Below, one piece after another: positions 1-36,158 of a stretch of 36,158 nt of DNA (within the stretch, counting starts at the first letter, position 1; each line of letters opens with the position of its first letter). Source of the stretch: Terriglobia bacterium. GTDB lineage: Bacteria; Acidobacteriota; UBA6911. The notes beneath the pieces were generated by a model. The model was not told where the DNA came from. It saw nothing but the letters and a program-made list of their open reading frames with translations, and searched no databases. Location of the stretch: the NCBI GenBank assembly GCA_020072565.1, contig JAIQGI010000055.1, positions 1-36,158 of the forward strand. The letters run 5' to 3'. The translations under genes were made by a program, and so were the position numbers.

Positions 1-125
1 TCCTTGCCGAGGAGTACCGCATCCAAGTCAAAATCTATGCCCGGGCCGGTGGTTCCTACGGAACCTACCGTCCCTACAAAGCGCCATGGAGCTCCTCTTG
101 TATCAGAGTCCGTCGGGTATTCCAA
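1..125 (-). CDS. Possible phage gene, 5' part only
   Basis: An open frame on the minus strand runs from a TTG at 123-125 to the left edge without a stop, giving about 41 residues that include the short stretch GPGIDFDLDAV. It overlaps the end of the 135-aa gene upstream in another frame. No clear ribosome-binding site precedes the TTG, so the start is a guess. I do not recognise the product. An alternative ATG at 84-86 has a good GAGGAG before it but meets a stop after 19 codons. The call rests on openness and on the expectation that the tightly packed module continues leftward. Confidence 0.3.
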   Translation of the reverse strand, partial: MEYPTDSDTRGAPWRFVGTVGSVGTTGPGIDFDLDAVLLGK

Positions 126-481
126 ATAACGTATAGGTAGGTCACGTTTACACCTTCCCTGGTGTCATAGGGAAATCCTGGATACAACCTCAGGATCGCG
201 GCCACGCGCTCGAAATTCCCGAACACTGGGCCACCCTTGGCGTAGTCGTGATTCTTGTCATGGTGCAGCCGGGCTTCCTCGATAAGCAGGTGTAAGAAGC
301 GCGGGTGCCCATTCGGATATAAGGCACGCAACTTATCGAGCCCGGCCTGTTCCAGCGACATGGTCTCTGATGCCTCATTGGCTTGCTGAGCCTGCTCATT
401 TGCTATGTTCGGCAAGTCGATCTGCTTGCCGTGAGACTCGGCAGCGGCCTGCTGTCCTTTCCTCCTTCTACTCGTAGCCAC
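74..481 (-). CDS. Phage-type hypothetical protein, 135 aa
   Basis: This small protein ends the visible part of the phage replication module. Its start is a GTG at 479-481 with a strong GGGAGGAGG about nine bases upstream, and it overlaps the end of the helicase gene by 14 bases. The first 45 residues are polar and rich in Q and A, probably disordered. The rest is compact and holds a HHDKNHDYAKGG segment followed by GNFERVA. That pattern recalls small uncharacterised phage proteins in which K-N-x-D-Y precedes a helical domain, but I cannot name the family with confidence. Co-directional packing with the helicase supports a role in phage DNA metabolism by context only. Confidence 0.75.
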   Translation of the reverse strand: MATSRRRKGQQAAAESHGKQIDLPNIANEQAQQANEASETMSLEQAGLDKLRALYPNGHPRFLHLLIEEARLHHDKNHDYAKGGPVFGNFERVAAILRLYPGFPYDTREGVNVTYLYVIWNTRRTLIQEELHGAL

Positions 482-1823
482 TGACAGCAGCCTCCTCCCT
501 TTCAGTCATCTCGATGAACTTGTTGAATTCGCGCAAGAAGCGCAGCCTCACAGTCCCGGTCGGGCCGTTGCGCTGTTTCCCGATGATCAGCTCGGTGTCG
601 TTGGCAGGATCGTCCTCGTATAGGAAGATCACGGTATCGGCATCCTGTTCGATCGAGCCGGACTCCCGGAGATCCGATAGCTGCGGTCGGCGCCGCCCGC
701 CGGATGATTTCTCCATCGCCCGACTCAGCTGGCTGAGAGCAATAATGGGGATCTTCAGCTCCTTCGCGAGCGTCTTCAGGCCCTTCGAGATCTCGGTGAT
801 TTCCTGAACCTTGTTCTCGATCCGCCTGCCAGCTGACATCAACTGCAGGTAATCGATGACGAGCAGATCGAGCCCGTGCTGCATTTGGAGTTGACGTGCC
901 TTGGATAGCACTTCCATGACGGACACGCCGGCAGTGTCGTCGATATGCATTCGCGCTTCGGCAATCCGGGCCGCTGCCGTGGCGATCTTGCCCCAGTCGT
1001 CTCGCCCAAGGAATCCAGTGTTCAACCGGTGAGCCTCTACGTCGGCTTCGCCGGCCAGCAGCCGCTTCATCAGCTGCTCCTTGGTCATTTCCAGGCTGAA
1101 GACGCCAACGGAACGGTGGCGGCAGAGCGCGACATGCGCAGCCACGTTGAGCGCAAGCGTGGTTTTCCCCATTGCGGGGCGGGCAGCCAGGATCACGAGG
1201 TCGCCCGGCTGGAATCCCGCCGTCAGTTTGTCGAGGCACGGAAATCCGGATGGAACTCCCGTGATGGTAGACTTTTTCTCAGCCTGCTCCTCGATTGCTT
1301 TGTAGACGCGCCCCATCAGCGACGCTGTCGATTCGAACCCGCCCCGGAACGCCTGGCCTGCTATCCGAAACAGGCCCTGCTGCGCAGCGTTCAGGACCTC
1401 CTCGGGCGTATGCTCACCGGCGAAGCACTTCTGGATCGCCTCGTTCGCAACCTGAATTGTCCGCCGCAGGGCGGACTTGTCTTTGACGATCCGGGCGTAG
1501 TGCTCGACGTTGAGCGCTCGTGGCATCCCATCAGTCAGCGAGGCCAGGTACACAGCCCCGCCGGCCTTGTCCAGGGCGTCCATTCTTTCGAGTTCGTTCT
1601 TGACCGTAATGATTTCGATCGGTCGGCCTTGAACGGCCAAGACGCTCATTGCCTCAAAGATGCGACGGTGAGCTTCAGGGTAGAACTCCTCGGGCGTGAG
1701 TAGCGCGCGGGCTGTGTAGATCGCCTTGTCGTCAAGAAGCGCGACGCCCAGGACCGCTTTCTCGGCATCGAGACTGCACGGGATGGACCTGTTTTCCGAC
1801 GGCTTGAATTTGGTTACGCTCAC
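468..1823 (-). CDS. dnaB: Replicative DNA helicase, DnaB family (phage copy)
   Basis: A hexameric 5'-3' helicase that would unwind DNA at the phage fork. About 451 residues: an N-terminal DnaB domain (roughly 15-115, starting CSLDAEKAVLG) and a RecA-like C-terminal domain with Walker A ARPAMGKTT, Walker B LLVIDYLQLM and the late SQLSRAMEK and DLRESGSIEQDAD motifs, all intact. The frame stays open to 2006, but the added 61 residues read as non-coding and overlap the 69-aa gene. The GTG at 1821-1823 has GGAGG at good spacing and overlaps the upstream stop as GTGA, so I chose it. Its place next to a phage-type initiator and resolvase argues for a phage copy rather than the host dnaB. No separate loader gene is visible. 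Confidence 0.93.
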   Translation of the reverse strand: MSVTKFKPSENRSIPCSLDAEKAVLGVALLDDKAIYTARALLTPEEFYPEAHRRIFEAMSVLAVQGRPIEIITVKNELERMDALDKAGGAVYLASLTDGMPRALNVEHYARIVKDKSALRRTIQVANEAIQKCFAGEHTPEEVLNAAQQGLFRIAGQAFRGGFESTASLMGRVYKAIEEQAEKKSTITGVPSGFPCLDKLTAGFQPGDLVILAARPAMGKTTLALNVAAHVALCRHRSVGVFSLEMTKEQLMKRLLAGEADVEAHRLNTGFLGRDDWGKIATAAARIAEARMHIDDTAGVSVMEVLSKARQLQMQHGLDLLVIDYLQLMSAGRRIENKVQEITEISKGLKTLAKELKIPIIALSQLSRAMEKSSGGRRRPQLSDLRESGSIEQDADTVIFLYEDDPANDTELIIGKQRNGPTGTVRLRFLREFNKFIEMTEREEAAVSGYE

Positions 1824-2029
1824 ACAGCCTCCGATATCTTCTTCACTTCGTCCATCGAATAGGAAGCGTGCTGGTCCATTTTGTTGACTTTGCCTTCGCA
1901 GAAATGGATGGTGAAACTCCCCGTGTACTTGCGATCTATCAGCTGCCTGATCATCGCTGCGATCACCACGACAGCCTGGCCAAACCGCAGACAGTGGCGG
2001 TAGCATTTGTCTTTTTGCTCGGTTTCCAT
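1820..2029 (-). CDS. Small phage protein, 69 aa
   Basis: A short gene between the nuclease and the helicase. The ATG follows AGGGGG at normal spacing, only eight bases after the nuclease stop, and its TGA overlaps the helicase GTG, so it fits the coupled chain of the operon. The C-terminal half (around residues 25-55, with a TGSFTIHFCEGKVNKMDQH stretch) weakly recalls the small DUF2292-type beta fold, in which a glycine and a G-K-V turn lie between strands. I make no functional claim from that. It contains three cysteines but no clear metal-binding spacing. Its function is unknown; context suggests an accessory role in phage replication. Confidence 0.7.
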   Translation of the reverse strand: METEQKDKCYRHCLRFGQAVVVIAAMIRQLIDRKYTGSFTIHFCEGKVNKMDQHASYSMDEVKKISEAV

Positions 2030-2037
2030 TGAGCCCC

Positions 2038-2340
2038 CTACAGCACTTTGATTACCGGCTTGCGCGCGTAGTCCTGGTAGATCCAGACTTCCTTGGTGGC
2101 TCCCGGCGGGATGCCGTCGAACATTTGGATTTGCTCTCGTTCATGCAGCCGAGCATCCTCGTTCGTTTTCACCTGCACCAGACGGATCCCCTGGCGACCT
2201 ATCGCGATGATATCGAGAAGCCCAAGACTCCCGGCGCTCCGGGTGCAGTGATATCCAGCATCCTCGAGCGCTCGAATGGCTTTGTGTTCGTTCCGCGTAC
2301 CTTTTCGCTTGGCGTTTACTCTCTTCCGTCTCTCGCTCAT
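2038..2340 (-). CDS. Hjc-like Holliday junction resolvase / PD-(D/E)XK nuclease
   Basis: A 100-residue nuclease-fold protein. Visible motifs in order are a basic N-terminus, a KGTRNEHKAIRAL helix with the conserved glutamate, the segment HCTRSAGSLGLLDIIAI with the catalytic-type Asp, and LVQVKTNE, which matches the E-x-K strand with Gln in place of Glu. The family cleaves branched DNA, and phages carry such genes to resolve replication intermediates. The ATG at 2338-2340 follows AGGAAGG at good spacing. The frame is open upstream to a TTG at 2461-2463 that overlaps the initiator stop as TTGA, so a 141-residue form or a separate small gene in 2341-2463 cannot be excluded. It lies eight bases before the 69-aa gene. 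Confidence 0.8.
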   Translation of the reverse strand: MSERRKRVNAKRKGTRNEHKAIRALEDAGYHCTRSAGSLGLLDIIAIGRQGIRLVQVKTNEDARLHEREQIQMFDGIPPGATKEVWIYQDYARKPVIKVL

Positions 2341-2459
2341 CCTTCCGCCTTCCTCTGCCAGATAGCTGCCTCGAATCCGGCCTTGTCCGTGCAGGATGCT
2401 GTCGATGCTGGATCCAATTCGCCGCACGCCCTTCAAGCCGGGCAGGTTGCCGATCAGTA

Positions 2460-3881
2460 TCAATGCACAACACCTGCGGTTACTGGCCACTCGTCTGCGT
2501 TCAACGACTGCAGAGGTGGTTTCAACCGCGGCCAAGATTGCGGGATCGTCTTGGCTTTCCCGGCAGGGCATGAGCAGCGGAAATTCACAATGCGCCATTC
2601 CTTGCTCGGATACTCGGCGTCTAGGCTTACGATCCGCCGGGGATCCGACAGCTTGTAGAAGGGAACTACCGGATCATCCGGTGCCGGCTCGCTGCCAGGA
2701 GCGGCCTTGGTCCGAACATGGAGGCGCCCATCGCCTTGGCAAATCTCGCAATGGCTCCAGTCGAACTTGTGCTCAGGAGTCGGCGGCGTAGCGGTATTGG
2801 CACCCTGGGCTGGCTGGATTGGATTTATGGCGCCGCGTCCCTTGTCCTGCTCCCTGGAAAGCCAGATAGTGATAAATCGCAGAATTCCTTTGGGCGTTTT
2901 CCGGCGGTTGGGGTTGGCTATGCACCAAGCCCGCATTTTCCTGAGCTCCTGCATGACATCAACAGCCGGGAAGAGATTGGACCACTCCGAAATATCTGCC
3001 TGGGTGATGTTGCGTTCGTTGCCGCTAACAAGTGGAATCGAGATGACGGTGGGCGAGGACGCTTTGCGCTCCGAGCATACATCTCCTTCCTTTCCTTTCC
3101 CTTCCTTTCCCTTCCCTTCCCCTTGAGCGCTATCAAGTGGCGTGGGGCACGCGTCAGCCACGCGTGAATTTGGGTGGAATGCCCCAAGATCGCTGTCCAG
3201 CGTCTTGTTTTCGGCTGCTTCATCCCGTCGCGTGCCGCACACGTCAGAAACGCGTGAAGCACGCGTGAACCACGCGCCGAGTATCGAAGCGGCTTCCTCG
3301 CTGCACCGGAACCAATCCCCGTGGTTGCGATGGCCGATGAGCGCCCGATATATTTCAGCTTCCAGGTTTTTGTCGCCCAGGATGTAATCAGCCAACTCGA
3401 TAGGGCACGCCGACATCGCCCGGATGTCTCTCAGCTTGCCGTCAATGTTGCGCGACCTGCCAATCTTGAACGCCTTCGCGTGCGGAGAAACGATAAGGTA
3501 AACGAATGTCTTTCCGTCCGGAATCCCTGGCTGCACTTCGGGGCCATTCGGACCAGGAAGCTTGCTGTCCATTTCCCTGTTGTTAATCGCTTGATGTTCC
3601 GCGAATGTTGGGATAGCCCCGTAGGGCTTCCCTCCAACGAAGAATTTGAAGATAAAGCCAGCCGCGTGCAACCCATCCAGGACCTCCTCAAAATCCAGTT
3701 CGTCGTACGGCAGGACGTCGAGCTTGATCTCGTTCGGACGCCACTTGAAGCGCCCCTCCCGGTCGGCCACGGTAAAAAGCCCAATGAATGCCAGTCTGAG
3801 CGGGAGCCCAGACTCCCTCTCGGCCTGGTACAACTCCTCATGCTTGAACAGCTCTGGTTTGACCGTTCTGATGCGAGCCAT
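2460..3881 (-). CDS. Phage replication initiator with embedded T5orf172/GIY-YIG-like domain
   Basis: A 473-residue modular protein. Residues 1-105 (starting MARIRTVKPELFKHEELY) resemble the winged-helix N-terminus of phage replication proteins. Residues about 124-204 (FVYLIVSPHAKAFKIGRS, then a LEAEIYRAL helix and HGDWFR) match the T5orf172/MUG113 branch of the GIY-YIG superfamily. A linker (205-290) includes low-complexity GEGKGKEGKGKEG. Residues about 298-347 (SEWSNLFPAVDV to FITIWLSREQD) match the conserved C-terminal segment of phage replisome organisers. A cysteine cluster (C378, C381, C435, C437) may bind zinc. The ATG at 3879-3881 has GGAGG and gives the usual family start; an in-frame ATG at 3918-3920 also has GGAGG. 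Family resemblance suggests origin binding and helicase recruitment; this is inferred. Confidence 0.85.
   Translation of the reverse strand: MARIRTVKPELFKHEELYQAERESGLPLRLAFIGLFTVADREGRFKWRPNEIKLDVLPYDELDFEEVLDGLHAAGFIFKFFVGGKPYGAIPTFAEHQAINNREMDSKLPGPNGPEVQPGIPDGKTFVYLIVSPHAKAFKIGRSRNIDGKLRDIRAMSACPIELADYILGDKNLEAEIYRALIGHRNHGDWFRCSEEAASILGAWFTRASRVSDVCGTRRDEAAENKTLDSDLGAFHPNSRVADACPTPLDSAQGEGKGKEGKGKEGDVCSERKASSPTVISIPLVSGNERNITQADISEWSNLFPAVDVMQELRKMRAWCIANPNRRKTPKGILRFITIWLSREQDKGRGAINPIQPAQGANTATPPTPEHKFDWSHCEICQGDGRLHVRTKAAPGSEPAPDDPVVPFYKLSDPRRIVSLDAEYPSKEWRIVNFRCSCPAGKAKTIPQSWPRLKPPLQSLNADEWPVTAGVVH
3083..3124 (-). repeat. 42-nt homopurine tract inside the initiator gene
   Basis: The minus strand is purine only for 42 bases, built of GGGAAAGGAA-like units, and encodes the GEGKGKEGKGKEG linker. 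It lies just downstream of the second iteron-like cluster. Such tracts can adopt unusual DNA structures, slip in replication, or mark the asymmetric part of an origin. Confidence 0.85.
3136..3280 (-). repeat. Two clusters of 11-bp iteron-like repeats, candidate phage origin
   Basis: On the minus strand, five consecutive 11-base units occupy 3280-3226 and three more occupy 3168-3136. The best units read TTCACGCGTGC, TTCACGCGTTT, TTCACGCGTGG and CTGACGCGTGC; the outer units are degenerate. Four contain the exact palindromic core ACGCGT. One helical turn per unit, tandem orientation and position within an initiator gene, followed by a homopurine tract, resemble the layout of the lambda origin inside gene O. 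Because 11 is not a multiple of 3, the repeated DNA encodes different residues in each unit, so selection on the protein repeat does not readily explain it. Origin function is inferred. Confidence 0.55.
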
Positions 3882-4088
3882 CGATAAATCCTCCGGTAAG
3901 AAAGAGTCGGTTTGAATCATGACGACACACCTCCGTCCAGAGCACGGTCTCGCCGGTCCGCGCCAAAAAAGCACGACCCGACAGGCCTACACACTGCGGG
4001 TGCGAAAACAGAATGCAATCGCTACAAAGTTCTCAGTTGGGGGCGAAGACGCCTGCGGCCGTAAGTTTCGCGGCACGAGTTGCGGCGT

Positions 4089-4136
4089 AAAACGAACGAA
4101 ATAACCGCCAAAACACAGCGGCGATTCGGTTCGTTT
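4089..4136. promoter_or_regulatory. Nested inverted repeat, candidate operator
   Basis: Outer arms AAACGAAC and GTTCGTTT are exact complements. Inside them GAA pairs with TTC and CCGC with GCGG. The whole could fold as an interrupted stem or bind a dimeric regulator. No U-run follows on either strand, so a terminator is less likely. Confidence 0.4.
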
Positions 4137-4165
4137 AGGGCTGATTCGAGAAGCCTCCAACTTTG

Positions 4166-4190
4166 AATTTGTCAGAAATTTGTCAGACAA
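4166..4190. promoter_or_regulatory. Exact 11-bp tandem repeat with overlapping palindrome
   Basis: AATTTGTCAGA occurs twice without a gap (4166-4176 and 4177-4187). The second copy runs into TTGTCAGACAA (4180-4190), a perfect palindrome around one central base. This looks like a protein-binding site upstream of the phage operon. The protein is unknown. Confidence 0.45.
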
Positions 4191-4216
4191 GTCGAAAACG
4201 GCAGACTTCGACCTGC

Positions 4217-4240
4217 CGGCTGAGTTGCACTACTCAGCCG
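4217..4240. promoter_or_regulatory. Perfect 9-bp hairpin downstream of tRNA-Pro(CGG)
   Basis: CGGCTGAGT and ACTCAGCCG pair around a six-base loop. It lies about 40 bases beyond the tRNA CCA end in the direction of tRNA transcription. There is no U-run after it on the minus strand, so it is a poor match to an intrinsic terminator. It could instead be a processing element, an operator or an attachment-arm site. Confidence 0.4.
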
Positions 4241-4278
4241 TAATACAATGATTTTGATATATTTGGAGGAAAGAAAAG

Positions 4279-4356
<78 letters not shown>

Positions 4357-4368
4357 TACAGAGTCAGC

Positions 4369-4402
4369 GAAGAATCCTAGCGTAAATTCTTCAGCCGATC
4401 AA
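4369..4402 (-). promoter_or_regulatory. Promoter for tRNA-Pro(CGG), overlapping surE 3' end and a hairpin
   Basis: TTGATC (4397-4402) and TAGGAT (4374-4379) are separated by 17 bases, giving a start around 4367, about ten bases before the tRNA. GAAGAAT and ATTCTTC (4369-4375 and 4386-4392) form an overlapping 7-bp inverted repeat. The surE stop codon lies within this element. Confidence 0.45.
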
Positions 4403-5173
4403 CCCAATTCCGGGCAGCCGGAACCGGCGGAACAGGCGCGGCGGATCTTTCAGCAGCGAATCCACCATCGCATAATCCGTCTGATCCCGCTGCAGAGGAG
4501 TCACTGAGATGTAATGTTCCATGATGGTCTGGAAATCGGCAGGAATCTTTGACTTGTGTCGATCTTCGACGATTTCCGGATCAGCGGTCGCGGCCTCGTC
4601 GCCCCGGTCGAGAGAGTTGAAGTGAGGGAACCGCTGCGAGCAACCCTGGCGCGTGATCTTCACCCCGCGGATTCGGCGCACCGGGATATTTACGTTCAGA
4701 CAAAGGCCGCTGCCGGACCTTCGCTCCAGGATGGTCATGACGAGTGTTCTGACAAACTTCGCCCCCTTTTCAAAGCGAATGGGGCTTTCGTCATAGGCCT
4801 GAGATACAGCAACAGCGGCAATGCCGCGGTGGGAGGCTTCGCGCGCCGCGGCGACCGTACCTGAATACATGATATCGTCGCCCAGGTTGGCGCCATGGTT
4901 GATGCCCGAAATCACCAGATCGGGTTGCACCGTCAGAACATTCGCCAATGCATAAATAACGCAATCGGCAGGTGTGCCGTTGAGGGTGAAGTAGTTGGGG
5001 CGGAGCTGCCGCAATTCCAACGCGGTGCGGAGGGTCAGGCTGTGGCTCACAGCGCTGCGTTCCCGGTCGGGAGCCACTACCACGGTCTCGCCCAGCCCAT
5101 CGAGACACTTCTCGAGAAGCTTCAGGCCTTCCGCGTCTATACCATCATCGTTTGTGAGGAGAAATAGAGCCAC
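4391..5173 (-). CDS. surE: 5'/3'-nucleotidase SurE
   Basis: SurE is a metal-dependent phosphatase that acts on nucleoside monophosphates and is often tied to stress or stationary phase. The 260 residues show the family landmarks: the start LTNDDGI with metal-binding D9 and D10, [12 protein letters not shown] with S40, NGTPADCV, and [13 protein letters not shown] with N92. The GTG at 5171-5173 gives the canonical start; the longer open frame runs into the upstream tRNA and is not real. No Shine-Dalgarno is visible, and only 11 bases separate the start codon from the CCA end of tRNA-Pro(GGG), so translation after tRNA processing would use an almost leaderless message. A second proline tRNA follows 34 bases downstream. 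Confidence 0.95.
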
Positions 5174-5184
5174 GATAAAAAATA

Positions 5185-5261
5185 TGGTCGGGACGAGTGG
5201 ATTTGAACCACCGACCACACGCACCCCAAGCGTGTGCGCTACCAGGCTGCGCTACGTCCCG
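5185..5261 (-). tRNA. tRNA-Pro (anticodon GGG), CCA encoded
   Basis: The acceptor CGGGACG pairs with CGTCCCG. The anticodon loop TTGGGGT gives GGG, and GGTTCAAATCC forms the T arm. The discriminator is A and the CCA is encoded, for 77 bases. It is the second proline isoacceptor in under 1 kb and immediately precedes surE on the same strand. Confidence 0.96.
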
Positions 5262-5276
5262 ACCGCCAAGCTGCAC

Positions 5277-5304
5277 AGTATCACTCGCGATCGAGCAAAG
5301 TCAA
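5277..5304 (-). promoter_or_regulatory. Sigma-70 type promoter for tRNA-Pro(GGG)-surE
   Basis: TTGACT (5299-5304) and GATACT (5277-5282) are 16 bases apart. The predicted start near 5270 leaves about nine bases before the mature tRNA. The site overlaps the last codons of the merR-type gene. It could drive both the tRNA and surE. Confidence 0.5.
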
Positions 5305-5664
5305 TATATTCTCCAGCTCCTCGCGGACCTGATTGAGCCGCTGCGCAGGAGCAGCTGGTGCGGGTTTCGACGGTTTGGCGACAATCTCGCGGCGTGGCTG
5401 CCCGAGCGCCGCCGCATCCCTTGTCCCGCGCGCAAGTTGCCTGCGCGCCCCGGCGATGGTAAATCCTTCGTCGTACAAAAGCCTGCGAATGGTCAGCAGC
5501 AGTTCGACATCCTTGGGCCGATAGGTTCGCTGCCCGGCCTTGTTCTTCGGCGGCGCGAGACTGGGGAACTCGGTTTCCCAATAGCGCAGGACATGCGCCT
5601 CCACCCCGACAATGTCGCAAACTTCGCCGATCCGGTAGTAGAGCTTGCTGGTAGTGAACTGCAT
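5281..5664 (-). CDS. MerR-family transcriptional regulator
   Basis: A 127-residue protein with an N-terminal MerR winged helix-turn-helix (residues about 8-75). Visible pieces are [20 protein letters not shown], then [17 protein letters not shown] basic, Pro/Ala-rich linker and a short C-terminal coiled-coil helix ([14 protein letters not shown]) follow. There is no effector domain and no cysteine metal site, so it belongs with the small MerR-like proteins of unknown signal. It starts five bases after the HU/IHF stop and is probably co-transcribed with it, a pairing seen in many bacteria. The stop codon overlaps the promoter of the downstream tRNA. Confidence 0.9.
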
Positions 5665-5669
5665 GATAG

Positions 5670-5939
5670 TCAGAGCGATTTAAGGTATTTGGAAGGTTTG
5701 AAGACCACCGCCTTCCTGCCCCGGATAACGATAGCATCCCCTGTGCGGGGATTTACGCCTCTTCTGTCCTTCCTTTTCACAATCCGGAAGCAGCCGAATC
5801 CGCTGATCACGACTTTTTCGTCCTGGACCAGCCGCTTCTTGATTGTTTCAAGGATCACGTCTACGATCTTCAGCGCGTCTGTGTAGGACATGCCCCCGTG
5901 AATGTCGTGAACCGCCTTGCTGAGGTCGTCTTTGTTCAT
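5670..5939 (-). CDS. HU/IHF-family nucleoid protein (IHF-alpha-like)
   Basis: An 89-residue DNA-bending protein that would act as a dimer on the nucleoid. The family signature [21 protein letters not shown] spans residues 47-67, and the proline of NPRTG is the residue that intercalates DNA in this family. The ATG at 5937-5939 gives the standard length; the frame stays open to 6011, but the extra 24 residues are not family-like. Pairing with a small MerR gene downstream is typical of ihfA neighbourhoods. Choosing between HU and IHF-alpha from sequence alone is not secure. Confidence 0.9.
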
Positions 5940-6048
5940 TCTGGCTCTGGAACCAGCCGGTTGGGATCGACGCAACTCCATTATACTAGTGTTGCACTCC
6001 GCTGGTGTCAACAGACCTCCAAAGGTGGTTCAAGATCAGGCGATAATC

Positions 6049-7374
6049 CTAGCGCCTGCGGGGAGGCTTGGTACGCTGCCGGATACGTATCGGCGTGCCG
6101 CCGAATCCGAACCGTTCCCGGATCTGGTTGATGAGGAAGCGTTCGGTCGAAAAGTGCAGCGGTTCGCGGCCCGTCGTAAACACCACGAAGGTGGGCGGGG
6201 AGGAGCGTGCCTGCGTGATGTAGCGTATGTTCAGCTTTTGCCCGGGATTACTCGAAGCCCATTTCTCGGTCAAATCCGGCGCAAATATATTGTTCAACAA
6301 CCCGGTCGGGACGTGGATTTTCCGGGCCTCCGAAGCCTGCTGGATCATATCGAAGAGCTTCGAGACGCGCTGCCCCGTCAGGGCGGAAACGGTCAGGACG
6401 GGAGCGTAGGCCAGATACTTCATGCGCCGGCGAATCGCCTCCGTGAACTTCTCGACGATGTGCTCGTGCTTCTCGACCTTGTCCCACTTGTTGAGCACGA
6501 TGAGGACGGAACAACCCGACTCCTCGGCGTAACCGCCGATCGCCGCGTCGAGCTTGGTTACGCCTTCCTCGGCGTCCAGTACCAGGAGCGCCACCTCTGC
6601 ATACTCCAGGTTTTTGCGCGCCATTACGACGCTGACCTTCTCGGTCCGGCCCTCGGTCCGGCCCTTGCGCCGGATGCCCGCCGTGTCGATGATCCGGTAG
6701 CGGATACCATCGCGGATCAGCAGCGTGTCCACGGCATCCCGGGTCGTTCCCGGAATCTCGCTCACAATCGTCCGTTCCATACCAAGCAGGCGGTTTACCA
6801 GCGCCGACTTTCCCACATTCGGGCGCCCGACCACGGCGACGGCAATCTCCTCCGCAGGCGCCGGTGCCGGTTCGAGAGAACCATCACCGGCGCGCGCGGC
6901 GATCGCATCGAGCAATTCTCCAATGCCCCGCCCATGCTCCGCCGAGACGGCGAACAGCTCTTCCGCGCCCCAGGCGTAAAACGCCGCCGCTTCGGCTTCG
7001 AGCGCGGGCACGTCGATCTTGTTTACGACAACCCAGATCGGCTTTCCCGACCGGCGCAAGATGGGGAGCAGCTGCTCATCCGGCGCCGTCACGCCCGCGC
7101 GGCCATCCACAAGGAGCAGCAGTAGACTCGATTCGCGGATGGCCTTCTCGACCTGTTCGAGGATTTTCCGCGGAATCATGTCCTGCACGTCCGGGATCGC
7201 GCCACCGGTGTCCAGGATTTCAAAGGTCCGGCCGGCCCACGTGGCCGTTCCATAGATGCGGTCGCGCGTGATGCCCGGCTCGTCGCCGACAATCGCCTTG
7301 CGCGTGCCGCACAGCCGGTTGAAAAGAGTGGACTTGCCGACATTGGGCCTGCCGACGATGGCTACTCGAAACAT
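6049..7374 (-). CDS. der: Ribosome-associated GTPase Der (EngA)
   Basis: Der has two tandem GTPase domains and helps assemble the 50S subunit. In the 441 residues, G domain 1 has GRPNVGKST (8-16), DTGG and NKID. G domain 2 has GRPNVGKSA from residue 183, then DTAGIRRKG and NKWD. The C-terminal KH-like domain ends in a basic PIRIRQRTKPPRRR tail. The ATG at 7372-7374 has GGAG about ten bases upstream and gives the normal family start. An open frame continues to 7704 but runs through an intergenic repeat, so the extension is rejected. Confidence 0.97.
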   Translation of the reverse strand: MFRVAIVGRPNVGKSTLFNRLCGTRKAIVGDEPGITRDRIYGTATWAGRTFEILDTGGAIPDVQDMIPRKILEQVEKAIRESSLLLLLVDGRAGVTAPDEQLLPILRRSGKPIWVVVNKIDVPALEAEAAAFYAWGAEELFAVSAEHGRGIGELLDAIAARAGDGSLEPAPAPAEEIAVAVVGRPNVGKSALVNRLLGMERTIVSEIPGTTRDAVDTLLIRDGIRYRIIDTAGIRRKGRTEGRTEKVSVVMARKNLEYAEVALLVLDAEEGVTKLDAAIGGYAEESGCSVLIVLNKWDKVEKHEHIVEKFTEAIRRRMKYLAYAPVLTVSALTGQRVSKLFDMIQQASEARKIHVPTGLLNNIFAPDLTEKWASSNPGQKLNIRYITQARSSPPTFVVFTTGREPLHFSTERFLINQIRERFGFGGTPIRIRQRTKPPRRR

Positions 7375-7441
7375 GTTCGCTGGGCTCCGGCCCAAAGAAT
7401 AGGGATCGGTGTCCCGGCGGTCAAGATCAATCCACGACCGC

Positions 7442-7561
7442 AGTCGTCCGACCTCAGATTTCCGATTTCCGAGTTCAGACCTCCGGTCCAAGGAGGGTTT
7501 GGTGAAATTACGATTTCTTCCGGCCGGAGGCCGGAGGCCTGATGTCGAAGGTCGGACGACT
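7442..7561. mobile_element. MITE-like element with 13-bp perfect terminal inverted repeats
   Basis: AGTCGTCCGACCT at 7442-7454 is repeated inverted at 7549-7561, bounding 120 bases. The interior has GATTTCC direct repeats and a GC-rich stretch of alternating GGCC and GGAGGCC units, and no gene. The right end supplies the last two bases of the neighbouring kinase stop codon. No clear target duplication is seen. Non-autonomous mobility is inferred from structure. Confidence 0.5.
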
Positions 7562-8435
7562 AGACGGGAACGACTAGAGGGAAAGAGGCGTGCGAGAGCG
7601 TGACATCGATGGGAAGTGTTCCGATGGGCTCGCCATCCGTTTGAACCCAGAGCCCACGAGGACCCTCGACCCTCAAGGCCGGCAGGCGGCGGCGCTGAAC
7701 GCAAGAAGCCGGACGAGGTCTGCCGAGCCAGGCGGAAAAGATGAAGCGGAAGTGTTCGATACCGGGTTTCCCACGCAGGATGAGTATGTCGAGAAGGCCG
7801 TCGCTCATGTCGGCTTCAGGGGTAAACACCAGGCCGCCGCCGTAACAACGAGTGTTGGAGATAAGACACGAGGTCGCCTTCAGAGTCTCATCCGGCGCGC
7901 AGACGGAAAACTCTGTAAATGAATAGGACAGGAACGCGCGCAGACTCGCAAGATAGAAGGACGCGATGCCCAGCCTCCTCTTGTTCGGGCGCATCCTGGA
8001 GACCACGTAGGCGTCAAGACCAATTCCGGCCATTAACAGGAAGCGGTGCTGCTGCCTCCCCTGCAGAATGCCCAGGTCCACCCGCCTCACCACTCTCTTC
8101 AGAGCGATGTCGAGAGCTTGAATCGGATTCAGCGGCAAGCTCAGTTCCCGGGCCAGGACGTTGGCGGTGCCTGCCGGAATCATGGCCACCGGAAACGGGG
8201 GTTCAGGAACGCTCGAGAGAACCTCATTGAGGGTGCCATCACCTCCGCAGACGGCAAGCAGATCGGGCTGCCGGTCGAGAATCTCGCGCGCAAGGACGCC
8301 CGCGTGCCCGGCGCATTTCGTGGCCTGCATCTCCACTTCCCAATCGGCGTGGGCCCACGCCTGGATGTGGCGCTGCAGCTGCTTGCAGGCCCGGCCACCC
8401 CCGGAGATCGGATTGGCAATGATGGCTAGTTTCAA
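7560..8435 (-). CDS. Diacylglycerol / lipid kinase family protein (DagK/YegS type)
   Basis: A 291-residue soluble lipid kinase of the DAGK catalytic family. The start KLAIIANPISGGGRA is the nucleotide-binding loop, GGDGTLNEVLS is the hallmark GGDGT motif, and IPAGTANVLARELSLP is the G-T-x-N segment. The C-terminal beta sandwich ends near the stop (VQTDGEPIG). The family phosphorylates diacylglycerol or related lipids at the inner membrane; the exact substrate is not readable. The start is a TTG at 8433-8435 with AAGG upstream. The TAG stop is formed partly by the terminal repeat of the adjacent MITE-like element, so the original C-terminus may have been altered. Confidence 0.9.
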   Translation of the reverse strand: MKLAIIANPISGGGRACKQLQRHIQAWAHADWEVEMQATKCAGHAGVLAREILDRQPDLLAVCGGDGTLNEVLSSVPEPPFPVAMIPAGTANVLARELSLPLNPIQALDIALKRVVRRVDLGILQGRQQHRFLLMAGIGLDAYVVSRMRPNKRRLGIASFYLASLRAFLSYSFTEFSVCAPDETLKATSCLISNTRCYGGGLVFTPEADMSDGLLDILILRGKPGIEHFRFIFSAWLGRPRPASCVQRRRLPALRVEGPRGLWVQTDGEPIGTLPIDVTLSHASFPLVVPV

Positions 8436-8466
8436 GGTCTGCCTTCAAATGCCCGGTGTTGATCCT

Positions 8467-8536
8467 GGATTGCGGATTTCACGACTCCAGAAATGCAGTC
8501 GATGGCAGGCGCCTTCAAATCCAAAATCCGCAATCC
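8467..8536. repeat. GATTTTGG-family inverted repeat element (copy a)
   Basis: GGATTGCGGATTT (8467-8479) is exactly inverted at 8524-8536, where it merges with AATCCAAAATCC units. It lies between the outer-membrane barrel gene and the lipid kinase gene. It is one of several related intergenic copies in this window. Confidence 0.6.
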
Positions 8537-8560
8537 GAAATCGTCTCCCCCGCCCAACAC

Positions 8561-9106
8561 TCAGAAACTGAAAAGCACTCCTCCGCTGAGTTCGAACATG
8601 TTCACGGAGTGAGAAAAAACGCGTGTCGCCGTGTATCCGCGGGCATCGATACGCAGGCCTACCGGACCGAACAGCTTGGGGAATTTCAATCCGCCGCCGT
8701 AATTGACGGCGAACTTGGTTCCAACGGGCAGGTTGTCTGAGCCGTACTGGTGGATCAAGCCCAGACCGGCGGTGACATAAGGAACGGCCTTCCCGACAGG
8801 AATGTTCGCGAGCAGGTTGGAATTGAACAGGATTCCTCTTGCGCTGGCAACGCCGGGCACGTCATGCGGAAACAGAAAGTCATTGCTGAAGGCGAGGGTA
8901 TGCTCAAGCTTCAAAAAAACGGCGAAACCAGTGCAGAGCCGCACGCCGAAGATCGGCCCCCGATCCAACGATGTGGGAACCCCATTGACTGAGCCGTTGC
9001 CAGGGAAAACTCCGCCCAGGAAAGCCGTTATCTCCTGTGCCTGTGCCGCAGATGCGAGCAGAAGCAGGCCGGCGAAAATAAAGAAGAACAACCGTATGGT
9101 TTTCAT
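8561..9106 (-). CDS. Outer-membrane beta-barrel protein
   Basis: A 181-residue secreted protein with a clear Sec signal peptide (basic start MKTIRL, hydrophobic core, cleavage near ASAAQA-QE). The mature part alternates hydrophobic and polar residues with many glycines and aromatics, and it ends in phenylalanine (GGVLFSF), the usual barrel-assembly signal. This fits the small OmpA/OmpW-like or porin-family beta barrels. The ligand is unknown. Its ATG overlaps the TGA of the upstream M23 peptidase as ATGA, so the two are probably translated together and may act together at the envelope. Confidence 0.8.
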   Translation of the reverse strand: MKTIRLFFFIFAGLLLLASAAQAQEITAFLGGVFPGNGSVNGVPTSLDRGPIFGVRLCTGFAVFLKLEHTLAFSNDFLFPHDVPGVASARGILFNSNLLANIPVGKAVPYVTAGLGLIHQYGSDNLPVGTKFAVNYGGGLKFPKLFGPVGLRIDARGYTATRVFSHSVNMFELSGGVLFSF

Positions 9107-10440
9107 TTCGAAGTCGGTCCTCCTGCGATAGCGGGGTTAGCAGCACTGGCAAGGTCCGTCCCGCCGTTTGTGAGCTGGTCCAAACGGCCGCGCAAGTCAT
9201 TACGCAGTGCGGCAAAACTGGCCATCAGGTTCGCCGCCACCGGCGGAGCATCCGGAACGATCTTCTTGGTCGGATTGATGTATCTTCCGTGCTCCATCAC
9301 ACGAAAATCAAGGTGGGGTCCCGTGGCCAGCCCGGTGGCTCCCACATTGCCGATGCGCTCCCCTTGCGCCACCTGCTGGCCGCTGTGGACCAGGATACGG
9401 GACAGATGGGAATACACAGTCTCCAAACCACCGGAAGCATGGCGTAGACGGATGCTGTTGCCGAAGCCGCCGTCCCATCCGGCAAATACGATTCTGCCCG
9501 AAGCCACGGCGGCGACAGGCGTTCCGACCGGCGCAGCGTAGTCGACGCCCAGGTGGGGCCGCACGATCCTCAGGATCGGATGCAGACGGGCACCGGAAAA
9601 CCGCGATGAGATGCGCGCGGCGAAATTCAGAGGGGATTTGAGCAGCGACTTTTTGAGCGACTTTCCGTTGCTATCGTAAAACTCGTTCTGAAAACGGAAG
9701 GCGGCGAGACGCTTCTTACCGACGCTGAGTTCTGCAGCCAGGATATTGACATAACGGTCGAATTTCCCGTTCAGATACTTCTTTTCCAGCAAAATCCGGA
9801 AGCTGTCACCCTTCTGGATGTCGGTATCGAAATCCACGTCCCAGGCGAAAATGTTGGAAAAATCACCTGCAAGATTCTCACGCTCGCCGGCTTCAGTCAT
9901 GGCTACAAACAGGGAGTTTTGGATGACGCCATTGACCGCGACCGTGCGAAGCTCAAGGTCGAATTTCTTAACCAGCGGGACAAACTTGTCTCCGTCGCGA
10001 TAGACCGTGATCCAGCGATCAGGATCGATGCGATAGCGGAACTCGTGAAACGCACCATCCGGGTAGAGATTGCCCTGAAACTCCTCTCCGGCGACCACCT
10101 TGGTGCGCGGCCAGACAGGACGCGCCATCTTCACCAGTTCAATGACCTGCTCCTTCGTCAACCCGTGGCGCATGAGGGCATTGGTGATCGTTTCGTTCTT
10201 GCGGAATTTGTCGGAAAACTCGATGAGCTTTGGTGCCGCGGGCAGGCTGGGAGCGTGTGGAACCGAGATCGCCGACAGCACGGGCGGGGCAGCTTTTCCG
10301 TGCTCCAATACGCGGTAGCCGGCCGCGCCCACCAAGGGGAGCAGGAAAGCGAGGAGGACCACACACAGAGATCGTCGCTCTACGATTATGTATGATTTGC
10401 CGGGCTTTCTGTCAAAACTCAAAGCCAACTCCCTTCGCAC
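9103..10440 (-). CDS. M23-family cell-wall peptidase with N-terminal membrane anchor
   Basis: A 445-residue envelope peptidase. A basic N-terminus is followed by a hydrophobic segment (about 25-42) that anchors or exports it. The middle (about 75-260) resembles the Csd3/MepM inhibitory and OapA-type region. The C-terminal LytM domain has HLGVD (H296, D300), YSHL (H345) and GPHLDF (H376). The usual second His of the H-x-H zinc motif is Asp378, which may still bind metal or may weaken activity. The listed start is a GTG at 10438-10440; a TTG at 10420-10422 with AAGGGAG upstream is an alternative. It follows coaD by 23 bases and overlaps the barrel gene. Confidence 0.9.
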   Translation of the reverse strand: MRRELALSFDRKPGKSYIIVERRSLCVVLLAFLLPLVGAAGYRVLEHGKAAPPVLSAISVPHAPSLPAAPKLIEFSDKFRKNETITNALMRHGLTKEQVIELVKMARPVWPRTKVVAGEEFQGNLYPDGAFHEFRYRIDPDRWITVYRDGDKFVPLVKKFDLELRTVAVNGVIQNSLFVAMTEAGERENLAGDFSNIFAWDVDFDTDIQKGDSFRILLEKKYLNGKFDRYVNILAAELSVGKKRLAAFRFQNEFYDSNGKSLKKSLLKSPLNFAARISSRFSGARLHPILRIVRPHLGVDYAAPVGTPVAAVASGRIVFAGWDGGFGNSIRLRHASGGLETVYSHLSRILVHSGQQVAQGERIGNVGATGLATGPHLDFRVMEHGRYINPTKKIVPDAPPVAANLMASFAALRNDLRGRLDQLTNGGTDLASAANPAIAGGPTSK

Positions 10441-10463
10441 GGCGAGGTCGGGTATTGCGCCGG

Positions 10464-10952
10464 CTAGGACTGGCGGCCATATCTGCGTTTGAGACGCCGC
10501 TCCACAATCGGTGGAACCAGCCCGCGCACGGACCCTCCGAGCGCCGAAATCTCTTTGACAAGGCGTGAACTCAGGTACGAATACGCTTCCGCCGGCATCA
10601 GGAAAACGGTTTCGACCTTTGAAGAGAGCCGCCGGTTCATCAGCGCCATTTGCAGCTCGTATTCATAGTCGGAGATCGCACGGATGCCGCGCACGATCAC
10701 CGATGCCTTGATCTGCTGGGCGTAATCGACGAGCAGCCCGCCGAAGGTGGTCACCGAAACGTTCGGCAGATCGTTGACTACGTTCTCCAGCATTTCGACC
10801 CGCTCTTCGATGGAAAAAAACGGGACCTTGTCGGTGTTGCTCAGGATCGCGACGACGACATCGTCAAATAGCGCCGCGCAACGCCAGATCAGATCCAGGT
10901 GCCCGTTGGTGACAGGATCGAAAGTCCCAGGATAGACCGCTCGAATCTTCAT
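10464..10952 (-). CDS. coaD: Phosphopantetheine adenylyltransferase
   Basis: CoaD transfers AMP from ATP to 4'-phosphopantetheine, the penultimate step of coenzyme A synthesis, in the cytoplasm. The 162 residues show the nucleotidyltransferase start YPGTFDPVTNGHLD with the catalytic H18, the VRGIRAISDYEYELQMA substrate-binding segment, and YLSSRLVKEI near the C-terminus. The ATG at 10950-10952 gives the family length; an upstream TTG adds only two residues. In many bacteria coaD follows rsmD directly. Here they are 1.4 kb apart, separated by a sigma-factor gene and an orphan gene. Confidence 0.97.
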   Translation of the reverse strand: MKIRAVYPGTFDPVTNGHLDLIWRCAALFDDVVVAILSNTDKVPFFSIEERVEMLENVVNDLPNVSVTTFGGLLVDYAQQIKASVIVRGIRAISDYEYELQMALMNRRLSSKVETVFLMPAEAYSYLSSRLVKEISALGGSVRGLVPPIVERRLKRRYGRQS

Positions 10953-11048
10953 GCACAATCCGCTATCGACAGGCCCTCAAGAATGACTGGTCTCAGGTTT
11001 GAGGTGCCATTATATGGGGTACCCGTACGCCAATTCAAGGAATCCAAG

Positions 11049-11134
11049 AAAATCTCAACGCGGAAGCCACAGAGGGCGCAGAGAGATCTTCATGATATTC
11101 TCATCGTCCTCTGCGGCCTCGGCGTTGAGATTTT
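11049..11134. repeat. Hairpin element with 13-bp perfect inverted ends
   Basis: AAAATCTCAACGC at 11049-11061 is exactly inverted at 11122-11134. The inner flanks (CCACAGAGG against CCTCTGCGG) are also largely complementary, so the 86 bases can fold into one long stem. It lies between the ECF sigma gene and coaD. It resembles dispersed CGCAGAG-type intergenic repeats. It might act as a transcript end or processing signal, but no U-run is present. Confidence 0.6.
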
Positions 11135-11139
11135 GTCAG

Positions 11140-11754
11140 TTATGCCATTAAAAGCCTCGCAGGGCCGGCACGCAGCGCCCGCTGCAGAAATCGTTTCAGC
11201 CGCCGGAGACCCTGCAGCCTCCGGTGCCGAAGCGTTGAATAGGGGATATCGTGCTCCACGCCTGCGTCGCGAATGGACTCGATTGCCGGGTCCATCACCG
11301 TCAGGCGCAGCGCCTCGTACTGCTTGACCGGAAGCCGGGCTAGGCCCTCATGGAGGAGAGTGAGCACGCGCGCGTTCGATTGCAACTCCTCCTGGTCCGC
11401 CAGCAAGCATAGCGGTTCCCCGCAATTGGGCGCTGGCAGCAGATGTTCATGCAGCGGGCGATACTGCCGGCGATTGCGCTTGCGCGTGTGATAGAGCTCA
11501 ATGGCCGTGTTGCAGATGATGCGCCCCAGATACATCCTGGCCTGATCGGGTGAATAAAAGTGCCGGTCGCGCACAAGCATTTTCAGCACCGCTTCCTGCA
11601 GGACGTCCTCGGCATCCGCCCGGTTTTCCACCATCCTCTGGACGAACCTGAGCCACCTGCCCCGATGATGGAGCATCAAGCTTTCCACGATGGCTGAGAG
11701 GTCCATTTTCCCGCAATCGCCGGCATCCATGATTTCTTGGCTCAAAAGCTCCAT
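11140..11754 (-). CDS. ECF-type RNA polymerase sigma factor
   Basis: A 204-residue alternative sigma factor. Region 2 (about residues 28-95) includes WLRFVQRMVENRADAEDVLQ, the usual DAEDV core-binding helix. Region 4 (about 130-195) includes ARLPVKQYEALRL and the helix-turn-helix around IPYSTLRHRRLQGLRRLKRF. A 30-residue linker with two cysteines (CGEPLC) separates them. No anti-sigma factor lies next to it. Several in-frame ATGs (11728-11730, 11704-11706) could be the real start, since none has a strong ribosome-binding site. A matching ECF promoter lies upstream, which suggests self-activation. Confidence 0.85.
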   Translation of the reverse strand: MELLSQEIMDAGDCGKMDLSAIVESLMLHHRGRWLRFVQRMVENRADAEDVLQEAVLKMLVRDRHFYSPDQARMYLGRIICNTAIELYHTRKRNRRQYRPLHEHLLPAPNCGEPLCLLADQEELQSNARVLTLLHEGLARLPVKQYEALRLTVMDPAIESIRDAGVEHDIPYSTLRHRRLQGLRRLKRFLQRALRAGPARLLMA

Positions 11755-11773
11755 GGACCGTTAGATAGAGAGG

Positions 11774-11799
11774 GACGGTCGTCGCGTCAGTATTGTTTC
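11774..11799 (-). promoter_or_regulatory. Candidate ECF sigma promoter (GAAAC-N17-CGTC)
   Basis: GAAAC (11795-11799) and CGTC (11774-11777) on the minus strand are 17 bases apart, matching the general ECF -35/-10 layout. The expected start near 11768 is only about 14 bases before the annotated ATG, which may mean that a later ATG is used. Self-regulation of the sigma gene is inferred. Confidence 0.4.
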
Positions 11800-11842
11800 G
11801 GGTGGGCCGCTGCCATTTCAGGGAATTTGAGCGGGAGAGAAT

Positions 11843-12211
11843 GTGATCAGGGGGGAACCCGTCAGAAGCAGAGACCATCTCCTCTACCGCGAACTCCTTT
11901 TCGCCATGGAGAGAGCCCGGTCGCGCCTCGCAGTGGCGATCGCTTCGGAAAGCAAAGCAACGCCGCGCGAGCGCTGGCGCCAATATCTGGAAACAGAGGA
12001 CCGCATGCGCAAGTGCGTCAGGGAAATCCGCCGTTATTACAGCCGGAATTATGGAAGGCGGTTCTGCTGGCCCCAGGTCCTGGACCTGCTGAGGGAGCCC
12101 CTGCCCGCGGAGGACCGCAAGTCCAGGGGCGAAGCCCAACTACTGCACCAGCGCCTCTCGGAAGTCCTTCAGATAGTTGAGAATCGCAAGAAGGAAAGTG
12201 ACGAGTACTGA
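11843..12211 (+). CDS. Hypothetical charged protein, 122 aa
   Basis: One of three plus-strand genes and divergent from the ECF sigma gene. It starts at a GTG with GCGGGAGAG at good spacing. The product is highly charged, helical and soluble, with a tryptophan- and arginine-rich middle (RERWRQYLETEDRMRKCVREIRR gives the flavour; residues about 45-67) and a basic lysine-rich tail. There is no signal peptide, membrane segment or recognisable domain. A longer antisense frame (11498-12139) is judged a shadow. It could be a partner or target of the sigma factor, but only proximity suggests this. Its stop codon falls inside a terminal inverted repeat shared with the end of rsmD. Confidence 0.6.
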   Translation: MIRGEPVRSRDHLLYRELLFAMERARSRLAVAIASESKATPRERWRQYLETEDRMRKCVREIRRYYSRNYGRRFCWPQVLDLLREPLPAEDRKSRGEAQLLHQRLSEVLQIVENRKKESDEY

Positions 12212-12389
12212 GTGGAAAGTTGAAGTTCTATTCGGACATTACTGTCATACGTGCACTCAACCTCTCCGAAGCTCTCCGGCCTGCATGGGGCGGGAGAGAT
12301 GAAAGGGATGGGTAGTGAGTCACGAATGATGAGGGGGGCGGGGCTTGATCCGCACGCTACTGTTATTCGCAAGCCGGCACTCAGCACTC
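12203..12389. repeat. Intergenic element whose inverted ends carry two stop codons
   Basis: GAGTACTGAGTG at 12203-12214 matches, inverted, CACTCAGCACTC at 12378-12389 in 11 of 12 positions. The TGA of the plus-strand orphan (12209-12211) and the TGA of rsmD (12381-12383) lie inside these arms. The interior is purine-rich and has AGTGAGTCACGAATGATGAGG-like short repeats but no gene. Confidence 0.5.
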
Positions 12390-12938
12390 GGTCCTTTGGT
12401 AAAAGCTGAGACACTTGTCACTTTGGTGCACGGTACGGACGCGCCGGAAACCGAGCCCCGATTCCGGCAGCTCGGCTCTCCGGTGGTGTTCGACCACGAC
12501 TTGCGATTCCGGCATGGAGATGCCGACGCGGAACAGGGTCTCGAGCAGGTCGCAGTAGGGGCCCCACTGATAGGGAGGATCGAGAAAGGTAATATCCGCC
12601 CGGAAGCCTTCGCGAGCCAGCGCGCGGAAGGACGTAAAAGCATCTCCATGGAGGATGCGGTATCCGGAGGTGACGCCGCACAAGTCGGCATTCTGCCGGA
12701 TCAGCTGCGCACCCTCTTGGCTCGCCTCGATGAAAACGGCTTCCTGCGCGCCCCGGCTGATCGCCTCGAGCCCGATTGCCCCGGTGCCGGCGAAAACATC
12801 TAGAACGATGGCTCCGCTGACTCGGGTTCCGAGAATGTTGAACAGTGTTTCCTTGAGACGATCGCCGGTGGGGCGCAGAGCCGCGCCGCGGGGGCCCTTC
12901 AACCTTCTTCCACGAAACCTGCCGGAGATGATGCGCAT
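12381..12938 (-). CDS. rsmD: 16S rRNA (guanine(966)-N2)-methyltransferase RsmD
   Basis: RsmD methylates G966 in 16S rRNA during 30S assembly using S-adenosylmethionine. The 185 residues include the start MRIISGRFRGRRL, the SAM-binding segment VLDVFAGTGAIGLEAISRG, and the catalytic FLDPPY (residues 118-123). The ATG at 12936-12938 has AAGGG upstream and gives the family start. An ATG four codons earlier (12948-12950) overlaps the recG stop as ATGA and could be used instead. The C-terminus ends inside a GAGTGCTGAGTG repeat, so the last residues may derive from the repeat. Confidence 0.95.
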   Translation of the reverse strand: MRIISGRFRGRRLKGPRGAALRPTGDRLKETLFNILGTRVSGAIVLDVFAGTGAIGLEAISRGAQEAVFIEASQEGAQLIRQNADLCGVTSGYRILHGDAFTSFRALAREGFRADITFLDPPYQWGPYCDLLETLFRVGISMPESQVVVEHHRRAELPESGLGFRRVRTVHQSDKCLSFYQRTEC

Positions 12939-12946
12939 GATGCCCT

Positions 12947-15115
12947 TCATCCTGCCAATGCAATGTCGTAGCGGTCGCGCCACCGCTCCCGTATCAGCGC
13001 CCCGATACGGCGGCATTCTTCATCGGCATTGGTCTTCAGCATGCGGATGAACCGCTGTGCTTCCGTGTGGGCGATCTCCAACGCCTTCCGGTCCCGGACC
13101 AGGTTCGCATACTTAAACACGGGCATGCCCGACTGGCGCGTTCCCACAATCTCACCGGGCCCGCGCAGCTCGAGATCGACCTCGGCAATGCGGAAGCCGT
13201 CGTTGGTCTCGCACATGATTTCCAGGCGGCGTTGGGCTTCAGGGTTGCCGCGGGCGTTGCCGATCAGAAGGCACAGCGACTGCGCGGCGCCGCGTCCCAC
13301 GCGCCCGCGCAATTGATGAAGCTGCGCCAGGCCGAATCGTTCGGCATGCTCGATCACCATGAGGGTGGCGTTGGCGACATCCACCCCCACTTCGATTACG
13401 GTCGTCGCCACCAGGATCTGGATTTCTCCAGCCGCAAAAGCGTTCATGATCTGGTCTTTCTCGACGCTCTTCATCTTCCCGTGCAGCAGGCCGACGCGCA
13501 GATCGGGGAAGATCTTTTCCTGGAGCTGTGCGGCCATCTGGGTGGCGGCGCGCAGGTCAGACTTCTCGGTCTTCTCCACCAGCGGATAGACCACGTAGAC
13601 CTGGTGCCCCTCTGCCGCTACCCTGCGCATCTCGTCAAATGCCTCGGCGCGTTCCTTTCCCTGGATCCAGCGCGTCTGGATGGGCCGGCGGCCGGGCGGC
13701 AATTCGTCGATCACCGAGACCTCCAGGTCGCCATACAAGGTCAGCGCCAGTGAGCGGGGAATGGGGGTGGCGGTCATGACCAGCATGTCAGGCAACTTCC
13801 CCTTGCTTTTTAGGACATTGCGCTGGATGACCCCAAAGCGGTGCTGCTCATCGACGACGACCAATGCCAGATTCCGGAACTCCACCCCTTCCTGGATGAG
13901 CGCGTGCGTCCCGATTGCGACGCGCGTCTCGCCGCTGCGGATGCGCTCCAGTGCCCCCCGCTTCTCCTTTGCGGGCAGGCTGCCCCTGAGGATGTCCATC
14001 GGGTAACGGAGCGGTGCCAGAAGCCTGCGAAAATTGAAATAATGCTGCTCGGCCAGGATTTCCGTAGGGGCCATGATCGCCGCCTGGAATCCGTTCTCCA
14101 CGGCGATGATCGCAGCCTGCGCGGCGACGATCGTCTTCCCCGATCCGACATCCCCCTGCAGCAGGCGGCTCATGGGGCGCGGCGAGCACATGTCCTCCGC
14201 AATCTCCTTCAGGACGCGTTTCTGCGCAACGGTCGGATGGAACGGAAGGATCTTTTTGATCGCCCGCCGCACCTCTTCACCCAGGCGCAGCTTTCTTTCT
14301 TTCAGGACACGTGTCCGGCTTTCACGCACCAGCCCGACACCGACCTGAGCCTGAAAAAGTTCTTCGAAGATCATGCGTTTGTGGGCCGGCGAGAGGCCAC
14401 GGTTCAGCATCTCCATTTCTGCGGCACGCGCATCGGGAGCAGTTGCCCGCAGTTCCGGGAAATGGATCAGCGCCAGAGCCCTGGCCCGGGGGAGGAGGCG
14501 GTACTGGCGGCGAAGGTAGGGAGGCAGCGGATCGACCGTTTCCGGCGGCATGCCACCGACCGCCCTATAAAGGATCTGGCGCAGCGCCCGGGCTCGCAGG
14601 GCGCCCAGCCTGCGATAAATCGGCACCACGCGCCCTGAGTGCACGGAGATTCCGGCAGACTCCTCCTCGAGCACTTCGCACTCGGGATTAGTGAAGCAGA
14701 GCGCTCCGCGGGCGTAGGTATCACGCTTCACCTGGCCATAAATGACGAGTTTCATTCCCTGCCGATAGACGTTGCGCAGGTAGGGTTGATTGAAAAACTT
14801 GAGTTCGACGCTCGCGGTCCCGTCGCGCACCAGGATCTCGAACACCGAAAGTCTGCGGCGGCGCGTTTCAAATCCCCCCACGCTGCAGATTTGACCCCGG
14901 GTCAGGACCCACTCTCCTTCGCGCAGCGATCGCAGGGGGCGGTATTCGGTGCGATCTTCGTAGCGGAAGGGAGGATAGTCAAGCAGGTCGCCGACCGTGC
15001 GGATGCCCTGCGCCGCAAGTTCCTCGGCACGTTTTGGGCCGACGCCCTTCAGGTATTGAACCGATGCATCCAGACTCATCGTCTTGCGTTCAGCCACGTC
15101 CGCGGAATTTGGCAT
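12947..15115 (-). CDS. recG: ATP-dependent DNA helicase RecG
   Basis: RecG remodels stalled replication forks and branched DNA. The 722 residues contain an N-terminal wedge/OB domain (about 20-180, with LKGVGPKRAEEL as a helix-hairpin-helix). The helicase core follows, with LLQGDVGSGKTIVA (Walker A), APTEILAEQHY, VVDEQHRFGV (DEQH box), MTATPIPRSLALT, and the late motifs VATTVIEVGVDV and HQLRGRVGRG. The length is normal for the family. The start at 15113-15115 precedes a MSLDASVQYLKG segment; an internal ATG 12 residues in is possible. It overlaps rsmD, and the rsmD-recG pairing is common. Confidence 0.97.
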   Translation of the reverse strand: MPNSADVAERKTMSLDASVQYLKGVGPKRAEELAAQGIRTVGDLLDYPPFRYEDRTEYRPLRSLREGEWVLTRGQICSVGGFETRRRRLSVFEILVRDGTASVELKFFNQPYLRNVYRQGMKLVIYGQVKRDTYARGALCFTNPECEVLEEESAGISVHSGRVVPIYRRLGALRARALRQILYRAVGGMPPETVDPLPPYLRRQYRLLPRARALALIHFPELRATAPDARAAEMEMLNRGLSPAHKRMIFEELFQAQVGVGLVRESRTRVLKERKLRLGEEVRRAIKKILPFHPTVAQKRVLKEIAEDMCSPRPMSRLLQGDVGSGKTIVAAQAAIIAVENGFQAAIMAPTEILAEQHYFNFRRLLAPLRYPMDILRGSLPAKEKRGALERIRSGETRVAIGTHALIQEGVEFRNLALVVVDEQHRFGVIQRNVLKSKGKLPDMLVMTATPIPRSLALTLYGDLEVSVIDELPPGRRPIQTRWIQGKERAEAFDEMRRVAAEGHQVYVVYPLVEKTEKSDLRAATQMAAQLQEKIFPDLRVGLLHGKMKSVEKDQIMNAFAAGEIQILVATTVIEVGVDVANATLMVIEHAERFGLAQLHQLRGRVGRGAAQSLCLLIGNARGNPEAQRRLEIMCETNDGFRIAEVDLELRGPGEIVGTRQSGMPVFKYANLVRDRKALEIAHTEAQRFIRMLKTNADEECRRIGALIRERWRDRYDIALAG

Positions 15116-15141
15116 AAGCTCATTATAGTCTCCGATTTATC

Positions 15142-15229
15142 GATTTTGGATTTTGAACTGGTTGAGGTGGTTCACCTGGGACCAATCCAGGCATGTTCCA
15201 AATCAAAATCCGCAATCCAAAATCTAAAC
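15142..15229. repeat. GATTTTGG-family inverted repeat element (copy b)
   Basis: GATTTTGGATTTTGA (15142-15156) and the complementary CAATCCAAAATC run (to about 15229) flank 40 bases. It fills the divergent interval between recG and the GspG-like lipoprotein gene, where promoters for both would be expected. Confidence 0.6.
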
Positions 15230-15293
15230 TCCTTTCCCGTGGTTTCTGTCGGGCATCATTGCAATGGTCTGAGGTTTGCTATAGATTTGGCCA

Positions 15294-15893
15294 ATGCGAA
15301 ATTTCAGCCGTCTCTGTTGGTACGCCGGTTTGATCGGTCTGTCCTTCTTACCTAACGGATGCGGCGGACGGGCGGTCAACAAAAAAACAGCTCGCGACGT
15401 GATTGTCGGTTCTCCTGCCGACGCGCTGACGAAGGCAGACCTCGAAGTGCTGTCGGTCACACAGGTGGGGTCGAGCGAGGCGGTCGTGGAAACACAGCTC
15501 CATTCCGCGTTCCGCCTGCAGAGGAGTGGCAGCGAGTGGGTGGTTTGCGAGGTCCGCGTGGGCCATGGGCAGTGGGAAAAAGTGAACGACATCATGCGAG
15601 CCCTGCAGCAGGTCAAAATTGACGAGACCCGGCAGTCTCTCGAGAAAATCGCGGCCGCAACCGAAGCCTACCGGCAGAAAAACGGCCGTCTGCCGGAATT
15701 CAAAGACTACATCGGATTGTCGGATGCTCTCTACCCGCTTTATCTATCGCCGTTGATCCGCGAGGATGCATGGAAACATCCCTTGGCCGCTTTCCGCCTG
15801 GGCTCCGACGCGATCCGCCTCATTTCCGCAGGGCCCGACGGCAAGCAGGGTACACCGGACGACATTGAACTGACCAAAACCTTCCCTCGCTAG
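15294..15893 (+). CDS. GspG-like secreted protein, possible lipoprotein
   Basis: A 199-residue exported protein. The N-terminus is basic then hydrophobic and reaches LPNGCGG at residue 23, an imperfect lipobox, so lipid attachment is possible. The C-terminal third (about 145-195) matches the end of type II secretion major pseudopilins: DAWKHPLAAF, then ISAGPDGKQGTPDDIEL, which in GspG forms a calcium-binding loop. The hydrophobic pilin helix and prepilin cleavage site are absent, so it is not itself a pseudopilin. The middle has a long helix (IDETRQSLEKIAAATEAYRQ). The next gene begins 27 bases later on the same strand. Its function is unknown. Confidence 0.75.
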   Translation: MRNFSRLCWYAGLIGLSFLPNGCGGRAVNKKTARDVIVGSPADALTKADLEVLSVTQVGSSEAVVETQLHSAFRLQRSGSEWVVCEVRVGHGQWEKVNDIMRALQQVKIDETRQSLEKIAAATEAYRQKNGRLPEFKDYIGLSDALYPLYLSPLIREDAWKHPLAAFRLGSDAIRLISAGPDGKQGTPDDIELTKTFPR

Positions 15894-15920
15894 AGGGCAT
15901 CGGAAATCCGGGAGGAATCC

Positions 15921-16784
15921 ATGAGCTTCGGGCTCCGAACGACAGTTGCTGCCATTTGCTTACTTATCTTCCTCCCGGGCTCCGGGCTTTCTTATCCATC
16001 GGCACAAGCCGAAATCCAGTGGCTCCGCAGCCTCTCGGCGGCGCTTGGACAGGCATCCTCCGAACATAAGATGATCATAGCCGAAATGGTTGCCGACTGG
16101 TGCCCGTGGTGCAAAATAATGGAAAAGGAAACCTGGGCGCAGCCAGCCGTGATCGCCTTGAGCGGTCGATATGTTTTTCTAAAACTCGACATCGAAAAGG
16201 ATGGGGACGGCATTGCGCTGGCCAAGAAGTTCAGAGTTAGTGGCTTGCCCACAGTGATGCTGATGACATCCTCGGGAGAGGAGTTTACGAGGCTTGAGGA
16301 ATATTATCCAGCCCAGGAGTTTATCGACAAATTGAAAGCAGTGCTCGCCGACCCTGAGTCGCTGGGAAACCTCAGAACGGCGCTGATCCGTGATCAGGAG
16401 AATATCGAGCTGCGCTTCAAGCTGGGCTACGGACTCTTCAGCCGCTCCAATTACACGGAAGCAGAAGGACATTTCGCCCAGATCATTCAGAGAGATCCGC
16501 AGAACAAGTCCAAAAAAACGGACGCTTCGATGTTTTACCTGGCTGTATGCAAAGCGGACCGGTCCGATGTGGAAGGCAGCCTGGCCGCTCTCGACCGCCT
16601 GCGCAAGGATTTTCCCGACAGCAACGTGGTGCCCGGCAGTTTCATTCTCGCCGGCCAGGTGCTTTTGCGAGCAGGCAAACGCCCGGAAGCTCGCGAGCAG
16701 GTTCAGGCTTTTTTGAAAAAGTACCCCGGCCACCCCCTGACTGCAAGAGCCAACGAACTCCTGGCACAGATCGGCAACCAGTAA
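15921..16784 (+). CDS. Secreted thioredoxin-fold protein with TPR tail
   Basis: A 287-residue exported protein. A signal peptide (about 1-27) is followed by a thioredoxin-like domain with ADWCPWCKIME (CPWC at 61-64) and the cis-proline loop SGLPTV (P110), so disulfide redox chemistry in the periplasm is likely. Residues about 150-285 form two or three TPR-like helical repeats (FKLGYGLFSRSNYTEAEGHF; LAGQVLLRAGKRPEAREQ), a usual protein-interaction module. The ATG has GGAGG five bases upstream. It is probably co-transcribed with the GspG-like gene, which has no cysteine pair to act on, so its partner is unknown. Confidence 0.85.
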   Translation: MSFGLRTTVAAICLLIFLPGSGLSYPSAQAEIQWLRSLSAALGQASSEHKMIIAEMVADWCPWCKIMEKETWAQPAVIALSGRYVFLKLDIEKDGDGIALAKKFRVSGLPTVMLMTSSGEEFTRLEEYYPAQEFIDKLKAVLADPESLGNLRTALIRDQENIELRFKLGYGLFSRSNYTEAEGHFAQIIQRDPQNKSKKTDASMFYLAVCKADRSDVEGSLAALDRLRKDFPDSNVVPGSFILAGQVLLRAGKRPEAREQVQAFLKKYPGHPLTARANELLAQIGNQ

Positions 16785-16793
16785 GCTGATGCG

Positions 16794-16833
16794 CCCGGGA
16801 CGGCATTCAGCAAGCATGCCGGGGGGACCCGGG
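16794..16833. terminator. Hairpin between convergent genes
   Basis: CCCGGG (16794-16799) pairs with CCCGGG (16828-16833), and inside it CGGCAT (16801-16806) pairs with ATGCCG (16816-16821). It sits between the stop of the thioredoxin-fold gene and the stop of the subtilisin gene. No U-run follows on either strand, so it is at best a weak bidirectional terminator. Confidence 0.4.
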
Positions 16834-16853
16834 ATCCATGTCCGGTTCCGGAC

Positions 16854-19658
16854 TCATTGGATGCCGGGCGCTTTGGCTGGTATTACGGGAATAGCCGTGT
16901 AGAGCCCCTGATTCTGCATCAGCGCAACAACCGAGAATGTCTTGGCCGCCCGTTCGATCAAAACCATCGACCCCTTGAACCGCAGGTTGGGGTCGTTCAG
17001 GTCTTCCCAGAGGAATCGTGGCACGTGGCTGCCAGGCCTCAGAGGATTTAAACCCGGGGGATAGACTTCTCTGGAGAACGATCCGTCCGGATTGACCAGC
17101 ACAAGCTTGATATTGATGTCTTCCTTGCCGGGGTTTGCCACTGCATAACCGGTGAGGCGGCTCTGTGCGCCCAGGGTACGGTCGTCGTCAACCGGAATTG
17201 TTGCGGCTTTCGTGGCCGCCGCCGAGAGGACTCCCACGATGGTGCCGAGGACGTTCTCATTCCTGAGCTGGAATGTCGCCACCCCCTGCACGGAACCGCC
17301 TGAACTTTCAACGCGCGCCCACCCTGCTCTGGCGGGATCCCCCGGGCTCAAGGCGCCGGCCGTAACCAGCTGCGTCCCCCCGGGACGTATGCTGACCAGG
17401 AAGGAGGAGGCAACCTGATCCGGATTGCCGGGCGAAATGAAAAGCGCGTTCAGAGGTTTGCCATCGTCCGCCGTAAGAATCAGGCTGCCCGAGACTGCCT
17501 GTGAACCGGTGTTCAGAAGTGTGTAAATCGTGCTGTATCCGCCCCCGATGGCGACCTGTGCGAAAAAGTTAGTCGTGGCAGCAGGGCCCGACTGTGCCGC
17601 GGGAATTACGGGAATTGCCGTATAGAGCCCCTGATTCAATACGAGTGCTACGACGGAGAACGTCTTTGCCCCCTGCGCGGTCAATACCATCGTACCTTTG
17701 AATTGCAGGTTCTGATCGCCCAGATCTTCCCAGAGGAAGCGGGCAACATGGCAGCCGGGCAAAAGAGGATTCAGGGCCGGCGGGTCGATTGTTCTGGAGG
17801 CAGGCGATCCATCCGTGTTGATCAAAGCCAGCCGGATGTAAATCGCCTCGTTGCCGGGATTCGCCACGGCGTAACCGGTGGCGCGGCTTTGAGTGCCGAG
17901 GGTGTGGTCGTCATCGATGGGAATCATTGCAGAGCTGGTCGCATCCGCAGACAGAACTCCGACGACGGTTTTCAGCTCACTGCCATTCATTTGCCGGAAC
18001 GTTGCGACCCCCTGCAGGGAGCCGCCTGAACTCAGAACGCGCGCCCAGCCTGTGCCGGCTGGGTCTCCCTGGTTCACGGCACTTGCCGTGATGCTCTGGG
18101 TGCCCCCGGGAGGGATCCTGATTGGAAAGGAGGAGGCTACCGTGTCCATGTATCCTGTCGACGACAAACCGGCGCTCAGCGGCTTGCCGTCCTCGCCCGT
18201 CAAAATGAGAATGCCTGAGGTTGCTTCGGCCCCGGTATTCGTAAATGTAAAGGTGGTCGCGTATCCGCCCCCGACGGCAGCCTGGGCAAAAAATGTGTTA
18301 TCGGCACCCGGTACTGCCAGCAGAGACTGATATGCGTCGATCAGCCCCCATCCAAAGTACTTGTCCCAACCCGGACCATCCTCGTTCGCAGGCCCGATCT
18401 GATCCCGGGCGCCTACCTTGAGGGCGTCATATACCTGCTGGCAGCTGAGCCCGGGATTGACGGCGAGCATCAACGAGATGAGTCCACTGACGAAGGGCGC
18501 GGCCGCTGAAGTTCCATAAAACCAGTCCGCTTCCCCGAATGCGGGGAAATCGAGCGCCATGATCGAGTCCCCCGGCGCCACGAAAGCTATGTGATTGCCA
18601 TAATTGCTGCCGCTAGTCGAGCTGCCGAAGAACGGCGCTGCTCTCTCGCCCCGGTTGTTGATCGCCCCGACTGCAATCACGCCCGGGATTGCCGCAGGAT
18701 ATTCGGGGGCTTCGACGTTGGTGTTCCCCATCGAGGCAACAATGTTGACGCCGTTCATCTGTGCGTAGGCTACCGCATCTGACAGAGCCTGGCTGGGCTC
18801 GGTCCCCCCGGCGCTGATATTGATTACCCGGGCGCGTTGACCGACTGCGAATATGATCCCCTGAGCAAACGCAGAGTAGCTGCCGTGGCCGGTTGAATCC
18901 AGGATCTTGACGGGGAGGATGCGGCATTTCCAGTTCATCCCTGCAATGGTATTGCCGTCTCCTCCCGTCGCAGCCGCGATGCTGGCGACCGCCGTTCCGT
19001 GGCCTCGGTCGTCGGCAGGGAGGGTGCTTTCGTTAATAAAATTGTAGCCGGGAATGATTCTGTCTGCGAAGTCGGGAGCATTCAGGGCAATTCCGGTGTC
19101 CAGAAAGGCCAGAATGATATTGCTGTCCCCAGTTGTAATATCCCATGCGGCCGGAGCGTCGACATCGATTCCGGGCTTCCCTGGGGGTGATAGTTGTCCC
19201 TTGTTCTGCAGCCCCCATTGCCAATAGAAATCCGGATCATTCGGCACCGTCATAGCAGGGCTCGTGCCGGCGCGCGCGAGCGGTCCTGAGCCGTCGGCCT
19301 GTCCGATGTAATCACGCTCTGCGTATTCCACCTCCGGGTTGGCCGCCAGGTCTCTCAGCACCTCTTCCAGGTTGGCGCCCTCGGCAAGCTGAGCCACGAA
19401 GATGCGCTCGACTCCTCCGGGAAGGGGATTGATTCGTGTTCCCGCGTCGAGTTTGATCGGCGTCAACCGTTCGAGTCGTGCTATTTGAGTGCCCGAGGCG
19501 TTTCTCGCCAACATCCTCGAATCCTGCTTGAACTTGACGATGATCTTGTGCGGATCAAACTCCGCGGATGGATGGACTTGTGCTACCGCCGCAGAAATGG
19601 GAATAAAAAGGATCAGGAAGAAAAGCGTGAGAAGTGGGATCCTCTTCCCAAGACTCAT
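16854..19658 (-). CDS. Secreted subtilisin-family (S8) serine peptidase with duplicated C-terminal module
   Basis: A 934-residue exported protease. The ATG at 19656-19658 has GAGGAG upstream and starts a signal peptide (to about residue 27, VAQ). An inhibitor-like propeptide (about 35-120) is followed by the S8 catalytic domain: D187 in FLDTGI, H220 in RGHGTAVA, N312 in ASMGN and S384 in YGTSAAAP. The triad is intact. From about residue 470 two copies of a 241-residue module follow, each beginning FFAQ-A-x-GGGY and ending LYTAIPVIPA. They look like beta-sandwich surface domains; their role is unknown. A frame extending to 19709 is less likely because it lacks such a ribosome-binding site. Confidence 0.93.
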   Translation of the reverse strand: MSLGKRIPLLTLFFLILFIPISAAVAQVHPSAEFDPHKIIVKFKQDSRMLARNASGTQIARLERLTPIKLDAGTRINPLPGGVERIFVAQLAEGANLEEVLRDLAANPEVEYAERDYIGQADGSGPLARAGTSPAMTVPNDPDFYWQWGLQNKGQLSPPGKPGIDVDAPAAWDITTGDSNIILAFLDTGIALNAPDFADRIIPGYNFINESTLPADDRGHGTAVASIAAATGGDGNTIAGMNWKCRILPVKILDSTGHGSYSAFAQGIIFAVGQRARVINISAGGTEPSQALSDAVAYAQMNGVNIVASMGNTNVEAPEYPAAIPGVIAVGAINNRGERAAPFFGSSTSGSNYGNHIAFVAPGDSIMALDFPAFGEADWFYGTSAAAPFVSGLISLMLAVNPGLSCQQVYDALKVGARDQIGPANEDGPGWDKYFGWGLIDAYQSLLAVPGADNTFFAQAAVGGGYATTFTFTNTGAEATSGILILTGEDGKPLSAGLSSTGYMDTVASSFPIRIPPGGTQSITASAVNQGDPAGTGWARVLSSGGSLQGVATFRQMNGSELKTVVGVLSADATSSAMIPIDDDHTLGTQSRATGYAVANPGNEAIYIRLALINTDGSPASRTIDPPALNPLLPGCHVARFLWEDLGDQNLQFKGTMVLTAQGAKTFSVVALVLNQGLYTAIPVIPAAQSGPAATTNFFAQVAIGGGYSTIYTLLNTGSQAVSGSLILTADDGKPLNALFISPGNPDQVASSFLVSIRPGGTQLVTAGALSPGDPARAGWARVESSGGSVQGVATFQLRNENVLGTIVGVLSAAATKAATIPVDDDRTLGAQSRLTGYAVANPGKEDINIKLVLVNPDGSFSREVYPPGLNPLRPGSHVPRFLWEDLNDPNLRFKGSMVLIERAAKTFSVVALMQNQGLYTAIPVIPAKAPGIQ
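16866..18302 (-). repeat. Tandem 723-bp duplication within the subtilisin gene
   Basis: Matching landmarks at 17605 and 16882 set a 723-base period (241 codons). The two copies keep identical opening and closing peptides but differ in between, so the duplication is old or under diversifying change. It lies entirely in the C-terminal half of the S8 protease. Confidence 0.85.
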
Positions 19659-19879
19659 TTCGATCTCCTCAGACTCGAAAACAGAACCGATTCCAGGGGT
19701 GGCCTTCAAACTCGGCAGCCGGTGGAAACCGGATTCAGCCCATTTTCAGCAGCGCATGCGGACAACCTGAGAATCCGGAGTAACTGAACGCCCCGGGAAC
19801 CGAATTCTGAGCAAACGGGCAAGCGCCCGCCCTCGCCGGAAACTCCTTCGGGAGCGTATCATGCGCGGCCTGATCTTAC

Positions 19880-19931
19880 CGCAAAATCCAGAATCCAAAA
19901 TCCAAAATCGAAAGTGATTTTCAGACTTTCG
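19880..19931. repeat. GATTTTGG-family repeat (copy c) with hairpin over the ribA stop
   Basis: AATCC-AAAATCC units run from about 19880 to 19909. CGAAAGT and ACTTTCG (19909-19915 and 19925-19931) form a 7-bp stem with the ribA stop codon in the loop. On the minus strand the stem is followed by ATTTTGGATTTTGG, a weak U-rich tail. It may end the ribosomal-ribA transcript. Confidence 0.45.
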
Positions 19932-20514
19932 AGAGGAGGTGGCCGAGCTTTTCCTTCTTGATCTTGAGGTATTCCTGAGACGAGGAGTTGGGCGAGATCT
20001 CGAGGGATACGCGTTCTTCGACCCGGACCCCCGCCTTTTCCAGGCCAAGAACCTTATCCGGATTGTTCGAGAGCAACCGGATACGGTTCGCGCCGAGATA
20101 TTTCAGGATCTCCGCCGGGAGGCGGTATTCACGCAGGTCAGCCTGGAATCCCAATTCGATGTTGGCAGCAACGGTGTCCATGCCTTGATCTTGAAGCTCG
20201 TAGGCGTGGATTTTGTTGGTCAGCCCGATGCCGCGCCCCTCCTGCAGCTGGTAGACGAGCACTCCGCGCCCGGCCTCGGAAATGATGCGCATGGCTTCGT
20301 GCAGCTGATCGCCGCAATCACACCGCTCGGAGGCAAAAACATCGCCCGTCAGGCACTGGGAATGAATCCGGACCAGTACGGCGCCGGCTGCGGCGAGGTC
20401 GCCGGCAACCAGCGCAACGGCTTCTTCCCCGGTTTCAGGGTCGCGAAAGCCGTAGATGGTGAAATCTCCCAGACGCGTGGGAAGTTTTGCCTGAGGGACC
20501 TTTTCAAAATTCAT
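19921..20514 (-). CDS. ribA: GTP cyclohydrolase II
   Basis: RibA opens the GTP ring in the first committed step of riboflavin synthesis and releases formate and pyrophosphate. The 197 residues form a stand-alone enzyme without the RibB half found in fused forms. The zinc cysteines are C54, C65 and C67 (HSQCLTGD, SERCDCG). The GTP-binding segment QEGRGIGLTNKIHAYELQD and the late LLSNNPDK motif are intact. It lies 116 bases after rplQ in the same direction, an unusual tail for the alpha operon. Short GATCAGTGACAAG and ACTCAGGACTCATCAC stretches in that gap resemble other repeats in the window. No other riboflavin gene is near. Confidence 0.96.
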   Translation of the reverse strand: MNFEKVPQAKLPTRLGDFTIYGFRDPETGEEAVALVAGDLAAAGAVLVRIHSQCLTGDVFASERCDCGDQLHEAMRIISEAGRGVLVYQLQEGRGIGLTNKIHAYELQDQGMDTVAANIELGFQADLREYRLPAEILKYLGANRIRLLSNNPDKVLGLEKAGVRVEERVSLEISPNSSSQEYLKIKKEKLGHLLSKV

Positions 20515-20630
20515 GGTACGAGAAAAGCATTAAAAGTTGCATTGGGGATCGGGGAAAATTGGTGAGAGATCAGTGACAAGTAAAAGGCTCAAGGCATCCA
20601 GCCTCGCACCCATCACTCAGGACTCATCAC

Positions 20631-21077
20631 TTATTCCTTAGGTTCGTCCGCGGGCTTCTGTTTCTCCGCTTTCTTCGCTTTCCTGCCGCCCTTCTTCTCC
20701 TCGCCCTTGGGAGCCTTGTATCCGCTCCCGACCAGTTCGAGAATGGCCATCTGGGCGCCGTCGCCCTGTCTGAAACCCAAACGGATGATGCGGGTGTAGC
20801 CGCCGTTGCGCTGGGCAAAGCGCGGTGCCAGGTCCTTGAAGAGTTTGGAGACCACGTCGGGATCCTTCACAAAAGCCAGAGCCTGCCTCCGTGCGTGGAG
20901 TGATTCGCGCTTGCCCAGGGTGATCATGCGTTCTGCGATGGGGCGCACCTCTTTGGCGCGGGGCAAAGTAGTGCGAATACGCTCCTTGTCGAGGAGCGAG
21001 GTTACCATGTTGCGGAACATGCTTATCCGATGGGGGGTTTTACGTCCCAGCTTTCTGCCCGCATTTCGATGTCTCAT
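20631..21077 (-). CDS. rplQ: Large-subunit ribosomal protein bL17
   Basis: bL17 binds 23S rRNA near the exit tunnel and closes the alpha operon. The 148 residues begin [17 protein letters not shown], the family start. They keep [12 protein letters not shown] and the [16 protein letters not shown] signature. A basic [14 protein letters not shown] tail of about 30 residues extends past the family core. The ATG at 21075-21077 has GGAG upstream; the longer frame to 21158 overlaps the rpoA end and is rejected. It is 37 bases from rpoA. Confidence 0.97.
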
Positions 21078-21114
21078 GAATACGATCTCCGATTTGCTAC
21101 GATAATCTCCCCTG

Positions 21115-22104
21115 TCACTCCGGCTTGGGGGCGGGCAGAGGCTTGCCGTCATCGCCAAGCTTCATGCCGAATGACAAGCCCATTTCCGAGAGTATTTCCT
21201 TGATCTCGTTCAGGGACTTGCGACCGAAGTTCTTGGTCTTGAGCATCTCGGCTTCGGTCTTCTGAACAAGCTCTCCGATGGTTTTGATATCGGCGTTCTT
21301 GAGGCAGTTGTAGGAGCGCACGGAGAGTTCCAGCTCCTCCACGGAGCGCTTGAGGTTGTCGAACAAGCGCTCGGCGTCGCGATCGACTTCCTCTTCCTCT
21401 TCCTCGGGCTGCTCCTCGAAGTTGATGAAGATGAACATGTGGTCCTTCATGATCTTCGCGGCTTGAGCGATGGCGTCCTGCGGACGAATGCATCCGTTGG
21501 TCCACACATCGAGAACCAGCTTGTCGTAATCGGTCGTCTGCCCGAGCCGGGCGGCTTCGACGCTGTAATTGACCCGCTTGATGGGCGAATGAACGCTGTC
21601 GAGCGGAATGTATCCGATCGGCAGGTCCTCTTCGAAGTTCTCGTCGGCGGGAATGTAGCCGCGGCCGTTCTTGACGCGCATCTCGATTTTCAGCAACCCA
21701 CCTTCACCGATGGTCGCGACGTGAACATTCGGATCCAGGATCTCGACATCCGGGTCGAGGGTAATGTTGCCTGACTTGACTTCGCCCGGCTGATCGGTCT
21801 CAAGATAAACGGTCTTCTCGTGCGCCACTTTCAGCCGGATCGGGATCTGCTTGAGGTTCATGATGATGTTGGTGGCGTCTTCCGTCACATTGGGGATGGG
21901 GGTGAACTCGTGCAGCACCCCTTCGATTTTGACCGCCGTTATCGCCGCCCCTTCTATCGACGAAAGCAGGACCCGGCGCAGGGCGTTACCGATCGTCGTG
22001 CCGAATCCGCGCTCAAACGGCTGAGCATAGAACTGTCCGTAGGTCGGACTCAGTGTCTCGAGGTCGCAAATCAGTCTTTTAGGCTTCTGGAACCCTTTTG
22101 TCAT
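21115..22104 (-). CDS. rpoA: RNA polymerase alpha subunit
   Basis: RpoA forms the dimer that nucleates RNA polymerase and contacts activators and UP elements. In the 329 residues, the N-terminal domain carries [20 protein letters not shown] (residues about 32-51). An acidic linker ([18 protein letters not shown]) leads to the C-terminal domain with [11 protein letters not shown] and [13 protein letters not shown], the helix-hairpin-helix that touches DNA. The ATG at 22102-22104 has GGAG at seven bases. The position between rpsD and rplQ is the standard alpha-operon order. Confidence 0.98.
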
Positions 22105-22157
22105 AATCTTCTCCAGTGATGGAACCACTACAGATGACGGAGGAAGCTTTTTTCACT

Positions 22158-22185
22158 CGTCATTCGTCATTCGCCATTTGTCACG
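22158..22185. repeat. Short 7-bp tandem repeat between rpsD and rpoA
   Basis: CGTCATT occurs twice in a row, then CGCCATT and TGTCACG, about four units. It lies in the 96-base gap between rpsD and rpoA. Similar CATTCGTCATT strings are common dispersed intergenic repeats. No function is apparent. Confidence 0.6.
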
Positions 22186-22200
22186 TGTCCGGTTCCGTCT

Positions 22201-22836
22201 CTACTTCGAGTAGAGTTCGACGATCAATTGCTCATCGATAGGCATCTGCAGATCGTCGCGTTTCGGTAAGGCCACCACCGTGCCCTTCAGGTTTGCAGCA
22301 TCCAGCTCGAGCCAGGCCGGCACACCACCGCGCCCTCCCACCGTCGCAACGGAGTCCTGGATCTGCTGGACCTTTTTGGTCTTTTCCCGCAGAGTTATGA
22401 CGTCGCCGGCATGGACGGCCAGCGAGGGGATATCCGCTTTCTTCCCGTTGACGAGAACGTTTCCATGGTTGACCAGCTGGCGCGCCTGATCCCGCGAAGT
22501 GGCAAAGCCCAGGCGGCAGACAACGCTGTCCAGCCGGCGTTCCAGATTGAGCAGAAGCGTCTCACCCGTGATTCCCTTCTTCTTCTCGGCTTTTCCGAAG
22601 TAATTGGCAAACTGACGCTCGAGGACACCGTAGATGCGACGCACCTTCTGTTTCTCGCGCAGCTGCAGACCGTAGCCGACCAGCGGTTTCGGACGCCGAT
22701 CACGTCCATGCTGGCCGGGAGCAAAGTTGCGCTTTTCAATCCCGCACGTGTCTTTGAAGCATCGGTCTCCTTTGAGAAAGAGCTTCATTCCTTCCCGGCG
22801 GCAGAGCCGACATTTTGCTTCGCGATATCTAGCCAA
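22201..22836 (-). CDS. rpsD: Small-subunit ribosomal protein uS4
   Basis: uS4 nucleates the 30S body by binding 16S rRNA, and in some bacteria it represses its own operon. The 211 residues are the zinc-keeping C+ type, with C9, C12, C26 and C31 ([14 protein letters not shown]). They also have the S4 RNA-binding domain with [28 protein letters not shown]. It lies 66 bases after rpsK and 96 bases before rpoA. The length and order are normal. Confidence 0.98.
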
Positions 22837-22902
22837 ATTTTTTCTCCTCTTTCGAACTTTCCGTCCGGGACCGCACGCGGGAGCCCGGACGACCTCCAGA
22901 CT

Positions 22903-23310
22903 CTAAACCCTGCGACGCTTGGGCGGCCGGCAGCCGTTGTGGGGAATCGGGGTGATATCGCGGATGTTCTTCACCTCGAGCCCCGCCGCCTGAAGTGCCC
23001 GGACGGCGGACTCGCGGCCGGCGCCGGGCCCCTTGAGGTAAACCTGCAGTGAGCGCATGCCGTAGTCCTTGGCGCCGGCTGCCGCGGTCGTGGCCGCCTG
23101 TTGCGCAGCGAACGGAGTGCCCTTGCGCGATCCCTTGAAACCGACGGCTCCGGCACTCGATGTGGTAAGAAGGTTCCCCTCGAGGTCGGTGATGCTGATG
23201 ATGGTATTGTTGAAGGTCGCCAGAATGTGGGCGATCCCGCTCGGGATGGTGAGCTTTTCGCGCTTCTTTCCGGTCTTCTTCTTCCCTGTCTTTTTTACCT
23301 TTTCCGCCAT
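22903..23310 (-). CDS. rpsK: Small-subunit ribosomal protein uS11
   Basis: uS11 sits on the 30S platform near the mRNA exit and the E site. The 135 residues have a very basic N-terminus ([14 protein letters not shown]), the [21 protein letters not shown] opening of the core, [15 protein letters not shown], and the closing [13 protein letters not shown] that defines the family. It lies 62 bases after rpsM and 66 bases before rpsD, as expected in the alpha operon. Confidence 0.98.
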
Positions 23311-23372
23311 TGATTCACTCCTGATCCGGTCCGGCCCGGAAACGATTCCGATCCCACTTCGATGCCGGCGTG

Positions 23373-23735
23373 CTACTTCTTACCGACGATCCGGCGCGGC
23401 CCCTTGCGGGTGCGCGCGTTGGTGTGGGTCCGCTGCCCGTGCACGGGCAAACCGCGGCGGTGACGCAAGCCGCGGTAGCAACCTATTTCCATGAGCCGTT
23501 TGATATCCATGGAAACAGCTTTGCGCAGATCGCCTTCGACCATGCCGTCCCTCTGGATGATGTTTCGGATGCGGACGGCCTGATCTTCGGTAAGATCCTT
23601 TACCTTGGTGCCAACATCGACTTTTGCCTCTTCGCAGATCTTCGTCGCCCGGCTCCTGCCGATTCCATAGATGTATGTGAGCCCGATCTGCACCCGCTTG
23701 TTCAGTGGCAGATCCACTCCCGCAATTCTAGCCAA
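23373..23735 (-). CDS. rpsM: Small-subunit ribosomal protein uS13
   Basis: uS13 lies in the 30S head and contacts the P-site tRNA and the 50S. The 120 residues begin [22 protein letters not shown] helix-two-turn-helix region ([14 protein letters not shown]) follows, and the protein ends in the basic [17 protein letters not shown] tail that reaches the tRNA. It follows rpmJ by 35 bases and opens the alpha operon segment. Confidence 0.98.
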
Positions 23736-23770
23736 AGTTTACCTCCCTAAAGCTGAGTGAGGCGCCGGCC

Positions 23771-23884
23771 TCAACCCTGTCGTTGCTTGTGCTTGGGATT
23801 GGGGCACTGAATGTACACCACTCCCCTGCGGCGGACTACCCTGCATTTAACGCAGATCTTTTTAACCGATGCACGCACTTTCAT
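23771..23884 (-). CDS. rpmJ: Large-subunit ribosomal protein bL36 (zinc form)
   Basis: A 37-residue protein. It reads [20 protein letters not shown] at the start and closes with [13 protein letters not shown]11, C14, C27 and H32 form the zinc site of the C+ form. bL36 helps fold 23S rRNA near helices 42 and 97. It lies 91 bases after infA and 35 bases before rpsM, its classic place at the spc/alpha junction. Confidence 0.97.
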
Positions 23885-23975
23885 GACAGTCACTCCACGG
23901 CGATACGCCTACCCAAACTCCCTCGATACTTCACGTCGCACGCCGGAGTTGATTCCCCAGGAATCGACTCGCGGG

Positions 23976-24194
23976 CTACTTATACCGGTAGACGATGCGC
24001 CCCCGGGTCAAATCATAAGGGGACAGTTCGACCAGGATCTTGTCCCCGGGCAGGATGCGGATGAAATTCTTGCGCATCTTCCCCGACACGTGTGCCAGGA
24101 CCATGTGCTTGTTTTCGAGCTCCACGCGGAACATGGCGTTCGGCAGTGTTTCCACTACCGTCCCCACGACCTCGATTGCATCCTCTTTGGGCAT
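23976..24194 (-). CDS. infA: Translation initiation factor IF-1
   Basis: IF-1 is a single OB-fold protein that blocks the A site during initiation. The 72 residues [20 protein letters not shown] to [11 protein letters not shown] match the family end to end, including [12 protein letters not shown] and [12 protein letters not shown]. It starts 20 bases after adk. The map gene that often sits between adk and infA is absent. Confidence 0.98.
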
Positions 24195-24214
24195 ATGACA
24201 TCCCGCGCCGCCGG

Positions 24215-24892
24215 TTACAAGGATGCGGTGCGATTCTGTTCCTCTCCATTCAGGACTTCGACGATTGAGCCGAAAATCTGGTCTACCTCCCCCTCTCCAT
24301 TCACTTCCAGGTACTGCCCGCGCCGCCGATAAAAATCAATCAATGGCCGCGTCGCCTGATGATAGATCTGAAGCCGCTCTCGGATCACCTCGGGCCGATC
24401 GTCCTTGCGCTGTGTCAGGGCCGCACCACATTCGTCGCAGCGTCCCGGCTGGCGGGTCGGATGCAAGCCCGCGTTATAGATTCGATGGCATCGGGGGCAG
24501 TTCCAGCGCGCCGAAAGTCGGTCGACCAGGATCTCGTCATCCACCATGATGCCGATGGCCACGATATCGATGCGCTCCTGGGCAGCCAGTTTCTCAAAGA
24601 ACTCAGCCTGGAGGAGCGTGCGCGGGTACCCGTCCAGGATAAACCCGTGCTGCGAATCCTCTTCCGCAAGACGCGTCTTGACGATCTCATCCACGAGGCT
24701 GTCGGGAACCAACTCCCCCGCCTCCATCACCTTCTGGGCCTCTTTCCCCAAATCGGTCTGCCTTCTTACCGCTTCCCTGAGCACATCGCCCGTGGAAATG
24801 CCGGGGTACCCATAGCGAGCCGCCAGCATGCGTCCCTGTGTCCCCTTACCGGCGCCCGGCGGGCCCAGCAATATCAGTGCTCTTCTCGCCAT
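24215..24892 (-). CDS. adk: Adenylate kinase with zinc-binding lid
   Basis: Adk interconverts ATP, ADP and AMP. The 225 residues carry the P-loop [10 protein letters not shown] (10-19), the AMP-binding STGDVLRE and DGYPRT, and a long lid with C132, C135, C152 and C155 (CPRC, CDEC), the zinc-stabilised form. The C-terminus runs about ten residues past the usual end. The ATG at 24890-24892 gives the normal start. A GTG nine codons upstream overlaps the secY stop as GTGA and could be a coupled start. It lies between secY and infA. Confidence 0.97.
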
Positions 24893-24915
24893 AAGATCGC
24901 CGTCCGGAGTACGAA

Positions 24916-26328
24916 TCACCCCCTGCGGCCGCGAATCCGGCCTTTTTTCAAGAACCCGTCATAGTGACGCATGATCAATTGCGATTCGACCTGCTGGACC
25001 GTATCCATGGCCACGCCGACAACGATCAGCAATGAAGTACCGCCGAAATAGAAGGTTACGCCGAGCCCGGTGGTAATGACGCTCAGCCCCGCGCTGGTCA
25101 GCCAGTCGTCGAGCCTGGGACCGATCAGGGGGATCGGCTGAACCTTGAATCCTGAAATCAGGAATTCGGGCAGCAGGCAGACGAGCACGAGATAAATGGC
25201 GCCTGCCGCCGTGAGGCGGCTCAGGATCCGGTCAATGTATTCCGCCGTCCGCTTCCCCGGCCGTATCCCCGGAATGTAGCCGCCGTACTTCCGGATATTG
25301 TCCGCCACCTCCATGGGATTGAAGATGATGCTGACGTAGAAGAAGCAGAAGAAGATGATCCCGGTGATGTAGAGCAGGTTGTACAGGGGCATCCCCTGGG
25401 CGAGCTGCATCTGGAGACTCTTCAGGAACGTCTGCGGAAACATCATGCCGAGTGTCGAAGGAATGGACACGATCGATGCCGCGAAGATCACCGGAATTAC
25501 ACCGCCGGAGTTGACCCGCAGCGGCAGGTGGGTAGCCTGCCCGCCGTAGACCCGGCGACCGACGACCCGCTTGGCGTACTGGACGGGGATCTTCCTCTGC
25601 CCGCGCTCCACGAATACCACGGCCGCAACAGTGAGGATCATCACCACCAGCAGGATAATCACCGTAAAGAGGGTCCAGGTATGCTGCTGCAGGTTGGTCA
25701 CAATCACATTAATAGCGTGGAACAAACCCACGACAATCCCGGCAAAGATGATCAAGCTGATCCCGTTGCCTATCCCTCTTTCAGTGATCTGCTCTCCCAC
25801 CCACATGATGAAGGCGGTTCCGGTAGTCAGCGTGATCATAACCATGAGCCGGAAGCCCCAGCCCGGATTCTGCACGATGGACGGGCCGGTACCGGCGGAT
25901 TTCTCAAGCGCGATCGCGGTCATGAAGCCCTGGAACAAGGTCAGAACCACCGTCAGGTAGCGCGTATACTGGGTGATTTTCTTGCGCCCCAGCTCGCCTT
26001 CTTTGGAAAGCTTTTCCAGGTAGGGGACCACGACCGTCGCCAGCTGAAGAATGATGGACGCCGTGATGTAAGGCATGATGCCGAGCGCAAAGATACTGAA
26101 GCGCCGGAGGTTGCCGCCGGAGAAAATGTCGAGCAAGCCGAAAACGGTTCCCGATTGAGAATTGAACAAAACATCGAGGGCGTCGTGGTTGATGCCGGGC
26201 GTCGGAATGAATGCGCCGAGGCGGTAGACGGCGAGCAATCCCAGCATAAACAGCACCCGTTTGCGCAGGTCCGGAATGCTGGCGATATTTTTTATTGAAC
26301 TGAAAAACGGACTTCTTTCTTCTGGCAT
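24916..26328 (-). CDS. secY: Protein translocase subunit SecY
   Basis: SecY is the channel of the Sec translocon in the inner membrane, working with SecE, SecG and SecA. The 470 residues contain ten hydrophobic segments. The family landmarks include the plug region RLGAFIPTPGIN (about 36-47), GIMPYITASIILQL, and the cytoplasmic loops with RGQRKIPVQYAKR and RPGKRTAEYIDRIL. It is a little longer than the E. coli protein. It follows rplO by 19 bases and precedes adk, the usual spc order. Confidence 0.98.
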   Translation of the reverse strand: MPEERSPFFSSIKNIASIPDLRKRVLFMLGLLAVYRLGAFIPTPGINHDALDVLFNSQSGTVFGLLDIFSGGNLRRFSIFALGIMPYITASIILQLATVVVPYLEKLSKEGELGRKKITQYTRYLTVVLTLFQGFMTAIALEKSAGTGPSIVQNPGWGFRLMVMITLTTGTAFIMWVGEQITERGIGNGISLIIFAGIVVGLFHAINVIVTNLQQHTWTLFTVIILLVVMILTVAAVVFVERGQRKIPVQYAKRVVGRRVYGGQATHLPLRVNSGGVIPVIFAASIVSIPSTLGMMFPQTFLKSLQMQLAQGMPLYNLLYITGIIFFCFFYVSIIFNPMEVADNIRKYGGYIPGIRPGKRTAEYIDRILSRLTAAGAIYLVLVCLLPEFLISGFKVQPIPLIGPRLDDWLTSAGLSVITTGLGVTFYFGGTSLLIVVGVAMDTVQQVESQLIMRHYDGFLKKGRIRGRRG

Positions 26329-26347
26329 TGTTTTTCAACCATCCGGC

Positions 26348-26818
26348 CTACGCCGAAGTTTTTTCCTGCCTGGCGATCATTTCGACTGTGCCACCCGCTT
26401 TCTGAATCTTATCCAGCGCGCTTTTGCTGATCCGATGCGTCCGCACGTGGATTGCGTGCAGCAACTCGCCCGAGCCCAGGATCTTGAGGCCGTCCTTGAG
26501 GTTGTTGATAATCCCCTTCTCCTTGAGGATCTCGGGACCGACTTTTGCCCCCGCCTCGAATTTGGCCAGGCTTTCCAGATTCACGATCGCATATTCCTTG
26601 CGGAACAAGTTGTGGAAGCCGCGCTTGGGCAGGCGCCGGTGCAACGGCATCTGGCCGCCTTCAAAGCTGGGGCGAATCGAAGTCCCCGAGCGGGACTTCT
26701 GCCCTTTATAGCCGCGCGTCGCGGTTTTGCTGTGGCCGGTGCCGATCCCCCGCCCCACGCGCTTCGGTTTGCGATTGGCGCCTCGCGCCGGCGATAAACT
26801 GTTCAATGTCAGTGCCAT
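26348..26818 (-). CDS. rplO: Large-subunit ribosomal protein uL15
   Basis: uL15 is a late-assembling 50S protein. The 156 residues start MALTLNSLSPARGANRKPKR and have the glycine-rich basic arm RGIGTGHSKTATRGYKGQKSRSG, which threads into 23S rRNA, then FEGGQMPLHRRLPKRGF. The globular C-terminal half ends EMIARQEKTSA. It lies 11 bases after rpmD and 19 bases before secY. Confidence 0.98.
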   Translation of the reverse strand: MALTLNSLSPARGANRKPKRVGRGIGTGHSKTATRGYKGQKSRSGTSIRPSFEGGQMPLHRRLPKRGFHNLFRKEYAIVNLESLAKFEAGAKVGPEILKEKGIINNLKDGLKILGSGELLHAIHVRTHRISKSALDKIQKAGGTVEMIARQEKTSA

Positions 26819-26829
26819 CTTCGCTCACC

Positions 26830-27051
26830 CTATTCCGAATCCAGAATCGCGACCAGGTGGGGAATCTGGGCCACCATCCCGCGGACGGCCGGAGTATCCA
26901 CCCTGGTCACGACTTGATTAAGGCGCTTGAAACCGAGGCTCTTGATGATCAGCTTGTGCTTCGGGGGCGTCCCGATGGCACTGCGGATGTACTTGATCCG
27001 CAGCATCGCACCCCCGGCGGGTTTGTCTTGCCTGGTGCCTTTCATAATCAT
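26830..27051 (-). CDS. rpmD: Large-subunit ribosomal protein uL30
   Basis: A small 50S protein of about 60 family residues. The 73-residue frame has a short extra N-terminus ([15 protein letters not shown]) before the core [17 protein letters not shown], which continues GLKR-type ([21 protein letters not shown]). The ATG at 27049-27051 has GAGG four bases upstream and overlaps the rpsE stop as ATGA, so coupling is likely. This supports the longer start despite its being unusual for the family. Confidence 0.95.
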
Positions 27052-27542
27052 ATTTCCTCGACCTGCTTGCCGCGCAGTTTGGCGACTGCGGCCGGCTCCC
27101 TCAGGTTTTTCAGCCCTTCGAAGGTTGCTTTCACCACGTTGTGCGGGTTGGTGCTCCCCAGAGATTTGGTCAAAATGTTGGAGATGCCGGCGGATTGAAC
27201 CACGGCCCGAACCGGCCCACCCGCGATCACCCCCGTCCCGTCGGATGCGGGTTTAAGCATCACTCTTCCAGCTCCGTAGCGGCCGACGACGGCGTGAGGG
27301 ATCGTGCGCCCACTTAAGGGGACCCGAATCAGGTTCTTGCGCGCCTGTTCCACGCCTTTGCGGATGGCTTGAGGGACCTCTTTTGCCTTTCCCATGCCAT
27401 ACCCGACCAGCCCGTTCTGGTCGCCTACGACCACGAGGGCACTGAAGCTCAGGTTTTTGCCCCCCTTGACGACCTTGGTAACGCGGTTGATGGACACGAC
27501 CTGGTCCTTCAACTCCTGCCCAGTCACATCGATTCTTTCCAA
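27048..27542 (-). CDS. rpsE: Small-subunit ribosomal protein uS5
   Basis: uS5 guards mRNA entry and decoding accuracy. The 164 residues have the double-stranded-RNA-binding-type N-terminal half ([20 protein letters not shown], then [20 protein letters not shown]) and the C-terminal half with [17 protein letters not shown] and the [16 protein letters not shown] signature. It starts eight bases after rplR and overlaps rpmD. Confidence 0.98.
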
Positions 27543-27550
27543 GCTCCCTC

Positions 27551-27919
27551 CTAGAACTTCAAACCGCTTTCGCGGGCCGCTTCCGCCAAAGCCTTGACGC
27601 GGCCGTGGTAAAGGTAGCCGCCGCGGTCGAAAACGACCGCCTTGATCCCCTTGGCCTGCGCCCGTTCGGCAATCGCCTTGCCGACCAGTTTGGCCGCACC
27701 GATGTTCCCCGCCTTTTTCCTATCACCGCACACCTCGGACTCGAGGGTGGAGGCAGCAACCAGGGTCTTGCCGGAAAGATCATCGACGACTTGGGCATAG
27801 ATGTGGGTCAAGCTCCGATAGACGCACAATCGCGGCCGTTCCCCGGTGCCGGAAAGCTTCCGGCGAATTCTCATATGAATCCTGCCGCGTTCGTAGGCGC
27901 GGTCAATTGGAGTGATCAT
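27551..27919 (-). CDS. rplR: Large-subunit ribosomal protein uL18
   Basis: uL18 binds 5S rRNA with uL5 and bL25. The 122 residues have a basic N-terminus ([20 protein letters not shown]) followed by IYAQVVDD and LVAASTLE, then [20 protein letters not shown] at the end, all family landmarks. Its ATG shares a base with the rplF stop (TAATG), so translation is probably coupled. Confidence 0.98.
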
Positions 27920-28479
27920 TACGCACCCTTCTTTCCGACCTTAAGCCGGACCGTTTCGCTGGCGTAGCGGATGCCTTTGCCTTTGTAGGCATCGGGTTTG
28001 CGCAGAGCGCGGATGTCCGCCGCCACCTGTCCGACCAGCTGCCGGTTCGCCCCCGAAATGGTCAAGGTCGCAACGTAGTTCTGGATCGTTCTCGGCTGCT
28101 TTTCCACCTTGACGGCAATGCCCTCGGGGATGGGGAACTCGATCGGATGCGAATAGCCCAGACTGAAGGTGACCGCCTTCGGTTTGGCTTCTGCTTTGAA
28201 CCCGATCCCAACGATGTCGAGCATTTTGCTGAAGCCCTCCGTGACACCGCGGACGTTGTTGGCGGCCAGAGCGCGCGCCAGCCCGTGATAGGCAGGATAC
28301 GGTTTTTCGTCCGAATCCCGGGAAGCCAGGAGCTCGTTGCCTTCAATCTTGAAGTGAATGCCGGGCGGAATCGGGCTGGTGAGCTTCGTCTTTTTGGTCT
28401 CAACCTCAAGCATCCCATCCTTGATCGAGATCTTGACGCCGCTGGGTATCTTTATGGGTTTCTTGCCAACTCGCGACAT
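27919..28479 (-). CDS. rplF: Large-subunit ribosomal protein uL6
   Basis: uL6 lies near the factor-binding site and the sarcin-ricin loop. The 186 residues contain two similar folds. The first begins [16 protein letters not shown]. The second holds the family signature around [24 protein letters not shown]. The central linker [14 protein letters not shown] is typical. It follows rpsH by 35 bases. Confidence 0.98.
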
Positions 28480-28514
28480 AACGCACCTTTAACGTAGCAA
28501 TCCAATCATGGTTC

Positions 28515-28913
28515 TCAGCTGATCGTGCAAAGCACCTCGCCGCCGAGCCCCTTTTCCTGAGCCTGCTTGCCCGTAAGCAACCCTCGCGATGTGGAGATGA
28601 CGCACACACCCATGCCCCCCTGAACTGTGGGGATGCGCGACTTGTCCGCATAGACGCGGCACCCGGGCCTGCTCACCCGGGTAAGGGTGCTGATCACCGG
28701 TACCCTTCCCGGTGCATACCGGAGGTAAACACGAATCATACCCTGTTTTTGTTCGCTCGAGACCGTATAGTTGGAGATATAGCCTTCCTCCTTGAGGATC
28801 CGGATCAGCTCCAACTTCATCTTCGACGACGGGATATCGACCGTTTCGTGTCTCGAGGCGATGGCGTTGCGGACCCGGGTCAGCAGATCGGCAATCGGAT
28901 CGGTCATACTCAT
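28515..28913 (-). CDS. rpsH: Small-subunit ribosomal protein uS8
   Basis: uS8 binds the central domain of 16S rRNA, and in E. coli it represses the spc operon. The 132 residues begin MSMTDPIADLLTRVRNA and close GGEVLCTIS after the GKGLGGE-like turn (QEKGLGGE). Two ATGs (28911-28913 and 28905-28907) are possible; the first has GGAG about ten bases upstream and gives the common length. The longer frame to 28946 is rejected as intergenic. Confidence 0.97.
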   Translation of the reverse strand: MSMTDPIADLLTRVRNAIASRHETVDIPSSKMKLELIRILKEEGYISNYTVSSEQKQGMIRVYLRYAPGRVPVISTLTRVSRPGCRVYADKSRIPTVQGGMGVCVISTSRGLLTGKQAQEKGLGGEVLCTIS

Positions 28914-28988
28914 AGGTTCAACTCTCCAGCCAGGGACGGGCTTCACGCGCCGGCAATCGATCGCCGGACCTGACAGCCTGCCATGCTC

Positions 28989-29174
28989 TTACCAGCTCGA
29001 CTTGGTAACTCCCGGAATTTCACCTGACAGCGCCAGATTCCGGAAGCAGATACGACAGAGCTGGAATTTTCTATACACTCCACGGGAACGGCCGCAGCGC
29101 TGACAGCGATTGTGGGCGCGCACCTTGAATTTGGGTTCGCATCTGGCCTTTGCCCTCAAGCAATTTCTTGCCAC
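28989..29174 (-). CDS. rpsN: Small-subunit ribosomal protein uS14, zinc (type Z) form
   Basis: A 61-residue S14 of the short zinc-binding type. C24, C27, C40 and C43 (CQRC, CRIC) form the site, and the protein ends [14 protein letters not shown] as the type does. It lacks the insertion of the longer zinc-free form. uS14 completes the 30S head. It lies 43 bases after rplE and 75 bases before rpsH. Confidence 0.98.
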
Positions 29175-29217
29175 GGTGACTCCTTAAGCAGGCAGCGCAC
29201 TGCCTGAATACATAAGA

Positions 29218-29766
29218 CTATTGTTCCTTCTTTGCAAATGGCATGCCCATCAGGGTCAACAATGCGCTGGACTCATCATCGGTCGCGGCAGTAGTCACGA
29301 TGGTGATGTTCATGCCGCGCGCCTTGTCAACTTTGCCGTAATCGATCTCGGGAAAGATCAACTGGTCGCGCAATCCCAGAGTGTAGTTGCCGCGCCCGTC
29401 AAACGAGCGGGTCGAAACCCCGCGGAAGTCGCGCACGCGGGGTAACGCGGTATTGACCAGCCGGTCGAAGAACTCGTACATGCGGTCGCCGCGCAGGGTG
29501 ACGGTTACGCCGATCGGCATGCCCTGGCGCAGCTTGAACGCAGCGATCGACTTCTTGGCTTTGGTGACCACAGGGCGCTGTCCGGTGATGGCCGCCAACT
29601 CTTCGGAAGCCGTATCGAGTATCTTGGCATTGGCGATCGCCTCGCCCAGTCCCATGTTCACGTTGATCTTCACCAGTCGGGGCACTGCCATTACATTCTT
29701 GTAACCGAACTGCCGCGTCAGGGCAGGCACCGCCTCCTTCTTGTAGAACTCACGCAATCTACTCAT
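29218..29766 (-). CDS. rplE: Large-subunit ribosomal protein uL5
   Basis: uL5 joins 5S rRNA to the central protuberance and contacts the P-site tRNA. The 182 residues start [19 protein letters not shown]. The core continues with [29 protein letters not shown] and [20 protein letters not shown]. The late [10 protein letters not shown] segment is the family C-terminal strand. It follows rplX by 15 bases. Confidence 0.98.
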
Positions 29767-29781
29767 GACCGGATATGCCCC

Positions 29782-30108
29782 TTACTCATCCATTGACTCG
29801 TTGCACTTTTTGCAGACTCTGGCCTTGCGGCCGTCTTGCATCACGTTGAATCCCACACGGGCGCGCTTGTTGCAGCGCTTGCAGACCACCATCAGGTTCG
29901 ACAGGTGGATGGAGGACTCTTTGGGAAGAATGCCGCCCTTGACGTTTTTTTGCGGGTTCGGCCGGGTGTGCTTCTGGATGAAGTTCAGCCCCTCCACGAT
30001 CGCACGGTTCTTGTCCGGAAAAACCCTGAGCACCTTTCCTGTCTTGCCTCGGTCTTTGCCCAACAGCACGTAAACCTGATCGTTCTTCCTGATATGCGCT
30101 TTGTACAT
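29782..30108 (-). CDS. rplX: Large-subunit ribosomal protein uL24
   Basis: uL24 starts 50S assembly. The 108 residues have the KOW motif KNDQVYVLLGKDRGKTGKV and end in a region with C76, C79, C99 and C102 (CKRC, CKKC), a four-cysteine site likely to bind zinc, seen in many non-proteobacterial L24 proteins. The ATG at 30106-30108 has GAGG about ten bases upstream; the frame up to 30135 overlaps rplN and is rejected. Confidence 0.97.
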   Translation of the reverse strand: MYKAHIRKNDQVYVLLGKDRGKTGKVLRVFPDKNRAIVEGLNFIQKHTRPNPQKNVKGGILPKESSIHLSNLMVVCKRCNKRARVGFNVMQDGRKARVCKKCNESMDE

Positions 30109-30134
30109 TGGTTCCGATCCTCGCTCGACCGCCA

Positions 30135-30503
30135 CTAAATCACTTCCGGAGCCAGCGACACGATTTTCAGGAATTCCTTGTCCCTGAGTTCGCGGCTGAC
30201 TGGGCCGAATACGCGTGTTCCGATTGGCTCCTTTTGATCATTGATGAGTACGGCCGCATTATCGTCGAAGCGGATATAGGTGCCGTCCTTGCGCCGATGT
30301 TCCTTGCGGGTGCGCACAACTACGGCTTTCACCACCTGGCCTTTTTTCACGGTACCGTCAGGAGAGGCCTCCTTCACGTTCGCGGTAATGATGTCACCCA
30401 GGGTGGCGACGTGTCCTACCTGGTTACCGAGCGGCAGAATGCAGGAGATTCTCCGGGCTCCAGAATTGTCCGCCACTTCCAATATGGTACGCATCTGTAT
30501 CAT
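30135..30503 (-). CDS. rplN: Large-subunit ribosomal protein uL14
   Basis: uL14 forms part of the subunit interface with 16S rRNA. The 122 residues start [20 protein letters not shown] and carry [11 protein letters not shown] and [15 protein letters not shown], the family core, ending [10 protein letters not shown]. It has GAGG ten bases upstream. Unlike its neighbours it is separated from rpsQ by 115 bases that hold a GATTTTGG-family repeat. Confidence 0.98.
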
Positions 30504-30521
30504 GGCTGCTTTACCTCAATG

Positions 30522-30612
30522 AATTTTGGATTCTGGATTTGTGATTTTGGATTTTGGGGCAGTCGGCTGGTTGCCTTTCAATCCAAAATCTAAAATCCAA
30601 AATCCAAAATCC
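30522..30612. repeat. GATTTTGG-family inverted repeat element (copy d), rpsQ-rplN gap
   Basis: The left arm (GATTTTGGATTTTGG and related units, 30522-30559) is inverted at 30579-30612 (CAATCCAAAATC and related). Together they nearly fill the gap between two ribosomal genes. The right edge lies six bases from the rpsQ stop. Confidence 0.7.
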
Positions 30613-30618
30613 CAGTCC

Positions 30619-30891
30619 CTAGGTCGCTTTGGACAGGATTTCCGTCACACGCCACCGTTTTCGTGCACTCAAAGGGCGGGTTTCCATGATGCGCACCCGA
30701 TCCCCGACGTGACACGAACTGTTCTCATCATGGGCCAGGAAAGTCGACGTCTTCCGCAAAGTCTTTTTGTATAGAGGGTGCCGGACCAATCGGTCGACCT
30801 CCACGGCGACGGTCTTCTGCATCGCCGTGCTGGTGACAACCCCCACCTGAGTATGCCGGATGCCCCGCTCCTTCTGCGCCGTACTCGTCAT
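30619..30891 (-). CDS. rpsQ: Small-subunit ribosomal protein uS17
   Basis: uS17 binds the 5' domain of 16S rRNA early in assembly. The 90-residue OB-fold protein shows [20 protein letters not shown] and [19 protein letters not shown], then [20 protein letters not shown], all family landmarks. It overlaps rpmC as ATGA. The N-terminal ten residues ([10 protein letters not shown]) are variable in the family. Confidence 0.98.
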
Positions 30892-31109
30892 TTCCCTGCC
30901 CCTTGCCTCTTGGCCTCGTCTGCCAGTTCCATCTCACGGAGGATCGTCTTTACCCGCGCGATATCCTTGCGCACCACCCTCATGCGGGAAGCGCTTTCGA
31001 GCTGCCCGGCCGCCGCCTGGAAGCGGAGCTTGAAAAGCTGCTCCCGAAGTGCGGCTGCTTCCAGAACCAGGTCCTCCCTGGACATGTCCCTCATTTGGGA
31101 AGCTTTCAT
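30888..31109 (-). CDS. rpmC: Large-subunit ribosomal protein uL29
   Basis: A 73-residue helical-hairpin protein at the tunnel exit, where trigger factor and SRP dock. [20 protein letters not shown] and [17 protein letters not shown] match the family, and the second helix carries [15 protein letters not shown]. Its ATG overlaps the rplP stop and its stop overlaps rpsQ, both ATGA. The C-terminal basic tail is a little long. Confidence 0.97.
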
Positions 31110-31528
31110 GCTTCCTCCATGCCGAATCGTTTCACGAACTTTGTCTTAATGGACATCTTGTGCGCCGCCAGACGCAACGCTTCCTGTGCGACGCTCTCAT
31201 CGATGCCTTCCATTTCGTAGATGATCTTGCCGGGACGCACGACCGCAACCCAACCCTCCGGGGCTCCTTTGCCTTTGCCCATGCGGGTTTCAGCTGGTTT
31301 CTTGGTGATCGGCTTGTCGGGGAAGACCCGGATCCAGATCTTGCCGCCACGCTTGATGAACCGCGTGATCGCCACACGTCCTGCCTCGATCTGCCGGTCG
31401 GTGACCCAGCCCGATTCCATCGCCTTCAGTCCGTAGTCGCCGAACGTGACCTCGGCACCCCGCCAGGCCTTGCCGCGGCGCTTGCCCTTCTGCTGCTTTC
31501 GATATTTGACCTTCTTCGGCATCAACAT
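31106..31528 (-). CDS. rplP: Large-subunit ribosomal protein uL16
   Basis: uL16 lies by the A site and joins the 50S late. The 140 residues start [20 protein letters not shown]. The family signature is [19 protein letters not shown], then [18 protein letters not shown]. It lies 24 bases after rpsC and overlaps rpmC. The start at 31526-31528 gives the common MLMPK opening. Confidence 0.98.
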
Positions 31529-31552
31529 GTACTTCTGCTCCTGCTAAACAGA

Positions 31553-32203
31553 TCACCGCCCGAGCTCGGGCTTCTGCATCTCAAACACCTCGCCCTTGTA
31601 AATCCAGACCTTGACACCGATGACACCGTAGGTGGTTTGGGCTTCGGCGAAACCGTAATCGATGTCGGCACGGATCGTGTGCAAGGGAAGCTGGCCGTGC
31701 AGGTACCATTCCGACCGGGCGATCTCCGCGCCATTCAGACGGCCCGCGGTTCGCACTTTGATCCCCTTGGCACCGAAGCGCAGGGTGCTGTCGACTGCGC
31801 GGCGCATGGCGCGCCGGAAGGCGATGCGCTTCTCCAATTGCTGCGCGATCCCTTCGGAAACCAGCTGCGCATCCAGCTCGGGCTTGTTCACTTCCTGGAT
31901 TTTGAGATTGATGTCGCGCCCGGTGAGCACCTGCAAATCCTTCTTGAGCTTTTCGATCTCGCTCCCCTTCTTGCCCACGATGATGCCCGGGCGCGAGGTG
32001 AAGATGATGATCGTTAGCTTGTTGGCAGCCCTTTCGACCTCTACGCGCGACACGCCCGCATGAGCGAACTTCTTCTTCAGCATGACCTTCAGCCCGAGGT
32101 CTTCGTGAAGAAGGGCGCCGTAATCCTTGCGCGCAAACCAGCGTGAGCGCCAAGTCCGGTTGATGCCGAGCCTGAAACCGTAAGGATGAACTTTCTGACC
32201 CAA
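31553..32203 (-). CDS. rpsC: Small-subunit ribosomal protein uS3
   Basis: uS3 lines the mRNA entry of the 30S head and helps unwind mRNA. The 216 residues begin [21 protein letters not shown] type II KH domain has [17 protein letters not shown]. The C-terminal half has the signature around [26 protein letters not shown] and ends VWIYKGEVF. It starts nine bases after rplV. Confidence 0.98.
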
Positions 32204-32212
32204 GATGCCTCC

Positions 32213-32566
32213 TTACTCCTCTATATCCTTGCCTTTGATCGTGATGGTGATGTGCTTGTAGCGACGCTGCTGCCGATAAGCCCGTCCCATCGGGGCGGGG
32301 CGGACACGACGCCGCCACTTGGTCGGGCCTGAATCCACCACGGCACGCTCCACGATAAACGAGTCGACGTCCGCCGTCGCGTTCTTCTCTTTGGCGTTCG
32401 CGACCGCAGAGAGCAGCACCTTTTCAACGGGTCGCGTGGCACGCTTCTTCGTGAACTTCAGGATCGCCAGCGCTTCCTGCACTCTCCTGCCGCGAATAAG
32501 GTCGATCACCAAACGAGCCTTTTGCGGCGATCCCTTTAAGTATTTTCCTGTCGCCCTAGCTTCCAT
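32213..32566 (-). CDS. rplV: Large-subunit ribosomal protein uL22
   Basis: uL22 lines the exit tunnel at the narrow point, where macrolide resistance arises. The 117 residues have the opening KGSPQKARLVIDLIRG and the beta-hairpin near GPTKWRRRVRPAPMGRAYR, which projects into the tunnel. No strong Shine-Dalgarno precedes the ATG. The gene is cut off from rpsS by a 253-base repeat-bearing interval, an unusual break in the operon. Confidence 0.97.
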   Translation of the reverse strand: MEARATGKYLKGSPQKARLVIDLIRGRRVQEALAILKFTKKRATRPVEKVLLSAVANAKEKNATADVDSFIVERAVVDSGPTKWRRRVRPAPMGRAYRQQRRYKHITITIKGKDIEE

Positions 32567-32623
32567 ATCGAATCCAGTGGGCTTTGACCGGCTGGTTGCA
32601 GCAGCTGCGAAATCAACAAGAAG

Positions 32624-32777
32624 TTGCTGCCGCTACAGTCCGCCGTGCACTCACCCTCTCCTCCCGCTGATCACCAACTTCATTCGCGACGAACTCCTTG
32701 GAGAACGCAAGCCTTGCTGCGTCTCGTTTCGCGCTGCTGTGGAGCGGCCGGCCTGAAAGGCGGCAGCAAGCTGCCGC
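32624..32777. repeat. Repeat element between rpsS and rplV
   Basis: TTGCTGCCGC at 32624-32633 is exactly inverted as GCGGCAGCAA at 32760-32769. The right copy is part of GCGGCAGC-AA-GCTGCCGC (32760-32777), a near-perfect palindrome. Similar GCGGCAGCAAGCTGCCGC strings are known dispersed repeats. A 55-codon minus frame (32651-32818) runs through it and is probably repeat-derived. Confidence 0.6.
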
Positions 32778-32819
32778 ACTCCAAGGGGGCCGGTATCACT
32801 GCTCTTCCGAAACTCCATA

Positions 32820-33110
32820 CTAAGTCTTGACGACGGTCGCCTTTTCAGCGGCCTTTGTAGTGTGCCCCTTGAAGATGCGCGTGGGAGCGAATTCTCCCAG
32901 CTTGTGGCTCACCATGTTCTCGGAGATGTAAATCGGGATGAACTTCTTGCCGTTGTGCACCGCGATCGTGGCTCCCACCATCTCCGGTGTGATTGTGGAG
33001 CGCCGCGACCAGGTCTTGATCACATTGCGGCCGCTGGCACCGCTGAGCATCCGCACCTTCTTCAAGAGGTGCTCATCCACAAATGGGCCTTTCTTTACCG
33101 ATCTTGCCAT
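32820..33110 (-). CDS. rpsS: Small-subunit ribosomal protein uS19
   Basis: uS19 sits in the 30S head with uS13. The 96 residues start [19 protein letters not shown] and have the family middle [42 protein letters not shown], and then APTRIFKGH. It follows rplB by 12 bases. Its stop is followed by the 253-base interval before rplV. Confidence 0.98.
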
Positions 33111-33122
33111 GATGCACTCCGC

Positions 33123-33950
33123 CTATCTCTTGCCCCGGCGCTTGATAATGAAGCGCTGAGTTCGCTTGTTGTTGCGCGTTTTATATCCCTTGGTCGGCAA
33201 ACCCCATGGGCTGACCGGATGCCGTCCGCCCGAAGTTTTTCCCTCGCCGCCGCCATGCGGGTGATCGATCGGGTTCATAGCCACGCCCCGGACGGTCGGT
33301 CTCCAGCCCATCCACCGCGAACGGCCGGCCTTGCCGATGGAGATGTTCTCATGATCCAGGTTCCCTACCTGCCCGATGGTCGCGTAGCAGTCCAGGTGCA
33401 CCATCCGTGTTTCGCCCGAGGGCATTTTGATCTGCGCATACCCGGCTTCCTTGGCCAGAAGTTGCGCCGCGACACCGGCAGCCCGTGCCATCTGGCCGCC
33501 TTTCCCCTTCTTGAGCTCGATGTTGTGAATCATGGTGCCGAGCGGAATGTTCTTGAGGGGCAAGGCATTGCCGACCAGAATGTCGGCGCCTTCGCCGGCA
33601 ACCACAGTGGTGCCCTCCTTCAATCCGTGAGGGGCCAGAATGTAACGCTTCTCGCCGTCCGCGTAGGTTAGAAGGGCGATGCGCGCCGAGCGGTTCGGAT
33701 CGTATTCGAGGGTCGTGACCCGTGCCGGAATGTCGCGTTTCTCCCGAAGGAAATCGATTACCCGGAACAGGCGCTTGTGTGCTCCGCCCCGATGCCGGAT
33801 GGTGAGGTGCCCCTTGTTGTTCCTCCCCGAGATTCTCCGCTTCGATTCCGTCAGCCGCTTGAGCGGGCGACCGGCGGACAGCTCCTTGTTATCAAGAGTG
33901 GTCCGAAACCGAATCGCCGGCGATGTGGGCCTGTATGTCTTGATTGCCAT
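33123..33950 (-). CDS. rplB: Large-subunit ribosomal protein uL2
   Basis: uL2 bridges the subunits and supports the peptidyl-transferase centre. The 275 residues begin [20 protein letters not shown]. They carry [16 protein letters not shown], the [20 protein letters not shown] middle and the late [15 protein letters not shown], whose histidine is near the active centre. The frame up to 33977 overlaps the preceding gene region and is rejected. It lies 23 bases after rplW. Confidence 0.98.
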
Positions 33951-33973
33951 GATTCCAGCAGCTCCTGCCGAGA

Positions 33974-34267
33974 TCAAACCATCTCGGAGAATTCGAACAT
34001 CTTTTCGCCCTTCTTCAACGTCACGTACGCCTTCTTCCAGTCGGGCTTACGGCCCGAGAAACGACCCTGGCGACGCACCTTGCCGTGAAAGTTGGCAGTG
34101 CGGACGCTTGCGACCTTCACCTTGAATATCTGCTCGACCGCGTTCTTGATCTCGATCTTGTTCGCGTTGCGCGCCACCTTGAAAGTCAGGGTTTGGAGCT
34201 TTTCCTTTTCGAAGGTGCTCTTTTCGGTGATCAACGGCAGTTTCAGGATGCTGTGTGCTGTCTTCAT
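33974..34267 (-). CDS. rplW: Large-subunit ribosomal protein uL23
   Basis: uL23 is the main dock for trigger factor and SRP at the tunnel exit. The 97 residues have [37 protein letters not shown] and the C-terminal [28 protein letters not shown], both family segments. It overlaps rplD as ATGA, which suggests translational coupling. Confidence 0.97.
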
Positions 34268-34890
34268 CGGCTCAGTACCTCCTGCACCTGCAGAATCGCT
34301 TCCTTCGAAAAGATGAGCACCTCATGATTGACCACATCGTGGATGTTGACTCCCTGGCCCGGCACAAGCTTCACCTTGGGAAGATTCCGAGAGGAAAGCT
34401 CCAGGTTGCGATTTGCGCTCGAGTCGACGAGGAGCACTTTGCGCCCGGCGCCGAAGCCATGGAGCACTTTCTGCAGGTCTTTGGTCTTGGGGCTCTCGAC
34501 CTGGAACGCGTCCACAACCGTCAGGCAGTTCTCGTTGAACCTTGCGGATAACGCCGACCGCAGTGCTCCGCGGATCTTCTTGCGCGGAAAGGCGTAGACA
34601 TAACTGCGCGGCTGCGGGCCGTGGACGGTCCCTCCGTGCCGCCATAGCGGGCTGCGGATGCTGCCGATCCGGGCCCGGCCCGTCCCCTTCTGGCGCCAGA
34701 GTTTCTTGCCGCTCCCGCTCACCATGCCGCGGTTCCTGGTCGCCGCGGTGCCGGCGCGCAAGGAATCCTCATAGTGCTTTACCGCTTCCCAGATGAGGGG
34801 CACGTTCAGCGGGGCTTTGAAGACCTCGTCAGAGAGCTCCAGCTTCCCGACTACCTCATTTGCGAGGTTTCTTACTTCAATCTCAGCCAT
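34264..34890 (-). CDS. rplD: Large-subunit ribosomal protein uL4
   Basis: uL4 reaches into the exit tunnel beside uL22, and in E. coli it represses the S10 operon. The 208 residues begin MAEIEVRNLANEVVGKLEL. The extended tunnel loop KLWRQKGTGRARIGSIRSPLWRHGG is intact. The C-terminal half ends in a helix ([13 protein letters not shown]). The ATG at 34888-34890 gives the normal start; a frame seven codons longer is less likely. It lies 46 bases after rplC. Confidence 0.97.
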   Translation of the reverse strand: MAEIEVRNLANEVVGKLELSDEVFKAPLNVPLIWEAVKHYEDSLRAGTAATRNRGMVSGSGKKLWRQKGTGRARIGSIRSPLWRHGGTVHGPQPRSYVYAFPRKKIRGALRSALSARFNENCLTVVDAFQVESPKTKDLQKVLHGFGAGRKVLLVDSSANRNLELSSRNLPKVKLVPGQGVNIHDVVNHEVLIFSKEAILQVQEVLSR

Positions 34891-34936
34891 TCCTGAACCT
34901 CGAGCTCCCACCCCGTGCTGCGGCGGGACCTTTCAT

Positions 34937-35566
34937 CTAAGCCTTGGTTACGATCACGTATCCGCCGTTTCGGCCCGGAACCGCACCCTTTATCACCAGC
35001 AGATTCTCCTGGTCCTGAATGCGCACTACGCGCAGGTTTTGCACGGTGACGCGCGCATTGCCCATATGCCCGGCCGCCCGCATCCCCGGCAGCACGCGGC
35101 TCGGGAACGCCGATGCTCCGATGGATCCGGGAGCGCGGTGAAACATGGAGCCGTGAGTCGCAGCCCCGCCGCCGAAGTGGTGCCGCTTTACCAGCCCGGC
35201 GAAACCGCGCCCCTTGCTGATGCCCACGACATCCACCTTGTCTTCGGGATGGAACACCTGGTTCACCAGGATCTGGTCGCCCACCTTGAGCGGTTCCGCA
35301 CTGTCGTCGGACCTGAATTCGCGCAGGATCCGGACTGGAGGCACGTCTGCTTTTTTGAAGAGGCCGGCCCGGGGTTTGCTCACTCTCGAAGGGCGCACAA
35401 ACTCCACCAGCCCCAGCTGCAGGGCGTCGTAGCCGTCCTTCTCCTTGAGCTTCTTCTGGACAACAATGCAGGGACCGGTCTTGATCACCGTGGCCGGGAC
35501 GACCTTGCCGTCCTCCTCGAAGATCTGAGTCATCCCTACTTTGACTCCGATAAGTCCATCCACCAT
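34937..35566 (-). CDS. rplC: Large-subunit ribosomal protein uL3
   Basis: uL3 begins 50S assembly and has a loop near the peptidyl-transferase centre. The 209 residues start [72 protein letters not shown]-like segments (around residues 125-175) are the family signature. It lies 110 bases after rpsJ, a gap holding a GATTTTGG-family repeat. Confidence 0.97.
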
Positions 35567-35583
35567 AGGCGTTCCGGGCTGAG

Positions 35584-35656
35584 GGATTTTGGATCTGCGA
35601 TTTTGGATTTGAAACGACGGGAAAAATCCAAAATCTAAAATCCAAAATCTAAAATT
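35584..35656. repeat. GATTTTGG-family inverted repeat element (copy e), rpsJ-rplC gap
   Basis: GATTTTGGATCTGCGATTTT and following bases (35584-35610) are inverted as AATCCAAAATCTAAAATCC-like units (35622-35656). It occupies most of the space between rpsJ and rplC. It has the same architecture as copy d in the rpsQ-rplN gap. Confidence 0.7.
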
Positions 35657-35676
35657 CCACCTTGCCCTTCCTTTCT

Positions 35677-36003
35677 CTATTTATGTTCCGTTCCGAAGGC
35701 CTTGATCTCCACGTCGATCGCCGCGGGCAGATCGAGTTTCATAAGCGCGTCAACCGTTTGCGGCGTAGGTTCGAGAATATCCACCAGGCGCTTGTGCGTG
35801 CGGATTTCGAACTGCTCCCGCGATTTCTTGTCCACGTGTGGAGAGCGCAGCACACAGAACTTGTTCTTCACCGTGGGCAGCGGGATCGGGCCCGAGACGC
35901 GGGACCCCGTCCGCTTGGCGATATCCACAATCTCCGACGTCGACTGGTCCAGCACCCTGTAATCGTAGGCTTTCAACCGTATTCTGATTTTTTCGTTAAG
36001 CAT
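35677..36003 (-). CDS. rpsJ: Small-subunit ribosomal protein uS10
   Basis: uS10 lies in the 30S head and also serves as NusE in antitermination complexes. The 108 residues start [20 protein letters not shown]. They have [36 protein letters not shown], the family core, and end with [13 protein letters not shown]. It follows tuf by 12 bases and opens the S10 segment. It is a few residues longer than the E. coli protein. Confidence 0.98.
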
Positions 36004-36015
36004 AGGTTTTCTGCT

Positions 36016-36158
36016 TTATTCCAGAATTTCCGCGATGGTGCCGGCGCCCACCGTATGGCCGCCTTCGCGGATCGCGAACCGCAACCCCTTCTCCATCGCA
36101 ATCGGCGTGATCAGCTTGATCGTCAGGTTCACGTTGTCGCCCGGCATCACCATCTCCG
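36016..36158 (-). CDS. tuf: Elongation factor Tu, C-terminal fragment (cut by window edge)
   Basis: The last 46 codons of EF-Tu are present; the rest lies beyond the right edge. [20 protein letters not shown] and [17 protein letters not shown] are the end of domain III, which binds aminoacyl-tRNA and EF-Ts. The TAA is at 36016-36018. Its place 12 bases before rpsJ indicates the str and S10 operons are joined here. Confidence 0.97.

Follow-up and report, generated by a model that had tools for sequence, protein, structure and literature searches.

Phased 11-bp repeats and an adjoining homopurine tract lie in the middle of a replication initiator gene, and this segment is very probably the replication origin of a prophage, of a lambda-like kind with iterons embedded in its own initiator gene, judging from sequence comparison. 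The arrangement recurs in phages of several phyla with conservation at the DNA level, which bears out the original prediction of a lambda-like architecture at this place.

Repeats and purine tract within the initiator gene

The window (the whole 36,158-nucleotide stretch of DNA that was analysed) carries the initiator gene to the left of a tRNA-Pro gene, with the host genes SurE, Der and RecG to the right. Because of this order, the left part of the window looks like a prophage interrupted by the contig start. The encoded protein belongs with the phrog_16167 phage replication initiation proteins through a homologous N-terminal domain, and a phage DnaB helicase gene lies two genes downstream (Table 1). 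The true start of the Holliday-junction-resolvase-like ORF is probably near 2342. The C-terminal module is the probable helicase- or primosome-recruiting part; this is supported by the DnaA_N (L273, L276) and DnaT (L256) domains found in the C-terminal half of relatives.

Table 1. Coordinates of features at the putative origin and in its neighbourhood
Feature	Position	Strand	Details
DnaB-family replicative helicase	468..2006	(-)	Pfam DnaB_C E 1e-96; downstream of initiator, same direction
Holliday-junction-resolvase-like ORF	2038..2598	(-)	Pfam Hjc E 9.5e-4 (just under cut-off); phrog_6591
Replication initiator gene	2460..3881	(-)	473 aa, start MARIRTVKPELF...; phrog_16167 'replication initiation protein' E 2e-41, residues 1-114
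C-terminal module, codons 264-346	2844..3092	(-)	phrog_1032 replication initiation protein, residues 264-346, E 1.6e-4
Homopurine tract, 43 nt	3082..3124	(-)	candidate strand-asymmetric element for opening/loading; units GGGAA/GGAAA
Iteron cluster 2, three 11-mers	3136..3168	(-)	TTCACGCGTGG, CTGACGCGTGC, CCCACGCCACT; cores ACGCGT, ACGCGT, ACGCCA
Iteron cluster 1, five 11-mers	3226..3280	(-)	TCGGCGCGTGG, TTCACGCGTGC, TTCACGCGTTT, CTGACGTGTGC, GGCACGCGACG; cores GCGCGT, ACGCGT, ACGCGT, ACGTGT, ACGCGA
GIY-YIG (MUG113/T5orf172) domain	3288..3506	(-)	Pfam MUG113 E 5.6e-6, T5orf172 E 3.4e-4, both above gathering cut-off; inserted between winged helix and repeats
Winged-helix DNA-binding domain, codons 1-112	3546..3881	(-)	AlphaFold2 model pLDDT 92.9; PDB fold matches
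Predicted recognition helix, codons 64-74	3660..3692	(-)	three-unit array site in 88 relatives; none here (FEEVLDGLHAA)

The AlphaFold2 model of the N-terminal domain has helices at residues 28-35, 49-56 and 64-73 and wing strands at 78-82/85-89. In this model, residues 64-73 make up helix three of a winged-helix fold, with the wing next in the chain, and are the predicted recognition helix. Structure matches in the PDB were winged-helix proteins, including the RepA_N initiators 4pt7 and 5kbj and the DnaD N-terminal domain 2v79, at Z scores of 5.4-6, which at Z < 8 denote fold similarity only. A PDB sequence search with the N-terminal profile returned no credible relative. Beyond this domain the full-length model was poor (pLDDT 60): the GIY-YIG part was not resolved and the repeat-coded linker (residues 207-275) was of low confidence.

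We observed eight units in the initiator frame, in two clusters (5+3) at the predicted coordinates and with 11-bp spacing throughout. A recount gave four exact ACGCGT cores, as first reported; three further cores match at 5/6 positions and the last at 4/6. The gene runs from the winged helix through the inserted GIY-YIG domain to cluster 1, cluster 2 and the purine tract. This tract had been described as 42 nt long; it is present downstream of the repeats and measures 43 nt, and it is the only homopurine or homopyrimidine run of at least 25 nt in the window. Under a first-order Markov null of the 36-kb window, 0.005 three-unit arrays were expected and none of four or more units arose in 200 runs, compared with one observed array of five. 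Seven more ACGCGT sites occur in the window, all single and scattered. Each three-unit stretch spans all three codon phases, so a peptide repeat cannot explain the arrays, in agreement with the initial view that an 11-bp period is unlikely to be kept for the protein.

Two other repeats were observed in the window. A perfect 11-bp tandem, AATTTGTCAGA, lies at 4166-4187 between the tRNA-Pro gene and the initiator and could be an integrase arm site or an operator. Tandem heptamers of one kind (CAAAATC / AATCCAA / AAAATCC and complement) occur in the host part at 19882-19913, 30523-30557, 30580-30612 and 35623-35655.

Conservation of the element among relatives

We compared 157 non-redundant genes, ascertained by protein. 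They came from searching viral contigs and bacterial genomes with N-terminal profiles, from earlier relatives and from eight genes of named phages. An array was counted where at least three ACGCGT-like units (5/6 or better) followed one another at 11 bp in the linker, and the null consisted of the same proteins synonymously re-encoded with pooled codon usage. Linker arrays were present in 104 of the 157 relatives, compared with a mean of 8.2 (maximum 15) after re-encoding; these relatives, drawn from the matches listed, share ancestry and are not independent. Homopurine tracts of at least 20 nt were present in 131 of 157 genes, compared with 29.5 (maximum 42) after re-encoding. When nine other hexamers were counted at eight periods as a control, a sizeable count was obtained only for CACGTG, which is itself 5/6-related to the core. 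These data show that the 11-mers are conserved at the DNA level more than at the codon level, the comparison that the original prediction had proposed. It had also named homologues with the peptide kept and the 11-mers lost as contrary evidence; none were seen, and synonymous sites in the N-terminal part were free except in the array. In some relatives the linker has just two units, or zero.

A peptide-based search of viral contigs gave 16 relatives with CACGCGT-N4 repeats at the matching place, followed by CAAGGGGAAGGGAA.... Amino acids flanking the cores differ among them, as do the entire C-terminal halves. A scan for the purine tract found 15 loci, all on contigs of these 16 relatives, partly by construction as one peptide pattern lay in the tract. 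We also scanned DNA for ACGCGT-type 11-mers in a protein-blind way, using neither a protein nor a purine criterion. This gave at least 120 loci, compared with 2 for a scrambled palindromic hexamer and 5 for a 10-bp period; among the matches listed, most lay in ORFs starting M(A)RIRT(I/V)KPE.. and leading into the GGGAAGGGAA tract. Linker arrays were found in bacterial genomes of Pseudomonadota, Acidobacteriota, Binatota, Planctomycetota and Bacteroidota, and the element is also present in named isolated phages, among them Vibrio phage VvAW1 and Vibrio phage 1.131.O.

We looked for an AT-rich unwinding element and found none in the tracts of the relatives, which average about 52% GC. A G-quadruplex was rejected as the conserved feature of the tract, as a G4 motif is present in just 57 of 131 tracts. 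Four relatives (L124, L128, L262 and L161, which is phage Mx8) have C-poor short repeats (GAACA, GGAACA, GGAAAT, GGAGAT) in place of the tract. Because of these, what is conserved may be a strand of G/A-rich short repeats instead of pure purine.

The repeats and tract are confined to this initiator gene family: 192 arrays of at least three units lie inside initiator genes (135 kb) and 3 in the surrounding 1,117 kb. This distribution bears on whether the arrays are operators through which the initiator represses its own transcription or forms a roadblock, with the origin elsewhere. Initiators of iteron replicons often autoregulate, and the arrays lie within coding sequence and in relatives also near the gene start (nt 180-210). 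However, an operator would not leave upstream regions almost free of arrays, nor does it need the purine tract to which the downstream array is tied (median 14 nt past the array core). We therefore regard operator function as improbable and favour an origin.

Recognition-helix codons and repeat classes

The N-terminal coding part of the 157-gene set was run as a control count, and it contained arrays in 89 genes, 88 of them at gene nt 180-210. This second array, which the original prediction had not covered, encodes S-R-V-L-D-A-L-x-T-R-G as TCA CGC GTG CTY GAC GCG TTR NNN ACG CGT GG. We assessed codon choice in 66 genes picked by peptide motif alone and not by the presence of an array. Ser was TCA in 65 (16% elsewhere), Ala was GCG in 66 (26% elsewhere), Leu was TTR in 66 and Arg was CGT in 59/61 (14% elsewhere). 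The ratio of observed to expected synonymous identity was ~1 across the N-terminal domain and reached 4.5 at codons 64-74 (p = 3e-7, Mann-Whitney) in a set chosen by array presence; the peptide-chosen subset agrees with this result. When DNA was scanned for the helix array, the matches listed comprised 118 loci; 117 of these lay in this helix and frame, and 114 had linker units downstream.

Base frequencies agree between helix and linker units ([C/G]ACGCGT, with G, C or T usually next). The helix array always occurred with at least two linker units (88 to 0), while 28 genes had linker units only and 40 had neither; this co-occurrence is weakened because the relatives share ancestry. In a tree-based analysis of covariation, gain or loss of the helix and linker arrays went in the same direction in 4/4 informative pairs, which is not significant (p = 0.125). 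Extra linker units did not significantly offset a missing helix array (p = 0.26). Exact helical phasing between the two arrays was weak among these related sequences (resultant 0.59 at 11 bp and 0.42 at 10.5; spacing 157-239 nt). ACGCGT linkers also occur with other helix peptides, such as FEEVLDGLHAAG of the window protein, and the helix peptide is thus not required for the ACGCGT repeat class.

The elements follow a fixed order of an optional upstream array, a downstream array and the purine tract, and in most close relatives the upstream array is within the recognition-helix codons. The window gene has no helix array. Its cluster 2 adjoins the purine tract, which is the position of the linker array in relatives, and the five-unit cluster behind the GIY-YIG domain is its second array. 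This layout is in keeping with the two-array plan, except that the upstream array lies behind the nuclease domain and not in the helix codons.

The same genome carries a paralogous initiator (C17:118236-119285; L004 5237-6283) without a GIY-YIG domain and without a helix array. Residues 1-58 are 84% identical to the window protein, compared with 38% for the helix plus wing. The paralogue keeps codons 1-58, the purine tract and the C-terminal half and differs in recognition helix, wing and repeats, which are of the AATGCAC/GCATGCACGTGCA and GCACGTGCA/ATGCAC types, a second iteron class in this genome that was also absent from the original prediction. The helix and repeats have been replaced jointly, as expected if protein and site are swapped together, and the two genes are possibly compatible prophage replicons in one host. 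At the DNA level, homology between them breaks off immediately ahead of the helix codons and is restored, at 86%, within the purine tract. Such borders could mean that the conserved DNA is kept for homologous exchange of initiator modules and not for initiator binding. Exchange, however, would require neither that one hexamer recur strictly every 11 bp nor that the same tract be preceded by different repeat classes, and we consider it very unlikely as the explanation.

The repeats of the paralogue are of class B. Other class-B relatives have GCACGTGC arrays before the same tract, and 19 of 22 loci in a class-B pattern scan were such initiators; in several of these an HNH domain is flanked by an array on either side. 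Class-B repeats also lie in the helix codons of L197 and in a wing insertion of L292. The additional types GGGGAAACAAC, GTGCGTACC and CCCGGGCAT were found at this position as well. The more distant initiators of phages IFTN1, JBD44, F10 and HK639 (L164-L167) have CTGATTC-type linker repeats with a PDSLIPDS peptide, possibly yet another origin class.

Overall, these data suggest that across a wide range of phage initiators the recognition helix is probably written in its expected target DNA. Codons 64-74 would hold a three-unit array with frozen synonymous sites, as part of a bipartite origin made of helix array, linker array and homopurine tract. Helix, wing and repeats would travel between phages as one specificity cassette, giving rise to replicon compatibility classes.

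Proposed origin function and comparison with known systems

If the segment is an origin, the N-terminal winged-helix domain would bind the phased [C/G]ACGCGT 11-mers of both clusters, with one DNA turn per unit. The resulting nucleoprotein array would act on the adjoining homopurine tract, whose strand asymmetry could define the strand to be opened or captured, and the C-terminal module would bring in the phage DnaB helicase. Cumulative GC skew of phage VvAW1 was uninformative on the position of the origin, as the detrended minimum, ~1.2 kb from the site, is confounded by gene direction. The VvAW1 genome (L332) has three exact ACGCGT-N5-ACGCGT pairs outside the initiator gene, at 6961, 20084 and 25522 (~0.002 expected with uniform base use), which are possible dispersed initiator-binding sites.

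In the class-B initiators L334, L337, L341, L344 and L351, HNH domains lie between two arrays, a recurrent nuclease insertion site beside the putative origin. The window has its T5orf172/MUG113 domain. As part of the initiator, a homing or origin-directed nuclease might bind or cut the repeats, as does Odn (ICP1 Gp88) at satellite origins, where an iteron-binding initiator-type domain is coupled to a T5orf172 nuclease and iterons are required to cut (PMC8263062). There is little chance that the arrays serve the nuclease, since most relatives have arrays without any nuclease insert. The window domain also reads DGKLRDIRA, with Lys at the position taken in related inserts (L226, phage Mx8) by the presumed catalytic Arg (Glu is retained by eye), which makes its activity doubtful. 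The domain may be inactive and is likely an accessory to the initiator.

Selection on a peptide or on a GEGKGKE linker that the repeats merely mirror has next to no probability and is already refuted for the arrays: relatives do share similar linker peptides (TREARVDDA..TPL, QGEGKGKEGK), but every array spans all codon phases (linker array starts 50/35/19), synonymous re-encoding abolishes the arrays and most purine tracts, and Gly is GGG/GGA in 641/731 codons near the tract compared with 810/2045 elsewhere.

With an origin of this type, many phage and prophage origins, most of them lacking annotation, could be predicted from sequence together with their matching initiators, across at least five bacterial phyla. 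Initiator specificity would become open to direct tests: the pair of prophages in this genome offers a swap made by nature, and a single purine tract is common to several repeat classes. If the reading of the helix array is true, the coding is dual in an unusual way, since the binding site of a DNA-binding protein would also encode that protein's recognition helix. That the homopurine tract is GC-rich also casts doubt on the idea that origins of this sort can open only where DNA is AT-rich.

As far as we found in the open-access literature, this widespread origin type is undescribed: a search of open-access text for a published description brought up only lambda, P1, RepA_N and plasmid systems, and the VvAW1 genome paper mentions no replication origin or repeats. 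For P1 RepL/oriL, an origin inside the initiator gene is postulated, and synonymous substitutions in a region within repL lower replication (PMC9948254). The P1 element is AT-rich, unlike the origin proposed here, and the abstract describes no such 11-mer arrays (PMC9948254).

The RepA_N initiators (pSK41, pTZ2162, PLE RepA) have a similar winged-helix N-terminal fold (4pt7, 5kbj), although the window protein had no match to Pfam RepA_N at E 0.01 and the similarity is one of fold only. They recognize iterons and have variable C-terminal domains (PMC7145576), and recognition is predicted for the initiator described here. In contrast, RepA_N iterons are mostly semi-palindromic around a poly-A tract, and the PLE origin lies in a non-coding region. 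Like Odn, the window initiator joins a T5orf172 domain to a domain with iteron binding, which is putative here. However, Odn is a separate anti-satellite nuclease, whereas the domain here is inserted into the initiator of the phage itself and lacks the usual Arg.

The closest parallel in layout is with lambda and the Stx phages, whose gene O contains iterons together with an AT-rich, strand-asymmetric tract (PMC7466680, PMC5043065). The likeness to lambda proposed at the outset holds for the architecture and does not extend to the long inverted repeats or the AT-rich tract. The window protein had no match to a phage-O Pfam family, and the C-terminal half of one relative gave a match to phrog_18020 'replication initiation O-like' (E = 1e-6). 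The units here are 11 bp with a 6-bp core, whereas those of lambda are long inverted repeats, and the tract is ~52% GC where that of lambda is AT-rich. Two further differences are the DnaB gene downstream and the additional array that most close relatives have in their recognition-helix codons. As in lambda, the putative origin lies in the middle of the initiator gene, between the DNA-binding and C-terminal parts, with iterons followed by a region that is nearly all purine on one strand (PMC5043065, PMC7466680), and in both systems the number of iterons differs between relatives.
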